A program made the position numbers and the translations under genes. Of a stretch of 64,000 bases of DNA, positions 1-64,000 are shown piece after piece. The DNA comes from Candidatus Hydrogenedentota bacterium (lineage in GTDB: Bacteria; Hydrogenedentota; Hydrogenedentia; Hydrogenedentales; SLHB01), in NCBI GenBank assembly GCA_029552745.1, contig JAKPDK010000184.1, positions 248,001-312,000 on the forward strand, given 5' to 3'. The notes below the pieces were generated by a model, which was not told where the DNA came from, made no database searches, and saw only the letters and a list, made by a program, of their open reading frames with translations. Each line of letters starts with the position of its first letter. Within the stretch, counting starts at the first letter, position 1.

Positions 1-828
1 TCGCCGAACGAGGCGGCACAGATTAGCAAGGTCGCTGTTATCGAAGTGACTGTTCTGTTTGATAGTGATTTCGTGTATTTGCCCTAAGTTGAAGGTGTAC
101 TTGACGTCGTTGCGGCCAGCAATCAACATGATGCGACCGCGTGTTTTTGCTGCCGCGATAAGACGGTCTTCCATGCCCACGACCCCAGCTAGATCAAGTA
201 TGGCGTCAAATGAAAAGTCTTGGATATGATCGTCCCAGCCTGTTCCATTGCTATTAAAAACACACTCTGCAGCACCGATGCGTCTCGCCAGATCAAGCCG
301 GCGCTCATCGACATCACAAATAGTCACCGATGCGCCCATTGCATTGGCAATCTGAGCTGCTATTTGGCCAATGATTCCCGCGCCCACGACCAACACGCGT
401 TCTCCAAGTCGCAGATCAGCATTTCGGCAAGTGCGCATCGCTACACTCGCCATACCGAAGAGGGCGGCTTCCTTCGGGTCTATCTCCGGCGGTAGCTTTA
501 TATACAGCCAGTTCTCTGGGATCACGGCAAACTCAACATGGTCAGCGCTTGAGTAAATGACATCCCCAATTTTGATTTCCTTCACATCGGGACCCGTTTC
601 GATAACCCGTCCGACGTTCTGGTACCCCCACGTGGCGGGCAGATCCTCGTCTTTATGGGCATAGTTTCCGCCCAATAGATCATTGCGTTCCGTGCCATTC
701 GTCACCCCAGAAAACAACGTTTGCGTCTTAAATTGGTTTGCCGCTAGCGGGGGAGGATCCGGCCAGTTGTCAAGAAGCACTTTTTCCCGCTTCCCATCCT
801 GTCTCTTTCTCGTTACCAAGGCCTTCAT
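1..828 (-). CDS. MDR-family (alcohol dehydrogenase-like) oxidoreductase, 3' end off window
   Basis: The reverse-strand frame opens at ATG 828-826 and stays open for 276 codons to the window edge, so the C-terminus is missing. The N-terminal GroES-like half is followed by a Rossmann segment with VGAGIIG at residues 148-154 and an acidic residue at the next strand end (ICDVDE), typical of NAD(P)-dependent medium-chain dehydrogenases. The usual catalytic zinc motif GHE is replaced by GYQ (residues 68-70), and no four-cysteine structural zinc loop is visible, so this may be a zinc-independent member or act on a bound sugar or polyol. The substrate cannot be told. It is divergent from the flagellar operon and probably unrelated to it. 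Confidence 0.85.
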   Translation of the reverse strand, partial: MKALVTRKRQDGKREKVLLDNWPDPPPLAANQFKTQTLFSGVTNGTERNDLLGGNYAHKDEDLPATWGYQNVGRVIETGPDVKEIKIGDVIYSSADHVEFAVIPENWLYIKLPPEIDPKEAALFGMASVAMRTCRNADLRLGERVLVVGAGIIGQIAAQIANAMGASVTICDVDERRLDLARRIGAAECVFNSNGTGWDDHIQDFSFDAILDLAGVVGMEDRLIAAAKTRGRIMLIAGRNDVKYTFNLGQIHEITIKQNSHFDNSDLANLCRLVRR

Positions 829-890
829 CGTCCATAACCCTCAAACGTTCTACCGTGATACACCCGTTTTATAAACACGTAACAATGTAG

Positions 891-908
891 ACGTCGGCAC
901 ACCGACGT
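891..908. repeat. Inverted repeat ACGTCGG-CACA-CCGACGT
   Basis: A perfect 7-bp inverted repeat with a 4-nt spacer sits 63 bp upstream of the dehydrogenase start and about 470 bp upstream of the sigma-54 promoter. No T-run follows on either strand, so it is more likely an operator or a small hairpin than a terminator. The binding protein is unknown. Confidence 0.5.
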
Positions 909-1376
909 TCTTCCTGAATTTTACAGACGCAATTCCTGAAATCTAGGCAGACTGCTATTGGATTCAAAAGATTTCCTCGGACATACTGCTTCAATGCAAG
1001 AAAGAAATCAAATCCAACCGATGCAATACAGATAAAACAAGATAAAATAGGCCGTTTGCTTAAAAGTTTCGTGTATATTCTCCAGTTCCGTTTTTATTGT
1101 CTGGCGGCATCCTCTTCAGGGTGCTTTTTGGAGGCCTTCTCATACCCCCTAAAATCTTGAAAACCTCTAGTTCGTTTTTGCTAGTTTTACAGAGACTAAG
1201 AAAACTTTGCCGACTCAGAATTTCAAGAGACTGTTTATTTTGCCGCTTTTGGTTTTAATCAACGATAGGAAGAAATTGTCCCCTAGAGAGGAATAAACCT
1301 ACATCGGTTTGATCGCCTGCCCTGGCCAGACATAACTAACGCATTGATATAAAATAACTTAAGACTTGGTGTGTTT

Positions 1377-1392
1377 TGGCACGCGCGTTGCA
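1377..1392 (+). promoter_or_regulatory. Sigma-54 (RpoN) -24/-12 promoter for flgB
   Basis: TGGCACGCGCGTTGCA matches the sigma-54 consensus TGGCACG-N4-TTGCW at every conserved base, with exactly 10 nt between the invariant GG (-24) and GC (-12). Transcription would start near 1403, leaving about 45 nt of leader before the flgB GTG at 1449. Sigma-54 control of flagellar genes is established in several phyla. The activator is not in this window. Confidence 0.85.
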
Positions 1393-1448
1393 AGTCTTTA
1401 CCCGCCGGAGAACAGAAACCACAGAGTTTAGCGGAAAGGAGGGCAGAC

Positions 1449-1844
1449 GTGGCATCCTTCGCGGGGGTAGACATGATTCGCTTGCTTCAAGGCGCGATGA
1501 AAACGGCGGAAATGAATCACCGCGTTATAGCCAATAACGTTGCGAACGTGGACACACCCCATTTTACGCCGCAGCGGATGGACTTTCAGGAGACTCTGCG
1601 AGGCGTACTAGCGGGAGGGGACCGTATTTCGCTCCGCAAAACGCATCCCCGCCATCTAGACGCTTCGCGCAGCGTAGTAGGCATAAAAGCTCTTGCCAAC
1701 TCTTCGAAAAATGATTATAATAAAATTGACATTGACGAAGAAATGGCAAAACTGAGCGAGAACACAGGCCGTTACGTGATGTATAGTACCCTGATGGTCC
1801 GCTATTTCCGAAGCATACGGGATATGCTTAACAACGTAAGATGA
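1449..1844 (+). CDS. flgB: Flagellar basal-body rod protein FlgB
   Basis: 131 aa, the usual FlgB size. The proximal-rod signature is present near the N-terminus (NHRVIANNVANVDTPHFTPQ), and the C-terminal helix segment ends in FRSIRDMLNNVR. FlgB is an exported rod subunit that assembles on the MS ring with FlgC and FliE. The start is GTG 1449, preceded by AAGGAGGG at about 6 nt. A longer frame from 1371 runs through the sigma-54 promoter and is rejected. First gene of the flagellar cluster. Confidence 0.95.
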   Translation: MASFAGVDMIRLLQGAMKTAEMNHRVIANNVANVDTPHFTPQRMDFQETLRGVLAGGDRISLRKTHPRHLDASRSVVGIKALANSSKNDYNKIDIDEEMAKLSENTGRYVMYSTLMVRYFRSIRDMLNNVR

Positions 1845-1914
1845 CTTGATTTTCTGACAACAACAATATATAGTAAGACATAGTGAACAGACACAACTGA
1901 TTGGGATAAGGAAA

Positions 1915-2337
1915 ATGCTTGAGGCAATTTCTGCTCAAGATATTGCGGTGATGGGGTTAAAAGCCCAGCGAGTTCGCATGAACATCATCGCAAACAACAT
2001 TGCCAATTCCCAAACAACGCGCGCTCCCGGCACGGGCCAGGCTTTCAGGAGGCAGATGGTTCTACTGAAAGGGGAACCGATTAAACCCTGGCTTAGTAAT
2101 GAAAAGTATGGTGTCCGTGTTGCGCGAATTGTGTCTGACCCGTCGCCCTTACGCGAGGTGTACGACCCGGGACATCCTGATGCAAATGCGGATGGTATTG
2201 TGTCGTATCCCAATGTGGACTTGGCGATGGAAATGGTGGATTTGGTATCGGCTCAACGTGCGTATGACGCTAACATCGCTGTGATCCTCTCGGGTAAACG
2301 CATGACCCAACAAGCATTGGAGATCATTCGTGTATAA
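1915..2337 (+). CDS. flgC: Flagellar basal-body rod protein FlgC
   Basis: 140 aa, normal for FlgC. The N-terminus has the rod/hook motif NIIANNIANSQTTRAPGTG, and the C-terminus has NVDLAMEMVDLVSAQRAYDANIA-type sequence, both hallmarks of the FlgBC rod family. The ATG at 1915 follows AAGGAAA. It lies 70 nt after flgB. The protein forms part of the proximal rod and is exported by the flagellar type III apparatus. Confidence 0.97.
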   Translation: MLEAISAQDIAVMGLKAQRVRMNIIANNIANSQTTRAPGTGQAFRRQMVLLKGEPIKPWLSNEKYGVRVARIVSDPSPLREVYDPGHPDANADGIVSYPNVDLAMEMVDLVSAQRAYDANIAVILSGKRMTQQALEIIRV

Positions 2338-2365
2338 TGGACACAGGAAGAGGTGAGAAACGGCC

Positions 2366-2689
2366 ATGAGTGAGAATCCGTGCTACGGGGTGAACCCAAT
2401 ACGTCCCGAACGGGTACCATTCGATCCCGAAGTACCGCGCCCGGCGCGTACGGGGGCGACTTCTGCCCCGGGTAGTTTCAAAGAGGTGCTCTCTGAAACA
2501 ATCAAGACCGTGAATCGCCTTCAAGTTGAAGCCGACACGACCATTCAGAAAGTTGTTGCTGGCGAAATCAAGGATGTAACGGATGCGATGGTAGCGGTCG
2601 AAAAGGCGGACATTGCGTTTCAAACCATGTCCGTCTTGACGAACAAAATGATCGCCGCCTATCAGGAAATTATGCGCATGCAGGTGTAA
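2366..2689 (+). CDS. fliE: Flagellar hook-basal body protein FliE
   Basis: 107 aa. The conserved FliE core covers roughly residues 35-107: FKEVLSETIKTVN, then DVTDAMVAVEKADIAFQTM and the terminal YQEIMRMQV. FliE links the MS ring to the rod. The ATG follows GAGGTGAG at about 9 nt. It is 28 nt after flgC and completes the classical flgB-flgC-fliE trio. A long non-coding stretch separates it from fliF, which is unusual for this operon. Confidence 0.97.
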   Translation: MSENPCYGVNPIRPERVPFDPEVPRPARTGATSAPGSFKEVLSETIKTVNRLQVEADTTIQKVVAGEIKDVTDAMVAVEKADIAFQTMSVLTNKMIAAYQEIMRMQV

Positions 2690-3177
2690 GCGAAGGTAGG
2701 GCACGCCCGGTGTGAAATGGGACACACCGTGTGGGCTTTCTGAGGTGAGTGTGTCTGTGGATGTTCTCCGGAGGAACCTGCCCAACCTTCAAGGTTGTGC
2801 GGGAAATACGGGATACGGCGGTGTCCACCTCTCCCGTGAAAAAACATGGACACGACGATGGGGAGGTATGGCTCACGGTGCGAAAACCACCTCCACAACG
2901 TTGGCAGGGACGCATGGGCACATTCCTTCCCTAGCCTGCCGACAAGTAAGGAAAACGTCGGTAGGGACTCGAGCGGAGCAGAGAATTGAATCTTTATTTC
3001 ACGTGCGGGCTGCAAAGCTGTGTGCGGGAGGAAGTTTCAGCCGGTCTGGCAACCGGATGCGGGACATGAAAAGAACGGCGCTTGGCATACAAATCAGCAA
3101 GGAACCGGTTTTTTTCTTGGTTACGAGAACCCTGGATTTAAGGAATTTCCCCGGTTCCTAACACGAGGTGATGCGCC
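2690..3177 (+). ncRNA. Candidate structured leader RNA between fliE and fliF (class unknown)
   Basis: This 488-nt, GC-rich gap inside an otherwise tightly packed operon has no convincing ORF but is dense in inverted repeats. Paired arms are 2708-2714/2723-2729 (7 bp), 2783-2787/2793-2797 (5 bp), 2821-2827/2847-2853 (7 bp), 2935-2943/2957-2965 (9 bp with one GU), 3041-3045/3052-3056 (5 bp) and 3100-3108/3151-3159 (9 bp). Arm 2828-2834, in the loop of the third hairpin, can also pair with 2860-2866 as a pseudoknot or alternative fold. The last helix ends 5 nt before the fliF Shine-Dalgarno (3165-3170). I could not match it to the c-di-GMP, cobalamin, SAM, RNase P or tmRNA consensus. Function is inferred only from structure and position. 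Confidence 0.5.
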
Positions 3178-4524
3178 GTGTGGACATTCTTCCGACAACT
3201 TGCGGCAGGTATTGCCCAAACGTGGCAAAACCTATCGTTAAGCGCCCGCGTCAATATCATTTTGACCTTGATTGCTACCTTGGGGTTATTAGGGGCAGCT
3301 GTGTTCATAGGGGGCAGACCCCAATACACCACGCTGTACAGCGGGTTAGAAAAACCCGAGGAAATCAGTCAAATCCAAGCAATCTTAGCAGAAGAAGGCA
3401 TTCCGTATAAGTTCGCCGACGGAGGAACTACAATCAAAGTTCCGGACAAGTATGTCGGGCAGCTGCGGGTGGCTTTGCGCGCGAAAGGTTTGCCTTCTGT
3501 ACACGGACTGGCGCCGGGCTGGGATTTGTTGGACAAGCAGGGCATTTGGACCAGTCCTGAAGCGTACGCTACAAATAAACAACGTGCTATTCAGGGCGAA
3601 TTACAACGCATGCTGAATCAACTGGACTTTGTGGACAAGTCGTTTGTGTATATTCACGAAGCCAAAGAAAGCCTTTTCAAGAAGGACCAAAAGCCATCGG
3701 AAGCTGCCGTGACGCTAGCGGTTAACCGCCCGCCTACAAAAATGGAGATCGAAGCGGTTCTGGGCATCGTCTCCACCTTTGGGGGCGTCAATCTCGACCG
3801 GTCGCACATCACGTTGGCAACCACAGACGGTGTTTTGCTGCACAGTCCAGCCAAGGACGAAATTGCTCGTATTGCCAGTTCAAAACATGAGGTTATCGAG
3901 CAGCTCGAAAAACAAAGAGAACAAAAAATCGTTGATGCCTTCGCGCAACTTGGACGTCGCGTCATCCCCATGGTGAGCGCGAAACTGGATTTCAGCACAA
4001 AAGAAGTGTCCGAAGATTCCGTAAGTGAAGGTGCGGAGTTGAGTGTAAAAGAAACCTCTACGGAAACGACCACTACCGAGTCACTACCAGAGGGCCCGGC
4101 GGGTACGTATTCCAACCTACCCGAAGGTGTACCGGGACCGCGTACCACTCAGACAAGCGAAACCAACAAAGATACCCTCACCAACATGGAGCCTAGTCGA
4201 ACCCGGCGCGTAACACGAACGGACGCGGGAGATGTCTTGCAATATAAGGTCAGTGCGATAATCGATTGGGGCAATCGCCCCAAGTTGGACGAAAGCGGTA
4301 ATCCGACAGGGGAAGAAGAATACGGTCCCCCCAGTGAGGAAGAATTGGAACAATTCCGACGGTTCATCGCCAGTGCCGTAGGGCCTGAGGTCAAAGAAGA
4401 AGATGTCCATGTGTTTGCGCAAGCCTTCCAACTGGATCAGCTGAAAGAAGCAAAAGAAACATTTGCCGTGTTAGAACGCGCAACTTTAATTTCCGCTTTA
4501 GTACAATGGGGGGATATGTGCTAA
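3178..4524 (+). CDS. fliF: Flagellar MS-ring protein FliF, N-terminal portion (frame broken at 4507-4514)
   Basis: 448 codons from GTG 3178, with SD GAGGTG 7 nt upstream. The first membrane helix is at about residues 27-45. The YscJ/FliF ring-building motifs follow (YTTLYSGL, then LAPGWDLLDKQGIW and a KSFVYIHEAKESLF segment), and the FliF C-terminal domain extends to about residue 430. The frame then ends abruptly (LVQWGDMC-stop) just where the second membrane helix should begin. The missing helix and FliG-binding tail continue in another frame from 4506. Joined, the protein would be about 522 aa, a normal FliF length. FliF is the inner-membrane ring on which the flagellum is built. Confidence 0.93.
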   Translation: MWTFFRQLAAGIAQTWQNLSLSARVNIILTLIATLGLLGAAVFIGGRPQYTTLYSGLEKPEEISQIQAILAEEGIPYKFADGGTTIKVPDKYVGQLRVALRAKGLPSVHGLAPGWDLLDKQGIWTSPEAYATNKQRAIQGELQRMLNQLDFVDKSFVYIHEAKESLFKKDQKPSEAAVTLAVNRPPTKMEIEAVLGIVSTFGGVNLDRSHITLATTDGVLLHSPAKDEIARIASSKHEVIEQLEKQREQKIVDAFAQLGRRVIPMVSAKLDFSTKEVSEDSVSEGAELSVKETSTETTTTESLPEGPAGTYSNLPEGVPGPRTTQTSETNKDTLTNMEPSRTRRVTRTDAGDVLQYKVSAIIDWGNRPKLDESGNPTGEEEYGPPSEEELEQFRRFIASAVGPEVKEEDVHVFAQAFQLDQLKEAKETFAVLERATLISALVQWGDMC

Positions 4525-4745
4525 AAGCGGTATTGGTGCTTGTCGGATTTCTGCTGGCACGGCGTGCTATGCTTCGGATTATGGCGGCGACTCCAATTGA
4601 GGAGGAAGAAATGGAAGCGCCTAAGCCGAGTACAGCAGAAATGCGGAAGCGCCAAATCGCTGAGGAAGTGGAGAATCTATCTCAGCAACAACCCGAAGCC
4701 GTGGCATCTCTATTGCGAGCATGGATGACAGAAAGTGAAGAGTAG
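4506..4745 (+). CDS. fliF: FliF C-terminal portion: second TM helix and FliG-binding tail, in shifted frame
   Basis: 79 codons if read from the internal ATG at 4506. The sequence opens with a hydrophobic helix (VLKAVLVLVGFLLARR), then a charged linker, and ends in VASLLRAWMTESEE, which matches the FliF tail that docks on FliG. It is therefore the missing end of the preceding fliF frame and not an independent gene. No Shine-Dalgarno precedes 4506. Its last 11 nt overlap the fliG start, as is usual for an intact fliF-fliG junction. Confidence 0.85.
   Translation: MGGYVLKAVLVLVGFLLARRAMLRIMAATPIEEEEMEAPKPSTAEMRKRQIAEEVENLSQQQPEAVASLLRAWMTESEE
4507..4514 (+). other. Frameshift site in fliF at a run of six G
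   Basis: The sequence TGGGGGGA has G at 4508-4513. Upstream reads TGG GGG GAT. Continuing fliF requires GGG GGA TAT, a -1 shift of the ribosome or one extra G in the DNA. The possible causes are an assembly or sequencing indel in a homopolymer, a slippery-site -1 frameshift, or a phase-variable tract. Confidence 0.85.
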
Positions 4746-5778
4746 CGGTCAAAGTGCAAAACAAAAAGCTGCCAATCTCGACGGGAAAACCAAGGCGGCG
4801 ATTTTGTTAGCGTGCTTGGGGCCTGGGCCGGCAAGCCGCGTGCTTTCTAAAATGAGTCAGGACGAAATTGAGCAGCTGACGCTTGATTTGGCAAGTCTAG
4901 GGACCATTGAGCCCGAAGTGCGCGAGGCAGTGGTGGAAGAATTTCACCAGATGATGGTTGCGAACCGCTACGTGACTCAAGGTGGAATCGAGTATGCCCG
5001 CAATGTTCTTGAGTCCGCATTAGGACCAGAAAAGGCGCTTGAAATTCTGACACGTTTGCAAAGCAGTCTTCAGGAGGTGCCTTTTGAGTTTCTGAAACGT
5101 GCTGACCCAAGTCAAATTGTGAGTTTCATACAAGAAGAACACCCGCAGACGCTCGCTCTGATTCTGGCTCATTTGGAACCACAAACCGCTTCGGTTGTGC
5201 TCTCTTCGCTGCCCCAAGAAGTTAGGACGGAAGTTGTGATCCGCATTGCCAAAATGGACCGGACGCCTCCAGAGATCGTCCGGGAAGTCGAGAGAGTACT
5301 TGAGCGCAAAATGGCGTCGGTATTCAGCCAAGGATTCACGTTCGCCGGTGGCGTTAAGGATGTAGCAGAAATCTTGAACCGTATAGAACGCGGTACCGAA
5401 AAAGCTATTATGGCCGATTTGGAAGAGCGCGATCCGGAACTGGCTGACGAAATCTCGCGTTTGATGTTCACCTTTGACGATTTGATTCACGTGGACGACA
5501 GCGGCATTCAGAAAGCGCTCCGGGAAGTCGAGCAAAAAGACTTGGCGCTCGCACTAAAAGCTGCAAACGAAGAAGTCACAGAAAAAATCTTTCGCAACAT
5601 GTCCGAACGCGCAAGAGAACTCATAAAAGAAGAAATGGAGTTCATGGGTCCTGTGCGTCTACGTAACGTGGAAGAGGCGCAGCAGAAAATTGTTGCCGTC
5701 ATTCGAAGACTGGAAGAGGCGGGCGAGATTATTATTCAAGGTCGGGGCGGCGGCGGCGAGGACGAGATCATCGTATAG
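4735..5778 (+). CDS. fliG: Flagellar motor switch protein FliG
   Basis: 347 aa from GTG 4735, overlapping the end of fliF by 11 nt (translational coupling likely). The N-terminal domain, which binds FliF, is followed by a middle domain with the EHPQT signature at residues 135-139 (EEHPQTLALILAHL). The C-terminal torque domain begins near MFTFDDL, with the charged helices that face MotA. The tail is Gly-rich (RGGGGED), slightly unusual. FliG is the rotor element that contacts the stator. Confidence 0.97.
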   Translation: MKSSGQSAKQKAANLDGKTKAAILLACLGPGPASRVLSKMSQDEIEQLTLDLASLGTIEPEVREAVVEEFHQMMVANRYVTQGGIEYARNVLESALGPEKALEILTRLQSSLQEVPFEFLKRADPSQIVSFIQEEHPQTLALILAHLEPQTASVVLSSLPQEVRTEVVIRIAKMDRTPPEIVREVERVLERKMASVFSQGFTFAGGVKDVAEILNRIERGTEKAIMADLEERDPELADEISRLMFTFDDLIHVDDSGIQKALREVEQKDLALALKAANEEVTEKIFRNMSERARELIKEEMEFMGPVRLRNVEEAQQKIVAVIRRLEEAGEIIIQGRGGGGEDEIIV

Positions 5779-5815
5779 GTTCGCCCTTCTGGTTTTTTAA
5801 TCAAAAGGTGGAGTC

Positions 5816-5893
5816 ATGTTGCTGAAACAGCCAGCACACCAGAACATACCTTCATGGCAAAAATCATCAAAAACACGGATGCGAATTTCGTAG
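5816..5893 (+). CDS. Possible 25-aa upstream ORF overlapping the fliH start
   Basis: An ATG at 5816 sits behind a good Shine-Dalgarno (AAAAGGTGGAG), whereas the fliH ATG at 5854 has none. The ORF (MLLKQPAHQN... to stop at 5891-5893) is in a different frame and overlaps the first 40 nt of fliH. It may be a coupling peptide that delivers ribosomes to fliH, or a chance ORF. The peptide has no recognisable features. Confidence 0.3.
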   Translation: MLLKQPAHQNIPSWQKSSKTRMRIS

Positions 5894-6537
5894 ACTTCCA
5901 ACCCTATGAACATGCGCCCCTGGATCCTGCTCAGATGGGTGAAGGCGAAGCCGACGTCCCCATGACGCCGGAGATGCAAGCCGCCGCCATGCTTCAGGAG
6001 GCTAGAGCCCAAGCGGAACAGAAGGTACGAGAAGCGTATGAAGAGGGGTTCCGGCGGGGTATCGAAGCGGGCAAGAAGGAGTACCTGGAATCGGTGCAAA
6101 CCTCCGTGCAAGCGTTACGTCGGGCGGTTCTGGAAACTGAATCCGCAAAGGCTGCCTTGATTCAACGTTTTGAACAAGAGATTTTGGAAGTCAGCCGCGT
6201 CATCGTACAACGGATTTTGCACAGGGAAGCGCGGTCGGACAAGATGGCAATCGTGAAAGTCTTAAGAGCGGTGTTAGACCATCTCAGCGACAAACGTAAG
6301 CTTTCGATACATGTCAATCCCCAAGACGTAGAAATCCTCCGACGCGAGCAAACGGACATCTTCGACGCCCTTGTCGGAATGGAACACTTCGAGGTGGTTC
6401 CGGATAATAATGTGGCGCAAGGAGGCTGTCTTGTCGAAACAGAAAGCGCTTTTGTGGACGCTCAATTAGACACCCAACTGAACCGCATTCTCGATGTTCT
6501 TTGGGAGATTCCTTGTGAACAACCCCCGAAAGAGTGA
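5854..6537 (+). CDS. fliH: Flagellar assembly protein FliH
   Basis: 227 aa. A variable N-terminus is followed by a long Ala/Glu-rich coiled coil (MLQEARAQAEQKVREAYEEG) with the GxxxG-like helix (GFRRGIEAGKKE) typical of FliH. The C-terminal FliH/YscL domain follows (ILEVSRVIVQRILHREAR, then a NVAQGGCLVETESAFVDAQLD motif). FliH dimers regulate the FliI ATPase and tether it to the export gate. No clear RBS precedes ATG 5854; see the possible upstream ORF. It overlaps the fliI start by 23 nt. Confidence 0.93.
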   Translation: MAKIIKNTDANFVDFQPYEHAPLDPAQMGEGEADVPMTPEMQAAAMLQEARAQAEQKVREAYEEGFRRGIEAGKKEYLESVQTSVQALRRAVLETESAKAALIQRFEQEILEVSRVIVQRILHREARSDKMAIVKVLRAVLDHLSDKRKLSIHVNPQDVEILRREQTDIFDALVGMEHFEVVPDNNVAQGGCLVETESAFVDAQLDTQLNRILDVLWEIPCEQPPKE

Positions 6538-7843
6538 CCTAGCAGAAATACGACAACGGGTGTTTGAAATTGACCCTATTGAAGTCTATGGCAAAATATC
6601 CGGGGTCTCGGGGCTGACCATCGAAGCGACGGGACCTTCCTTGCGCATCGGCGACCTGTGCTACGTCGAGAACCGCGCCACGGGCCAACATGTGCCGGTC
6701 GAAGTAGTCGGTTTCAGAAACAGCCGCTTGCTTCTAATGGCCTATGGAGACATGAATGGTATCAGTCCGGGTAGTCTCCTGCTCCCCACGCATAAGCCCC
6801 AGAGGGTCCCCGTGGGACCCGAGTTACTGGGACGAGTGGTCGGCAGTAATGGCATGCCTATCGACGGAGGTCCCCCCATCCGCTCGGAAGCGTTTCGCGC
6901 GTTGATTGCTCTGCCTCCTGCTCCTTTGGGAAGACGTCGCATCACAGAGCCACTCGCTACGGGCATCCGCGCCATCGACGCTTGTGTCACCTGCGGTAAA
7001 GGCCAACGGATGGGTATTATGTCCGGCAGCGGTGTGGGAAAAAGCAAGATGATCGGCATGATTGCGCGAAACACCAACGCTGATATCAACGTGATCGCTC
7101 TCATCGGAGAACGGGGAAGAGAGGTTCGGGAGTTTATCGAGGGCGATCTGGGCGAGGAAGGTCTAGCGCGCTCCATTGTAGTGGTGGCGACATCCGATGA
7201 GCCTGCCCTTTCCCGAATACGTGGCGCTTACGCAGCGCTAACGGTTGCCGAGTGGTTTCGTGACCAGGGCGCTGATGTCTTGTTCATGATGGACTCCATT
7301 ACGCGACTAGCCATGGCGCAACGGGAAGTGGGGCTTGCCGTGGGAGAGCCCCCGACGACAAAAGGCTATCCCCCTTCGGTGTATGGGATGCTTTCGCGCT
7401 TTCTGGAGCGCGCTGGCACTTCTGCATGCGGGAGTATCACCGGCATTTATGCGATCTTGGTCGAAGCCGATGACATCAACGACCCTGTGGGCGATGCCGT
7501 CCGGAGTTTCGTGGACGGCCATGTGGTACTTTCCCGAAACCTCGCCTCTCGAAATCACTACCCCGCTATTGACGTACTGGAAAGCGTCAGCCGGTGCATG
7601 GTTGATGTGACGACACCGGAACATCAGGAACTCGCCGGCAGAATTCGCCGTATCTTGGCGACGTACCGCGAGGCGGAAGACTTGGTAAACATCGGGGCTT
7701 ACGCCGCCGGTAGCAATCGCGAAATTGACGAGGCATTACGGTTGATGCCGAATATACGAGCCTTTCTGCAGCAAGGTTTATTCGAGAAGACCCCTTATGA
7801 CGAGATCGTCGGCTTGATGCGCCAAACGTTACGAGGAACGTAA
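6515..7843 (+). CDS. fliI: Flagellum-specific export ATPase FliI
   Basis: 442 aa from GTG 6515, behind GGGAG at about 8 nt. An ATG at 6494 in the same frame lacks an RBS and gives an atypical extension. The beta-barrel N-domain is followed by Walker A GSGVGKS (residues 171-177), Walker B FMMDSITR and the conserved GEPPTTKGYPPSVY loop of the FliI/YscN family. The enzyme is a hexameric ATPase energising flagellar type III secretion. The residue after the Walker A Ser is Lys (GKSK), slightly off the usual GKST. Confidence 0.96.
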   Translation: MNNPRKSDLAEIRQRVFEIDPIEVYGKISGVSGLTIEATGPSLRIGDLCYVENRATGQHVPVEVVGFRNSRLLLMAYGDMNGISPGSLLLPTHKPQRVPVGPELLGRVVGSNGMPIDGGPPIRSEAFRALIALPPAPLGRRRITEPLATGIRAIDACVTCGKGQRMGIMSGSGVGKSKMIGMIARNTNADINVIALIGERGREVREFIEGDLGEEGLARSIVVVATSDEPALSRIRGAYAALTVAEWFRDQGADVLFMMDSITRLAMAQREVGLAVGEPPTTKGYPPSVYGMLSRFLERAGTSACGSITGIYAILVEADDINDPVGDAVRSFVDGHVVLSRNLASRNHYPAIDVLESVSRCMVDVTTPEHQELAGRIRRILATYREAEDLVNIGAYAAGSNREIDEALRLMPNIRAFLQQGLFEKTPYDEIVGLMRQTLRGT

Positions 7844-7845
7844 CC

Positions 7846-8325
7846 ATGCTACGCCGCAGAGCCTTCCGATATGAGACTTTGCTAAAAGTACGTAAGCTGC
7901 GGGAAGAACAACAAGCTCAAAAATTAGCCACTGTCCGCCGAGACATTTTTCGCACCCAACAAGAACTTCGGTCTATCCAGGAAGAACAACTCCATATCCT
8001 CGAAGAAGCGGGGCGCGCCGCAACCGAACATTTTAATGCGCGCGATGTGCAACAATTCTATAATTACGAGCGGTTTTTGGCACGCCGGGCTGTGGAGTGT
8101 GATGCCAGGCTTGCTGCATTACGTCGGCAAGAGAAAGAACGGCTGGCGGAACTCGAAACAGCGAACCGCCACAAACGGGTCGTCGAGCGACTCAAAGAAC
8201 GACACGCTGCGCTTTTTCGGACGGAGTTGAATGCGTTGGAACAGAAACTTGCAGACGAGACCGCACTGCGACAACTAAAAAGAGATGCATCTCGCGGTGG
8301 TGAGTCCTCAGAGATGGGGGCATGA
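7846..8325 (+). CDS. fliJ: Flagellar export protein FliJ
   Basis: 159 aa, almost wholly charged coiled coil with the FliJ pattern: FRYETLLKVRKLREEQQAQKLA at the N-terminus, then long Glu/Arg/Gln heptads and LKRDASRGGESS at the end. FliJ is the stalk-like chaperone coupling the FliI ring to FlhA. The ATG lies 2 nt past the fliI stop, with GAGGA upstream. Its identity rests on position and coiled-coil character, because FliJ is poorly conserved in sequence. Confidence 0.9.
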   Translation: MLRRRAFRYETLLKVRKLREEQQAQKLATVRRDIFRTQQELRSIQEEQLHILEEAGRAATEHFNARDVQQFYNYERFLARRAVECDARLAALRRQEKERLAELETANRHKRVVERLKERHAALFRTELNALEQKLADETALRQLKRDASRGGESSEMGA

Positions 8326-8357
8326 CCCTCATGAATAGAAAGCGGGGAGAGTGAACG

Positions 8358-8903
8358 ATGAAATCCATAGTTTTACCCTTGATCGTCTTCTTGCTCGCGT
8401 TCGGTGCTTCGCTCGTCGGTGTTCTAGCCGCGACCGGAAACCTGAACAAAGCGGCACTGGACAAAATGCTTGGGAAGACGCCCCCGCCCGCTCCAAAAGA
8501 AGAAGCGCCTGACGAGCTGGATGCGTTCGCTGCCGCATTAAAAGAGAAGGAACAACAAATTACAACCGAACAGAAGCGGGTTGATGAAGAAAAAAGACGT
8601 TTGCGCATTGCACAAGATGATATGAGCGAACTCACAAAGCGCATGGAACAATTGCTCCAACAGATAACACAAGCCAAAGAAGAATCCGACAAGATAAAAG
8701 AGACCCGGACACTCCAAGCCGCTCAAACCTTGGCAGGCATGGACCCGAAGAAAGCAGCGGCGGTTCTCAATGAATGGCCTGCAGATCGTGCCGCCGAAGT
8801 CTTGCGAAACGTAAAAGATAAGGATCGGTCAAAAATACTCGATCAAATGGATCCCGCCCAGGCGGCACAAGTTTTGGAGAACTTGAAGAGTACTACATTA
8901 TAA
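8358..8903 (+). CDS. MotE-like / YlxF-type flagellar protein with MgtE-N domain
   Basis: 181 aa. An N-terminal signal-anchor helix (residues 2-25) is followed by a coiled coil (about 55-115) and a C-terminal MgtE intracellular-N-like helical repeat (AGMDPKKAAAVLNEW, ILDQMDPAQAAQVLENL). Proteins of this layout sit after fliJ in many flagellar operons (YlxF in Bacillus, MotE in epsilon- and alphaproteobacteria); MotE is reported to chaperone the periplasmic stator partner MotC. The ATG follows GGGGAGAG. The precise role here is inferred from context. Confidence 0.85.
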   Translation: MKSIVLPLIVFLLAFGASLVGVLAATGNLNKAALDKMLGKTPPPAPKEEAPDELDAFAAALKEKEQQITTEQKRVDEEKRRLRIAQDDMSELTKRMEQLLQQITQAKEESDKIKETRTLQAAQTLAGMDPKKAAAVLNEWPADRAAEVLRNVKDKDRSKILDQMDPAQAAQVLENLKSTTL

Positions 8904-9060
8904 CCTTTGTTGGTCCTAGCCAGACCCACGAAGACACATTACGTCATTTCTTGCAAACCCAATTTTGAGAAACGTCCACAAAAATCGGGTCATTTTCAGA
9001 TAAGGTTTTTGCTTCCATTCACGTTCCCTAATTGAGGGGAACAGTTTTTTCCTGTTTTCT

Positions 9061-9090
9061 AACCGTAAAAAACACGGTTGGTATTTTTGT
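9061..9090 (+). terminator. Weak hairpin with T-stretch upstream of fliK
   Basis: AACCGT (9061-9066) pairs with ACGGTT (9074-9079) around an A-rich loop, followed by GGTATTTTTG. It lies in the 208-nt gap between the MotE-like gene and fliK, just before the fliK RBS. It could attenuate or partly terminate transcription, but the stem is short and the T-run is offset. Confidence 0.3.
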
Positions 9091-9111
9091 CCATGAAAGG
9101 AGGTGAATAGG

Positions 9112-10293
9112 ATGATGATCGAGAACATTCTTCCGATAGCCAGTGCGCCGCCGTTGCAGCCCACTGAACCCCTACACGGGGCTCGGGGCACGCTTGAGGA
9201 GCCACAGGACGCGGGCACATTTTCCAGCATAATGGCGTTACTTTTGCAACAGGTTCTAGCCATACAGTTGCCGGACAGTCCTACACCTGAGTCTTTGGAA
9301 GTCTCCGGCGACGCACCCCAGGAAGGGCTTCAGGGCGTAACACAGATCATGCCTGATAATGGGGAGACATCCGTTCCGGTCGCCGAGGAGGTATTAGGTG
9401 CACAGTCAGATATCACTGTGCCACAACCCCTATCCCCGGCAACAAACTGGGACGTGACTCTCAACCCAGAACAGAACGTGAAACCCTCCGGAAATAACCC
9501 ATCGAAGCTTTCCATGTTGTTGCGTTCCCCAGTGTTAAATAGTGGGACTCAACAAGTCTCAGACTATGGGAAGTCCGATGGGACGATTTCCGAACTAAAT
9601 GAAGCGCCTTCCAAGGAGCTCGCCACTGGTATTACGTTGGAACGTTTGCCGGGGGTTCTTGCCGAAGCACTTGGGCTGACTGATTCAAAGGTGTCTGCCA
9701 GTGTCTTCCCGCAAATCCCCCACGCGATCGCCGCGTTGGATACTTCTGACTCGCTGCCTACGAAATTGGCGCTTCATCAGGACAGGCAGCCAGACTTCAT
9801 GTTTGCGGTAGCCGACCCCGTTGTTCCGGACGGTAACGGCTCGCTTCACCGACATGAGGTGCTACCTGCAAGACCGAGTCAAGGTGTCATAGCGGTAAAT
9901 TGGGCAAAGTATGTAGCAGCCCCGTTAAGGCAAAGTTTTGTGCTCCACTTGGAACCCGAGACACTGGGCGAAGTACGTATCGATGTAACCCGCGTTCATG
10001 GAGACATTAGCGTCAAAATGGTGACGGCGATGTCTTCGGGAAAAGAGGCGCTGGCAGCACACATAAACACGTTGCAGGAAACGCTTCTTCAACAAGGGTT
10101 GCCGGTCTCCCAGATTACCGTAGAAACTGGATTGCATGCCGGTGCAAACGCGTGGCATGGTGCCGGACACCAAGTGCCTGTGCCCTATCCACCAGATTTT
10201 GCCCCTTCGGCAGCGCCTTCTGCGGAAGAAATACAAAACCCTAATGACTCGGCAAAAAACCGACACGCAGGGAACCTGGATCTCTATGTTTAG
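9112..10293 (+). CDS. fliK: Flagellar hook-length control protein FliK
   Basis: 393 aa. The low-complexity, Pro/Ser-rich N-terminal region of about 260 residues is the molecular-ruler part and is poorly conserved. The C-terminal Flg_hook domain (about residues 270-345) carries LRQSFVLHLEPETLGEVRID and the NTLQETLLQQGLPVSQI segment that triggers the substrate-specificity switch. The start is ATG 9112, 7 nt after AAGGAGGT. A GTG at 9103 overlaps that RBS and is unlikely. It sits between the MotE-like gene and flgD, as in the Firmicutes fla/che order. Confidence 0.9.
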   Translation: MMIENILPIASAPPLQPTEPLHGARGTLEEPQDAGTFSSIMALLLQQVLAIQLPDSPTPESLEVSGDAPQEGLQGVTQIMPDNGETSVPVAEEVLGAQSDITVPQPLSPATNWDVTLNPEQNVKPSGNNPSKLSMLLRSPVLNSGTQQVSDYGKSDGTISELNEAPSKELATGITLERLPGVLAEALGLTDSKVSASVFPQIPHAIAALDTSDSLPTKLALHQDRQPDFMFAVADPVVPDGNGSLHRHEVLPARPSQGVIAVNWAKYVAAPLRQSFVLHLEPETLGEVRIDVTRVHGDISVKMVTAMSSGKEALAAHINTLQETLLQQGLPVSQITVETGLHAGANAWHGAGHQVPVPYPPDFAPSAAPSAEEIQNPNDSAKNRHAGNLDLYV

Positions 10294-10333
10294 GAACAAC
10301 AAAGTCGTAGAGTAAGAAGAAAGGTAAACGCCT

Positions 10334-10885
10334 ATGAATGCAATGGTGGGTTTTAGAGCCAATAGCATCGGCTCTTTATCGCCGACGCCCGCGCAACGTA
10401 CCGCCGCAAGAGAGGATGTGTGGTCGCTAGCCAAAACCAGCCTATTGGGTAGGCTGGGGACAGCGAAAGCGGCAACCGCCAAAGCGACTGCCGTCCAATC
10501 GACACAAAAACCCCAAGCGGCTGGTACTTCTAACGGGTTGGATCAAGACACCTTTCTGCGGCTGCTTGTCACGCAAATGCAGGCGCAGGACCCCTTAGAG
10601 CCAATGACCAACGAAAATATGATTGCTCAATTGGCTCAGTTCTCGTCTCTGGAGCAGATGACTCAGTTGAACCGTCGATTCGACCAACTTAACGCGGCGT
10701 TAACAGGCCAGAACTTCGTCACCGCAAGCAACTTGCTCGGACTAAACGTCTCTGGTACGACGTCGGATGGAGCCCCTGTCGCAGGAACGGTCAATCGAGT
10801 ATTTACTCAGAACGGGACTGTATATGTTGTTGTGGGCGACATGACCGTGCCCCTGAGCAATCTAACGGAGGTGAAACCGGCATGA
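10334..10885 (+). CDS. flgD: Flagellar hook assembly (cap) protein FlgD
   Basis: 183 aa. The diagnostic FlgD N-terminal block is at about residues 70-120: DQDTFLRLLVTQMQAQDPLE followed by PMTNENMIAQLAQFSSLEQM. It ends shortly after a small beta domain. It lacks the long FnIII/tudor insertion of enterobacterial FlgD and so resembles the short Firmicutes-type scaffold. FlgD caps the growing hook. The RBS is AAAGG upstream. The stop overlaps the next start (ATGA). Confidence 0.95.
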   Translation: MNAMVGFRANSIGSLSPTPAQRTAAREDVWSLAKTSLLGRLGTAKAATAKATAVQSTQKPQAAGTSNGLDQDTFLRLLVTQMQAQDPLEPMTNENMIAQLAQFSSLEQMTQLNRRFDQLNAALTGQNFVTASNLLGLNVSGTTSDGAPVAGTVNRVFTQNGTVYVVVGDMTVPLSNLTEVKPA

Positions 10886-11361
10886 CCATACAGCGAGTCG
10901 AACTAGGCGGTGTATCCCGTACCGCGCCTATGTCGGCTGCCCCTTCCCCGAGAGCAGACACGCCAAACACCGCGTTTTCCGCCACGCTAACGCAGGCAAT
11001 TCAACGCGCGCGGCAACTGAAGTTTTCGGCCCACGCATTGGAAAGGATGCGACAGCGAGGCATTGTGTTGTCGCCGGACGAACTCGCCCAACTGGAGACA
11101 GCGGTGGACACGGCGGCGTCAAAAGGTGCCCGGGAAACACTGGTGCTCATGAAACGGGAAGCGTTCATCGTGAGTGTTCCGAATCGCACGGTGATAACAG
11201 CAGCCCGATGCAACGAAACGGAAGATACCGTGTTTACAAACATTGACAGTGCAATTGTGCTGTCACAGGTGAATACAACAGAAGCAAACGAAACGATGGA
11301 ACAGGACCGGCCCCCGACTGGGGAGGTCCTCATGCCGTGGAATGACAGAAACGGCATATAA
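10882..11361 (+). CDS. Flagellar operon protein, TIGR02530 family
   Basis: 159 aa. After an Ala/Pro-rich N-terminus, the conserved domain runs from about residue 46: LKFSAHALERMRQRGIVLS, then LAQLETAVDTAASKGARETL and AFIVSVPNRTVITA. This matches the TIGR02530 'flagellar operon protein' family found between flgD and flgE in many bacteria. Its molecular role is not established. It starts within the flgD stop (ATGA) with GGAGGT 9 nt upstream, so it is tightly co-translated with flgD. Confidence 0.9.
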   Translation: MTIQRVELGGVSRTAPMSAAPSPRADTPNTAFSATLTQAIQRARQLKFSAHALERMRQRGIVLSPDELAQLETAVDTAASKGARETLVLMKREAFIVSVPNRTVITAARCNETEDTVFTNIDSAIVLSQVNTTEANETMEQDRPPTGEVLMPWNDRNGI

Positions 11362-11373
11362 GGAGGCAAAACG

Positions 11374-12618
11374 ATGGGTTCCGCAATGTTTACGGGAGTA
11401 ACGGGCCTTTTGGTTCATCAACGCAGGCTCGACGTAATTGCAGATAATATAGCAAATGTTAACACAACAGGTTATCGTACCAGTCGGGTCCAATTTCAGA
11501 GTCTGTTTTCGCAGACGCTGTCCGGCGGACGAGCCCCCGTGGGGGCACTGGGTGGAGTAAATCCCATTCAGGTCGGTTTGGGGGTGAACATCGGGGCAAT
11601 TGAGACCAGTTTCACGCAAAGTGCACTAATCACGACCGGTGTTCCCTCCGACCTCGCCATTCAGGGCGATGGATTTTTCATCTTGAGTGATGGAGAAATC
11701 TACAGCTACACGCGTGATGGCTCCTTTGCTCTGGGATCTAACGGCGCACTCGTCGAACCTTCTACTGGACAGCTGCTTCAAGGATATATGGCGGATGATA
11801 CGGGCGCGATTGACTTGAACGCCCCCATCCAAAACCTCGTCATTCCAATGGGAACCGCTTCGATCGTCCGCACAACGACCAACGTGGTGTTTACAGGCAA
11901 TCTGAACGCAGGCGCTGCCGTCGGCGACACCGTCACGCGAAACGTACGCGTCTATGATTCGTTAGGCAATGCGCGGGACCTGACTCTTGTCTTTACTAAA
12001 GCAGCCGGTTCCAACCAGTGGGATTGGGCGGTGACAACCACCGATCCACTTATTAGCAGCGTAACGGGTTCCGGTACCATCACCTACGATACAACAGGAA
12101 ACGTATCTGCCGGCGGAACAGGTACCATCACGGTAAATTTCGTGCCGGGTTCACCCTCTTTGCCAACAGATCCTTTCACGTTCACGTTCGACTTCAGCGA
12201 TACAACCCAACTGGGAGCCGTGAGCGACGTGGCTGTATTCAGTCAAGACGGTTATCCCCGCGGGTCGCTGGAGAGTTTCACTTTTGGTCAGGATGGTGTT
12301 ATCGTAGGAGTGTTTACAAATGGGCTGACCCGCGTACTGGGACAAGTGGCACTTGCCACATTTCCTAATAACGCAGGTCTAGTCCGTGTGGGCAATAACC
12401 AGTTCCGCGAGAGCCCGAACTCTGGTCTGCCCCAAGTCGGCGCGCCTAGCACGGGAGCCAGAGGTTCTGTCACGGGGGGCGTACTGGAAACCTCCAACGT
12501 CGACCTGGGCACGGAGTTCAGTAATCTCATACTAACTCAGCGAGGCTTTCAAGCCAATGCCCGCACCATTACCGCAGCAGATACGCTGTTACAAGAAGCA
12601 GTAAATCTTGTTCGATAA
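11374..12618 (+). CDS. flgE: Flagellar hook protein FlgE
   Basis: 414 aa. The N-terminal D0/D1 motif has RRLDVIADNIANVNTTGYRT, and the C-terminal D0 helix ends FQANARTITAADTLLQEAVNLVR, both invariant features of the hook/basal-body rod family. The central Thr/Gly-rich D2 domain lies roughly between residues 110 and 300. FlgE polymerises into the hook. AAGGAGG lies 6-7 nt before ATG 11374. A long hairpin follows the gene. Confidence 0.97.
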   Translation: MGSAMFTGVTGLLVHQRRLDVIADNIANVNTTGYRTSRVQFQSLFSQTLSGGRAPVGALGGVNPIQVGLGVNIGAIETSFTQSALITTGVPSDLAIQGDGFFILSDGEIYSYTRDGSFALGSNGALVEPSTGQLLQGYMADDTGAIDLNAPIQNLVIPMGTASIVRTTTNVVFTGNLNAGAAVGDTVTRNVRVYDSLGNARDLTLVFTKAAGSNQWDWAVTTTDPLISSVTGSGTITYDTTGNVSAGGTGTITVNFVPGSPSLPTDPFTFTFDFSDTTQLGAVSDVAVFSQDGYPRGSLESFTFGQDGVIVGVFTNGLTRVLGQVALATFPNNAGLVRVGNNQFRESPNSGLPQVGAPSTGARGSVTGGVLETSNVDLGTEFSNLILTQRGFQANARTITAADTLLQEAVNLVR

Positions 12619-12637
12619 ACAGCGATAGCCTGATCTA

Positions 12638-12685
12638 GGAAAGGCGGCATTGCCGGTCACACCGGGTCGGAAATGCCGCCTTTCC
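12638..12685 (+). terminator. Long inverted repeat between flgE and motA
   Basis: Arms 12638-12651 and 12672-12685 are perfectly complementary over 14 bp (GGAAAGGCGGCATT). Inside, CCGGT (12653-12657) and ACCGG (12661-12665) add an upper stem. No clear T-run follows, so this may be a processing or stability hairpin, or a Rho-assisted terminator, dividing the hook genes from motA onward. Confidence 0.6.
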
Positions 12686-12774
12686 ACTAAAAGAAGGCTT
12701 CCACGGGATGGGGTTGTGCAGGTTTGTTCCTGATGCTAAAATGAAAAACTGAGGTAGGAAACAGAGTCAGCTCC

Positions 12775-13545
12775 ATGGATATTACGACAATCATAGGTCT
12801 CGTGGCAGGTTTTGGGCTTGTGATAAGCGCCATCCTGATGGGCGGTAGTCCGGGCATTTTCTGGAACATGCCATCCGTTCTGATTACAGTGGGGGGAATG
12901 TTCGCAGCTACCTTGCTTAATTTCCCTTTGCGAGACGTCGTTACCGTCTTGGGCTCTGTGCGAAATGCGTTTTTGCACAAAGAACGTTCGCCGGAAGAGC
13001 TGATAGAAAAACTAGTAAATTTCGCCACAATTGCAAGACGGGAAGGCATCTTAGCACTCGAAGCCCACGCGAGTGAAACGGATGACGAATTCTTGCGCAA
13101 AAGTATCCAGCTCGCCATAGACGGCACGGCTCCCGAACTGATTAAAGATATCCTCAGTACAGAACTGGCGTTTATGGAAGATCGTCACGCCATGGGACAA
13201 TCCATCCTCATTGCGATGGGAACCTATGCTCCGGCTTTTGGAATGATCGGAACGCTTATCGGACTTATTCAGATGCTCGCAACGTTGGACGACCCAAGCA
13301 AGATTGGCGCTGGTATGGCTGTGGCTATGATTACCACCCTCTACGGTTCGCTTGTTGCGAATGCCTTTTGTCTGCCAGCGGCAGGCAAGTTAAAAGTTCG
13401 CACCAGCAATGAACTTTTGGCGAAAGAACTGATCATTGAAGGCATCTTGTCCATTCAATCGGGGGACAACCCTCGAATTGTGGAGCAAAAACTGAAAGCG
13501 TTTGTCTCTCCAGCAGTCCGCGAACGCATCAAGACAGGGCACTAA
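12775..13545 (+). CDS. motA: Flagellar motor stator protein MotA
   Basis: 256 aa with four membrane helices (about 3-22, 33-50, 147-168, 180-203). The conserved prolines P153 (YAPAFGMIGT) and P201 (CLPAAGKL) flank the ion channel, and a charged cytoplasmic loop between TM2 and TM3 faces FliG. It forms the 5:2 stator with the adjacent MotB. The ion specificity (H+ or Na+) cannot be decided from sequence alone. Confidence 0.96.
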   Translation: MDITTIIGLVAGFGLVISAILMGGSPGIFWNMPSVLITVGGMFAATLLNFPLRDVVTVLGSVRNAFLHKERSPEELIEKLVNFATIARREGILALEAHASETDDEFLRKSIQLAIDGTAPELIKDILSTELAFMEDRHAMGQSILIAMGTYAPAFGMIGTLIGLIQMLATLDDPSKIGAGMAVAMITTLYGSLVANAFCLPAAGKLKVRTSNELLAKELIIEGILSIQSGDNPRIVEQKLKAFVSPAVRERIKTGH

Positions 13546-13548
13546 AAC

Positions 13549-14352
13549 ATGCCGGAACGAAAGAGCAAAGGCGGTCCCTCGGAGCCCAGCGCTCCGGCGT
13601 GGGTGGTGACGTATGGCGACATGATGTCGTTGCTTCTTACCTTTTTCGTGCTGCTTATTTCGTTCTCGACCATCAGCGAAAAGGAATTTACGCAGGCAAT
13701 CGTCTCGCTGAGAGGTGCCCTGGGCGTATTAGAAAAAAACACCGGCATGCTTCAATTCATGAGCGCGCCACGCAAGAGTCGGCGCGAAGCCTTGGAAGAG
13801 ATGAAACGGTTAGCACGCGAGTTGGAACGACGCATGCAGGTTATGGGGATGGAAAAAGATATTGACGTAAGTCTCAATTTGGAACAGGGAGGCATTGAGA
13901 TCAATCTGCCGAGTCGCGTGCTTTTTGACACGGCTAGCGCGGATTTACGACCCGAAGCATTGGAGGTCTTGAACGATGTGGCGGCGGTGTTGAAGGACAT
14001 TCCTGAGGCGTTCGTTCAGGTTCGGGGACACACCGACAGTCGGCCTCTGAAAAGCGTTTCTGCGCGTTTTTCAGACAATTGGGACTTAAGTTATCACCGG
14101 GCGAAATCTGTGATGAACTATCTACGAGACATCGCGGGCATGACGACGAACCAATTCGAAGCCATCGCGTGCGGTCCCTCACAACCGATTGCCACAAATG
14201 CCACCGAAGAAGGCATGCAAGCGAACCGCAGGGTTCAGTTATTTGTGAGAGGAAGTTTCACGGAAGAAGTCAAAAAAACACTACAGGAAAAAGTGCAAGA
14301 CCTGAAACAAGGCGTCCCGGAAACGGAAACGGGCACAACCCTGACTCCATGA
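13549..14352 (+). CDS. motB: Flagellar motor stator protein MotB (OmpA domain)
   Basis: 267 aa. The single N-terminal membrane helix (about residues 20-42) carries the proton- or sodium-binding Asp in TYGDMMSLLLTFF (D24). A plug/linker region and a C-terminal OmpA-like peptidoglycan-binding domain follow (VRGHTDSRP, then NWDLSYHRAKSVMNYL and NRRVQLFV). It starts 3 nt after motA. The protein anchors the stator to the cell wall. Confidence 0.96.
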   Translation: MPERKSKGGPSEPSAPAWVVTYGDMMSLLLTFFVLLISFSTISEKEFTQAIVSLRGALGVLEKNTGMLQFMSAPRKSRREALEEMKRLARELERRMQVMGMEKDIDVSLNLEQGGIEINLPSRVLFDTASADLRPEALEVLNDVAAVLKDIPEAFVQVRGHTDSRPLKSVSARFSDNWDLSYHRAKSVMNYLRDIAGMTTNQFEAIACGPSQPIATNATEEGMQANRRVQLFVRGSFTEEVKKTLQEKVQDLKQGVPETETGTTLTP

Positions 14353-14363
14353 GGAATTAAGTT

Positions 14364-14891
14364 ATGGTTGAAGAACAAAAAGCACCTGCCGCGGCACCGC
14401 AAAACGCCCCATCTTCTGGCAAAAATACGTTGATTTTGGTGGGTGGGGCGGCCGTCTTTGCCGTCGTATTGGCATTGGGTGTGTATAAGTTTGTCCTTGC
14501 ACCTAAACTTACTGCCGAACCGCAGACCGCACCTGAGGTGCCTCCCGGCGCCGTCGTTTTCACGTTTGACCAGGCCCATACAACGGCTATCATGCCTCCC
14601 GGCACCACGGCGCCTGCCTCGCTGGTTATGTACAAGGTTTCTTTCCTATGTTCCAATGCGGCAACGGCGGAAATTATCAAGCAAAATCAGTCTTGGTTCG
14701 CTGACATGTTACGCACCCTGCATAGCGGGAAAGAACGAGCTCAATTGGATGATCCCATGCTCAGCGAAAGTATTCGCAAACAAGCGTTGATCAAAGCCAA
14801 CGAGATCCTTAAGGCCATTTTGGGACAAAAAGCCGAGCAGAATAAAGTGTTAAAAGTCTTTCATGATGAATTCTATGTGTATGACCAATGA
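14364..14891 (+). CDS. fliL: Flagellar basal body-associated protein FliL
   Basis: 175 aa with an N-terminal cytoplasmic tail, a membrane helix (about residues 22-43) and a periplasmic domain ending in the FliL-type sequence INANEILKAILG-like (here LIKANEILKAILGQ) and VFHDEFYVYDQ. FliL surrounds the stator and modulates torque. It follows motB by 11 nt. In the standard gene order fliM would come next, but fliN does here. Confidence 0.87.
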   Translation: MVEEQKAPAAAPQNAPSSGKNTLILVGGAAVFAVVLALGVYKFVLAPKLTAEPQTAPEVPPGAVVFTFDQAHTTAIMPPGTTAPASLVMYKVSFLCSNAATAEIIKQNQSWFADMLRTLHSGKERAQLDDPMLSESIRKQALIKANEILKAILGQKAEQNKVLKVFHDEFYVYDQ

Positions 14892-14939
14892 GAACGAAGT
14901 TAGTCACACAAGAACGGCTCTAGCGAGAGAGGATAAAAC

Positions 14940-15281
14940 ATGCAGCAGGAAGATCATGGAGAGGCCGTCGAGCCCTCCTTCGAAGAGATTCGCGCGGGCA
15001 TCCGATCTGGCGAACATTTGAATATAGACGATCTAAAGGAGGTTCGCCTCACTATCACCGCGGATTTGGGCAAGCGCCGTATGTTGATTCGCGAAATCCT
15101 GGACCTGAAACGGGGCTCCGTCATTCAATTGGACAAATTAGCGGGCGAAATGAGTGATGTATGCGTCAATGGAATTCCCCTAGCCAGAGGTGAGGTCATT
15201 GTCATCGCTGACTCGCTGAATATTCGGATAGGTGAAATTCTCGGAGCCGAGACCAAATCGGGTGATACCGAGCAGGAATGA
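14940..15281 (+). CDS. fliN: Flagellar motor switch protein FliN
   Basis: 113 aa, consisting mostly of one SpoA/FliMN_C domain (about residues 35-110): LTITADLGKRRMLIREILDL, GSVIQLDKLAGE, then VNGIPLARGEVIVI and LNIRIGEIL. It builds the lower C-ring and receives export cargo. The ATG has AGAGAGGAT upstream. The family's usual partner fliM is not adjacent. Confidence 0.93.
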   Translation: MQQEDHGEAVEPSFEEIRAGIRSGEHLNIDDLKEVRLTITADLGKRRMLIREILDLKRGSVIQLDKLAGEMSDVCVNGIPLARGEVIVIADSLNIRIGEILGAETKSGDTEQE

Positions 15282-15285
15282 TCTA

Positions 15286-16050
15286 ATGAGGCATACCGAA
15301 AAAGCAGTAATTTTCGCCGCTCCAATCGGGATATTGATTTGGACGCTGATAGTCACCTATGCGTTCCCAGTAGAAAAATCTGCGTTGGAAATTCCTTTTG
15401 AAGAGACTCCTCCACCCCAAATCCAACTAGGAGACAGCGGGCAGATTCCCACCACTCAACCCGACGTTCCTGAAAGAAAAGGTAACATTGACTTGAAAAA
15501 AGTCGGCGCGGCCATGCAGACAGGACGCGCCGAGACTCCTGCCGCCAATAGTTCGACAAGTTCCCAGGACACACGCGAAGTGAGCTATGTCAAGGCATTC
15601 GGCGCACTGCTTTTGGTTCTCGCCCTAATTGTTCTTGGCGGATACCTATTACGACGTTTCAGTTCGAAGACGTCGTTGCTCAAGGGGCTATCTCTTGCGG
15701 ACATACTAGGACGGGTATATTTGAACCCGCGGGCAACCTTGTATTTTGTCAGAACCGGCGGTCGCGTACTTGTTTTAGGGGCAACGCCGACTCAAATCAA
15801 TCTCGTTGCGGAATTTGATGCCTCCGTTTTTCAAGAAGTGGAAGAGAAACAGCCGCAGACAGAAGCCGATGTCCAAGAAAAAAAGAACAGTTTTGCCCGA
15901 TTGCTCGCGTTGGTGCGCCACCGCACCCGCGAAGAGGAATCAAAACAGCAAGAGAATCAGACCGAAGACTCAATCAAGGCACTGCATGAAGAGATTGTGC
16001 GGTTGCAGCAATACTTGAAGGAAATGTCTCGGAGTGAAAATCAATTATAG
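15286..16050 (+). CDS. fliO: Flagellar biosynthetic protein FliO
   Basis: 254 aa from ATG 15286 (AGGA about 8 nt upstream). A GTG at 15232 in frame would overlap fliN by 50 nt and is disfavoured. An N-terminal hydrophobic helix (about 6-25) and a Pro-rich linker precede a second helix (about 103-123, ALLLVLALIVLGGYLLRRF). The cytoplasmic FliO domain follows (LADILGRVYLNPRATLYFVR, VLVLGATPTQINLV), then an acidic coiled-coil tail. FliO is an assembly factor for the FliP ring. The protein is longer than most FliO because of the linker and tail. Confidence 0.87.
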   Translation: MRHTEKAVIFAAPIGILIWTLIVTYAFPVEKSALEIPFEETPPPQIQLGDSGQIPTTQPDVPERKGNIDLKKVGAAMQTGRAETPAANSSTSSQDTREVSYVKAFGALLLVLALIVLGGYLLRRFSSKTSLLKGLSLADILGRVYLNPRATLYFVRTGGRVLVLGATPTQINLVAEFDASVFQEVEEKQPQTEADVQEKKNSFARLLALVRHRTREEESKQQENQTEDSIKALHEEIVRLQQYLKEMSRSENQL

Positions 16051-16813
16051 AAGACTTCTTCTCGTTGGTTTTGGCGCAGTCGTCCTATTCCTGACGGGGC
16101 ACGCGTTTGCTCAAGAATCCCAGCCTCCAAATCCAACCCTGGAAAGCCTGTTGACGGGGGCACGCGATGCGGTGGGACCCGACCAAATCTCCACCACGCT
16201 GGTTCTTTTCTTCTTACTCACCACGCTGTCGCTCGCTCCGGCAATTCTCGTTATGACGACTTCCTTTACGCGCATTATTGTGGTGCTGGGTTTCTTACGA
16301 CAAGCCATGGCCACCCAACAATCCCCACCGAACCAAGTGTTGGTGGGCTTGGCGCTATTCTTAACCTTCTTTATTATGGGACCCACGTATCAACGTGTCT
16401 ACGATGAAGCCCTTACGCCCTACATGTCTCGAGAAATCAGCGCGCAGCAAGCATTGGAGGCTGGACTCAAACCGATACGAGAATTCATGTTTCGGCAGGT
16501 ACGGGAGAAAGACCTTGCGTTATTTCTCAACATCGCAGGACGTGATCAACCGGAATCGGAGGACGACATCCCTACCACAGTTCTTATGCCAGCGTTTGTA
16601 CTGAGCGAACTGCGCGTCGCTTTTCAGATCGGGTTTGTTATCTATATCCCATTCCTCATCATTGACATGGTGGTAGCGAGTACCTTGATGGCAATGGGAA
16701 TGATGATGCTACCGCCTGTGTTTGTGTCGTTGCCTTTCAAGATCGTGATGTTTGTTCTTGCTGATGGTTGGTATCTCGTGGTCCAAATGCTTGTGAGCGG
16801 CTTTCAGCAATAG
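16034..16813 (+). CDS. fliP: Flagellar type III export gate protein FliP
   Basis: 259 aa from GTG 16034, overlapping fliO by 17 nt. A cleavable signal peptide is likely (FLTGHAFAQ). The FliP core follows with MTTSFTRIIVVLGFLRQA, LALFLTFFIMGP and VVASTLMAMGMMMLPP. FliP forms the pentameric export gate with FliQ and FliR. In nearly all flagellar clusters fliQ and fliR follow immediately; here they do not. Confidence 0.97.
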   Translation: MKINYRRLLLVGFGAVVLFLTGHAFAQESQPPNPTLESLLTGARDAVGPDQISTTLVLFFLLTTLSLAPAILVMTTSFTRIIVVLGFLRQAMATQQSPPNQVLVGLALFLTFFIMGPTYQRVYDEALTPYMSREISAQQALEAGLKPIREFMFRQVREKDLALFLNIAGRDQPESEDDIPTTVLMPAFVLSELRVAFQIGFVIYIPFLIIDMVVASTLMAMGMMMLPPVFVSLPFKIVMFVLADGWYLVVQMLVSGFQQ

Positions 16814-16837
16814 AACACAAACGTCAGGTGAGGTTCG

Positions 16838-17266
16838 ATGGACAAGCGGATTATAACGGTCGCTCTGGCGATCATTCTGTTACCAATTGTCATCGCGCTA
16901 TGGCCTCGTCCCATTTCTTATACTCGGTTCCGAGATAATCTAGAGGGATACGGACTCGTTATCAAAAACGCCAAAAGCATCGGCAAGCCGGCACATGGAG
17001 CCCTGGAAGAGGTGCGTTTTACAGCAAACGGGGCTGCTGTTCAAATGTTTCGCTTTGATGACGCTGCGAAGATGGAAACATGTTACCAGCTTTATCGTGA
17101 CCCCACAAGGGCTCGCGAGAATCTGAGGCGTTTGCTGACAGAGGGATTTCCCATCGATTTGCGCGCGCCCACCGTTGCGGCTAGAAACCAATGGTATGTA
17201 ATTACCGTGACAACAGACAATGACTCGCTCCGAGATACAATTCTCGGGATTTTCCGCAGACTCTAA
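16838..17266 (+). CDS. Hypothetical single-TM protein after fliP
   Basis: 142 aa. One N-terminal hydrophobic helix (about residues 5-22, VALAIILLPIVIALW) is followed by a soluble alpha/beta-like domain with no motif I recognise. GAGG lies upstream of ATG 16838, 24 nt after fliP, so it is almost certainly co-transcribed with the flagellar genes. Topology predicts an anchored periplasmic or extracytoplasmic domain. It occupies the place where fliQ normally sits but is not FliQ (about 90 aa, two helices). A flagellar role is only a guess from position. Confidence 0.75.
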   Translation: MDKRIITVALAIILLPIVIALWPRPISYTRFRDNLEGYGLVIKNAKSIGKPAHGALEEVRFTANGAAVQMFRFDDAAKMETCYQLYRDPTRARENLRRLLTEGFPIDLRAPTVAARNQWYVITVTTDNDSLRDTILGIFRRL

Positions 17267-17282
17267 TGATCAAACATCCCTA

Positions 17283-17307
17283 AGGAGCTGCCTCCTCATT
17301 TCTTTTT
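17283..17307 (+). terminator. Possible terminator at the end of the flagellar cluster
   Basis: AGGAG (17283-17287) pairs with CTCCT (17292-17296) around CTGC, followed by a T-rich tract (TCTTTTTG). It lies 16 nt after the hypothetical gene and overlaps the last codon of the convergent ROK gene. The 5-bp stem is weak. Confidence 0.35.
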
Positions 17308-18282
17308 GACGGACAAATGCTCCGCAATCATCCTCGCAGCGCCCCTCACGACGGCATCATCGCCCAGACGAGCAGCTTCTATACGAACTCCCTTTCGCAA
17401 GAAGGGCATAGCATGCACTTTCACCGCACGTTTCACTTCTTCCAAATACAGCGATTCCATGGCTTCTACCAATCCCCCACCCAGGACGACCGCCTCCGGA
17501 CTGAGGATATTGATCAGGTTACCCACTGCGATACCTACGTAGTAAGCTGCTTTCCTGACGACTTCTTCCACCAGGGTATCACCTGCTTTAATGGCTTGTG
17601 CCAAGACATTGCTACGGATATTTCTGAGATCTGTACCGCAGTTTGCAGCTACATACGGGGCATCCCCTCGCGCCGCTAGGGCAGCAACTTCTTTCGCGAT
17701 GGCAATGCGCGATGCCAACGCTTCCAAACATCCCCGCTTGCCACAGCCACAGAAGGGACCGTCTTCCTGAATAGTCATATGCCCGACTTCCCCCGCAGCG
17801 CCTGAAAACCCATGCAACAGTTTCTTGTCAATGATGATTCCCCCACCAATGCCCGTTCCCGGGAAAATTCCTACAACATGCGCACAGTCTTTCAACACGC
17901 CGAAACACCACTCGCCATACGTCCCTACGTTCACATCGTTATCCACAATGACCGGAACCTTAAACCGGTCGGATAGAATCTTTGCAAGCGGGAAGTTTTT
18001 CCATCCTAAATTGGGCGTGTCGATTACAATCCCCGACACAGGGTCGAGGGGACCAGGAGAACCCACGCCTATCCCTTTTATTGGCACATTACCCGCCGCT
18101 TCGATTGCTTCGCTGACTACACGGATGATCCGGGCTTCCGCAGGCTCCTCTTTAGAGAATTTGCTTTTCTTTTTACAACGCCCTAGGTCCTGCCATTTCC
18201 CGTTGTAGACGACGGCCATCATTTTGGTGCCGCCGATGTCCAGCCCGACAACGTGCTCGTCGTCTTTAAGAACGTCTTTCAT
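17296..18282 (-). CDS. ROK-family sugar kinase (glucokinase-like)
   Basis: 328 aa. The ATP-binding DIGGTK is at residues 15-20. The catalytic Asp lies in VDNDVNVGTYGE, and the ROK zinc site is complete (GEVGHMTIQEDGPFCGCGK then RGCLE). No N-terminal helix-turn-helix is present, so this is a kinase and not a NagC/XylR-type repressor. The likely reaction is ATP-dependent phosphorylation of glucose or a related hexose or amino sugar. GGAGGAG lies before ATG 18282. It is convergent with the flagellar cluster and divergent from ahcY. Confidence 0.92.
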   Translation of the reverse strand: MKDVLKDDEHVVGLDIGGTKMMAVVYNGKWQDLGRCKKKSKFSKEEPAEARIIRVVSEAIEAAGNVPIKGIGVGSPGPLDPVSGIVIDTPNLGWKNFPLAKILSDRFKVPVIVDNDVNVGTYGEWCFGVLKDCAHVVGIFPGTGIGGGIIIDKKLLHGFSGAAGEVGHMTIQEDGPFCGCGKRGCLEALASRIAIAKEVAALAARGDAPYVAANCGTDLRNIRSNVLAQAIKAGDTLVEEVVRKAAYYVGIAVGNLINILSPEAVVLGGGLVEAMESLYLEEVKRAVKVHAMPFLRKGVRIEAARLGDDAVVRGAARMIAEHLSVKKK

Positions 18283-18442
18283 GCCACTCCTCCTATTTGT
18301 TTAGGGACAGGATAACATGCAAATGCAATTTTTCCCAAAATACGTTCATATCCGGAAGATTTGTTTCTATAGACTGTGCTCCAAAACGCCCGCCGGTTGA
18401 AGACCGAAGCCATTTACTAGTATGCTTTAGGAGGCAAATAGA

Positions 18443-18505
18443 ATGTTTCTCCAACATACCTTAAGACGAGATAAGGAGACGGTTTCTCATGACAACGATA
18501 CTTGA
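18443..18505 (+). CDS. Possible 20-aa leader peptide upstream of ahcY
   Basis: An ATG at 18443 follows a strong TTTAGGAGG Shine-Dalgarno at about 7 nt. The ORF ([10 protein letters not shown]...) ends at TGA 18503-18505, inside the first codons of ahcY in another frame. The ahcY RBS (AAGGAG, 18473-18478) lies within it. It could couple translation or act as a leader peptide. It could also be fortuitous. Confidence 0.35.
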
Positions 18506-19928
18506 AAAAGTTCTTTCTTATAAAGTCGCCGACATCAGCCTTGCGGATTGGGGACGTAAGGAAATCGAAATGGCGGAAAAAGAAATGCCGGGATTGATGG
18601 CACTTCGAGAAAGATACCAAGCGAAGAAACCATTAAAAGGCGCGCGCGTATCCGGCTCTCTTCATATGACCATCCAGACAGCGGTCCTAATCGAAACCCT
18701 TCACGCCTTAGGGGCGGATGTGCGTTGGGCGAGTTGCAATATTTTCTCCACGCAAGATCATGCGGCTGCTGCCATTGCGAAAGAGGGGATTCCTGTATTT
18801 GCATGGAAGGGTGAGACGTTGGAAGATTACTGGTGGTGTACCCTTCAAGCGTTGACCTGGCCAGACGGAAAAGGACCCAACCTGGTTGTGGATGACGGCG
18901 GCGACGCCACCTTGCTGATCCACCGGGGATATGAGTTAGAAGAGTACTATAACCAACATGGCGAGTTGCCGCCCATAGCGCAAGACAATAAAGAAGCCGC
19001 TATCGTAGATACCTTATTGCATCAGGTTCATCGCGAAAATCCCACCAAATGGCATGATTATGTGCAAGACTGGGTGGGCGTTTCTGAAGAGACCACGACG
19101 GGCGTCCATCGCCTATATCATATGATGAAGGAAGGAAAACTTCTCACCCGGGCTATTAACGTAAACGACAGTGTCACGAAATCTAAATTTGACAATATTT
19201 ACGGATGCCGCGAGTCCCTGGGAGATGGAATCAAGCGCGCAACGGATGTGATGGTTGCGGGCAAAGTCGTAGTCGTCGCGGGTTACGGAGACGTCGGCAA
19301 GGGGTGCGCGCAGGCCATGCGGGGACTCGGTGCACGCGTCATCATTACGGAAATTGACCCGATCTGTGCCTTACAAGCATGCATGGAGGGTTATGAAGTA
19401 ATGACCATGGACGAGGCAGCAAAAATAGGCGACATTTTCGTAACGGCAACGGGCTGCTGCGACGTCATTGTTGACAGACATTTCAAGGCGATGAAAGATC
19501 AAGCCATTGTCTGCAATATAGGCCATTTTGACTCCGAAATTGATATCTCGTGGCTGGAATCTCAAAAAGACATCCGAGAAGAAAACATAAAACCTCAGGT
19601 GGACAAGTTTGTCTTCCCTGACGGGAAGGCGATCATCGTTCTTGCCCGCGGCAGATTGGTCAACCTCGGCTGTGCTACAGGTCATCCTTCGTTTGTCATG
19701 TCTAACTCTTTTTCGAATCAGACCTTGGCAATCGTGTCGCTTTGGACCGAACAAGACAAGTACGAGCGCGGGAAAGTCTACACGCTTCCAAAACATCTGG
19801 ATGAGGAGGTGGCGCGTCTCCACCTTGACAAGCTCGGCGCCAAACTCGACAGATTGACCGAGAAACAGGCCAAATATCTCGGCGTGCCAATCAACGGCCC
19901 ATATAAGCCCGACCATTACCGCTATTAA
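18489..19928 (+). CDS. ahcY: Adenosylhomocysteinase (S-adenosyl-L-homocysteine hydrolase)
   Basis: 479 aa. The enzyme hydrolyses S-adenosylhomocysteine to adenosine and homocysteine, using tightly bound NAD. The NAD site [15 protein letters not shown] is followed by the acidic strand end ITEID, a GHFDSEID motif and the C-terminal KPDHYRY that closes the partner subunit's active site. The residues around [11 protein letters not shown] form the insertion that marks the longer class of the family. It starts 10 nt after AAGGAG. I could not see an SAH riboswitch consensus in the 206-nt leader. Confidence 0.98.
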
Positions 19929-19992
19929 AAATGGTCGCCTTCATACATAAGGATCGCCACAGGCAATTGAGTAAACCCCTTCTGGGGGCATC

Positions 19993-20730
19993 ATGACAAG
20001 CGCATACATTCTAGCGGGGGTAGGCTTGTTCTTCGCGGGCATGGTTCAAGGCTGTACCGGCTTCGGACTTGCCCTCGTCGCAAGCCCAACTTTAATGCTT
20101 GTTTTTCCGCCTACTTACGTCGTGCCGACAGTTATCCTCATGAGTACGCTGAACACCCTTATCGTTACATGGGATGCACGAAAACACATTCAGTTTGCCA
20201 TGTTGCTTCCGTTGGTCATGGGAGGGTTTTTGGGATTACCTATAGGCCAGTATCTTCTAAAAACCTTACCCGGGGAATATCTCAAGCTTATCGTCGGCGT
20301 CATTGCCGTAGGCTTTGCGGCGACTTCTTTGGCGGGATGGCACCGACCCATTCCGGCACAATCTTGGTTTCTTACACCGTTGGGCATCATCAGTGGTGTC
20401 TTGGGTGCCAGCACGTCCATGGGCGGTCCCCCCATCGCCCTCTTTTTGGCTAATCAACAAATACCGAAAAACGTGTTTCGAAGCACGCTAATCACGTACT
20501 TCTTCACCGTAAATTGTGTCATGGTGGCTATGTTTTCTTACTCGGGTATCTTGAATCGACAAATCTTTTGGACGAGCGTTTCGCTTTTCCCACTGATGGT
20601 TGCAGGAACACTGCTTGGCATTTTCTTCGCGAGATGGAGTTCCGAGGAACTTTTCCGCCGACTGGCTTTATGGGTAGTCGCCATGATGGGCACGACGGTC
20701 TTGCTTACCAATCTGCCGAAAGTCCTCTAG
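19993..20730 (+). CDS. TauE/SafE-family membrane permease
   Basis: 245 aa with about eight hydrophobic segments in two repeated halves. The conserved motifs are QGCTGFGLALVASP in the first half and GVLGASTSMGGPPIALFL in the second, which define the TauE/SafE (DUF81) family of sulfite or organosulfur exporters. The substrate here is unknown. It is 64 nt downstream of ahcY on the same strand and may be co-transcribed. A link to sulfur-compound export after the homocysteine step is speculative. Confidence 0.9.
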   Translation: MTSAYILAGVGLFFAGMVQGCTGFGLALVASPTLMLVFPPTYVVPTVILMSTLNTLIVTWDARKHIQFAMLLPLVMGGFLGLPIGQYLLKTLPGEYLKLIVGVIAVGFAATSLAGWHRPIPAQSWFLTPLGIISGVLGASTSMGGPPIALFLANQQIPKNVFRSTLITYFFTVNCVMVAMFSYSGILNRQIFWTSVSLFPLMVAGTLLGIFFARWSSEELFRRLALWVVAMMGTTVLLTNLPKVL

Positions 20731-20810
20731 AAACACTCTGCTGCTTTTCTATACTTCCAACCTGGTCAGACCGTATGTGTCAAAATAGGAACGATCAAGT
20801 GCCCGCCTGG

Positions 20811-21926
20811 TTACGTTTGCGTGAGAGGGACCTCGTGACTAAAACAAACGGCAAGTATTTCATCCACAATCCGTTCCGCTGCCCCGGGCTTTGCTAACGA
20901 CGCCGCTGCCTTTTCCATGCATTCACGTTTCGAAGGAGATGAAAGAAGCTCTTGCAGGATGCCCAATAGACGGTCCCCGGTGCATTCCGCGTCGGCAAGT
21001 AGAACCGCGGCATTACATTCAACAAACGCCAAGGCATTTTCTTCCTGGTGGCCTTCCGCGGCATGGGGATAGGGGATGAGAATGGCAGGACGTCCTACGG
21101 CGGCGAGTTCAGCCGTGAACGAAGCGCCAGAGCGAGCGACAATAATGTCTGCCGCAGCCATAGCCTCCGCGATGTTTTCCATGAAAGAAAATATATCAAC
21201 GTGTATAGGTGCCTTCTCGGCACGTTGGCGTGCCCATGTCACGTCGTGGGCGCCCGTCACCCATATGATTTGAACTTCCTGCGGTTGAAAACGATGGATG
21301 ACGTCTGCAACGGCCTCGTTGATACGACGGGCGCCTTGGCTGCCCCCGACCACAAGGACGACGGGAACTCCTTCCTCAAGCCCCAAAGACTTTTTTGCGT
21401 CCAGACGACTCGGTGCGTTGAAAAAAGAAGAGCGTACCGGGTTGCCGACGTGCAAGGCTTTGTCGCGGGGATAATCTCCTACCGTATCTGCAAAACTCAA
21501 GAAAATTCGTTCCGCACGCGGCGCCAGCAGACGGTTTGCCATGCCTAGACGTCGATTTTGTTCATGCAGAAACACTTTGATACCCAGGCGTTCCGCCACA
21601 TATGCAAGTGGGAGACAAACATATCCCCCAACGGCGAAAACGGCATCCGGCTTGAATTTCAGCAGGTAAAAATACGCTTGGACAAAGCCGCGTAATAACG
21701 CGAAAAGAGCCCAAATCCGCCGTATCCCCATACGCCGGGGCCAGCCCATGACCGTAATCGGTCGAAAAGGAATCGCAAGTTGCGCGCAAACCCGTTCTTC
21801 TACACCCCCACTCTTCCCAACCCATTGATGCACCAAGATCGGATCTCGGCGTCCCAGTTCTTCAACAACAGCCACGGCGGGAAAAACGTGCCCCCCCGTC
21901 CCGCCGCCCGTAATCATGATGCGCAT
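20811..21926 (-). CDS. murG: UDP-GlcNAc--lipid I GlcNAc transferase MurG
   Basis: 371 aa, a GT28-type GT-B glycosyltransferase that converts lipid I to lipid II at the inner membrane face. The N-terminal Gly loop GGTGGHVFPAVAV is at about residues 7-19. A second Gly-rich loop (VVGGSQGARRINEAV) follows. The donor-binding motif RSGASFTAELAAVGRPAILIP and AEGHQEENA lie in the C-domain. It is the last gene of the dcw cluster here, 15 nt after ftsW. murB, murC, ddl and ftsQ/A/Z do not follow. Confidence 0.97.
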   Translation of the reverse strand: MRIMITGGGTGGHVFPAVAVVEELGRRDPILVHQWVGKSGGVEERVCAQLAIPFRPITVMGWPRRMGIRRIWALFALLRGFVQAYFYLLKFKPDAVFAVGGYVCLPLAYVAERLGIKVFLHEQNRRLGMANRLLAPRAERIFLSFADTVGDYPRDKALHVGNPVRSSFFNAPSRLDAKKSLGLEEGVPVVLVVGGSQGARRINEAVADVIHRFQPQEVQIIWVTGAHDVTWARQRAEKAPIHVDIFSFMENIAEAMAAADIIVARSGASFTAELAAVGRPAILIPYPHAAEGHQEENALAFVECNAAVLLADAECTGDRLLGILQELLSSPSKRECMEKAAASLAKPGAAERIVDEILAVCFSHEVPLTQT

Positions 21927-21941
21927 AGGTTTACCACTCGT

Positions 21942-23087
21942 TTAGGAGCCCTGAACGCACAATGCGATAGGCTCGGACTCTTCCTGTTTGACAGACTGAA
22001 TACCCACGTTAATCAGGACGCCTATGAGGAAAAGAACCGTTACAAGCGAAGTGCCTCCCGCGCTGATAAAAGGTAACGTAATTCCTTTTGTGGGCAGCAG
22101 TCCCGTGGTGACCATCATACTGACCGTCGCTTGAAACGTGATCAGAAATACGATGCCTGCTGCCAAGAGAGCCCCCATTAAATCCGGGGCGCAGACAGCC
22201 AGCCGCATGCCTATAATAAAGAACGATGCAAACAGAAAGACAATGGCGAGCGTTCCTATCAGACCCAATTCTTCGCCGCAAATAGAGAAGATGAAATCCG
22301 ATTCAGCCGCATAAAGGTAATGAAGCTTTTGTTGTCCTGCTCCAGGGCCCAGTCCAAATACTCCTCCTTGTGCAAAAGCCCAAAGGGACTGAATCAACTG
22401 ATAAGATTCATCGGAACGATATTTCATCGGGTCGATGAGGGTGATAACCCAATCTTTTACACGGTCCAAGGCGTGAGGATATTTGAGGACGTAAAGGGTG
22501 ATGAGGCCTACCCCAGCCAAACCACTTTGGGCCAGATGAAGCCAACTTGCCCCGGCAAGCATTACCATGAATAGCGCTGTCAAACCGATTACAAACGGGG
22601 TGCCGATATCCGGTTCGACCGCAATCAGAAATGTCAGGAACAGGGTAGTTGCCAACGGTGGTACAAACCCCCGCCAAAAACTTTTAATGTGTTTTTGATT
22701 TTCGGAAAGTTTGACTGCCAACAGAATGATAACAAGCGGCTTCACAAAATCAGAGGGCTGCAATGATATCCCATGAAAAGTGAACCAGCGATGAGTCTCG
22801 TTGGTCTTTTCTTCCACAAAGAGTACCGCAAGCAACAACAGGGTTACGAAAGCAAAAGTTGGTAACAGGATGATTCGCTTTTTATACCGGTGATAATCAA
22901 AGGACGCACCAACAGCGAAAGCGATAACGCCCAAGCCGACCCGGATTAACTGGCCTAGAAGATACATCAGCGAATAATCAGCGGAGGATTCGACCGCGCG
23001 CACGATACTGGCACTATATACCATGAGTATGCCTACCTGCACCAGCACTAAGACAATCATGAGTATGAGCAAGACCTCTTTTTTCAT
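21942..23087 (-). CDS. ftsW: Peptidoglycan glycosyltransferase FtsW (SEDS family)
   Basis: 381 aa with about ten membrane helices. SEDS landmarks are the RWF segment (HRWFTFHGISLQPSDFVKP), GLGPGAGQQKLHYLYAAESDFIFSICGEELG and the C-terminal LPFISAGGTSLVTVL signature. FtsW polymerises glycan strands at the division site together with the class B PBP encoded upstream. Its ATG overlaps the murD stop (ATGA). The dcw position favours FtsW over RodA. Confidence 0.95.
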   Translation of the reverse strand: MKKEVLLILMIVLVLVQVGILMVYSASIVRAVESSADYSLMYLLGQLIRVGLGVIAFAVGASFDYHRYKKRIILLPTFAFVTLLLLAVLFVEEKTNETHRWFTFHGISLQPSDFVKPLVIILLAVKLSENQKHIKSFWRGFVPPLATTLFLTFLIAVEPDIGTPFVIGLTALFMVMLAGASWLHLAQSGLAGVGLITLYVLKYPHALDRVKDWVITLIDPMKYRSDESYQLIQSLWAFAQGGVFGLGPGAGQQKLHYLYAAESDFIFSICGEELGLIGTLAIVFLFASFFIIGMRLAVCAPDLMGALLAAGIVFLITFQATVSMMVTTGLLPTKGITLPFISAGGTSLVTVLFLIGVLINVGIQSVKQEESEPIALCVQGS

Positions 23088-24436
23088 GGAATAAGCCCCC
23101 TCTCAAGTTGTCGCACGCACTCTTTGAAAACACGCCCTCTGTGTTCGAAGTTTTGAAACATGTCAAAACTCGCACACGCCGGAGAAAGCAACACGATATC
23201 CCCGGGAGACGCTTGAGCAGCGGCTTTTGCGACCGCGTCTTCCAGGGTACTCGCCGAAACACAGCCTACCAAGTCGGCAAAGGCTTCCTGGAGCAAGGGC
23301 GCATCTTCACCAAAAACTACCAGCGATTTCACCCGGCGGCGCACCAAGTCCCTGAGCACCCGGTAGTCCGCACCCTTGCCCCTGCCCCCGGCAAGCAATA
23401 CGATGGGTGAGCTAAAACTTTCAAGCGCCACACGAAGGCTATCTATGTTAGTCGATTTTGAATCGTTGTAATACGGCACCCCGTTGATGGTCGTAACGTA
23501 CTCAATACGATGTTCCACCCCCCGAAAAGAGCGCAAACCCTCCAAGATCGTTTGCCACGGCAGGTTTGCGGCACGCACCATTGTTAAAGCAGCCAGCACA
23601 TTTTGAAGGTTGTGTCGCCCAGGCAACGAAGTATCTTGCACGCAGGCGATTTCGTCTTCGCCTTCGCAAATGGCACTCCCCCTAATCCATAAGCCACGTT
23701 GCTGCGGCGTCGCGAGACTGAATCGGCGCACCTCTACGTCTGGAGGCACTTTCATATCACGCGTCCAGTCATCGTCTGCGTTTAGGACCGCAACATCTCC
23801 TTCTCCCTGATTTTGGAATATTTTTGCTTTGACGTTGGCGTACTCGCTAATGCTGCCGTGACGGGTTAAATGGTCTGGGGTGACATTGAGAACACATCCA
23901 ATCCAAGGACGAAAATGTTGCGCCAATTCCAACTGATAACTGGACACTTCAAGAACCAAGTATGTCGGAGCGGGCTCGATCATTACGGCAAGCGAAAAGG
24001 GCGTGTCATTATTCCCTGCCAACACCACGGACTGACCGCAATGTTCCACAAGACGTTTTAGTAGTTCCGTGGTGGTCGTTTTACCGTTCGTACCTGTCAC
24101 GGCAAGAATCTTCGACCCGCAAAAGGAAAAGGCAAACTCCATTTCGGAAATGACAGGTACACCGCAACGACGCGCCGCTTGAATGGGCTCGATCCGTGGG
24201 GAAACCCCTGGGCTCGGAATGATCAGGTCAGCGGACTCAAAAATCTCAACTGAGTGCTTTCCACATTCAAACGGCACGCCCAGAGAACGTAACTGTTCTT
24301 GAAACGGTTCAAAAGACTGCCCAGATGCAATTTCCGACACAAACGGGTTTGCTCCTGCTTTGACAACCAGACGGCACAATGCAACCGCCGTACGGCCTAA
24401 GCCGGCAACGATAACTTTCTTGTTCTTGACATCCAT
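23084..24436 (-). CDS. murD: UDP-N-acetylmuramoylalanine--D-glutamate ligase MurD
   Basis: 450 aa from ATG 24436 (MDVKNKKVIVAGLGRT). The frame extends further upstream but would overlap mraY. The nucleotide-binding GTNGKTTTTELL, the N-terminal Rossmann glycines (GLGRTAVALC) and the YYNDSKSTN motif of the C-terminal domain are all present. The enzyme adds D-Glu to UDP-MurNAc-L-Ala in the cytoplasm. The start is 5 nt after the mraY stop. Confidence 0.97.
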   Translation of the reverse strand: MDVKNKKVIVAGLGRTAVALCRLVVKAGANPFVSEIASGQSFEPFQEQLRSLGVPFECGKHSVEIFESADLIIPSPGVSPRIEPIQAARRCGVPVISEMEFAFSFCGSKILAVTGTNGKTTTTELLKRLVEHCGQSVVLAGNNDTPFSLAVMIEPAPTYLVLEVSSYQLELAQHFRPWIGCVLNVTPDHLTRHGSISEYANVKAKIFQNQGEGDVAVLNADDDWTRDMKVPPDVEVRRFSLATPQQRGLWIRGSAICEGEDEIACVQDTSLPGRHNLQNVLAALTMVRAANLPWQTILEGLRSFRGVEHRIEYVTTINGVPYYNDSKSTNIDSLRVALESFSSPIVLLAGGRGKGADYRVLRDLVRRRVKSLVVFGEDAPLLQEAFADLVGCVSASTLEDAVAKAAAQASPGDIVLLSPACASFDMFQNFEHRGRVFKECVRQLERGLIP

Positions 24437-24441
24437 CGTCT

Positions 24442-25884
24442 TTACCGCAGTTTGAGCGTCGCTAGACTCAAAAGCGCAAAAAGCAACGCCATAATCCAAA
24501 ATCGAATGGTCACCTTGCTCTCCGACCACCCAGCAAGTTCAAAATGATGATGAAGCGGAGCCATCCGGAAAATCCGCTTGCCCGTGAGTTTGAATGACAT
24601 CACTTGCAGAATGACGCTAGCAGCTTCTATGACAAAAAGCCCCCCCACCAAGACGAGAAGAATCTCTTGTTTGGTCAGTATCGCCATGGTGCCTAGTGCG
24701 CCGCCTAGTGCCAACGACCCCGTGTCTCCCATAAATACCTCCGCCGGGTGGGAATTAAACCACAGAAATCCTATGCCGGCTCCCAGAAGGGCGGCACCAA
24801 ATACGGTGAGTTCGCTGGCTTCAGGGACATGAATTAAGAATAAGTAGCGGGACCAGTCGGCACGACTAACCACATAAGCAATGGCAGTATATGCCATTAA
24901 AGACATAATGCTGGCACCGATCGCCAAGCCGTCCAACCCGTCAGTGAGATTTACGGCATTTGACGACCCGACGATAATGAGCAACACAAACAACACATAG
25001 CCCAGCCCTAAGGGGATAAAAACCTCCTTAAAACCGGGAATTTCCACATGAGTATGCAGATTCGGTATACGTTTGGCGATGGCATAGGGAAAGGCTCGTT
25101 CGAGAATACGCCGATTCACAGCAACTCGTTCTTGAGCAGACACGCCTCCTTGAGATGATAGAGACCCCATTTCGTTTTCCGCCAAACTTCCCGACCAGTT
25201 GCAATCGGTCCTGAGATCATTTTTTTCAATGACGGTATTAAGCCAATTAACCAAAGCTTCTTTTTGCGTGGCGTCATACCGATTTCCAATGGGATGGTCC
25301 TGGGCGACAGATTGGATACCTTGACAGCGGTGCTCTAAATCCGGCTTTACCTCGTCTTTAAGAGCTACCCAGTCCAAAATATCATTCGTCGTGAAGTACG
25401 TACGAGTCGGCGTAATTGGATTCCACACAAGGTAGAGCCCCAGCGCCAGACCTGTGATGATTTGTCCCGCAAACTTGGCTTTTGCACTCAGACCTTTGTT
25501 TTGCTTACGACGTAATTTGATATAGTCGTCCAAAAAGCCGACGACGCCCAAAGCCCCAAAAACAAGCAGGGCAACCAACAAGAGACGATTAGAAAGCCGC
25601 GCCCATAAAGCAAGCGATACAACCACAGAAATCAGAATCAACACGCCGCCCATGGTCGGTGTACCGGCTTTCTTTTTGTGGATCGCGTGCAACTGTGCCA
25701 CATGCTCTTCACGTATATATTGTCCAACCTTCAGATACTGAAGCCAACGAATGATGGCTGGGCCAATTAGAATACTGACCAGAAATGCGGTAAATACGGC
25801 GCCCCCTGCGCGCACCGTATTGTAGGTCAGTACGTTCAACGGGGAAAAAGAACTCTTGAGCGTTATCGCAAGGTAATATAGCAT
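24442..25884 (-). CDS. mraY: Phospho-MurNAc-pentapeptide translocase MraY with large insertion
   Basis: 480 aa, versus about 360 in E. coli. Core motifs are intact: KKAGTPTMGG (71-80), FLDDY (117-121, the catalytic Asp pair), NAVNLTDGLDGL (309-320) and the C-terminal APLHHHFE motif. The extra length lies between about residues 165 and 275, after the helix GLALGLYLVW and before the helix FIPLGLGYVLFV. It is hydrophilic, Glu/Lys/Asn-rich and includes two Cys. By the known topology this segment is the extracytoplasmic loop. MraY makes lipid I from UDP-MurNAc-pentapeptide and undecaprenyl phosphate. GAGGA precedes the ATG. Confidence 0.96.
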   Translation of the reverse strand: MLYYLAITLKSSFSPLNVLTYNTVRAGGAVFTAFLVSILIGPAIIRWLQYLKVGQYIREEHVAQLHAIHKKKAGTPTMGGVLILISVVVSLALWARLSNRLLLVALLVFGALGVVGFLDDYIKLRRKQNKGLSAKAKFAGQIITGLALGLYLVWNPITPTRTYFTTNDILDWVALKDEVKPDLEHRCQGIQSVAQDHPIGNRYDATQKEALVNWLNTVIEKNDLRTDCNWSGSLAENEMGSLSSQGGVSAQERVAVNRRILERAFPYAIAKRIPNLHTHVEIPGFKEVFIPLGLGYVLFVLLIIVGSSNAVNLTDGLDGLAIGASIMSLMAYTAIAYVVSRADWSRYLFLIHVPEASELTVFGAALLGAGIGFLWFNSHPAEVFMGDTGSLALGGALGTMAILTKQEILLVLVGGLFVIEAASVILQVMSFKLTGKRIFRMAPLHHHFELAGWSESKVTIRFWIMALLFALLSLATLKLR

Positions 25885-25920
25885 AGGGTTCCTCAGTACG
25901 AACTTAACTGGCTCTGAAAA

Positions 25921-27303
25921 CTACGTGTTGTTCCTCTCCAGGGCATTTTTCAGGGCGTCAATGACCTTTTCCATCCTCATTCCCCGAGAGCCCTTTACCA
26001 AAAGCGCATCCCCCGGTTCCAAGATGCTTCGAATAGCGTCCGCCATTTCTTCGGGGTTTTGAATCACCGCGGCATGTTCCACACCCCGCGATTTCGCACC
26101 TTCCACCACCTTTTCCGCATGCTCGCCTCGAGCAAAGACATAGTTCACGCCTAACTCGCCCGCACGTTCCCCAATACGCCGATGATACATTGGTGATTCG
26201 GCACCCAATTCCAACATATCACCGATTGCCGCAGCGCGTTTATGGGCAGGACGTTCCACCAATGCTTCCAATGCGGCAGCCATGCTCGTGGGGTTCGCGT
26301 TGTAGGCGTCATCTATGATTTCAATATCGCGGAGCTTAAGAATCCGAAATCGCGACGAGAAGGCACACGCTTCGCGAAGGGGTTCTTCATAATACCTGGG
26401 GCTTTCACAAACACCATGTCGCATGCCAATGCCGTGTTGCATCCCCACGGCAATCGCAAGCAGCGTATTCCAGACGTGGGCGCGCGAAGGCAATGGCAAA
26501 CACAGTTCCCCAACAGGACGTACTTGGAGTCGAAATTCTCCCGAAGATTCACGCACACAAGATTCCAGTACGATATCCCCTACTGTGCCGTAGCGCACCT
26601 TTTTACCAGGAAATTTCTCCCCCATTTTGACGCACCATTCATCATCCATATTAACATAAAAAACGCCGTCTGCCGGTAGCGCCTCCACGATTTCCCCTTT
26701 TGCTGCAGCAACGTTCTGAATGGAGCCAAATCCCTCCAAATGCGCCGGGGCAACCATCGTCACGGCGGCCTCCGTAGGTTGCGCCAAATCACAAAGGTGG
26801 GCAATATCGCCTCGATGAGCCGCGCCCATTTCCACTACCGCTTTTTCGGTAGCATCGTCGATTTCCAGGAGAGAAAGCGGACATCCTATTTCATTGTTGA
26901 GATTCCCTCTGGTCTTGACAACGCGATACCGCTTTGCGAGAACAGCCGCAATCATGTCTTTGGAACTCGTTTTCCCGCAGGAGCCCGTAATAGCAATCAC
27001 CGACAGCCTATAACGCCTCCGATGCCATCGGGCAAACTTTTGCAAGGCTGCAAGCGGGTCGGGAACTACCAGACAAGGTCCGGCATCATTGGGAACAGAT
27101 GTGACAGCAGCGACCGCCCCTTTCGCAAACGCTTCGGAAACAAACGCATTCCCGTCAAAACGTTCCCCTTTAAGAGCAAAGAAGACGCTGCCCGGTTCGA
27201 GAGTCCGTGTATCCGTGGAAACAGCGTGGAAAAAACCCTTTGCTGCCGGCGCTGCAACACCAACAGCCTTTGCCAATTCGCCTATTGTATACGTCCATCC
27301 CAT
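25921..27303 (-). CDS. murF: UDP-MurNAc-tripeptide--D-Ala-D-Ala ligase MurF
   Basis: 460 aa. The Mur-ligase P-loop GSCGKTSSKDM is at about residue 105, followed by EMGAAHRGDI and the C-terminal DAYNANPTSMAAAL motif that is specific for MurF. It adds D-Ala-D-Ala to complete the pentapeptide. It lies between murE and mraY in the standard order, with short gaps of about 33-36 nt. Confidence 0.97.
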   Translation of the reverse strand: MGWTYTIGELAKAVGVAAPAAKGFFHAVSTDTRTLEPGSVFFALKGERFDGNAFVSEAFAKGAVAAVTSVPNDAGPCLVVPDPLAALQKFARWHRRRYRLSVIAITGSCGKTSSKDMIAAVLAKRYRVVKTRGNLNNEIGCPLSLLEIDDATEKAVVEMGAAHRGDIAHLCDLAQPTEAAVTMVAPAHLEGFGSIQNVAAAKGEIVEALPADGVFYVNMDDEWCVKMGEKFPGKKVRYGTVGDIVLESCVRESSGEFRLQVRPVGELCLPLPSRAHVWNTLLAIAVGMQHGIGMRHGVCESPRYYEEPLREACAFSSRFRILKLRDIEIIDDAYNANPTSMAAALEALVERPAHKRAAAIGDMLELGAESPMYHRRIGERAGELGVNYVFARGEHAEKVVEGAKSRGVEHAAVIQNPEEMADAIRSILEPGDALLVKGSRGMRMEKVIDALKNALERNNT

Positions 27304-27336
27304 AATGTAGTTGACTGCCTCTTGTTCGGATCGCAG

Positions 27337-28815
27337 TCATCCCCTCTTGGCCTGAAGGGCTTTCAAAAAGTCCCTTGCTACTTCCCTGTCGTCAAAATGA
27401 ATACGTTGTGAACCAATAATTTGGTAATTCTCATGTCCTTTTCCTGCAATCATGACCAGGTCCCCTTCAGAAGCCATCTTCAGGGCGGTGTGAATCGCTT
27501 CGGCTCGATCCAAAATCATGAAATAATCCTTGTTTTTCTTTTTGCCCGCATGTTGCAACCCGACTTCGATATCCAACAGGATACGTTCAGGACTTTCACT
27601 GCGGGGATTGTCTGATGTCACCACGGCGAAATCGGCAAGTTCGGCTACGGCATACCCCATTTTGGGGCGCTTGCCTTTGTCGCGGTCCCCGCCACACCCA
27701 AACACACAAATGACACGTTTGGAGCAAATCTCGCGGGCAGTGCGCAGCACATTACGCAGACCGTCTTCCGTGTGAGCATAATCCACAATGACGGAAAACG
27801 GCTGACCTTCGTCAATGCGCTCGAAACGGCCAGGGACGTTTGTGACGGAATGAATGCCCGCTGCAATCATATCTAGCGGTATGCCAATACCGCCGCAAAC
27901 CGCAATGACACCCAAAGCATTTGCTATATTATGCCTACCTACAAGCCGCATTTCTATTTCGGTGGTTCCCCAAGGCGTAACCGCAGTAAATACGGTGCCT
28001 TCAGACCTGATAGAAACGTTGGTCGCCGAACACATGCCTTGGGAACCAAACGTAACCGTGGGCACGCGCGTAGCTCGTAAAAAATAAGGCGCACTGGGGT
28101 CGTCTACATTAATAGCCGCAACGGCATCGTTACCCTCAAGTTGTTCAAAGAGCATTAACTTCGCTCTTCGATAACTCTCCATATCCTTGTGATAATCGAG
28201 GTGATCCTGCGTTAGATTGGTGAAAACGGCGCCGCGAAAACGAATTCCAGCCACACGTTCCTGTTCCAACGCGTGAGAACTCACTTCCATCGCCACGTGC
28301 GTGATACCCGCTTGTCGCGCATCTCGAAATCGTTCTGCCAATTCCTCCGCGAACGGCGTCGTGTGCATAGCTGGGAGTTCCACATCCCCCATGCGACATC
28401 CCAGAGTTCCGAAACTTGCGGCAGGAAAACCCGCGCAATGGAATACGTGTTGCATTAGGATGACGGAACTGGTCTTCCCGTTCGTGCCGGTGACGCCAAT
28501 GACGGTCATCGTCTGGGTAGGATCGCCGGCAAGTTGATGGACAGTCACTCCCAAGGCACGGCGGACGTTTTCCACGTAGATATAAGGGAGTCCGGCGAGC
28601 TCTTGCAGCCCTTTTCGTTCGCCAACAATTGCAACGGCGCCGTTTGTCGCTGCTTGCTGCGCGAAATCATGGCCGTCGGCGTGTTCTCCTTTACACGCAA
28701 AGAAGAGCGTTCCCGGAGTGACACGGCGAGAATCAGAGGTCGCGGCAACAACATCAACTTCACCCCTCGGAAGAGATGTTGTTCTTCCCAGATATTGTAG
28801 TTCCCGTAGTCTCAT
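27337..28815 (-). CDS. murE: UDP-MurNAc-L-Ala-D-Glu--meso-DAP ligase MurE
   Basis: 492 aa. GTNGKTSSVIL forms the P-loop. DSRRVTPGTLFFAC in the N-domain is typical of MurE. The DNPRSE motif in the C-domain is the established determinant of meso-diaminopimelate specificity, as opposed to lysine. The start ATG 28815 overlaps the end of the upstream ftsI by 56 nt in another frame. The N-terminus MRLRELQYLG aligns with the family, so a shorter start is not needed. Confidence 0.97.
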   Translation of the reverse strand: MRLRELQYLGRTTSLPRGEVDVVAATSDSRRVTPGTLFFACKGEHADGHDFAQQAATNGAVAIVGERKGLQELAGLPYIYVENVRRALGVTVHQLAGDPTQTMTVIGVTGTNGKTSSVILMQHVFHCAGFPAASFGTLGCRMGDVELPAMHTTPFAEELAERFRDARQAGITHVAMEVSSHALEQERVAGIRFRGAVFTNLTQDHLDYHKDMESYRRAKLMLFEQLEGNDAVAAINVDDPSAPYFLRATRVPTVTFGSQGMCSATNVSIRSEGTVFTAVTPWGTTEIEMRLVGRHNIANALGVIAVCGGIGIPLDMIAAGIHSVTNVPGRFERIDEGQPFSVIVDYAHTEDGLRNVLRTAREICSKRVICVFGCGGDRDKGKRPKMGYAVAELADFAVVTSDNPRSESPERILLDIEVGLQHAGKKKNKDYFMILDRAEAIHTALKMASEGDLVMIAGKGHENYQIIGSQRIHFDDREVARDFLKALQAKRG

Positions 28816-30970
28816 GCTCTAACCCTAGACGCGTGTTGGAAAAATACAACCGGCATACGCTGACCTGGTATAAAGGGGTTCCTGCCGGCGGATCTTGATA
28901 GACAACCCACCCGCTGCCGCGACTTGTCCACTGTATTCCAAGCGAGACAATCCGTTCTTTGGCTTGGCGTTTCGTCAAGCCACGAAAGTCGGGCAAGCGC
29001 GGTTCGTTAGTACTATCGGCTTTCACCTCAATCGGGAAAGGATGAGTTATGACAAATCCATCTGTTTCTTGTTCATCCTCGGCCACTTCCATCGGTTGCA
29101 AGAAAAGACGCTGCGCGCCGGCATCTGCATCCGCAACCGGCATAGCCGGAGTTTTGACCGGGACCTGCACAGGGTCAGGTGGACAATTCATGCGGATCAA
29201 GGCTTCGCGTACCACCTTCTTGAAAACGGGCCCACAAACATACCCACCGTAATAGGGTTTCCGCATAGGCGAACGGACAACAATGACACCGCACAAGCGT
29301 GGATCAGCCAATGGTGCAAAACCCGCAAAGACCGCCGTATACCGATCTTCGTAATATCCCCCACCCTCATTTTTGGGGCGAGCTATCTGCGCCGTACCGG
29401 TCTTCCCACCTACCCTGTATTCCGGGATGTTGGCGTACACGCCTGTTCCATGAGTTACCACTTCATGGCAGAGTTCTCGAAGCGTGGCGGCAGTCTCTTC
29501 ATGCAGAATACGACGCGGCGGCTCTGGCTCGTGCCTAAAAACTTCTTTTCCATCTGCGTCGACGATTTTCTCAACAAGATACGGACGAACCAGATAACCC
29601 CCGTTGGCAATCGCGGCATACGCCCGTGCCAATTGCAAAATCGTCACAGCCACTTCCTGCCCTAGCGGAAGAGACACCATCGAGAGTTTTGTCCATTGCG
29701 AACGGGGTGCCAACATCCCCGAACTTTCAGGCCGATACCCACAACCCGTCGCCTCGCCAAAGCCAAAACGACGAATCCACTCTTCAAAACTGACAGGACC
29801 GACCAGGTTAGCCACTTTGATCATGGCAATGTTACTGGATTCCGCGAAGCACTCGCGAAACGGCACTATTCCCATCCGGTGCACATCCCGAATGCGGCGA
29901 AGATTGAAAAAAGTGTACGTACCGCCCTCGCAGTTAACCAGGTCGTCGGGTGTGATGCATTGTTCCTCGAGCGCGGCGGCTGCTGTGACAATTTTGAAAG
30001 AAGACCCAGGCTCAAAGACATCCACCATGACACGGTTCACGCGGTTTTCTTCAGGCCAAGCCCAGTATTCGTTCGGGTCAAAAGCAGGTCGATTTGCCAT
30101 GGCGAGAATGGCGCCGGTCGCTGGATCAAGGAAAACACCGCTTGCTCGTTCCGCTTCGCAACGCACGAGCACTTCGTCCAATGCCTTTTCCAAACTGCTC
30201 TGCAGGGAGGAATCCAGTGTAAGATACAAATTATCACCCTTGCGCGCCGGCTCGTAGTCCAACGTTTGCGACAACAAAAGATTGCGTTTGGCATCCTTTC
30301 GCGCGACACGGACACCCTGCTTGCCCTGGAGATAGGAATCATAAAGAGCTTCGATGCCTTCCCCACCAATTTGCTCGCGGTTGACAAAGCCAAGCACATG
30401 CGCAGCCAGTTGTCCTTCCGGATAATAGCGTGTAGGTTCTCGTTCAAGGCTAAGACCCTCTTTAGCCAACTGAGCTGGGTCACCTAGCAGACGTACCTCC
30501 TCGGAGGTCAACCAACGCTTAATCCAAACAAACCGATAAGGACTGCCGTTTGCTGTGCGTCGCGTGAGCCGTTCGTACACGTCTTCTTCGTCGAGACCGA
30601 GCAGAAGGTGAAGCCGTGCCGCCAAGACATGGGCTTCGACATTCTGAGACAGAATGCGGCGGGGGTCAGCCGATAGAGAATACGTCTCGCGGTCAGTGGC
30701 AAGCAGCCGCCCGCCCCGGTCATAAATATCACCACGTGGTGCTTGGATCACCGCTTTGCCGATGTGATAAACATCTTCCTCTGCGAATTTATACTTTGAG
30801 GCGACGTGAAGAAAGCAAAGACGGACACACACTCCCGCAAGAACGAGAAGGAACAAAATGCGCACGGCACTGAGACGCCGCCGTTGCGATAAAGAAAAGA
30901 CATCCGAACTCGCGAAACACCCCGCCCCCTCGTGATGCCGAATATTTTGCCCACTGGTTGGCTCTATCAT
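28760..30970 (-). CDS. ftsI: Division transpeptidase FtsI/PBP2x-like with PASTA domain
   Basis: 736 aa class B penicillin-binding protein. An N-terminal cytoplasmic tail and a membrane helix (about 36-55) precede the dimerisation domain (about 70-230). The transpeptidase has S-x-x-K at 323-326 (GSSFK), SSN at 378-380 and KTGT at 523-526. The C-terminus (about 655-715) is a PASTA domain (LPDFRGLTKRQAKERIVSLG, QDPPAGTPL). PASTA-tailed FtsI is common in Firmicutes (PBP2x, SpoVD) and rare in proteobacteria. It crosslinks septal peptidoglycan with FtsW. The start overlaps the ftsL stop. Confidence 0.95.
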   Translation of the reverse strand: MIEPTSGQNIRHHEGAGCFASSDVFSLSQRRRLSAVRILFLLVLAGVCVRLCFLHVASKYKFAEEDVYHIGKAVIQAPRGDIYDRGGRLLATDRETYSLSADPRRILSQNVEAHVLAARLHLLLGLDEEDVYERLTRRTANGSPYRFVWIKRWLTSEEVRLLGDPAQLAKEGLSLEREPTRYYPEGQLAAHVLGFVNREQIGGEGIEALYDSYLQGKQGVRVARKDAKRNLLLSQTLDYEPARKGDNLYLTLDSSLQSSLEKALDEVLVRCEAERASGVFLDPATGAILAMANRPAFDPNEYWAWPEENRVNRVMVDVFEPGSSFKIVTAAAALEEQCITPDDLVNCEGGTYTFFNLRRIRDVHRMGIVPFRECFAESSNIAMIKVANLVGPVSFEEWIRRFGFGEATGCGYRPESSGMLAPRSQWTKLSMVSLPLGQEVAVTILQLARAYAAIANGGYLVRPYLVEKIVDADGKEVFRHEPEPPRRILHEETAATLRELCHEVVTHGTGVYANIPEYRVGGKTGTAQIARPKNEGGGYYEDRYTAVFAGFAPLADPRLCGVIVVRSPMRKPYYGGYVCGPVFKKVVREALIRMNCPPDPVQVPVKTPAMPVADADAGAQRLFLQPMEVAEDEQETDGFVITHPFPIEVKADSTNEPRLPDFRGLTKRQAKERIVSLGIQWTSRGSGWVVYQDPPAGTPLYQVSVCRLYFSNTRLGLEHETTGTTISGKNNISSEG

Positions 30971-31374
30971 GGCGATGTCACCCTTTCATCCGTCGAAACA
31001 GACGGAATCGGGAGGATTTCTAACGGGGACGCCAATTGAGCAAAAGTGACGTTTTGCACGCCGGGGATTTGGGAGGCAGGCACTTCGACCAAAATGATCT
31101 GATCGTGAGCAGGCGCTACGAGCCCCAGTTCCGGCGCCATCGCCTCCAGACGACGGATAGCTTGTAGTTCTGCTTCACGTGCGCGGAGATCTTTGATTTG
31201 CTGCGTTAGTTGTTGGATCTCATTGTTCAATATTGCGGTCCGGTAATCGGTATGGAAAACGCGAAGTTGCAGGTGCGCCTCGGCTAGCAGCGCCAAAAAG
31301 GGGAAGAAGAAAACGGGCATCCAGCACAGAAATACACACAACACGGACGACAAGGTAACGGGTCTGGTTTTCAT
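30967..31374 (-). CDS. ftsL: FtsL-like divisome protein
   Basis: 135 aa. A single membrane helix (about residues 8-30) is followed by a coiled coil (about 40-75, LNNEIQQLTQQIKDLRAREAELQAI) and the FtsL-type MAPELGLVAPAHDQIILVEVP sequence. Size, topology and position between rsmH and ftsI identify it; FtsL sequences are weakly conserved. It recruits and activates FtsW-FtsI. Both ends overlap neighbours by ATGA. Confidence 0.85.
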   Translation of the reverse strand: MKTRPVTLSSVLCVFLCWMPVFFFPFLALLAEAHLQLRVFHTDYRTAILNNEIQQLTQQIKDLRAREAELQAIRRLEAMAPELGLVAPAHDQIILVEVPASQIPGVQNVTFAQLASPLEILPIPSVSTDERVTSP

Positions 31375-32330
31375 GGTCCTTCCTCCTCCGGCAATTTTTC
31401 TGCCGCGCGTAACCGGGCGCTCTTTGCTCGAGGATTACGCCGTTGTTCCTCTTGGGAAGGTCGTACGGGGTGTGGAGTAAGTATTTTTAACAGGGGGGGT
31501 ACTTCCTCTTGGAGTCGACCGTCGGGGTAATAGAAGCGTCGTGGGACAGCGTACTGTTTCAGGACATTTTTGACAATTCGGTCTTCCCCTGAATGAAAAG
31601 ATATCGCAACAATTCTGCCCCCCGCCGCCAAAAGGTGGATCGCTTGATGCAGTCCCGACTCCAAGCAGCGATACTCTTCATTAACAGCGATGCGAATCGC
31701 CTGAAAAACCACCCGGACCTCTTCGGGTTGTTTCTTTTTCACGCCCAGCGCCTGCTGCACGGCCGCCGCGAGGTCGCTCGTTGTCTGCAAGTTGCCTTGC
31801 TCTCTCCAATCTAGAATCGTCCGGGCGATCCGATGAGCAGGCCGAACGTCTCCGTAGGTTCGAAGTATTTGGGTCAACTCCTCCAGACTGACGTGTTCCA
31901 GATACGTTCGAGCGGAGAGTTCTTGGTCGGTATCCATTCGCATATCAAGCGGTCCTTCGGATTGAAAAGAAAAACCGCGACGCGGGTCATCCAACTGCAT
32001 GCTGGAGACACCGGCGTCTATCAGCACCCCATCCACTTGGGTAATGCCTTGCTCTCGGAGGATCTCCTCCAAGTTTCCATAATTCGCATGCAACACCGTG
32101 ACGTGCGGAAAAATTTGCAGACGGCGCCGCGCAACTAGCACCGCTTCCGGATCACGGTCTAACGCAACAAGCTTTCCGCGCGGGGCACGTTGCGCGATGA
32201 GCGCCGCATGTCCACCCGCTCCAACGGTGCCATCCACGTATACACCGTCTTCCCGGACACGTAGCCAGTGCAAGACTTCTTCAGCAAGGACCGGCACGTG
32301 TCCGGAGACAACCGGTCCCGTCTGCGTCAC
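31371..32330 (-). CDS. rsmH: 16S rRNA (cytosine-1402-N4)-methyltransferase RsmH (MraW)
   Basis: 319 aa from GTG 32330. The SAM-binding motifs are present: VDGTVGAGGHAALI, VALDRDPEAV, GVLIDAGVSSMQLDDPRRGFSF, and the C-terminal ISFHSGEDRIVKN. The enzyme methylates C1402 of 16S rRNA in the decoding centre. It is a constant second member of dcw clusters, but here a STAS-domain gene separates it from mraZ by 2 nt. Confidence 0.97.
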   Translation of the reverse strand: MTQTGPVVSGHVPVLAEEVLHWLRVREDGVYVDGTVGAGGHAALIAQRAPRGKLVALDRDPEAVLVARRRLQIFPHVTVLHANYGNLEEILREQGITQVDGVLIDAGVSSMQLDDPRRGFSFQSEGPLDMRMDTDQELSARTYLEHVSLEELTQILRTYGDVRPAHRIARTILDWREQGNLQTTSDLAAAVQQALGVKKKQPEEVRVVFQAIRIAVNEEYRCLESGLHQAIHLLAAGGRIVAISFHSGEDRIVKNVLKQYAVPRRFYYPDGRLQEEVPPLLKILTPHPVRPSQEEQRRNPRAKSARLRAAEKLPEEEGP

Positions 32331-32332
32331 GT

Positions 32333-32677
32333 TTAAGCAGCCTCCTGAAAAACTGAGATAGCTTGCGCTTCGGACTCATATTGGGCAAATAGTCCAGACA
32401 CGCCGCTCATGCGGAGCAACCGCTGCGCAAACAAATTGAGACACGCCAATTTGATATCGCCCTTCATTTGGCGTGTTTTCCGGAGCCGTTCTACGATGAC
32501 ACCCAGCCCCATGTAGGTGATGTACCGAACGCCTTGAAGATTCAAGACGAGATGCACACGTGCCTCGCTCAAGCATTCGTAAAGAATCGAACGCAAAGCT
32601 TCCACGCCGTTCTCGTCGATGTCACCCTCAATCCTCAGTACCGTCACCTTTCCGATGTCTACTCGCTCCACCGTCAT
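32333..32677 (-). CDS. STAS-domain protein (anti-sigma factor antagonist-like) inside the dcw cluster
   Basis: 114 aa, essentially one STAS fold of the SpoIIAA/RsbV type: VTVLRIEGDIDENGVEALRSIL, VHLVLNLQGVRYITYMGLGVIVE. In typical antagonists the loop reads D-S-S-G-L-G, where the first Ser is phosphorylated by an anti-sigma kinase. Here residues 54-57 are T-Y-M-G, so the phospho-acceptor Ser is missing and only Thr54 or Tyr55 could substitute. It starts inside the mraZ stop (ATGA) and ends 2 nt before rsmH, so it is firmly part of the operon. The partner is unknown. Confidence 0.88.
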   Translation of the reverse strand: MTVERVDIGKVTVLRIEGDIDENGVEALRSILYECLSEARVHLVLNLQGVRYITYMGLGVIVERLRKTRQMKGDIKLACLNLFAQRLLRMSGVSGLFAQYESEAQAISVFQEAA

Positions 32678-33159
32678 AGTTCACCAAGCCCCTCCTGTGT
32701 GATACCGCCGTTCCCGACACCGTTCGACGAAAACACCGGTATCGCCATTGCCTTATATTCGCTATACTTACTGTCGACAAAACTCCGCCAAGAGTCTTTC
32801 GACCAGAGTTCCAAATGATCTTCCACACCTATCAATACCGCCTCTTTATCTAGGTGTGCATGGTCACGCAAGTGGGAAGGAATCGCAATACGCCCTTGAT
32901 TGTCCAGTCGCGCTTCCGCCACACTACTGAAAAACAGTCTTCGGAAATCAAGCACTTTGGCGTCCATCGCAGAGAACCGCGCTACATGTTGTCGAATTTT
33001 GTTCCATTCATCGCTATGGAAAAGAAAAATGGATTGATCAAACCCGCGCGTGAGGTACCAAACTATGTGCTTAAGGACTTCCATAGTTTCGCGTGTTTTT
33101 CGCGGCACAGTAATTCGCCCTTTTTCGTCGATGCTTACTGTGAATTCGCCGTAATACAT
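32674..33159 (-). CDS. mraZ: Transcriptional regulator MraZ
   Basis: 161 aa with two SpoVT/AbrB-like swapped-hairpin repeats: YYGEFTVSIDEKGRITVPRK near the N-terminus, and ARLDNQGRIAIPSHLRDHA near residue 85. MraZ forms ring oligomers that bind repeated GTGGG boxes upstream of its own operon, and a five-box array lies upstream here (33186-33235). The protein has a C-terminal tail of about 20 residues beyond most homologues. TAGGAA precedes the ATG. Confidence 0.96.
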   Translation of the reverse strand: MYYGEFTVSIDEKGRITVPRKTRETMEVLKHIVWYLTRGFDQSIFLFHSDEWNKIRQHVARFSAMDAKVLDFRRLFFSSVAEARLDNQGRIAIPSHLRDHAHLDKEAVLIGVEDHLELWSKDSWRSFVDSKYSEYKAMAIPVFSSNGVGNGGITQEGLGEL

Positions 33160-33185
33160 TTCCTAGAAGTCCTTCCGCGGGGTCA

Positions 33186-33235
33186 GTTGCCCCACCAATC
33201 ACCCCTAATGCCCACAATTTACCACGATTCCCCAC
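33186..33235 (-). promoter_or_regulatory. MraZ-box array: five 10-bp direct repeats
   Basis: On the minus strand, five successive 10-nt units begin GTGGG, GTGGT, GTGGG, GGGGT and GTGGG (33226-33235, 33216-33225, 33206-33215, 33196-33205, 33186-33195). The 10-bp period puts all boxes on one face of the helix, as known for MraZ operators, which usually have three or four. The array overlaps the promoter -10, consistent with autorepression. Confidence 0.88.
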
Positions 33236-33244
33236 TTTCGTCAA
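33216..33244 (-). promoter_or_regulatory. Sigma-70-type promoter of the dcw cluster
   Basis: The minus strand has TTGACG (-35, 33239-33244) and TAAATT (-10, 33216-33221) separated by exactly 17 nt. The first two MraZ boxes lie in the spacer and over the -10. The distance to the mraZ ATG is about 57 nt. Confidence 0.75.
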
Positions 33245-33317
33245 GCACTTTTTTCCATTTCCTGTTGTCCTGAAGGCACTTACTAGAAATAAGACGAAAC
33301 GTTTACACTATAAGTTG

Positions 33318-33364
33318 TATAATATTCTAAAAAATGAGTTTTTATACCCAAAATATTGTATAAT
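33318..33364 (+). promoter_or_regulatory. Candidate -10 elements upstream of the MFS gene
   Basis: Two copies of TTGTATAAT occur at 33315-33323 and 33356-33364 in a very AT-rich stretch. Neither has a good -35 at 17 nt. They are the only promoter-like signals I see in the 260 nt before the MFS gene that are not part of the mraZ promoter. Confidence 0.3.
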
Positions 33365-33503
33365 GAACAGGCCTAAAAGTTTTTGCTAAAATAACTTGCT
33401 TGCAACTCTCAACATGAAGGGGAACTCGTCTGGATGAACTAGTCTTGAGGCAAACAAACACTTTTGCTCTTGAGAAGGTTGTAATCCATTGAGGAAGTGT
33501 AGA

Positions 33504-35012
33504 ATGTGGCAACCCTTTAGGCCAAAAGAAGATTTGACCGAGCAAGATGTCGAGCTCGGACTACGCATGCTGCTGTGGGACGCCGTGTTCGCTCAAGTCA
33601 TGATGGTATTAACGACGGGAGCATTCCTCATCGGATATGCTTTGATGTTTCAAGCAAACAATACCGTAATCGGATTGTTGGCAGCCGTCAGTCCTTTTTT
33701 TCAGACGCTTCAATTGCCATCAATCTATCTGGTGGAGCGGATTCGGGTGAGAAGAACCATTGCGGTCGTGGGGTTCGGCGCCAGTCGTCTTGCGTTGCTT
33801 GTTCTTGCGTTGTTGCCGTTACTGAAAGTTTCACCCGGCGTTAGTCTGAGCCTTTTCTTGATCTTCTTGTCTTTGCATCATGCTTTTGCTGCCGCGGGTA
33901 ACTGTGCATTCAACTCGTGGCTGCGAGATTTTGTTCCTGCAGACCGACTGGAGCGCTTTTTTGCTCGACGTCTTTCCATCGCCACGTTGGCAGGTGCCGT
34001 CTTGAGTTTTGGCGGTGGCGTCGCAATAGACTGGATCAAAAAAAGTACTATCACCAACGCTGGGACATTTGCTTATGGCTTCTTATTTCTGATCGGCTCC
34101 GTGGCTGGGTTATTATCTGTAATTGCCATTAGTCGGACACCAGAGCCCCAAATGCCACCGACAAAAGTCTCCTCGCTTCGCCCCTTGCTGGCAGAACCGT
34201 TAACGGATATAAACTTTCGAAATCTTCTCATTTTTCTTGCAGTGTGGAGCTTTGCAGTCAATTTCGCAGCCCCCTTCTTTGCGGTATATCTCATTGATCG
34301 TCTTGGCTTGAGCATGACCTTGATCTTGGTATTGTCCGTTTTGAGCCAAATGGCTAATGTGCCATTTTTCGGCATTTGGGGACGCATGGCGGAACGATTC
34401 AGCAACAAGACAGTGATGGTGTTTTGTGTACCCTTGTTCTTTTTGACATTTCTGATGTGGCCCTTCACAACCATGCCTCAACCTCACGCTTTCACAATGC
34501 CGATTCTCATAGTTATCCACATTGTTGGGGGTATCGCCGCCGCAGGGGTTGGACTTTGCGCGGGGAATCTCGCCCTGAAATCGGCTCCTTATGGCAAAGG
34601 CGCCGCCTACCTTGCTGTCAACGCGCTCATTTCAGGTGCAGCAGCAACTGTAGCCCCCATCTTAGCGGGGATGGCTGCTGATGGGTTCAACCGGTATGAG
34701 GCGCGTATTTTGCTCTCACTCATCCAAAGAGAGACATCCGAAACTCTCATCCAATTTCCTATGTTAGATTTAAAAGGCATCGATTTCCTTTTTGTGCTCG
34801 CTTTCATTTTCGGCATCTACAGCGCTCATCGCCTTCTTGCGGTCAGAGAACAAGGGGAAATATCGGAAAAGGTACTGCGAGACGCTATCTATGCCGAGGC
34901 AAGACGTGTCGTGAGACAAGTCTCGACAGTAGCAGGTGTCCGACAAATAGTATCCATTCCCTATGCACCTCTCCAAGTACTCGCCCGCCGCCTCAGTGGG
35001 AATGCCTCGTAA
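33504..35012 (+). CDS. MFS transporter
   Basis: 502 aa from ATG 33504, with GAGGAAG upstream; a TTG at 33489 is in frame but too close to that RBS. About twelve hydrophobic helices are visible, in two blocks separated by a charged segment near residue 220, with a soluble C-terminal tail of about 60 residues (LLAVREQGEISEKVLRDAIY onward). The N-terminus has an unusual acidic EDLTEQDVELGLRMLLWDAVF amphipathic stretch. The substrate cannot be inferred. It is divergent from mraZ and 126 nt upstream of the carotenoid operon. Confidence 0.85.
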   Translation: MWQPFRPKEDLTEQDVELGLRMLLWDAVFAQVMMVLTTGAFLIGYALMFQANNTVIGLLAAVSPFFQTLQLPSIYLVERIRVRRTIAVVGFGASRLALLVLALLPLLKVSPGVSLSLFLIFLSLHHAFAAAGNCAFNSWLRDFVPADRLERFFARRLSIATLAGAVLSFGGGVAIDWIKKSTITNAGTFAYGFLFLIGSVAGLLSVIAISRTPEPQMPPTKVSSLRPLLAEPLTDINFRNLLIFLAVWSFAVNFAAPFFAVYLIDRLGLSMTLILVLSVLSQMANVPFFGIWGRMAERFSNKTVMVFCVPLFFLTFLMWPFTTMPQPHAFTMPILIVIHIVGGIAAAGVGLCAGNLALKSAPYGKGAAYLAVNALISGAAATVAPILAGMAADGFNRYEARILLSLIQRETSETLIQFPMLDLKGIDFLFVLAFIFGIYSAHRLLAVREQGEISEKVLRDAIYAEARRVVRQVSTVAGVRQIVSIPYAPLQVLARRLSGNAS

Positions 35013-35043
35013 CCAAACCTAGTTCCCCCTTCGGAAATACCCA

Positions 35044-35075
35044 ATTCCTGGGAATGGTTTGTCTTAATTGAGACA
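35044..35075 (+). promoter_or_regulatory. Inverted repeats upstream of the carotenoid operon
   Basis: ATTCC (35044-35048) faces GGAAT (35051-35055). TGTCT (35060-35064) faces AGACA (35071-35075) around TAATTG. The second palindrome sits where a -35 region could lie (TTGTCT or TTGAGA). This is a candidate operator for a regulator of crtB; none is encoded nearby. Confidence 0.35.
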
Positions 35076-35138
35076 GTTAAAGTAGGATTAGTTTATGACA
35101 CACAGACAGGGTCGCGGCCATTCCTATAAGGGGCAGTT

Positions 35139-36146
35139 ATGAATTTGAATACGGCAGAAGAATCCACTTGGACGCCTGAGTATTGGATGACATTAGAAAA
35201 CCGTATTCGAAACGACGCGCTTAAGACAAGGTCAGATCGGGATGCGTGGGCGGCGATTGTATCTCAAGCCCGAAAAGTATTGCGCCACTACAGCACGAGT
35301 TTCTTTTTGGTCACACGTTTCTTGCCTTCCCAAAAACGTGAACAGGTGGAAGCCGTATATGCTGCTGTACGTTACCCAGATGAGGTAGTGGATACCTTCC
35401 CATGGGATGACGCCCAACGCAGCGATGCACTTGAACGATGGCGAAAAGCGTATCTGCGTGCTCTAAACATGGGCGAAGCGCGGGAAATGCTGCGTGCGGA
35501 TATCCCGTGTTTTGTGGTTTCGTTTGTGAGGGTCGTCCAAAACGCCAAGATCCCGCATGAGTACTATTTGTCTTTTTTAGAAGCTATGGACCGAGACATA
35601 AGACCGCGACCCTTCGCAAGTCTAGACGAACTGATCTCGTGCTATGTTTACGGTAGCGCTGTGGTGGTGGGGTTCTTCCTTGCCTACATTTACGGTCCCG
35701 CCCAGGAACATGAATTTCCTCGAACGTTGGAAGCTGCGCGCGACCTCGGCATAGCCCTGCAACTTACCAATTTTTTGAGGGACGTCCGGGAGGACTTCAC
35801 GAGAGGCCGTTTGTATCTACCGCTGGACATGCTTCAGGATGAAGGAATAACCGTCCCAAACCCATGCGACAAGAAACAACGGGACGCCTTCAGTCGAACC
35901 ATCTATCGCATGGCGCACATTGCGGAAGAGTACTATCAGCGAGCAGAGAGAAATTTGGACAGTTTTTCCCATGATAGTTTCTCAGCAATTAATGCTTGTC
36001 TGCGTGTGTACCGGCAATTGAACGAGTACATCGCGCGACACTCGGACTCATTTGAGATCAGAAAAAGTGTGCCGTTTTATGCCAAGTTCCGTGTATTGCC
36101 GCCTAGCAAGTATTGGCGCTTGCCGCTTGCCTACCTTAGCAGCTGA
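35139..36146 (+). CDS. crtB: Phytoene/squalene synthase family protein CrtB
   Basis: 335 aa. The first Asp-rich motif is DEVVD (81-85) and the second lies in QLTNFLRDVREDFTRGRLYLP, both binding the Mg-diphosphate of two prenyl diphosphates. SFFLVTRFLPSQKRE matches the family N-terminal helix. It condenses two GGPP (or FPP) head to head. Followed by two CrtI-like genes and CruF, it is the first committed step of a carotenoid pathway. Whether the product is C40 or C30 cannot be told by eye. AAGGGG precedes ATG 35139. Confidence 0.92.
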   Translation: MNLNTAEESTWTPEYWMTLENRIRNDALKTRSDRDAWAAIVSQARKVLRHYSTSFFLVTRFLPSQKREQVEAVYAAVRYPDEVVDTFPWDDAQRSDALERWRKAYLRALNMGEAREMLRADIPCFVVSFVRVVQNAKIPHEYYLSFLEAMDRDIRPRPFASLDELISCYVYGSAVVVGFFLAYIYGPAQEHEFPRTLEAARDLGIALQLTNFLRDVREDFTRGRLYLPLDMLQDEGITVPNPCDKKQRDAFSRTIYRMAHIAEEYYQRAERNLDSFSHDSFSAINACLRVYRQLNEYIARHSDSFEIRKSVPFYAKFRVLPPSKYWRLPLAYLSS

Positions 36147-36187
36147 TTCATGAACCCGTGTACGGATTTATTTCGAGTAGGACTGAC

Positions 36188-37681
36188 ATGTCGCAAAACG
36201 AAATAGCCATAGTCGGTGGGGGGCTTGGGGGTATTAGTGCTGCCGTATACCTCAAGTTGGCTGGTTTCGACGTTTGCCTTTTCGAAAAGAATGAGCGTGT
36301 GGGGGGAAGAGCCAACCGCCTGGAACGTGATGGTTTTATCTTCGATACAGGTCCGTCTTTATTGAATTACCCTTGGGTGTTTCAAGACTTTTTTGCGGCT
36401 GCTGGCAAACGATTGGAAGACTATGTCGAATTGTTGCCCGTTGATCCCGCGTTGATTTTTCGCTGGCCTGACCGCAAGGAATTGATCCTTTCTAGCGACG
36501 TAACTCGATTGCGCGAATCGTTGTACCGATTAGAACCGGAATGCGACGCAGGTCTGATGGCGTTCCTACGCGATGCGCACATCAAATATAAGCTGGCTTT
36601 TGAAAAACTGGTCTCCAAGAATGTCACGAGCCCACTCGATTGGCTAGTAGCGCTTACCCCGCGTGAGATGTCATATGTCACCGTTTGGAGAAGTCTCTAT
36701 TCGGAACTGGGTCGCTTTTTTCGATCTCGGTACATCAAAGAGGCCCTAGGCGCATACGCCATGTATCTCGGGGGCTCACCCTTTGAACTGCCCGGCTTTT
36801 TTTCGATCCTTTCCTATGGGGAATTGGCTTATGGCTTATGGCTTCCCAAACGGGGTATCTACGGTTTGGTGGAAGGGATGGAACGATTAGCCAACGAACT
36901 GGGCGTCGTCATTCGAACGCAAACTCCCGTCGTTGCAATAGAGACCTCTCAGGGACGAGTGCGAGGCCTGCGGCTTGCCGATGGTTCCCGGGAACAATTT
37001 CCTATCGTGCTCTCTAACGTAGACGTCCCGTATACTGATACGTTTTTGCTAAATGGGGATAAGAACTTCCCCAAATTACAAAAACGGGCGAAGCGCATGA
37101 AGATGACCCCCGGCGTATGCACGTTCTATTGGGGCTTGAAAACACCTTTACATAACTTGGCGCATCACACCATTTTCCTACCTGACAATTATAAGAAGAC
37201 CTTTGATGAACTCATGCACGAGGGAAAGATACCAAGTGATATACCGTTCTATGTGAGTGTGCCTTCTGCAACCGACAGGTCACTCGCTCCGCTGGGTGGC
37301 GCTTGCGTTTTTGTGCTTATTCCAACTCCCCGATTGAGTCAATTAGGAGACGTGGACTGGTCAGTCATCCGACAGGACTTGCGTCAACGCGTTCTGAAAC
37401 GTCTCGAAGAAGAGCACTACGCTATAGATCCGGACAGTATCGTTGTTGAAGAGTTCTTTAGTGTTGAAGAATGGCACCGCCGTTACGGTTTATATGATGG
37501 GTCTGCATTTGGCGCTGCCCACACGCTCTTTCAAGTGGGTCCATTTCGTGCGGGAAACCAATCTGCCCAGATTAAGGGACTTTATTATACTGGCGCCAGT
37601 ACGACACCCGGTACGGGCTTGCCCATGGTTGTACTCAGTGGAAAACTGACAGCGGAGCGCGTCGTCGCAAATGTACGTTGA
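36188..37681 (+). CDS. crtI: Phytoene desaturase CrtI-like
   Basis: 497 aa from ATG 36188 (AGTAGGA upstream); an in-frame GTG at 36158 is less likely. The N-terminal FAD motif is IAIVGGGLGGISAAVYL, then FEKNERVGGRANR and FDTGPSLLNYP. The C-terminal signature GLYYTGASTTPGTGLPMVVLS resembles the CrtI type (GAGTHPGAGxP). It introduces successive double bonds into phytoene. It lies 41 nt after crtB and overlaps the alpha/beta hydrolase gene by 11 nt. Confidence 0.92.
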   Translation: MSQNEIAIVGGGLGGISAAVYLKLAGFDVCLFEKNERVGGRANRLERDGFIFDTGPSLLNYPWVFQDFFAAAGKRLEDYVELLPVDPALIFRWPDRKELILSSDVTRLRESLYRLEPECDAGLMAFLRDAHIKYKLAFEKLVSKNVTSPLDWLVALTPREMSYVTVWRSLYSELGRFFRSRYIKEALGAYAMYLGGSPFELPGFFSILSYGELAYGLWLPKRGIYGLVEGMERLANELGVVIRTQTPVVAIETSQGRVRGLRLADGSREQFPIVLSNVDVPYTDTFLLNGDKNFPKLQKRAKRMKMTPGVCTFYWGLKTPLHNLAHHTIFLPDNYKKTFDELMHEGKIPSDIPFYVSVPSATDRSLAPLGGACVFVLIPTPRLSQLGDVDWSVIRQDLRQRVLKRLEEEHYAIDPDSIVVEEFFSVEEWHRRYGLYDGSAFGAAHTLFQVGPFRAGNQSAQIKGLYYTGASTTPGTGLPMVVLSGKLTAERVVANVR

Positions 37682-38432
37682 AAAACAAGGCGAAGGGAGA
37701 AGGACATTTGTCGGCATTCACGGGTGGGCAGGAAATCACCGCACTTTTCGCCGTCTCATGCCGTTTTTGCCCGACGATGCCTGCTTCTATTCGCTAGACC
37801 TTCCGGGATACGGTAGCAGCCCGCCACCACGCGAATGGACGTTCCTTGCCGTTTGTGATCAATTGGAATTATTTCTCAAAGAGCTCCATGAGAAACCCTT
37901 AACGCTGGTGGGAAACTGCGGCGGGGCACTATTTGCCGTAGAATTGGCGAAGCGCCTTTCGGCAGACGTCGGCCGCATTGTATTGATTGATCCTTTCGCG
38001 TTTGCCCCCCTGTATTTCCGTGTGTTCACATGGGGCACTTTTGGCAGATACGCCTATTTTTCGACCTTCGCCAATCCTATCGGGAGATGGTTCACCAACT
38101 CCGCCTTATATAGAAGACGAAGCGCACAGGCAAACTTGACCTCCGCGTTCACAACGGTGAACCATGAGACGGCGCACCGCTATATCTGCTTGATGTGCAG
38201 CATTCGGAGCGCTCGAATCTTTGGGAACGTATCTGTGCCGGCGGACATTGTGTATGGGGAACGCACATTTAAGGCCGTGCGTGCCTCGTTGCCAATCTGG
38301 CGTGAAACGTTGCCCAGCGCACGCTTTCACGAACTCAAAGGCGCTGGTCATGAACCTTTACGGGAAGCCACGAAGGCTCTGTCTCAAGTGATTTTTGAAT
38401 ATGATAACGACGCGATAGCTCTAAAGGAGTGA
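37671..38432 (+). CDS. Alpha/beta hydrolase with cysteine at the nucleophile position
   Basis: 253 aa. The fold is recognisable by the oxyanion motif GIHGWAGN (15-22), DLPGYGSSPPP (43-53), the nucleophile elbow VGNCGG (80-85) and GAGHEPL (224-230). The elbow is G-N-C-G-G, with Cys83 where most members have Ser. The usual G-x-x-D acid motif reads GERT, so the acid residue is unclear. A Cys nucleophile occurs in dienelactone hydrolases. In this carotenoid operon it might be an acyltransferase or esterase on the glycosyl moiety; this is inference only. Confidence 0.85.
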   Translation: MYVEKQGEGRRTFVGIHGWAGNHRTFRRLMPFLPDDACFYSLDLPGYGSSPPPREWTFLAVCDQLELFLKELHEKPLTLVGNCGGALFAVELAKRLSADVGRIVLIDPFAFAPLYFRVFTWGTFGRYAYFSTFANPIGRWFTNSALYRRRSAQANLTSAFTTVNHETAHRYICLMCSIRSARIFGNVSVPADIVYGERTFKAVRASLPIWRETLPSARFHELKGAGHEPLREATKALSQVIFEYDNDAIALKE

Positions 38433-38439
38433 GAAACCA

Positions 38440-39570
38440 TTGCTACTTTTGGGTTGGCTTGTGCTGTTTCCGACGGCTCTGCTTACGGCGCTGGTACTGT
38501 GGAATATGATGTCGTGGAGCCGCGTGGCAACTCATTTCAAAGCAAAAAGCCTACCGTCCGTTTCCATCCTGATCCCCGCTCGTAATGAAGAATCGAACAT
38601 CGAGGACTGCATCGAAAGCGCCCTAGGGGCAGGCGAGAGAGTCTTGGAGATCCTTGTTTATGACGACCATTCCGAAGACAACACAGCAATCACAGTAAAA
38701 AAATATTCCGAAAAAGACCCACGCGTCCGCCTTTTAGCGCCTTTGCCTTTGCCGAAGGGTTGGTGCGGAAAACCCTTCGCCTGTGCGCAACTGGCAGAAA
38801 ATGCCCAAGGAGAGTGGCTATTTTTTCTTGACGCCGACACAAGGGTGACGCGTGCAGGGGCTGATTTTCTGGTTGCTAACGCGTTGGAACGAGAAGTCTC
38901 CTTTCTGGCGTGCTGGCCTAAGATAATATGTTCATCGTTATGGGAAAAACTGTTAATGCCTATGCTGAACTTTTCTGTATTCACGATGTTTCCGGCGAAA
39001 GTTGCCGAGCACGACTTCCGCCCCTCTCTAGGCCTGGCACACGGAGCGTGTCTGCTGATGAAACGCGACGTCTACGGAAAAATAGGCGGGCACGAGGCGG
39101 TGCGTAACGAAATATTCGAAGATACGGCTCTGGCGCGTGTGTGGCGTAAAGCAGGTGAGCGTGGAATCTGTCTGGACGGACAAGACATAGCATCCGTTCG
39201 CATGTATCGTTCGTTTCAGGAGATCTGGTACGGATTTCAAAAGAACTTCTTTCCTTCCTTCAAGCATCCCGTTAATTTCTGGGTGTTTCTTTTCTTCCAT
39301 GGTTGGTGTTTCTTGTCCCCGTTTGTGTTTGCACCACTTGCAACCCTCCTTGCTGCCCCGTCTTGGACGTTATGGGCATCCGTGATGTGCGTTTTCATCA
39401 TGCGGGGCGCCATGGCATTTCGCTTCAGATATCCCTTGTGGTCGTGTTTACTGCATCCGGTTGCTGAGATCCTTCTGCTAGCATTGGGGGTCAGCTCCTG
39501 GTATCGATGTTTCTCAGGAAAAGGAATTGTGTGGAAAGGCAGAGTCTATTCGGGAAACCCGCTTGACTGA
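38440..39570 (+). CDS. Family 2 glycosyltransferase (CrtQ/CruG-like carotenoid glycosyltransferase)
   Basis: 376 aa from TTG 38440 (AAAGGAG upstream). An N-terminal membrane helix (about 2-22) precedes the GT2 domain: SILIPARNEESNIEDCI, VYDDHSEDNT, FFLDADTRV and a RMYRSFQEIWYGFQKNFF motif that replaces the processive QxxRW. Three to four helices follow at the C-terminus. This layout is that of CrtQ and CruG. With cruF in the same operon, transfer of a sugar to a hydroxylated acyclic carotenoid is the likely role. The sugar is unknown. Confidence 0.85.
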   Translation: MLLLGWLVLFPTALLTALVLWNMMSWSRVATHFKAKSLPSVSILIPARNEESNIEDCIESALGAGERVLEILVYDDHSEDNTAITVKKYSEKDPRVRLLAPLPLPKGWCGKPFACAQLAENAQGEWLFFLDADTRVTRAGADFLVANALEREVSFLACWPKIICSSLWEKLLMPMLNFSVFTMFPAKVAEHDFRPSLGLAHGACLLMKRDVYGKIGGHEAVRNEIFEDTALARVWRKAGERGICLDGQDIASVRMYRSFQEIWYGFQKNFFPSFKHPVNFWVFLFFHGWCFLSPFVFAPLATLLAAPSWTLWASVMCVFIMRGAMAFRFRYPLWSCLLHPVAEILLLALGVSSWYRCFSGKGIVWKGRVYSGNPLD

Positions 39571-39595
39571 CCCTTTCCAACAAGGAAGAAAGGAT

Positions 39596-41062
39596 ATGAA
39601 ATTACGGCAAGCCGTTGTGATAGGCGGAGGTCTTGGCGGATTGGCTACAGCGTTGCGGCTCTGCGTACGCGGGTGGCAGGTAGTCTTGTGTGAACAGAAC
39701 ACTCAGCTCGGTGGCAAAATGAATCTGTTTACACAAGATGGATTACGGTTTGATACCGGTCCCTCATTAATTACCATGCCATGGATTTTTCAGGAGCTAT
39801 TCGCTGATGCTGGAGAGGACATAGACTCCTATATCACTTTTGTGCCGGTGCAGCCACTGGGCAAGTATGTATTTTCCGATGGTTCCCAGTTTGTTTACTC
39901 CAGTAGCTTGCCCAAATGGCTGGAAACACTGCAAGCCGTATCCCCCTCAGATGCGGACTCCTTTTTCCGCTACATGCACCTGGGAGCACGTCTTTATCAA
40001 CTTTCAGCCGCCACGTTTTTGCGCCGCCCCATTAGCGCTCCCCCTGACAAGACGACCTTGCATGCCATGTTCCATATGCCTATACGTCACGCTTGGGGAA
40101 ACTATCATCAAACTGTAAAAAGGTTTTTTAGAGATAACCGCCTTCAACAGCTGTTCGATAGATATCCCACCTTTGTCGGCTCTTCACCCTACGAAGTACC
40201 CGCAACTCTGACACTAATACCTTATATCGAATACGCTTTGGGTGGTTTTCATGTACAAGGGGGGCTGTACAAGATAGTAGATGCCCTTGCCTCAATCCTA
40301 AAATCGCGAGGGGTGGTGATTCGAACGGGGACGGCGGTAGCGAGCATAGAACTCTCCGGTCGTTGCGTTCGAGGAGTGACGACTTCATCGGGCGAGTTCA
40401 TTCCCGCTCATGTCGTGGTGCAGAACGGCGATGTATGCACGACCGCCCGGCTACTCGGTAGGCGAGATACGCCGAGAAACATAAAAGACCAGTCCCTTTC
40501 GGGGTTTGTCATGCTACTGACCGTAAGACGGAGTCAACTTCCCCTCGTCCACCATAACGTATTTTTTTCGGCTGATTATCATCAGGAGTTTGAGGCACTT
40601 TGTCGCGAATATCGTTTTCCCGATGACCCGACCGTGTACATTAGCGCCCCGGGTCGAACCGATCCCACGTTGTTAACAGACAATTATGAACCCCTTTTCG
40701 TCATGGCGAACGCGCCTGCAAGGGAAGATATTTGGAATGAGCGAAATATCACCACCGCGCGGCAAAACATTCTGCGACGACTCCGTCAGAGCGGATTGAC
40801 CGACCTCGAAAAACTTGTCGCTCGCGAGCACATCATCACGCCTCAAGATATTGCTCGGCGTGACGGTGCACCGGGCGGCGCAATTTACGGTCAAAACTCT
40901 CATGGATGGCGCAAGGCTTTTTTCAGACCTCCCAACAAAGACCGAACGATTCGCGGTTTGTATTATGTCGGAGGGACAACCCATCCCGGCGGTGGAACTC
41001 CTATTGTACTTTTATCCGCACGTATTGCCGTGGAACTTATAGAACGCTATGAGACTTCTTAA
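39596..41062 (+). CDS. Second CrtI-family oxidoreductase (CrtD- or CrtP/CrtNb-like)
   Basis: 488 aa from ATG 39596 (GAAAGGAT upstream). The FAD motif is VVIGGGLGGLATALRL and FDTGPSLITMPWIFQELF follows. The C-terminal signature GLYYVGGTTHPGGGTPIVLLS has the GG-THPGGGxP form seen in 1-hydroxycarotenoid 3,4-desaturases (CrtD) and diaponeurosporene oxidases, unlike the first CrtI in this operon. Next to cruF, CrtD is the better guess: the 3,4-double bond follows 1,2-hydration. It overlaps cruF by 14 nt. Confidence 0.87.
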   Translation: MKLRQAVVIGGGLGGLATALRLCVRGWQVVLCEQNTQLGGKMNLFTQDGLRFDTGPSLITMPWIFQELFADAGEDIDSYITFVPVQPLGKYVFSDGSQFVYSSSLPKWLETLQAVSPSDADSFFRYMHLGARLYQLSAATFLRRPISAPPDKTTLHAMFHMPIRHAWGNYHQTVKRFFRDNRLQQLFDRYPTFVGSSPYEVPATLTLIPYIEYALGGFHVQGGLYKIVDALASILKSRGVVIRTGTAVASIELSGRCVRGVTTSSGEFIPAHVVVQNGDVCTTARLLGRRDTPRNIKDQSLSGFVMLLTVRRSQLPLVHHNVFFSADYHQEFEALCREYRFPDDPTVYISAPGRTDPTLLTDNYEPLFVMANAPAREDIWNERNITTARQNILRRLRQSGLTDLEKLVAREHIITPQDIARRDGAPGGAIYGQNSHGWRKAFFRPPNKDRTIRGLYYVGGTTHPGGGTPIVLLSARIAVELIERYETS

Positions 41063-41831
41063 TACCTCCTATCGTTTGTTAACAGGTATTTACATCTTCC
41101 TATGGTTGGGAGGGGCATATACGTATCTTTTTGAAGCAGGACCGCCTCCCCAGATGAAATACGTCGGGCCGATTTTTCTTTTGACAGCCCTATCCCTCGT
41201 GGTGGTTGGTTTTCTAAAACGCGATCTATACCAGGGGAGCAGATATGTATGGCATATCCTTTTGGCTGGGCTCATCGGATACGGCTTGGAAGTTCTAGGC
41301 GTGCATACAGGCCTCCCCTTCGGCGGCTATTCTTACACAGATGCGTTTGCACCGCTTTTGTTGAAAGTACCCTTGATCATGATAGGTGCTTGGGCTATCC
41401 TGTCTGCTTATGTAAACAGGTATATGACTGTATTTTCCCAAAACGTTCTAGCGCGGATCCTCGTTGGCAGTGTTTGTCTTGTAATTATCGATTTGGTCCT
41501 TGACCCGGCTGCTGTGGGTCCGATGGGACTTTGGGAGTGGCACAGTTCAGGCAGATACTTCGGCATTCCTTGGACGAATTTTGTCGGGTGGTTTTTTGCC
41601 TCGATACTTGTTTTGTGGGTATTGCAAACCGACGTGGCCGATTGGTGTGCCAGCGCCTCTCTGGGCGCAGTGGGTACCAGTATCGTTCTGTTTTTTGCCC
41701 TGATCAATGCGGCAAATGGTTTGTGGCTGCCTGCTCTGATCGGATTGTGCATAAGCGCCGCCGCAGTCCGTGCAGAATGTTTCTGCCGCAAGAAGTTGCA
41801 TGAGAGACAACGTAGCAGCGGCGGAAGGTAG
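41049..41831 (+). CDS. cruF: CruF-family carotenoid hydratase (PF04240)
   Basis: 260 aa, about seven to eight membrane helices. LPFGGYSYTD, LDPAAVGPMGLWEW and YFGIPWTNFVGWF are characteristic of the CruF / carotenoid biosynthesis protein family (PF04240), which hydrates the 1,2-double bond of acyclic psi-ends in cyanobacteria, Deinococcus and halophiles. Its presence implies a non-cyclised carotenoid end. It is the last carotenoid gene, and no lycopene cyclase is seen in the operon. Confidence 0.9.
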   Translation: MRLLNTSYRLLTGIYIFLWLGGAYTYLFEAGPPPQMKYVGPIFLLTALSLVVVGFLKRDLYQGSRYVWHILLAGLIGYGLEVLGVHTGLPFGGYSYTDAFAPLLLKVPLIMIGAWAILSAYVNRYMTVFSQNVLARILVGSVCLVIIDLVLDPAAVGPMGLWEWHSSGRYFGIPWTNFVGWFFASILVLWVLQTDVADWCASASLGAVGTSIVLFFALINAANGLWLPALIGLCISAAAVRAECFCRKKLHERQRSSGGR

Positions 41832-41865
41832 TCTCTAATTTTTCGCCATTTCTGGAGTTATTATT

Positions 41866-43296
41866 ATGTCTGCCATTTTTTCAGCGTGCATGGTATTTCT
41901 GGTGGTTCAGGCGCCTGACATTTTCTCCTTATCTACAGGTGCACCCATTGTTGATGTCTGGCTGGAAGACATCCAGGGCGATCAGGCTGTCGACCTTGTT
42001 GCGCTGTCCGTCGACCGAGAAGGCACCCCGTCTATCTCGGCATTTTGCGCCGGGCGTCCTGGTTCTTTACCCAAAACCCCCACAAGTCAATTGCTCCTTG
42101 GAAAAGAGACCGTCGGTCTGTTCCTTGCAGAAAATGACGGCATACCCCCGCGCGAACTGGTCGTGCTCAAACCAAATGGAGCCCAAGTGTTTCGATATGT
42201 TCATGACGGTGGTTTCCTCAAAGATACCGAGTACGAATTCCCGACGATTTTTGGGGCGGGCTTAAGCGTCCCACGGTTTTTTCCTTTGGTAGCGTGCGAC
42301 ATGGACGGCGACCAGATTGAGGAGTGGATAGTACCGCATGCCGGAGGGCTTGCAATCATAAAAAAAGGTGTCTCTATTGCTCAGGTGCGCTGCGAAACGC
42401 GAGGTAGCTTGCTCCCCAGCACAGATGGAAGTGCAATTCTGACGTATCGGTTTCCAGAATTCCATGTGCTTCGACAGGAGAAAGATAAAACATCAGGCCT
42501 CATGTTTCTAAACTCGGACGTAATACAAATAATCGAAGGGGAATCATGGCAGGTGACACGCCAGCTCCCCGTGCCATTCAAGAATCGCCCTCCACTTCCT
42601 TCGCTAGAAAAACTTGGTGCCTGCAAAATGACCTGGGCTTTCCCCTCACCGCCCAAACCCCAATCTTTTGCTCAGCTGAAAGACTTTAACCAAGACGGGA
42701 TACCCGATATCTTGCTTGTCGAAGCGAAAGGAGATGCCAGTTCCGGTGTTAGTGTGGACTTATATGTTGCAGAAAACAAGGGATCTTTTGCCCAAGAACC
42801 CGTTTTGCACGTGGAAAAACAGGGATTTATACAGCCTTTTATCGAGGACGTCGACAGAAATGGGACGCCGGATGTTGTGCTTTTACAAATGATGTTCGGT
42901 CCTCGGTTCATCATAAACTACCTCACCAGTCGCAAGGTGACCCTCGTTGCGGATGTCTTTTTGAATAACAAGGGTATTTTCAACTCAGTGCCTGACGTAT
43001 CTTCTGCAATTTTGGCTAAAATGCCTGAGGAAAGCGAAGGCAGTGGCGTCTTTGCGCTCGGAGATTTTAACGGAGATGGCCGATTGGATTGCGTATTTGG
43101 TGGACCCGAAGGAAAACTTGTCGTACATACGGGAGAGAAAAACCGTTTCGTAAGTTCAGCTCCCTGGTTGTCACTCGAAATCGCCAGCGCGGGGATGAGT
43201 CACGTCTATGATCTGGATAGAAACGGTAAAGACGATTTGATCGTCTTCCGCTCGCGACGTGGGGATACTCCAGCATGCGACGTCGTCATCTTTTAG
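41866..43296 (+). CDS. FG-GAP/VCBS-repeat protein, probably exported
   Basis: 476 aa. A hydrophobic N-terminus (SACMVFLVVQAPDIF) may be a signal sequence. Several Ca-binding-like repeats follow the D-x-D/N-x-D/N-G-x-x-D pattern: DMDGDQIEEW, DFNQDGIPDI, DVDRNGTPDV, DFNGDGRLDC and DLDRNGKDDL. This suggests a beta-propeller of the integrin alpha type. No catalytic domain is apparent. It starts 34 nt after cruF and may be in the same transcript, but no functional link to carotenoids is obvious. Confidence 0.85.
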   Translation: MSAIFSACMVFLVVQAPDIFSLSTGAPIVDVWLEDIQGDQAVDLVALSVDREGTPSISAFCAGRPGSLPKTPTSQLLLGKETVGLFLAENDGIPPRELVVLKPNGAQVFRYVHDGGFLKDTEYEFPTIFGAGLSVPRFFPLVACDMDGDQIEEWIVPHAGGLAIIKKGVSIAQVRCETRGSLLPSTDGSAILTYRFPEFHVLRQEKDKTSGLMFLNSDVIQIIEGESWQVTRQLPVPFKNRPPLPSLEKLGACKMTWAFPSPPKPQSFAQLKDFNQDGIPDILLVEAKGDASSGVSVDLYVAENKGSFAQEPVLHVEKQGFIQPFIEDVDRNGTPDVVLLQMMFGPRFIINYLTSRKVTLVADVFLNNKGIFNSVPDVSSAILAKMPEESEGSGVFALGDFNGDGRLDCVFGGPEGKLVVHTGEKNRFVSSAPWLSLEIASAGMSHVYDLDRNGKDDLIVFRSRRGDTPACDVVIF

Positions 43297-43392
43297 GGCA
43301 CCCACGGCGGCACTGCGGCTTGCAGTACGCCGGCGGGGTATACGATGATAAAGGGGTTAACGTTTTCACGGGAACATTAGGAGGACCGGTCA

Positions 43393-45087
43393 ATGGCTAA
43401 GCAGTCGTACTATGCAATAGGGTTGGACTATGGCACCAATTCCGTGCGGGCTTTGGTGGTAGACATCCGGAATGGAAACGAAGTCGGCACGCACGTGTGG
43501 AACTACAAACATGGGGAAAAAGGCATTCTCTTGTCCAATGACCCTAATCTCGCCCGACAGCATCCGGTGGACTATGTGGATGGCGCAGAAGCCGCTATAA
43601 AAGGGGCGCTGCGTGACGCAAAACGCAACAAGAAAGATTTTGACCCGGCACAGGTGGTCGGCATCGGGGTCGACACTACCGGTAGTACACCGATACCCGT
43701 TGACGCAACGGGCAAACCGCTGGCTTTTGACAAAAGATTTGCGAACAACCTCGCGGCGATGGCTTGGCTCTGGAAAGACCACACCAGCATCGCCGAAGCG
43801 GAAGAGATTACAGCGCTTGCGCGCGAGATACGTCCTCATTACCTCGCGAAATGCGGCGGTGTTTACAGCAGTGAGTGGTTTTTTAGCAAAATCTTGCATT
43901 GTCTTCACACGGCGCCCAAGGTCTTCGATGCAGCCTACACATGGGTGGAGTGCGCTGATTGGGTGCCCGCCATGCTCACAGGTACGGAACACCCTGACCG
44001 CCTGACCGTGTGCGTATGCGCAGCAGGACATAAAGCGATGTACAACGATGATTGGGGCGGATATCCGGATGAAGAGTTCCTAGGAAAATTGCATGAAAAA
44101 CTAGGCGATTTGAGAAAACGTTTGAAGAATAAAGCGTATGCCATTGACCACACTGTAGGGGGATTGACGGCGGAATGGGCAAAACGCACCGGACTGCGGG
44201 AAGGAACGCCTGTGGCTGTCGGAGCGTTTGATGCCCATCTTGGCGCCGTGGGCTCGGGCATCGCCCCAGGGTGTTTGGTGAAGATCCTCGGTACGAGTTC
44301 CTGCGACATGATGATTGCACCCGCAGACCAACCATTGGCTGACATTCCCGGATTATGCGGGATTGTGCGCGGGAGTATTGTGCCGGGATTCTTCGGATTG
44401 GAGGCAGGACAATCCGCCGTAGGAGATATTTACAATTGGTTCGTTGATTACATCCAGCCCGGCGGTCCCAAGGCAGGTTCGCACGAGGCGTTGACCCGCG
44501 AAGCCGCCCGTCTGGCACCGGGTGCTTCAGGGTTACTCGCGCTTGATTGGAACAACGGCAATCGTACCATCCTTGTCGACCAGCGTCTCACAGGTCTGCT
44601 GCTTGGTCAAACTCTTTATACGAAACCTGCTGAGATCTATCGCGCCCTGATTGAGGCGACCGCGTTTGGTGCCTTGACGATCATCAATCGTTTTGAGGAA
44701 TATGGACTCAAAGTCGATCGAATCATCAATTGCGGCGGGATTGCGGAAAAGAACCCGCTGGTCATGCAGATCTATGCCGATGTCACAGGACGTCCCATGT
44801 ATGTATCTCGTTCTGGCCAGACCTGTGCCCTGGGTGCAGCAATGGCGGGCGCCGTTGCTGCAGGAAAACGAAACGGCGGGTTTGACTCGATACCCGAGGC
44901 GCAGAAAGCCATGTCGGGACTTAAGAAAACGGTTTACAAACCCAATGCCAAAGCCCATACTGTGTACACAGAACTCTACAGTTTGTACCGCAAACTTCAC
45001 GATGCCTTCGGCTTGAAAGAATGGCAAGGCAATCTCTACGACGTAATGAAAAAACTATTGGAAATACGCGGAAGGGCAAGGAAATAA
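43393..45087 (+). CDS. araB: Ribulokinase-like FGGY sugar kinase
   Basis: 564 aa. The FGGY N-domain begins IGLDYGTNSVRALVVD, and GIGVDTTGSTPIPVD marks the ribulokinase subgroup. The C-domain has VGAFDAHLGAVGSGI, LGTSSCDMMI and NCGGIAEKNPLVMQIYADVTGRP. It phosphorylates L-ribulose or a related ketopentose with ATP. AGGAGG precedes the ATG. No araA, araD or AraC-type regulator is adjacent, so the pathway partners lie elsewhere and the exact pentulose is uncertain. Confidence 0.92.
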   Translation: MAKQSYYAIGLDYGTNSVRALVVDIRNGNEVGTHVWNYKHGEKGILLSNDPNLARQHPVDYVDGAEAAIKGALRDAKRNKKDFDPAQVVGIGVDTTGSTPIPVDATGKPLAFDKRFANNLAAMAWLWKDHTSIAEAEEITALAREIRPHYLAKCGGVYSSEWFFSKILHCLHTAPKVFDAAYTWVECADWVPAMLTGTEHPDRLTVCVCAAGHKAMYNDDWGGYPDEEFLGKLHEKLGDLRKRLKNKAYAIDHTVGGLTAEWAKRTGLREGTPVAVGAFDAHLGAVGSGIAPGCLVKILGTSSCDMMIAPADQPLADIPGLCGIVRGSIVPGFFGLEAGQSAVGDIYNWFVDYIQPGGPKAGSHEALTREAARLAPGASGLLALDWNNGNRTILVDQRLTGLLLGQTLYTKPAEIYRALIEATAFGALTIINRFEEYGLKVDRIINCGGIAEKNPLVMQIYADVTGRPMYVSRSGQTCALGAAMAGAVAAGKRNGGFDSIPEAQKAMSGLKKTVYKPNAKAHTVYTELYSLYRKLHDAFGLKEWQGNLYDVMKKLLEIRGRARK

Positions 45088-45091
45088 TTGG

Positions 45092-45114
45092 TGACAAAGG
45101 GGTTTTGTCATTTG
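45092..45114 (+). terminator. Hairpin just after araB
   Basis: TGACAAA (45092-45098) pairs with TTTGTCA (45104-45110) around GGGGT, then TTTG. It is 4 nt after the araB stop. The AT-rich 7-bp stem and broken T-run make it a weak terminator candidate. Confidence 0.4.
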
Positions 45115-45265
45115 TCATTTTGACGAAAGTTTAACTGATAACAGAATGACACCCTGGTCGAAAGCATCGGCTTTTCTTTTCTAAATCTGGTGCAACCAAA
45201 AAATAAAAGGTTTCCAACAAGTACATAACGTATTGTCCTGAAATAGGTTAGCATCTTATCTCCTC

Positions 45266-45294
45266 GCCGCGGCGTCTTTTGCCGCGGCTTTTTT
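45266..45294 (+). terminator. Rho-independent terminator downstream of araB
   Basis: GCCGCGGC (45266-45273) pairs with an identical palindromic arm (45281-45288) around GTCTTTT, followed by six T. The all-G/C 8-bp stem plus T-run is a textbook intrinsic terminator on the + strand. Confidence 0.85.
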
Positions 45295-45387
45295 GCTAAT
45301 CGCGGTGTACCCGGCGGTCTCGGTATTAAAATTGCTCTCTCCCTAACCGGAAATGATTGAAATGGCTGGCATTTGGAGGGAATGACT

Positions 45388-45909
45388 ATGGCTCTGAGCT
45401 GGCTTTGTGAACCGGATGAATACGGAGAAACGCCACTATCACGTGTTGCAAAAAGCGGACGCATGGAGTTGGCAAGGCTTTTGTTACTCCAAGACCGTAA
45501 TGATGCAGAGTCGGAACTTCCTCCAATGTCAGCCCTCCATCAAGCGGCGTATTGGGGATATGAAAAAGCGGTCAAGAACCTTTTACAAAACGGACGGGAT
45601 CCCAATGAGATGGACGTCCAAGGCGAAACCCCACTGCACAAAGCCGTCCGATTAGGACACATAGAAACTGTCAGAGCTCTTCTTGAGGCTGGCGCGGAGG
45701 TCAACGCCGTGAACTCCCTGGGGTTAACCCCGCTTCATTGGGCTGCGCTGGCTAACAGAGAAGAGATCGCCGAACTACTGTTGGAATACGGTGCCAATGC
45801 ATACGCCAAGGATTGGATTAGCGGCGGCATGACGCCGTATGATTTTGCGCGCTGCATGGGGTACAGCGAACTCGCCAAAACACTTCAATACCGCATGGCG
45901 ATCATCTAA
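45388..45909 (+). CDS. Small ankyrin-repeat protein
   Basis: 173 aa from ATG 45388, 8 nt after TTGGAGGG. An earlier ATG at 45382 is too near the RBS. Four to five ankyrin repeats fill the protein: EYGETPLSRVAKSGRMELARLLL, MSALHQAAYWGYEKAVKNLL, QGETPLHKAVRLGHIETVRALL, LGLTPLHWAALANREEIAELLL and GGMTPYDFARCMGYSELAKTL. No signal peptide or other domain is present, so it is a cytoplasmic protein-binding module. The partner is unknown. It stands alone between two terminator-like sites and a convergent gene. Confidence 0.88.
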   Translation: MALSWLCEPDEYGETPLSRVAKSGRMELARLLLLQDRNDAESELPPMSALHQAAYWGYEKAVKNLLQNGRDPNEMDVQGETPLHKAVRLGHIETVRALLEAGAEVNAVNSLGLTPLHWAALANREEIAELLLEYGANAYAKDWISGGMTPYDFARCMGYSELAKTLQYRMAII

Positions 45910-45932
45910 CCTGTCTCTGAGTGTTTTTTGAC

Positions 45933-47885
45933 CTATGGCTCTACCACCAACACATTGTGAATGTATAAGTTATTAACGGTAACCCGAAGCTGTCCCTCCC
46001 CCCAATGCCATCGAAGTCCCGTTTCATCCGGCGCCGTGTAACATTTCTTGGGAGGCTGGGGCAAAGGAATGCGAACTCGAAAAGATCCTGTATACGGTAC
46101 TTCTTCCACAATGTGTCGTTCGGGCGAAAGTGGGTTTGCGGACGAGAGATTGGTAAGCTGAATAAGTAGACGGCCGTCCTTCTTACGGGCGGCCATGTCA
46201 ATCCACGCAGGGCCTTCCCTACGCATCAACTGGGCATCTACTCCCAACGCCAGCATGGCTTGACCAATAAAACTCCTCACTCTCGGGTAGTGCGCCTGTC
46301 TGTAGGCGCGAAATACAGGACCCGGAATCACAACGACATTTCCGGAAGCAAAAGTATTTATAGTGGCCGCTGGAAACGACGTGCGGTTCAACTCCGGCTC
46401 CTGTTGATACAGCAACGGCGTAATTTCTTGGGCAGTCGTCAAGACCACCTCACACCACGGACCACCAATAGGCACGCTGCCATGGTCCGCGGCAACGTAG
46501 TACACCTTTTGGGAATCAGGGTTTTGCGGCGTTAATCCAGTAAACGTTTCCGACCATTCTACGGGCACCCGAGAACCCGCCAACAAAACCTTACCGCCCT
46601 GAGCGACATAGTCTGTCACCGCTTTGATGACTGTTTCCGACAGACCATCCTGTTCGGGAATCACCACCACTTTGTAGTCGCACATTCTTTCTAAAAGCGT
46701 TTCTTCGTTCATCACATCCACCGAATAACCGTTTTCCAGCAAAGCATGAACCGCTCCCTCGACAGGTTGGCATGCGTTCCCTGCTCCGAAAAGGGGATGA
46801 TTATTCCGGTAGTAATATTCATGACTAAAAAGCACAGCAACTTGTGGAATCGTCTCCGTTTTGAAACACCATTCCTTTCGCTCTCGGCAAAACCGCGCAA
46901 CATCCGCCAAAAGGTCCTGGTGCCATTCGGTCAGGCGTCCCGAGCGTTGCGGCTGATTGTAAATGAAAACCCCACCCCCCTGAGAAAGCACCACCGCCAA
47001 CTCCTGGTCGAGATGTACTGCAGGCTTCATCGTCCATTGTTGATCACCGGTTCGCAGAAACGCCCACGCCATGAGATCCCAAGGTTTGTTTCTACTGGCA
47101 AGAAATCGGGCTGCAAAACGTACTTGTTCGGCTCCGAAAGAAGGCGAAAAGTCGCCACTGAGATAGTCCACCGGTGCAGCGATCGGTTCCGGTTGCATGT
47201 GACTGTACATCCAGTTACTACATACGGCAAGGGACGGTTTTCGGGCGTGCAAGGCATCCGTGTAGGCAACGACATGCTCCCCAAAAAGTTGCCGATGAAA
47301 AGCGAGCCATTCCGCCCAGTGTGGGTCACCCGCTTTTCGAGGAATCTCCTGTATGCCGGTGCGCCGGCGGAACTCTTCGATACACCGATCCGACCAGCTG
47401 GGCTGGCTTGCCCAGTTCTCTCCGTCGATCCATACCCCATCAATGTCGTACTTCTCCACGACTTCAAGCAGTTGAGGAATCATATATTCCTTCGTGTAAT
47501 CGCTGAGGGGATCGGTGTTGTTCGGGCTGGGCTTACCTTCGGCATCTATACACGCCCATTCGGGGTGCAGCTCGATTGCACGCGAGTCCCATACACCGGA
47601 GTAATGGATGGAGAGAGGAATACCTAAATCTCGCGTCACCTTACGCCACACTTTCAGCGCGTCGTTGACAATTCCGGGAGAGGGAGAGCCGATTTCCGTG
47701 GGATACCCCGTGTACCCCGGATGACCTTTGCAATCATACTGCACATACTCAGGGCGAACCTTCTCCAACATGGCACGAATGTGCTCGTACGTTGTCTCCC
47801 GTCCCAGTTCCGTGTCTGTAGCAGAGGGATGCAGATCATAATGCAGACCAAAAAATGCGTCTTCCTTCCAATTCTTTTTTGCCAT
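45933..47885 (-). CDS. Glycoside hydrolase-like protein (TIM barrel plus GH42-type trimerisation-like domain)
   Basis: 650 aa from ATG 47885 (GAGGAACAAACC upstream); the frame continues further upstream without a good RBS. The N-terminal half looks like a GHL6/GH29-type TIM barrel: FFGLHYDLHP, YVQYDCKGHPG, HPEWACIDAEGKP and YDIDGVWIDGENW, where the Asp/Glu may be catalytic. The second half, from about residue 360, resembles the beta-galactosidase trimerisation fold (VAVLFSHEYYY, VVVIPEQDGLSETVIKAVTDYV, GGKVLLAGSR). A small C-terminal beta domain follows. No signal peptide is seen. The substrate is unknown. Confidence 0.78.
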   Translation of the reverse strand: MAKKNWKEDAFFGLHYDLHPSATDTELGRETTYEHIRAMLEKVRPEYVQYDCKGHPGYTGYPTEIGSPSPGIVNDALKVWRKVTRDLGIPLSIHYSGVWDSRAIELHPEWACIDAEGKPSPNNTDPLSDYTKEYMIPQLLEVVEKYDIDGVWIDGENWASQPSWSDRCIEEFRRRTGIQEIPRKAGDPHWAEWLAFHRQLFGEHVVAYTDALHARKPSLAVCSNWMYSHMQPEPIAAPVDYLSGDFSPSFGAEQVRFAARFLASRNKPWDLMAWAFLRTGDQQWTMKPAVHLDQELAVVLSQGGGVFIYNQPQRSGRLTEWHQDLLADVARFCRERKEWCFKTETIPQVAVLFSHEYYYRNNHPLFGAGNACQPVEGAVHALLENGYSVDVMNEETLLERMCDYKVVVIPEQDGLSETVIKAVTDYVAQGGKVLLAGSRVPVEWSETFTGLTPQNPDSQKVYYVAADHGSVPIGGPWCEVVLTTAQEITPLLYQQEPELNRTSFPAATINTFASGNVVVIPGPVFRAYRQAHYPRVRSFIGQAMLALGVDAQLMRREGPAWIDMAARKKDGRLLIQLTNLSSANPLSPERHIVEEVPYTGSFRVRIPLPQPPKKCYTAPDETGLRWHWGEGQLRVTVNNLYIHNVLVVEP

Positions 47886-48018
47886 GGTTTGTTCCTCATC
47901 AGCCGTTAGAATCATCGCTAAACACAACCAGGTTATCATGTCTCTTTATCCTTTCTGAGTGCGCAAAACGGTCGAATCGTTGAGCACCTACTGGCTATGC
48001 GACAGATCCGTTAACACC

Positions 48019-49413
48019 CTAATTTTTCGCCATTTTTCTGAAAAACTCGTAAATCCCACCGAAAGCCCCGTTGCTTAGAACAAGGACTACATCGCCCGCT
48101 TGCAACGTCTCCCATACCGCCCCAGCAATCTCCTCTGCGGTGTTTTCCACATAGGCCGCCACGCCCCTGTTTTCCAGCGCGGCCCGAACCGCCTCTCGGT
48201 CAAGCCGTGTCTCCGGTGGAATGGACTCGGCACGGTACACCGCGCCTAACCAAACTTCATCCGCTCCAGAGAGAGCCTCTATCAACTCATCTTGGAAACG
48301 GTTGGTGACCATGGTGTTGGAGCGAGGTTCGCACAACACACGCAACCGCCCCTTGGGAAAACGTAGACGGACGGCAGCAACCGTCTCCCGTATGGCGGTA
48401 GGATGGTGAGCAAAATCGTCAATAAACACCGCACCGCGGGCTTCCAAAAACACTTCCATTCGACGACGTACGCCCTTAAAATCACGAAGCGCCAGCTGCA
48501 ACGCGCTTACTTCTACTCCATATTGGTCGGCAACGGCAAGAGCAGCCAGAACGTTCAACGCATTGTGGTTCCCCCACAGAGGAAGATCAAAGACGCCGTA
48601 ATCTTTGCCTTCTTTTGTGACGCGCAAACGAGTGTCTTGTGTCTTCGAACTTTCCCACTGCCCTCGATAGTCAGCACCGGGCTGAAAACCGTAAGTGACA
48701 ACCGGACAAAAAGCATGGGATGCCAGAGCGAGTGCGCGCGGCGCTTCGGCACAAAGAATCAGCCTGCCGTTTCGGGGAATTTGGCGTAGCATCAACCGGA
48801 ACGCCTGTTCAATGGCTTCCACATTTGGATAGATGTCGCCGTGATCAAATTCCAGAGAGGTGACCACTGCAATCTGGGGTAAATAGTGGAAGAATTTCGC
48901 CCGCTTGTCGAAAAAAGCGGTGTCGTACTCATCCCCTTCGATCACAAAAGGCGCGGATTCCTTTCCGAGTCGCGCTGCATGAGGAAAATCGAGAGGTTGA
49001 CCTCCGATAAGGAAGCCCGGTTGTAAGCCAGCCCGATCCAATAAATGTGCGGTCAATGTGGTGGTCGTCGTTTTCCCATGGGTGCCACATATCACGATCG
49101 GTTGACGATAGCGGAGTACTTCTTCTTTGAGCCATTCGGGCATGCTTTTGAAAAACAAACGCCGTTCCAATATCGCTTCGATTTCTGCATTACCCCGGCT
49201 TAAGGCGTTGCCTATGACGACCACGTCGGGCTGCCAGTCCAGATTCGATTCGTCATAGGAGGAGGCGACAGGTACCCCTAGAGAAGCCACCATGTGCGAG
49301 GCTGGGGGATAAAGTGGATTGTCGCTGCCCCGCACTTCATGTCCGAGTTCGACCGCCAAGCGTGCGGCGGCGGACATAGCGACGCCCCCGATTCCGCAAA
49401 AATGCACCTTCAT
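48019..49413 (-). CDS. mpl: UDP-MurNAc:L-Ala-gamma-D-Glu-meso-DAP ligase Mpl
   Basis: 464 aa from ATG 49413; a TTG at 49428 is an alternative, and neither has a strong RBS. The murein-tripeptide recycling ligase is recognised by IGNALSRGNAEIEAILE, the P-loop GTHGKTTTTTL, VIEGDEYDTAFFDKRAKF and LEFDHGDIY, which distinguish Mpl from MurC. DDFAHHPTAIRETV is in the C-domain. It reattaches recovered tripeptide to UDP-MurNAc, consistent with DAP-type peptidoglycan. Confidence 0.92.
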   Translation of the reverse strand: MKVHFCGIGGVAMSAAARLAVELGHEVRGSDNPLYPPASHMVASLGVPVASSYDESNLDWQPDVVVIGNALSRGNAEIEAILERRLFFKSMPEWLKEEVLRYRQPIVICGTHGKTTTTTLTAHLLDRAGLQPGFLIGGQPLDFPHAARLGKESAPFVIEGDEYDTAFFDKRAKFFHYLPQIAVVTSLEFDHGDIYPNVEAIEQAFRLMLRQIPRNGRLILCAEAPRALALASHAFCPVVTYGFQPGADYRGQWESSKTQDTRLRVTKEGKDYGVFDLPLWGNHNALNVLAALAVADQYGVEVSALQLALRDFKGVRRRMEVFLEARGAVFIDDFAHHPTAIRETVAAVRLRFPKGRLRVLCEPRSNTMVTNRFQDELIEALSGADEVWLGAVYRAESIPPETRLDREAVRAALENRGVAAYVENTAEEIAGAVWETLQAGDVVLVLSNGAFGGIYEFFRKMAKN

Positions 49414-49477
49414 ATGATTTACGCTCAAAATGTCACTTATCTACCCAAAATCCCAACATAAAGCTCACGTAACACCC

Positions 49478-50389
49478 TCACGATGCCCAAAGAACACGTC
49501 CGCGGGCTACTTGTTCCAGTGCCTCCTTGTGCGCTTGCCGAAACTCTTCCTGCGTGGGCTTCCAAGGCGTTTGCAGTATTCCCAAAACGCTCTGTTCCAG
49601 GTGATTGTCGCGCACAAACGCCACGGTAGCTTCGAAGTTTTTCGAATTGAAGTAATTACTGCCTGTAGGAATCTGCTCGTACCCCGCCTTCGCGAGATCA
49701 ATGTACGCCTGTACCTGGCACAGATCGGGGTTCAACGTTTCATCATACCACCAATTACTCTGTAGAACGTCTTTCGGCATACGAGCAAGGAATTCGTCGC
49801 GGTGATGCCACATGTAATCAGACCACAACCAAGGACGAACCCCCGCATCTCGCACTTGCTTGATCAAAAACAGACAATCGTGCCACCACAGATCGTATTG
49901 ACGAATTACAACATATTCATATTCCCGCTGATGCTGCGCAGTCTCTTCGTCCATACCCAGATGGAAGAACCGTGGTTTGTCGAACAAGTCGATGACTTCC
50001 TGTATAAGATCGGCGCAGACCCGATAATAAACGTCCGTCGATACTTGGCGGGCATAAGGACCAAGCCATGCGTCATGAGTCGCTGAAAAATTTAATTTCG
50101 GAATGGGTTCAAGTCCCAGTTGCCGTAATTTATGCAATTCTTCGCGGAGTCGTTCTGGAGACCATGCCCCCTGAACGGCAATTTCGGGATGTGTACGATA
50201 TCGGACTCCATCACCCAGATCGATCACCACGACGTTAACCCCGGCATCCCGCATGGAAACACAAAGGTCTTCCCAAAGAGAGTGGTCAAAACGCAAATAC
50301 GGCTTATAACATAGATGAGTAGGAACGCCCGGAACTTCTCTATCGCGCCACATGTTGTAACTTAAATGCACCAAATAGCCCCAAATCAT
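49478..50389 (-). CDS. GH20-like TIM-barrel protein (beta-hexosaminidase-related)
   Basis: 303 aa from ATG 50389, 8 nt after AAAGGAGG; the frame could extend 10 codons but would cover that RBS. A (beta/alpha)8 barrel is suggested by VNVVVIDLGDGVRY, GLEPIPKLNFSATHDAWLG, FFHLGMDEETAQ and RPWLWSDYMW. FHLGMDEE resembles the GH20 catalytic D-E pair (HIGGDE). No carbohydrate-binding or signal domain is present, so it would act in the cytoplasm. Its position next to mpl hints at cell-wall amino-sugar turnover, but this is speculation. Confidence 0.75.
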   Translation of the reverse strand: MIWGYLVHLSYNMWRDREVPGVPTHLCYKPYLRFDHSLWEDLCVSMRDAGVNVVVIDLGDGVRYRTHPEIAVQGAWSPERLREELHKLRQLGLEPIPKLNFSATHDAWLGPYARQVSTDVYYRVCADLIQEVIDLFDKPRFFHLGMDEETAQHQREYEYVVIRQYDLWWHDCLFLIKQVRDAGVRPWLWSDYMWHHRDEFLARMPKDVLQSNWWYDETLNPDLCQVQAYIDLAKAGYEQIPTGSNYFNSKNFEATVAFVRDNHLEQSVLGILQTPWKPTQEEFRQAHKEALEQVARGRVLWAS

Positions 50390-50431
50390 CTCATACGCCT
50401 CCTTTCGGTAGTGACCCATGTAAGTGACATG

Positions 50432-51499
50432 CTACAAGATCTTCAAGAGTTGCTCCATAAAATAACAATAATTGGAATAAGACACATCGGGCGGAAAACT
50501 GTGATCCGGAGTGGGCACGTATCCGCCTTCGCGCACTAAAGGCGCGATACGTCCGAGTTCTCGGTCAATCGCCTCCTTTCCTATAGCGACAACGCGTTTA
50601 TCTATGCCGCCCCAAAGCCTCAATTCTTTACCATATTCACGGCGCACCTGAACGACATCCATCCCGGATTGGACTTCGAAGGGGTACAACACATTGATGC
50701 CCGCATCCAACCAGACGGGGATTAAGGTGCTGATATCACCGTCGCTGTCCAAGGAGATAAAATCTACTCCGTGACTTCGTAAGAAATCCACGACACGCCG
50801 GTACCGCGAGAGCATGTAACGTCGCACCATGTCGGCTCCGATCAAGGGCCCGTTCTTGAATGCCATATCTTCCCAAAACCCGAAAACATCTGGTGTGGTG
50901 AATTGAAGCACCTGTTCCATTACGGCAATCATGAAGTCAGCAATACCATCCATCATTTCTTCCACGAAAGCCGGGTCGGTACAGAATGTTTCACATAGTT
51001 TTTCGACACCCATCAGATTCCGCAACGGACCAAAAAAGCCTCCCCAACGGTCGGCAATGATAATAAGAGGAACATTTCGGTGCTGGTATGCAGAGAGTTT
51101 TTCTTGCCAATTTGCCCCTATTCGGTTTGACAGATCGGGTTGTAGCCGCTCCCGGTAAAACTTGCGGAAATCCTCACGGGTTTCCACAGGGAAACGCAGA
51201 AATTGCGGCATGCTTGAGTACGGCTGGTCCTTCCGTTCTCTCATAAGAATGCCTTCGTGGTTGACGTAGGTCACCGTATAGTCATCTTCCGCGACGATTT
51301 CTTTTTGAAACGGCGGGTGCGGGAAAAACCAGTGACCGTAGATATCCCACTGATCAATCGGGAAGCGCCCCGCATTTGGGTCATACCCCTCTTCTTTCCA
51401 CCTTTCGAGAGTCTCGGGCCAAACACCGAAATCCCGGAGCGGTGCGCGGTCGACTGGTTGATAATTCATAGTAGCTAAAAAACGTTCGCGCGGCGTCAT
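50432..51499 (-). CDS. UroD-superfamily protein (methyltransferase-like), paralogue 1
   Basis: 355 aa from ATG 51499 (GGGGAGG upstream). The MTPRERFLATMNYQPVDR opening, DSDGDISTLIPVWLDAGIN, LWGGIDKRVVAIGKEAI and TPDHSFPPDVSYSNYCYF place it in the uroporphyrinogen decarboxylase-like superfamily. It lacks the RQAGRY motif of HemE, so heme synthesis is unlikely. Such proteins are often corrinoid-dependent methyltransferases or uncharacterised. It is paralogous to the gene at 53523-54680. No corrinoid protein gene lies beside it. Confidence 0.85.
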   Translation of the reverse strand: MTPRERFLATMNYQPVDRAPLRDFGVWPETLERWKEEGYDPNAGRFPIDQWDIYGHWFFPHPPFQKEIVAEDDYTVTYVNHEGILMRERKDQPYSSMPQFLRFPVETREDFRKFYRERLQPDLSNRIGANWQEKLSAYQHRNVPLIIIADRWGGFFGPLRNLMGVEKLCETFCTDPAFVEEMMDGIADFMIAVMEQVLQFTTPDVFGFWEDMAFKNGPLIGADMVRRYMLSRYRRVVDFLRSHGVDFISLDSDGDISTLIPVWLDAGINVLYPFEVQSGMDVVQVRREYGKELRLWGGIDKRVVAIGKEAIDRELGRIAPLVREGGYVPTPDHSFPPDVSYSNYCYFMEQLLKIL

Positions 51500-51625
51500 G
51501 AAACTTCGCCTCCCCAACGGCACCTCAAAAGTAGGTTTCCCTCTTGTCGCCAGAAAGAGCCCATTATTTCACTGGTGTTCACCTTGTGCGGTTCTCAAAA
51601 ACCTATTGCTCTCCCTACCAGATTG

Positions 51626-52591
51626 CTAAGCTTGTCGGAAAAAGAAAACCGTCACAAAAACATACACAATATAAAGTCCTAGTAGCGTGGCTCCTTCCCA
51701 TCTGGCAACACGCGCATCAGTTCTTCCAAAAATTAAGAGGAGTACAGAAAAAAGCCACATCGTCGGTATATCAAATACAAGGGTTTGACGTTGCAAAGGT
51801 AATGGTCGCACAAGAGAAGAAGCGCCGATAACCCAAACCAGGTTCAATACGTTTGCCCCAATAATATTGCCTAAAGACAAGGCGCGTCGTTTTCTCAGGA
51901 TAGCGGTCAAACTCACCATGAACTCCGGCATGGAAGTGCCCACCGCCACAATAGTTAATGCGATAACCAATTCTGATACACCCAAAGCACGAGCCAAACA
52001 TTCAGCACAGAATACGACGACCCGACTTCCCAAAACGACACCAAATGCCCCGACAAAAAAGAACCCCCATATCCATGACCAAGATTTGAAATCCGTTTCT
52101 TCCGGCTCTTTCTTGCGTCGTTCGGCAAGGGCGGTTCGAAGTTGTGCAGCCAGATACATAATAAGACACAACACCATGATCACCCCGACCCAACGGCTGC
52201 CTTCGGGTACTAGGTATCCAAGTCCCCCAAATATTAAGCCAATAATGAGCAATCGCATCCCACTAACAACAAATCCGTTTTGTTCGACCACCATGGGGGA
52301 CAACAGAGCGCACAGTCCCAAGATAAGCCCCACATTACAAATCGTTGAGCCCACTGCATTTCCGACCGCAAGATCTACCTTACCCTGGCACGCCGCAAGA
52401 AAAGACACGGCTAACTCCGGCAACGTAGTGGCAAGACTCACTACCGTAGCCCCAATAATGATGTGAGGCACTCGAAATCTCCGTGCCATCTCAACGGCCG
52501 CTTCTGTAAACCAATCGGCTGCCTTCACAAGGATGTAAAACCCAATAACCAATCCCAAGAAGTAAGCAAAATTTTGCAAAATCGGATTCAT
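51626..52591 (-). CDS. Calcium/sodium antiporter (CaCA family, YrbG-like)
   Basis: 321 aa with about ten membrane helices in two inverted halves. The alpha-1 repeat has TTLPELAVSFLA and GNAVGSTICNVGLILGL; the alpha-2 repeat has GTSMPEFMVSLTA and GNIIGANVLNLVWVIGA, supplying the two ion-liganding Glu residues. A charged loop (ERRKKEPEETDF) separates the halves. It is an inner-membrane Ca2+ extruder coupled to Na+ or H+. It lies between the two UroD-like genes with no obvious link. Confidence 0.93.
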   Translation of the reverse strand: MNPILQNFAYFLGLVIGFYILVKAADWFTEAAVEMARRFRVPHIIIGATVVSLATTLPELAVSFLAACQGKVDLAVGNAVGSTICNVGLILGLCALLSPMVVEQNGFVVSGMRLLIIGLIFGGLGYLVPEGSRWVGVIMVLCLIMYLAAQLRTALAERRKKEPEETDFKSWSWIWGFFFVGAFGVVLGSRVVVFCAECLARALGVSELVIALTIVAVGTSMPEFMVSLTAILRKRRALSLGNIIGANVLNLVWVIGASSLVRPLPLQRQTLVFDIPTMWLFSVLLLIFGRTDARVARWEGATLLGLYIVYVFVTVFFFRQA

Positions 52592-52673
52592 CGTGACGCT
52601 TAAAACTCCTTAAAGCAGTTGACACGTTGTATTCCTATTGGTGGAAGACTGCACGCAATGAAAAACTTAACGT

Positions 52674-53495
52674 TCAAGTTAACTTTAACAAGCGTTTTGC
52701 GTTATCCACCGCGATGGCATTTCGAATCTCGGGAGAAACATCGAGTGTTTTCAACCAAGCCACTTGAGGCAACGGGTCCGATGGCGACACAATGTCGGTT
52801 CCCCAGAGCAATTTCCGCCAGTGGCGCCGTAGAAAGCCATACGTAAACTCCGGGTCACGCGTCATAGCGTTAAAGCCGGAATAAGCGGATAAGTCCGCAT
52901 AAAGGTTCTCATATGCCGCCAAGAGCCGATCCAGCGCTCCTCCCTTAACAATGCGCCCTGTGGGATAACCTTGACGCGGATCATCAGCGGAAATGGCGCT
53001 CCAGAAACCCGGCCCATGACCTACAAACGTGACATTGGGAATGTCTTGCAAACACTTTTCTAGGCGGGGCAGCCCGACCTCGTCCCAGCACATGGAATCG
53101 TTTATCTCAAAGACAAGCGGCAAACCCAACTCGTCGCATTTCTTGTAAATCGCTCTATTTCTCTCGTCGTCGAATGCTAGACCATTGACATGTTCCCCAA
53201 ACCCTCGGCAATCGTGATGACGCACAAAGTAATCGATAAACTCTGGCGCATGGGGATAACGGGGATCAACACAGACAAATGCGATAAGTCGCTCTGGGTA
53301 CCTATCACGCGCCGCGACAACTTCCTCAGTAAGGGAATATCCCCAGGAACCTTCTGGACTCTCCAAAAGGAGCAGCACACTCCTCGCGATCCCTTCGCGA
53401 TTCATCCGGTCAATCAGCTGATGCACCGTCAATGGCACTTTACGCGGGTACTGTTCGCGAAACAGATTGCCCAGGTGTGCATGAAAATCAATCAT
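52674..53495 (-). CDS. Amidohydrolase (TIM-barrel metal-dependent hydrolase)
   Basis: 273 aa from ATG 53495 (TTGGAG upstream). The N-terminal HxH is in MIDFHAHLGN. LGLPLVFEIND, VTFVGHGPGFW and LLWGTDIVSPSDP contribute the further metal ligands and catalytic Asp of the amidohydrolase-2 family (decarboxylases and lactonases such as 4-oxalomesaconate hydratase or LigI types). The substrate is unknown. It ends 78 bp from the antiporter gene, and its start is 27 bp past the UroD-like gene, so these genes may be co-transcribed. Confidence 0.85.
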   Translation of the reverse strand: MIDFHAHLGNLFREQYPRKVPLTVHQLIDRMNREGIARSVLLLLESPEGSWGYSLTEEVVAARDRYPERLIAFVCVDPRYPHAPEFIDYFVRHHDCRGFGEHVNGLAFDDERNRAIYKKCDELGLPLVFEINDSMCWDEVGLPRLEKCLQDIPNVTFVGHGPGFWSAISADDPRQGYPTGRIVKGGALDRLLAAYENLYADLSAYSGFNAMTRDPEFTYGFLRRHWRKLLWGTDIVSPSDPLPQVAWLKTLDVSPEIRNAIAVDNAKRLLKLT

Positions 53496-53522
53496 CGAAG
53501 GGGACTCCAACCTGGAAAGGTA

Positions 53523-54680
53523 TCATGAAAGCCATCCGGTCATTGCCGCGAGCTTGACGGCATAGTCTTGAAAATTTGCCCACGATATGTCGGGTGGCAC
53601 ACCATGATCACAGCCCGGGATATAGCCGCCATCCTTGACGACAGGACGAATGCGCTCAAGCTCGGCATCAAGGACAGCTCCCCCTGCGGCGATGGCACGT
53701 TTATCAATACCACCTCGATAAGCGAGTCGCCTGCCGAAACATTTACGAAACTCATTGATATCATTTCCTGCCGCCACTTCCATCGGGTCAATGCAGTTTA
53801 TTCCACATTCCAGCCAAACGGGCACCAGAAGGTCGACGCGTCCATCGGAATCGACCGCAAACACTTGCACGCCCGCGGCTTTTCCTTCCTCTACCCAGCG
53901 TCGATAGGAAGGAGCACAGTACTCCTGAGTCATTTCGGGGGATATCATGGGGTGCTCTTTGAATGCCATATCCTCAGAAAAATGCAGACCGTCGGGCGGC
54001 GCCGATTCAAGGATCGGGCGCATTGTCTCGGAACAAAATTCCGTCCAGAAATCCGCCATTTCCTTGACAAGCTCAGGGTCTTCCAGCATGAGACGGCAAA
54101 GGCCTTCAAAGCCGCAAAACTCTCGAAGCTGCCAGAAGGGCCCGTTAAAATGCAGTTCAAAATAATAGTCTCGTTCACGTAATTTCGCGCAACGTTCTTG
54201 AAAATCCGGTGGAAAACGATTGGGATCGCGAGGATCAAATCGCCATTTCATGTTCTCCCAGTCCGCGCGATTTTCCACGGGAAACTTATGCCATTTTCGC
54301 GTAACGAAGTCTTTGGCAGAACGGATGTAGGTGTAATCATATTCATCAGAAATCTCGGTTATCGCCCCCATCCAATCCTGAACGACATAGTGCCCGTTTT
54401 TGTGTTCAAGGACTTTTTCTTCAAACTTGGGGATCATCTGAAAAGAGACTCCGATTCCTACTACAGGTTGTTTGGGTTCGTAGTCTCCAGGTGGCAACCC
54501 TCGTTTCGCTCGCTCCTCATCAATCAGCTTATATAGAGCAGCCATAGGGGTTTTATTTGGAGGAAGTCCTTCGCTATGCCAACGGCGCAGCGTGGATTCA
54601 CGCCCACCGCCCGGTGCAAAAGGAATACGGTCAGGGGAACCAAATAGGAGGGTTTCCAGCACGCGTTCTCTCGGGGTCAT
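53523..54680 (-). CDS. UroD-superfamily protein (methyltransferase-like), paralogue 2
   Basis: 385 aa from ATG 54680 (AAAGGTGAACAAC upstream). An open frame continues to 55250 but would overlap menB in antisense and has no homology-like sequence. It shares with paralogue 1 the MTPRER start, DSDGRVDLLVPVWLECGIN, YRGGIDKRAIAAGG and GCDHGVPPDISWANF. HemE's RQAGRY is absent. YYFELHFNGPFWQLREFCGFEGL resembles the substrate region of MtaA/UroD-like methyltransferases. The reaction is unknown. Confidence 0.85.
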   Translation of the reverse strand: MTPRERVLETLLFGSPDRIPFAPGGGRESTLRRWHSEGLPPNKTPMAALYKLIDEERAKRGLPPGDYEPKQPVVGIGVSFQMIPKFEEKVLEHKNGHYVVQDWMGAITEISDEYDYTYIRSAKDFVTRKWHKFPVENRADWENMKWRFDPRDPNRFPPDFQERCAKLRERDYYFELHFNGPFWQLREFCGFEGLCRLMLEDPELVKEMADFWTEFCSETMRPILESAPPDGLHFSEDMAFKEHPMISPEMTQEYCAPSYRRWVEEGKAAGVQVFAVDSDGRVDLLVPVWLECGINCIDPMEVAAGNDINEFRKCFGRRLAYRGGIDKRAIAAGGAVLDAELERIRPVVKDGGYIPGCDHGVPPDISWANFQDYAVKLAAMTGWLS

Positions 54681-54821
54681 GTTGTTCACCTTTGCCCTGT
54701 CTGCAGGCCTTATGAGAAGCGAAAAACGTTTCTCCCTTATACATTGCGGGGTGTATTCACTAGTAACAAACGTTATACTGGAAGCAAAGCATAACACACC
54801 ATCAACCCAGGAGTGTAGTCT

Positions 54822-55646
54822 ATGAGTGTAATAAGCTGGCAAGAAGTCGGCAGGTATACCGACATCAAGTACCATAAGGCGGATGGGATCGCCAAAATTA
54901 CCATCAATCGCCCACACGTTTTGAATGCGTTCCGGCCTCTGACCATTGACGAAATGTCGCACGCGCTGAGTGACGCGCGGTTTGACCCTGAGATCGGGGT
55001 TATCATCCTCACGGGAGAAGGAACGCGGGCGTTTTGTACAGGCGGTGACCAGAAAGTGCGCGGTGATGCCGGCTATGTCGATGATAAAACCGGTTTCAAC
55101 CGCCTGAACGTCTTGGATTTCCAACGCCAGATGCGGACATGTCCAAAACCAATCATCGCCATGGTTGCGGGATATGCCATAGGCGGTGGTCACGTGCTGC
55201 ACGTTCTTGCCGACCTGACAATTGCTGCAGACAACGCCGTCTTTGGCCAAACGGGACCGCGTGTCGGTTCATTTGACGGCGGTTATGGTGCCGCATATCT
55301 GGCGAGAATCGTCGGCCAAAAGAAAGCACGTGAAATCTGGTTCCTATGTCGACGGTATGATGCGCGCCAAGCGTTGGAAATGGGACTCGTAAACGCGGTT
55401 GTGCCGTTGGAACGTCTAGAAGAAGAAACAATTCAGTGGTGCCGCGAGATCTTGGCAAATTCCCCGACTGCCCTACGTTGCCTCAAAGCCGCCTTGAACG
55501 CAGACTGCGACGGACAAGCGGGACTACAGGAATTGGCGGGCAATGCCACGTTGTTGTTTTATCAAACGGAAGAGGCTCAAGAAGGCCGAGATGCCTTCAA
55601 CCAAAAGCGTAAACCCGATTTCTCCAAGTTTCCCAGACACCCTTGA
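54822..55646 (+). CDS. menB: 1,4-Dihydroxy-2-naphthoyl-CoA synthase MenB
   Basis: 274 aa crotonase-fold enzyme that closes the second ring of the naphthoquinone from o-succinylbenzoyl-CoA. The MenB-specific sequence is clear: [53 protein letters not shown], then [15 protein letters not shown] and [14 protein letters not shown] precedes ATG 54822. It leads the men operon. Confidence 0.97.
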
Positions 55647-55691
55647 CAATAACCGGTAAACGGAGTGACAAATCGAAATCCGCGGGAAAAT

Positions 55692-56582
55692 ATGGAAAAA
55701 CCTTCTTCTCTCAAAATCTGGGTGGAAGCCGCCCGACCCAAAACTTTGCCGGCGGGGGTAGCGCCGGTACTGATCGGCACTTCCATAGCAGTAAGTGAGG
55801 GGAAATGGGACATTCTTTCGGGACTGTGTGCTCTCATAGGAGCGGTGTTCATTCAGGTCGGTGCGAATTACGCCAACGACTACTTCGATTATCTTAAAGG
55901 TGCCGACAGTGCCGAACGATTGGGACCCCGCCGGGTTACACAAGCCGGACTCGTAAAACCAGAGTCCATGCGTTTCGCCACCCTTTGGGTGTTTCTATTT
56001 GCTTGCGTCCCCGGGTCCTACATCGTAATGCGCGGAGGGCTTCCTTTTGTCGTGATCGGGTTGTCCGCCATTTTTTTCGCCGTCGTTTACACAGCAGGGC
56101 CTTTTCCACTGGGATATATTGGGATTGCCGACCTATTTGTACTTGTTTATTTCGGTCCTGTCGCCGTGGCGGGTACCTATTACCTTCATACGTTGAGGTT
56201 CTCCTCTGACGCCGTGTTGGCAGGCATCGCCTCAGGTCTACTTTCCACCGCTCTGCTTACCGTAAATAATCTGCGGGATATCGAACAAGACCGGGCGGCA
56301 GGCAAAAAAACCCTTGCCGTTCGTTTTGGAGCCTCGTTTGCTCGGCTGGAATACATGACGTGCGTCCTAACCGCCACAGCACTTATTCCGATGTATTTAT
56401 TCCTCATGAAAAACAGATTCTACTTGCCCGTAGCTGCCTTAGTATCTACAGCCTATGCCTTGCGGCTTGTTCGGGCAGTTCTTGGAGGCATGTCCGGTTC
56501 TGAATTGAATCAGGTACTGGCAGCCACCGGGAAACTTCTGATTTTATTCAGTATCCTCTTCTCAGTTTGTTGGCTACTATGA
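55692..56582 (+). CDS. menA: 1,4-Dihydroxy-2-naphthoate prenyltransferase MenA
   Basis: 296 aa from ATG 55692; a GTG at 55665 is in frame and possible. It is a UbiA-superfamily membrane protein with about eight to nine helices. WVEAARPKTLPAGVAPVLIG opens it. The first Asp motif NYANDYFDYLKGAD and the second NNLRDIEQDRAAGKKTLAVR bind Mg-prenyl diphosphate. It attaches the polyprenyl tail to give demethylmenaquinone. The stop overlaps the menC ATG (ATGA). Confidence 0.95.
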   Translation: MEKPSSLKIWVEAARPKTLPAGVAPVLIGTSIAVSEGKWDILSGLCALIGAVFIQVGANYANDYFDYLKGADSAERLGPRRVTQAGLVKPESMRFATLWVFLFACVPGSYIVMRGGLPFVVIGLSAIFFAVVYTAGPFPLGYIGIADLFVLVYFGPVAVAGTYYLHTLRFSSDAVLAGIASGLLSTALLTVNNLRDIEQDRAAGKKTLAVRFGASFARLEYMTCVLTATALIPMYLFLMKNRFYLPVAALVSTAYALRLVRAVLGGMSGSELNQVLAATGKLLILFSILFSVCWLL

Positions 56583-57676
56583 AGATTTCGTCGATTCAAC
56601 TTTATCGTTATCGCCTCTCGTTTCGAAAACCCATGGTGTTTCGAAAAAATCTTTTGACCGCTCGTGAAGGGCTGGTTATCAAAGTGTTAAATGAAGATGG
56701 CGTTCGTGGCTACGGCGAGGCGGCACCCCTTCCAGGATTCAGCGAGGAACGTTGGGAAGATGTTGTGGAAGAGGCAATGAGGGCGGCACGTTCTCTTACG
56801 GGTTGTACGTTCCCTGAGGTGACACCGCCGCTGTCCGACCGCTTTGAACGATGGTTATACGCGCAAAATCTCTCCCCCTCCTTGAACTGCGGCTTGCAAA
56901 CTGCCTTCTTAGATCTGCATGCCAGAAGTCTTGAAAAACCTCTCGCTCGCTATCTCAACCCCACCTCGCCTCAGGAGGTCTTTGTCAACGGGCTTATTGA
57001 AGGCAACGTCGAGGAGGCCGTGGAACAAGCCACAGAACTGAGTCGGCGAAGAATGACTTCGGTCAAGCTCAAAGTTGGAAAAGCCTGCTTGGAAGAAGAC
57101 ATCCAAATGGTAAGAGAGGTCCGTCGAATACTGGGAGATGCCGTAGGATTGCGCTTGGATGCGAATCGCGCGTGGGACTATGAAGAAGGGCGCCGCTTCG
57201 GCAAGGCGGTCGCAGACTGCAAAATAGACTACATCGAAGAACCGCTCAAAGACCCGACTCGATTGGTCGCGTATGCCGCCGAGACGGGCTTACCCTGCGC
57301 ATTGGACGAGACGGTGCGCGAACGTGGCTGGGAATATCTCGAACGCTGGCGCGGCATACGAAGTGTCATTTTGAAACCGACGCTTCTCGGTGGTTTCGAG
57401 ATAACGTTGTGGCTTGCGCGCCGTGCCTGGAACGTGGGGATTTTGCCGGTCATCACGTCCACATTCGAAAGCGGCGTAGGCCTATATGGTCTTGCCCATT
57501 TAGCAGCGGCGTTGAATCAGCCCGAGGTGCCTGTTGGGTTGGACACAGCCAGTATGTTTACGCAGGACGTGTTGCATTTGCCGCTTGTCAAAGATCGTGG
57601 CATCATTCGAGTGGACGAAGTCAATGGGTTGGAAGACCTCATCAATTGGAACTTATTGCAAGAGATCTCCTTATGA
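56579..57676 (+). CDS. menC: o-Succinylbenzoate synthase MenC (enolase superfamily)
   Basis: 365 aa from ATG 56579, overlapping the menA stop. Enolase-superfamily catalytic features are present: SVKLKVGK (Lys base), LRLDANRAWD, YIEEPLKDPT and ALDETVRE (metal-binding Asp, Glu, Asp/Glu) and VILKPTLLGGF (second Lys). It dehydrates SHCHC to o-succinylbenzoate. The men-operon context separates it from dipeptide epimerases of the same fold. Confidence 0.92.
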   Translation: MKISSIQLYRYRLSFRKPMVFRKNLLTAREGLVIKVLNEDGVRGYGEAAPLPGFSEERWEDVVEEAMRAARSLTGCTFPEVTPPLSDRFERWLYAQNLSPSLNCGLQTAFLDLHARSLEKPLARYLNPTSPQEVFVNGLIEGNVEEAVEQATELSRRRMTSVKLKVGKACLEEDIQMVREVRRILGDAVGLRLDANRAWDYEEGRRFGKAVADCKIDYIEEPLKDPTRLVAYAAETGLPCALDETVRERGWEYLERWRGIRSVILKPTLLGGFEITLWLARRAWNVGILPVITSTFESGVGLYGLAHLAAALNQPEVPVGLDTASMFTQDVLHLPLVKDRGIIRVDEVNGLEDLINWNLLQEISL

Positions 57677-59094
57677 ATAGTTCTTTTTCGTGGATTCAAC
57701 CCATCCGATGGGACGCACCCGCAGTAATCTGCCAAAAGGAGATCATCACCTATCGCCAACTCTTGAAATCTGTCGAACACGTAGCCTTGAACTTGGAGCG
57801 GCTGAATATCAAGCCAGGGATGCCGGTGTCTTTACGTTGCGGCAGAAGACTTGAGGACTTAGTTCTCTTGCTTGCCGCTTGGAAAGTCGGTTGCCTACCG
57901 TGTGTGATCCCTCATCATGTACCACCCTCTTATAGAAAACAATCAGCAAGAATTGTGGGAAGTGTCGGTGAGTTGACCTGCACAACAAATCCAAGTTCCC
58001 TTTTTTTCACAGCGCATCTACAGCAAACATTCTCACCATCGGACGGCTCCTGTGTCGAGGTAGAGTCGCCCGCTCTGATTGTCTTAACCTCAGGGAGCAC
58101 CGGCGAACCAAAAGCTGCCGTTTTGAGACAACGCAATCTTTCCCATAACGCCCTGTTGTCGAACCGTAACATTCCGATGAAGCCGGACGATTGCTGGCTG
58201 CTGTCCGTCCCTCTTTATCACGTTTCCGGTCTCGGGGTAATTTTCCGTTCCTTTCTTGCAGGTGCCTCTGTTGCAATTTGGAACGACGGCGCGTCCTTCG
58301 CAGACGTTGTCTCAACCGCACGGATTACACATGCCTCTCTCGTACCCACACAACTACATCGCCTATTAAAGACACCCGAAGACCGTGCCTATCTATCACG
58401 TTTAAGGTATCTCTTGGTGGGAGGTGCACCGCTGAGCGAAAACTTGGCGCGCCGGGCAATAGAGACGGGTATTTTCGTTTGTTTCACGTACGGACTTACC
58501 GAAATGGCTTCCCAGGTGACCACCAGTCGCCCGGGAGAAGCGCTCGACGCAATCGGTACATGTGGGCATCCCATAGAATCTGGGTCGGTGACGATAGAAA
58601 ACGGGGAAATCCTGGTTAGGGGTGGGTCCCTCTTCGCGGGTTACCTGAACAACGACAAAATCACATGCCCTCTTACTACAGAGGGATGGTTTCAAACCGG
58701 CGATATCGGAGCCTGGGATGACAAAGGAAGACTGCGGGTCATGGGAAGACGTGACTTGCTCTTCCGCTGTGGAGGTGAGTTTGTCGGACCCGAAGAAATC
58801 GAAAGGGTGTTGCTGGAATCAGGTATGCTCGAGGCGGCTGTCGTCGTACCGGTGCCCGATGAAGAATATGGTATGAAACCTGTCGCTATCCTCAAGATAC
58901 TCCCAGATACAGCCAAGAACTTTGAACAGATAATAAGTTGTTTACAAGGTTTCGCCGCCGAACAACTTCCGAGGCACAAATGTCCCAAGAAATATATCCC
59001 ATGGCCCGAAGCAGATGAGCCCAATTGGAAACCCAGCCGCGCCGTTCTTGCTACATACGCAGCGGCTTTTATGAAAAACTCATTCGACAAATAA
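57673..59094 (+). CDS. menE: o-Succinylbenzoate--CoA ligase MenE
   Basis: 473 aa from ATG 57673, overlapping the menC stop (ATGA); the open frame continues upstream into menC but is not used. It is an acyl-adenylate-forming enzyme with P-loop LTSGSTGEPKAAVLRQR, TYGLTEMASQVTTS, TGDIGAWDDKGRL and the hinge GRRDLLFRCGGEFVGPEEIE. It activates o-succinylbenzoate to the CoA ester for MenB. menF, menD and a thioesterase are not in the window. Confidence 0.94.
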   Translation: MNSSFSWIQPIRWDAPAVICQKEIITYRQLLKSVEHVALNLERLNIKPGMPVSLRCGRRLEDLVLLLAAWKVGCLPCVIPHHVPPSYRKQSARIVGSVGELTCTTNPSSLFFTAHLQQTFSPSDGSCVEVESPALIVLTSGSTGEPKAAVLRQRNLSHNALLSNRNIPMKPDDCWLLSVPLYHVSGLGVIFRSFLAGASVAIWNDGASFADVVSTARITHASLVPTQLHRLLKTPEDRAYLSRLRYLLVGGAPLSENLARRAIETGIFVCFTYGLTEMASQVTTSRPGEALDAIGTCGHPIESGSVTIENGEILVRGGSLFAGYLNNDKITCPLTTEGWFQTGDIGAWDDKGRLRVMGRRDLLFRCGGEFVGPEEIERVLLESGMLEAAVVVPVPDEEYGMKPVAILKILPDTAKNFEQIISCLQGFAAEQLPRHKCPKKYIPWPEADEPNWKPSRAVLATYAAAFMKNSFDK

Positions 59095-59208
59095 TTTGAA
59101 ACCACTGCTTCCATGACACACCCGCCCGGGTATATTTCGAATTCCTGACTGTGTTATCTTTTGCGAAAGAGTATAATGGCGCGATGACATCAAACTCAGG
59201 AGGGTCCT

Positions 59209-61446
59209 ATGATTTTTCTGACGTCCTTTGCAGCTTTTGCCTCGTTTGTGTTTCTGGCAACACCCGCTTCTTCCAAAGTCTGTCCTGCACCCGACACGCC
59301 TTTTGTGCAGGAGTATCGTATCCCCAGTCCAACGGCGGGCGAGGCGCCTCGAGAGGATGTGCGCGCCATAGCAGTGGATACCGCTGACAACGTTTGGGTG
59401 GCGACGGGAGACGGCATCCGAGTCTTGGTTAAGGGCACGTGGCAAAATCCATTGATCAATGAAGAGCCCGGACCTGCTTTCTGCGCTCTGGCAGACAAGA
59501 AAGGCAACACATGGCTAGGCGCTTGGAACGGCTTATATTGCGGGAACAAGGAAGGGAAAGCAGAGCATGTAGCTGGAATCGATGCGCCCATTAGTGCGAT
59601 TGCTGTGTCCGTCGGTACTGTTATCGCGATGGGCCCCGACGGAAAATGGGAATGGGATGGTACTTCTTGGCGCCACAGTCTAGGGAATCTGCCTCAAGAC
59701 GTCCGCGCTGCCACGTTTGATTCAGAAGACACGTTGTGGCTGGCTACTGGGCACGGTCTGTTTAGACTAAAAGGCGACACGGTGATCGCCGAATACCACA
59801 ACGAAGACGAAATTCGAACGGGAGACCTGTACGGCGTAGCGTGTGCCCCGGATGGACGGATTTGGTCTTCCGGTCTAGGTGGTATGGATGTCTATGAACA
59901 TGGCAAACGGGTGCAGTGTTATTCTCCAAATGAAGGTTTGCCTTCCTTCGAGACACGACATCTGACTTTCGACACCCAGGGAAGACTTTGGATCGCCACC
60001 CCCATCGGTGCTGTTCGGTTCGACGGACGGAACTGGGCGCTTCGCCATAGCCAACGCTGGATTCCCAGCGACGATGTCCGCCAGATCGCCTTTGATTCTC
60101 AGGGGCGAGCATGGATTGCCACTGCCAAGGGTATCTCGGTGATTGCCACCAAGACGATGACCCTTGCCGAGAAAGCGGCACACTATCTTGCCGCATGTCT
60201 GGAACGACATGTTCGTCCCCCGTATTTGGTCGAAAAATGCCTCTTGCGCGTTCCGGGAGACTTGTCGACCTGGTATCCGCGAGATGACGACAACGACGGA
60301 CAGTACACAGCCATGTACTTAGCGATGGAGGCTTTTCGGTATGCGGCAACCCGCGACCCTCAAGCGAAAGAAAATGCTCGTAAGGCATATGACGCGCTCG
60401 AGTTCTTGCAGCGCGTGACAGGGACAAATGGATTTGTCGCTCGGACTGTCGTACCCGTTGATTGGCCGCAGGTGAACGACGCCAACCGAACCTTTACGCC
60501 CCAAGAATATGCCGAAGAGCATGTAAGAGATCCGCGCTGGAAAAAAGTGGAAAAGCGTTGGCGTCCCTCGGCAGATGGGAAATGGCTATGGAAAGGCGAC
60601 ACAAGTTCAGATGAGATTACCGGACACTTTTACGGCTATTTGATGTACTACGATCTCGTTGCCGATGAGGCTGAACGGGAACGCGTGCGAGCTCACGTCC
60701 GACGGGTCATGGATTACATTATTGAAGGGGATTTTGCACTACGCGACTTAGACGACACACCAACCCGTTGGGCGGTGTGGACGCCGGATGTTCTCCTGCA
60801 TGATCCGGATTGGCGCGCCGAGCGACCGGGTAATTGCGCTGAAATCCTGTCCTTCCTTAATGCAACCCATCATATCACCGGCGATCCGAAATACCGGGAG
60901 ATTTCTTTGCGATTGGCAAAGGAGTATGGGTTTGCAGACATCGTCCGACGTCCTAAACCCACGGCGCTGTCGGAAAGAACCCATATTGATGCTGAACTTC
61001 TGGCGTTGGTTTTCCCGGCACTCATTCAATACGAAACGGATCCGGAACTACGCGCGAAGTATCTTGAAGGACTGGACTTCTGGATGAACATCCTACGAGA
61101 TGAATGCAGTCCGTTTTATGGGTTCGTATACGGCGCTTTGGGAGACAAAGATTTCCGCATGACGGACTGCATTTCGTTTCTTCGGACCACGCCCCTTGAC
61201 CTGGTGGAATGGACCGTCGACAATACGAAACGAGACGACGTGCGGCTCGTACGCTATCCTGAACCGGACTCCATTCAAACCGATCGCCTGCTGACCGCCG
61301 ACGAACGAGGAATTATCCGCTGGGATAATAACCCCTATGTCGCAGTACAAGGCGCTGACGGCATAGTCGAAAGCAGCGGGGTGTTCTGGCTTCTTCCCTA
61401 TTGGATGGGGCGATATTACGGATTTATCCTGCCGCCGTCTCAATAA
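59209..61446 (+). CDS. Secreted two-component-regulator-type propeller protein with C-terminal helical domain
   Basis: 745 aa. A signal peptide (residues 1-22, ending TPASSKV) precedes about six propeller blades of the Reg_prop type: DNVWVATGDGIRVL, GNTWLGAWNGLYCG, DTLWLATGHGLFRL, GRIWSSGLGGMDVY, GRLWIATPIGAVRF and GRAWIATAKGISVI. From about residue 320 the protein is helical (HYLAACLERHVRPPYL, DDDNDGQYTAMYLAMEAFRY, GNCAEILSFLNATHHIT, YREISLRLAKEYGF), resembling an alpha/alpha toroid of the sugar-processing kind. It has no kinase or DNA-binding domain, unlike HTCS regulators. Its 3' end overlaps the convergent epimerase gene by 23 bp. Function unknown. Confidence 0.8.
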   Translation: MIFLTSFAAFASFVFLATPASSKVCPAPDTPFVQEYRIPSPTAGEAPREDVRAIAVDTADNVWVATGDGIRVLVKGTWQNPLINEEPGPAFCALADKKGNTWLGAWNGLYCGNKEGKAEHVAGIDAPISAIAVSVGTVIAMGPDGKWEWDGTSWRHSLGNLPQDVRAATFDSEDTLWLATGHGLFRLKGDTVIAEYHNEDEIRTGDLYGVACAPDGRIWSSGLGGMDVYEHGKRVQCYSPNEGLPSFETRHLTFDTQGRLWIATPIGAVRFDGRNWALRHSQRWIPSDDVRQIAFDSQGRAWIATAKGISVIATKTMTLAEKAAHYLAACLERHVRPPYLVEKCLLRVPGDLSTWYPRDDDNDGQYTAMYLAMEAFRYAATRDPQAKENARKAYDALEFLQRVTGTNGFVARTVVPVDWPQVNDANRTFTPQEYAEEHVRDPRWKKVEKRWRPSADGKWLWKGDTSSDEITGHFYGYLMYYDLVADEAERERVRAHVRRVMDYIIEGDFALRDLDDTPTRWAVWTPDVLLHDPDWRAERPGNCAEILSFLNATHHITGDPKYREISLRLAKEYGFADIVRRPKPTALSERTHIDAELLALVFPALIQYETDPELRAKYLEGLDFWMNILRDECSPFYGFVYGALGDKDFRMTDCISFLRTTPLDLVEWTVDNTKRDDVRLVRYPEPDSIQTDRLLTADERGIIRWDNNPYVAVQGADGIVESSGVFWLLPYWMGRYYGFILPPSQ

Positions 61447-62695
61447 TCCGCTTCAGTCGAGCTTCGGTTTGAATCATTGACCGGACCGTGTGGTAGTTGA
61501 TCTTCCACGCATGTCCCATGTAATCCCATATCAAGTTGTTATTCTCGTCAAAAAGCGGGAACCATTCCCCTACAGGGTGATTGATCACATAATCCATAAC
61601 AAAACGATGCACTTTTTCATAGGCATCCAGATACTTACTGTCGCGGAATAGTAAGTAAGCGTCCAACAATCCAACAAGACACTCGGCTTGTTGCCAAAAC
61701 TCCTTGTTGCGTTCGCGCGCTGGGCCGTCATTGGGACCTTCGCAGTAAACTCCGCCACGGTTCCAGTCGATACCATATTGAAGACAATGATCGAATATCT
61801 TTTTTAATGTCGGCTTAAATTCTTCTATGTCCAATCCCAAGATGCGAACTGCGTGAATCAGAAGCCAGGCAAATTCCACGTTATGCCCAAAACTGGTGTT
61901 ATTCAACGGCCGGCCTTCATCGCTGTCCACATCACGGTCTGATCCCCAGACATCCGCAAAAAGAATCTGCCGTAACGGCGTCCAATCAAAAGAAAACTGG
62001 GCGATGCCGGTCCGATATTCTGGATGAAGAATTCGAGTCATGATCAAACGAATCATCTCCATCGTCTTTTCTCGGTGAAGGCGGGAGCGCGTCGCCTCAA
62101 ATAGGTTGGTGTACGCCTCCATCAGGTGCATATGAACATCAAAAGATTTTCGGTCACCGCCATATTTTCCAGGCCGCTTTTTAGACCAGTCACGTTCCAT
62201 AAACTCTGCGTATCCCCCAAAACAGTTATCTGCGGCTTGGATTTGCAGGGTTTCGAATGTTTTGACAGCCCATTCGAAACCACGCGGGTCTCCCGATGCC
62301 ATTCCGAATTCACTCAAGGCATAAATCATGAACGAGTGGCCATACGTCAACTTACTGATGTTTAACGGTGTACCGTCTTGTTCGGCAGTCCAGTACCACC
62401 CGCCGTATTCCTTGTCCCAAAAGGTCCGCAAAACAAAGTCCACGCCACGCCTCGCAATATCGAGACACTGGCCGTTTCCAAAGCCGGCGCGGTGGGCGGA
62501 AGAATATGTGTAAATCATGCGCGCTTGGCAAAGCAGCGTTTTTACCGTCTCGCCGGTGGGATTCCCGTTACGGTCCAAATACGTGAGATATCCCCCATAT
62601 TCTTTGTCTTCCCCATGGGTCAGCCAAAAAGGTAAGAGCTCCTTGTTCAAGTGATGTTGCACTTCTTCAAGCCATTTACTGCAGCGCGCCTTCAT
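61424..62695 (-). CDS. N-acylglucosamine 2-epimerase (AGE) family protein
   Basis: 423 aa from ATG 62695, 8 nt after GAGGAG; the upstream open frame is not supported. The (alpha/alpha)6 barrel motifs are CQARMIYTYSSAHRAGFG, GGWYWTAEQDGTPLN, TYGHSFMIYALSEFGMASG, NTSFGHNVEFAWLLIHAV (with the catalytic-type His) and KINYHTVRSMIQTEARL. Members epimerise GlcNAc, mannose or cellobiose at C2. The WFPLFDENNN region and length suggest a cellobiose/mannose 2-epimerase subtype, but I cannot assign the substrate. Confidence 0.9.
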   Translation of the reverse strand: MKARCSKWLEEVQHHLNKELLPFWLTHGEDKEYGGYLTYLDRNGNPTGETVKTLLCQARMIYTYSSAHRAGFGNGQCLDIARRGVDFVLRTFWDKEYGGWYWTAEQDGTPLNISKLTYGHSFMIYALSEFGMASGDPRGFEWAVKTFETLQIQAADNCFGGYAEFMERDWSKKRPGKYGGDRKSFDVHMHLMEAYTNLFEATRSRLHREKTMEMIRLIMTRILHPEYRTGIAQFSFDWTPLRQILFADVWGSDRDVDSDEGRPLNNTSFGHNVEFAWLLIHAVRILGLDIEEFKPTLKKIFDHCLQYGIDWNRGGVYCEGPNDGPARERNKEFWQQAECLVGLLDAYLLFRDSKYLDAYEKVHRFVMDYVINHPVGEWFPLFDENNNLIWDYMGHAWKINYHTVRSMIQTEARLKRIIETAAG

Positions 62696-62915
62696 ATTTT
62701 GTCTCCTCATCACGCGTAATCGTTTTACAAACACCTTTAAGTGTAGAACCTTCCTGCCGTCAACGCAACCTCGTCGCCGCCGTTCGCGGTGGGCTGCCGT
62801 AAAGGAGCCATGTTGCCGCGGGTGTGAAGATAAGGGTCTTGAAAGAATAGTTTTGTAATAAATGTATCTCATCGTTATAGTATTTCCCACCTTTCAACAA
62901 GTCAGGTTGGCGACT

Positions 62916-64000
62916 GTGACAATACGAATTATTCACACATCAGATATTCACTTAGATGCTGCGTTCGCGGGCGAAAACATGCCGCCAAGTTTCGGAAACC
63001 TCCGAAGACAAGCGATTCGGGATATTTTGCACAAGTTGCTCACCCGCGCCCTGGAGTGGCGCGCCCATGCTGTGCTGATAGCCGGCGACCTTCTGGAAGA
63101 TACAAGAGTCACGCAAGATACGCTCGCGTTCCTTTGCGCCGAGTTCGATAAAATAGCGCCTATTCCTATTTATATTTCACCCGGTAATCACGATCCGTAC
63201 GTGGCACAATCCCCATATGCCACTCTGAATTGGCCTGGAAATGTGAAAATCTTCACGTCCCCCCAGTGGATGTCTTACGAGTTTCCCGATGTTCCTGTAA
63301 CCGTACACGGCTTTGCCTTTGACGGCACGGAGGTCTCGCAAAACCCGTTTTCCTCTTTTTCTCTGCCGATAAAGGATGATCGTATTCACATTGTCTTAGC
63401 CCACGGATCGGAAATGGGCTGCTTGCCGCCGGAAAAAGGGGCATATGCGCCGTTTCGCGTGGACCAAGTCGCTCAAGAACGGCTGAAATATGTTGCGCTA
63501 GGGCATTATCACTCCTTTAAGAAAATCCAGGCGCCTAATGGCACGGTGTTTTGTTATCCGGGAACACCGGAGGGACTTAGCTTCAAAGAAACCGGACCGC
63601 GATATTATGTGGAAATCGAAATAGACAATGACCAGGTTATCGTACGACCTGTCCGTTCTTCGTCGACTGAGTATCTGCTCAAGCAAATAGACTGCACAGG
63701 TTTCACGACCACGCAGCAGATTGTCGACGCGTTGCGCGCCCTGCGGACGGAGCCGACCGTAAGCTACATTGCCCGCATCGAACTTACCGGCGCTTGTGCC
63801 GAGTCGGTGCGGACGGAAATTCGAGCGGTGCGTGACGCCGTCTCAAACGACTTCCATTATCTGGACATAATCGACGCTCTTGGCTCAGAAGAGGACTATG
63901 AGGCAATGGCGCGAGACAACACAAGTCTCGGTGGCTTCGTCCGAAGGATGAACGAAAAGATACAGATCGTGTCCGACCCCGATCTTCGTCGGGTCTTTCT
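62916..64000 (+). CDS. SbcD/YhaO-like metallophosphoesterase (DNA repair exonuclease subunit), 3' end off window
   Basis: The frame opens at GTG 62916 (CAGG upstream; TTG 62907 is an alternative) and remains open for 361 codons to the window end. Metallophosphoesterase motifs are in order: SDIHLD, AGDLLED, SPGNHDP, LAHGSEMG and LGHYHSFK. These supply the two-metal active site of the SbcD/Mre11 family. An extended C-terminal region begins near residue 235. Such genes are usually followed by an SbcC/YhaN-like SMC ATPase, which would lie outside the window. Confidence 0.9.
   Translation, partial: MTIRIIHTSDIHLDAAFAGENMPPSFGNLRRQAIRDILHKLLTRALEWRAHAVLIAGDLLEDTRVTQDTLAFLCAEFDKIAPIPIYISPGNHDPYVAQSPYATLNWPGNVKIFTSPQWMSYEFPDVPVTVHGFAFDGTEVSQNPFSSFSLPIKDDRIHIVLAHGSEMGCLPPEKGAYAPFRVDQVAQERLKYVALGHYHSFKKIQAPNGTVFCYPGTPEGLSFKETGPRYYVEIEIDNDQVIVRPVRSSSTEYLLKQIDCTGFTTTQQIVDALRALRTEPTVSYIARIELTGACAESVRTEIRAVRDAVSNDFHYLDIIDALGSEEDYEAMARDNTSLGGFVRRMNEKIQIVSDPDLRRVF

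Follow-up and report, generated by a model that had tools for sequence, protein, structure and literature searches.

The locus raises the question why fliE and fliF are separated by a long spacer and which function this spacer might have. The window, i.e., the whole stretch of 64,000 nucleotides that was analyzed, contains a fliE–fliF spacer of 488 nt (2690-3177), in which no protein gene was recognized. This spacer and the window parts of it that are described below are read on the forward strand. The fliE gene ends at 2689, fliF starts with a GTG codon at 3178, and both flanks, FliE and FliF, were confirmed by Pfam, so that the real gap of 488 nt claimed by an earlier note on this DNA was verified. 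A DNA similarity search with the whole gap, comprising 60 relatives and plasmids, revealed no match outside its own genome. The spacer is present as a single copy in the genome, and plasmid matches were not found. A mobile-element relic, named in the same note as an outcome that would speak against a regulatory RNA, was rejected, because neither repeated copies in the genome nor a plasmid match nor anything else pointed to a mobile element.

The gap is crossed by an open frame (2712-3161) with 149 codons. Its G+C contents at the three codon positions were 0.54/0.55/0.54, versus 0.58/0.42/0.53 for fliF, its coding (codon) score was negative, and 19 of 1000 shuffled sequences contained a frame that was as long. 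The frame had no Pfam domain, and it did not match the profile of the FliF-like proteins of relatives that are described below. The window gap was thus rejected as a protein gene, because codon periodicity was absent and the coding score was unlike that of the neighboring genes. The downstream fliF gene was observed to be split over two frames (4501-4745): an ORF of 448 aa stops at 4524, and the last approximately 80 aa, with the second membrane segment and the presumed FliG-binding end, continue from 4506 in a different frame, the site being a run of six G. In several relatives, L058, L059, L062, L063, and L065 among them, both parts are matched in a single frame. The two-frame reading reflects either an assembly frame break or a true frameshift.

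The earlier note had listed a series of helices, and all of them were located in the sequence (2701-2736, 2784-2796, 2821-2827/2847-2853, 2935-2943/2957-2965, 3041-3045/3052-3056, and 3100-3108/3151-3159). The folding of the whole spacer was only mildly better than that of dinucleotide shuffles (z -1.96; 4 of 100 shuffles folded equally well), and, thus, most helices are unremarkable when taken singly. Only the 9-bp helix at 2935-2965 was found to be conserved in the relatives, so that most of the list was left without support from conservation. The first helix, P0 (2701-2736), is an imperfect hairpin directly after the fliE stop codon, with 79% complementary arms, and inspection by eye suggested that hairpins are frequent at the same site in relatives. 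The last helix, AGGAACCGG/CCGGTTCCT (3100-3159), has 9 bp and precedes the fliF Shine-Dalgarno sequence (GAGG, 3165-3168). The region of its 3' arm is similar to that of L024 and L042.

The sample comprised 68 genomes of the phylum Hydrogenedentota, including the window genome, and the fliE–fliF spacers were gathered with a FliE profile. In all 43 readable fliE–fliF gaps the length was between 236 and 662 nt, and, thus, the long gap is a phylum-wide property and not peculiar to the window genome. The closest relative (L024/L065, PWNM01000352) has a FliF identity of 61%. MAFFT was used for globally aligning the gap nucleotides, which helped little outside the ends and the surroundings of a short motif, M1.

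The M1 consensus, GCGGAGNNNANANTTGAAT, was detected with at most three mismatches in 41 of the 43 gaps, which are otherwise scrambled or unalignable. In the window, M1 reads GCGGAGCAGAGAATTGAAT (2973-2991) and is located at the fliE–fliF junction, as in the relatives. It is a near-invariant, mostly unpaired core motif of 19 nt, which had been absent from the list of the earlier note. The M1 pattern without mismatch occurs at one place in the window genome, i.e., 2973-2991. Other matches in the genome have two mismatches, and their number is no higher than that of a control pattern. M1 was unpaired above the average base in 37 of the 41 gaps. A role of M1 as a Shine-Dalgarno sequence with a TTG start codon of a leader peptide was rejected, because the triplet is TTG, in a few cases TTT, and never ATG or GTG, and because the downstream frames are unconserved, as judged by eye. 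M1 was also rejected as a sigma-70 promoter, because a partner hexamer is not at a constant position. Conserved pairing between M1 and the fliF start was looked for, and none was found.

The conserved helix, P1, lies upstream of M1. In the window it is a hairpin with 9 bp (CCTGCCGAC/GTCGGTAGG, 2935-2965), which is followed by a linker of 7 nt (2966-2972). In the relatives a distance of 5 nt to M1 is the commonest, and the window hairpin lies within the range of 2-9 nt upstream of M1 that was used for the assignment of members. The P1 sequence varies almost freely, and its position and, by way of compensatory changes, its pairing are conserved across the phylum. The 42 nt upstream of M1 folded better than dinucleotide shuffles (mean z -2.0 for 41 gaps, combined Z about -13), and an offset scan revealed strong folding peaks only directly before and directly after M1.

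When 22 copies were aligned without gaps, each of the 10 P1 pairs had changed on both sides, and 81.8% of the P1 cells were paired, versus 49.2% after shuffling and 29-46% in slid registers; for this alignment the hairpins were chosen by folding energy and the loops trimmed to equal length, which biases it towards pairing, a bias from which the test with the fixed window of 42 nt is free. In an alignment of 42 matches of a covariance model (see below) the value was 80.4%, versus 48.2% after shuffling, with the same bias, because the matches were placed by a model built from them. Kinship among the copies inflates the covariation counts; nonetheless, the P1 changes are spread over about ten families. 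Wobble combinations (G·U and U·G) were found 28 times, versus 4 times for A·C and C·A, and this excess shows that the folded strand is the fliF-sense RNA. Covariation in homologous regions, which the earlier note had put forward as a check, was thus present for one helix, P1.

Covariance models were used to search the genomes. The model R1, which comprises P1 and M1, yielded one match per genome in 27 genomes, adjoining fliE. The model R2 was rebuilt from these matches and yielded 43 matches in 42 of the 68 genomes. With two exceptions they lie at the fliE–fliF junction, if the match in G002, which directly precedes fliF at the beginning of a contig, is counted as a junction match. The two exceptions were the match in G058, a genome in which fliF was not found, and a second, borderline match in G008. 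Both are located inside ORFs, which on visual inspection were taken for rimM-like and rplP-like genes. The R2 match in the window (2933-2997) had a score of 32.4 bits, with an E of 3e-4 for the whole genome, and the second-best place of the 64 kb scored 9.6. The window M1 was part of the training set. The window P1 had not been covered by R1 and was unaligned when R2 was built, and, thus, R2 was tested fairly as far as P1 is concerned. Taken together, P1 and the near-invariant 19-base M1 are a previously undescribed, real, and probably regulatory RNA that has been kept across about ten families.

The element is not universal. It is missing in two genomes of family f10, although both fliE and fliF are present, and theirs are the only ones of the 43 gaps that lack M1. 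The gaps of these genomes (L040 and L049) were seen by eye to share a conserved promoter-like sequence, TTGATT-17-TAAAAT, after fliE. Family f6 retains P1-M1 only, and a near-perfect sigma-70 consensus promoter is located downstream of it, inside the fliE–fliF gap, at a distance of 47-67 nt from the M1 start. Two of the three f6 promoters (L036, L047, L038) read TTGACA-17-TATTAT, and one reads TTGACT-17-TATATT. The absence in f10 and the reduction in f6 show that some lineages do not require the element, and transcripts that start at the f6 promoter would exclude it.

Further, weaker parts are located downstream of M1, among them another hairpin region behind it (combined Z about -9.8). One block, M2, TGCGGG(A/G), was enriched (15 versus 4.0), and the surrounding hairpin was only slightly above the control. 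Another block, M3, GGCGCAAGAG, was found exactly in 8 of 38 gaps, versus 0.03 expected, mostly 100-130 nt before fliF. M3 is present in part of the family only, and in the window M2 and M3 are diverged or tentative. A tentative hairpin P3 (3008-3042), with an M2-like loop TGCGGGA at 3023-3029, was assigned weakly, by analogy with L023 and L018. A tentative, diverged M3, GGCGCTTGGC (3077-3086), agrees with the consensus at 6 of 10 positions and is located 101 nt upstream of fliF, as in the relatives. Pairing of M2 with M3, i.e., of UGCG with CGCA, is suspected from the sequences. In family f11 (L035, L037, and L050) two sequences were noticed by eye, TTGGGAA in the loop of a hairpin behind M1 and GGTTCC further downstream, which could pair as a pseudoknot. 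L056 and L037 have retained the M3 block and have clear hairpins.

The gaps of six relatives (L003, L004, L010, L015, L016, and L020) contain an ORF of about 150 codons that resembles the N-terminus of FliF. Five of the six ORFs matched the FliF N-terminus in tblastn searches (E 1e-5 to 3e-7), and the ORFs of all six (L020, L003-L004, L010, L015, and L016) form one profile. Five of the intact ORFs belong to one clade, and L020 stands apart. By similarity to FliF, the short protein has one membrane segment and the first ring-building region. This truncated fliF duplicate in sister genera is a link that the earlier note had missed. P1 and M1 are located inside the FliF-like ORF in these six relatives, and M1 encodes A-E-L-T-V-E or a near variant. 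For the first 105 codons the dN/dS was near 0.3 between close pairs. The dS of the FliF-like ORF was lower than that of fliF from the same genome pair in both comparisons (0.41 versus 2.69, the latter value being saturated, and 0.33 versus 0.76). A low dS across the overlap is expected of an overlapping RNA, and these sequence comparisons suggest that the ORF may be under simultaneous selection as protein and as RNA. Broken forms of the ORF were found in L007, L013, and L022-L024, and in L045 (family f4) a sequence like the ORF start was seen by eye. In the window, GTGGATGTTCTCCGGA (2757-2772), aligned with GTGAGTATTCTCCGTC of the relatives, is a weak candidate for a remnant of the gene start. 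The simplest history would be an old partial duplication of fliF, with the gene lost in most lines and P1-M1 kept. It is conceivable, if tentative, that this duplication took place early in the phylum, and that a coding part became the RNA P1-M1, which has mostly outlived the protein and overlaps a selected protein in a few genomes.

It was established that P1-M1 is conserved, that it covaries and folds as RNA of the fliF-sense strand, that it is strictly linked to fliF, and that it is present as a single copy. The reading that we favor, with slightly better than even confidence, is that it is a phylum-specific, structured, cis-acting RNA at the fliE/fliF junction, which controls the fliF part of the operon. 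The spacer RNA would be transcribed within a flgB-flgC-fliE-fliF message. Its core would consist of P1, a linker of about 5 nt, and the mostly unpaired M1, and in many species an extra structured domain would follow between M1 and the fliF ribosome-binding site. The core may be bound by a trans-acting factor, which would be a protein or, less likely, a small ligand. Binding would set the output of the downstream fliF, i.e., of the MS-ring, relative to that of the upstream rod genes, in a direction and at a level that we can only infer, and control might be exerted via altered translation of fliF or via local processing of the mRNA. In the region 2600-3260 no terminator-like sites were found in a search for intrinsic terminators, and a search of the window gap for the sigma-70 promoter consensus was likewise negative. 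A transcription attenuator was rejected for the window, because the leader has no intrinsic terminator, and the absence of both consensus sequences from the window gap makes control at the level of translation or processing likelier than attenuation. The proposal that a cis-regulatory RNA gates MS-ring synthesis was thus borne out as far as a structured, conserved RNA before fliF is concerned, and the gating itself is a conjecture.

The main rival, which we regard as unlikely, is that P1-M1 is a site of mRNA processing or stability, at which a nuclease would cut near M1, P1 would shield the 3' end of the flgBC-fliE message, and fliF would obtain a half-life of its own. This explanation agrees with the layout of the element at a cistron boundary, i.e., a hairpin and then a short conserved stretch that is mostly unpaired, and with the fact that M1 is more unpaired than average in 37 of 41 gaps. 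The f6 promoter points in the same direction, because an element directly before it could serve only the upstream or the read-through message. However, the blocks M2 and M3 would be unneeded, and the sequence of M1 is far more conserved than is usual for known mRNA processing sites. It is improbable that the gap is a decaying relic of the short fliF-like gene without function in this lineage. The six relatives with the ORF, five of them matching the FliF N-terminus, and the broken forms elsewhere agree with a relic, and the window may retain a trace of the start. However, M1 and the P1 pairing persist in families that show no vestige of the ORF, and they are out of frame in some, and a neutral remnant would not hold a motif of 19 nt amid change all around. 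For M1 and P1 this explanation is thus largely refuted.

An independent, trans-acting small RNA embedded in the gap, the alternative offered by the earlier note, is very improbable. The compact structure and the single copy would be in accordance with it, but the window gap contains neither a promoter nor a terminator consensus, and the element is locked to the junction, i.e., it has a fixed order beside fliF in every genome with a junction match. Least probable is that M1 acts as DNA, either as a promoter element or as an activator site. Some variants of M1 read GTTATAATTGAAT, some copies hold TATAAT, TTGAAT resembles a -35 element, and promoter-like sequences are present in the gaps of f6 and f10. 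Yet the best sigma-70 matches are not at a constant place relative to M1, and a DNA site would leave unexplained that P1 is free to vary and nevertheless paired, with a strong excess of G·U over A·C.

The cis-acting RNA would represent a new family of RNAs, located where the rod genes meet the MS-ring genes, and the literature searched contained no RNA regulator of this phylum. With 19 nt and one hairpin it would offer a concrete handle on the balancing of early flagellar parts. In addition, the genera in which it overlaps a truncated copy of fliF would allow a view of a coding sequence that turns into a regulatory RNA.

The element was compared with known RNAs and proteins. A search with Rfam 15 yielded no family above the gathering threshold, neither in the window nor in 12 relatives, and with a relaxed threshold (E up to 5) only a chance score of a miRNA was obtained in the gap. 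This supports a structured RNA of no known class before fliF, in agreement with the first impression that no riboswitch or other RNA class was recognizable. The c-di-GMP riboswitches and the protein-binding flagellar leaders are likewise structured RNAs before flagellar genes with presumed control in cis, but the window and the 12 relatives lack an Rfam match to them. The conserved bases of M1 and M3 also appear to differ from the consensus of the c-di-GMP classes. The gap protein of the six relatives resembles the FliF N-terminus (YscJ_FliF, PF01514) up to DGGQTVMVPA..AELTVEL, whereas in the window and in most families no readable protein is present and the nucleotide motif has been kept. In the main texts of the open-access literature, no fliE–fliF RNA and no work on a Hydrogenedentota element or riboswitch was found, and in this respect P1-M1 is unlike the candidate structured RNAs from comparative genomics (PMC2864571, PMC8040213). 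These are characterized by conserved bases and a covarying helix in one gene context, and P1-M1 was discovered in the same way.
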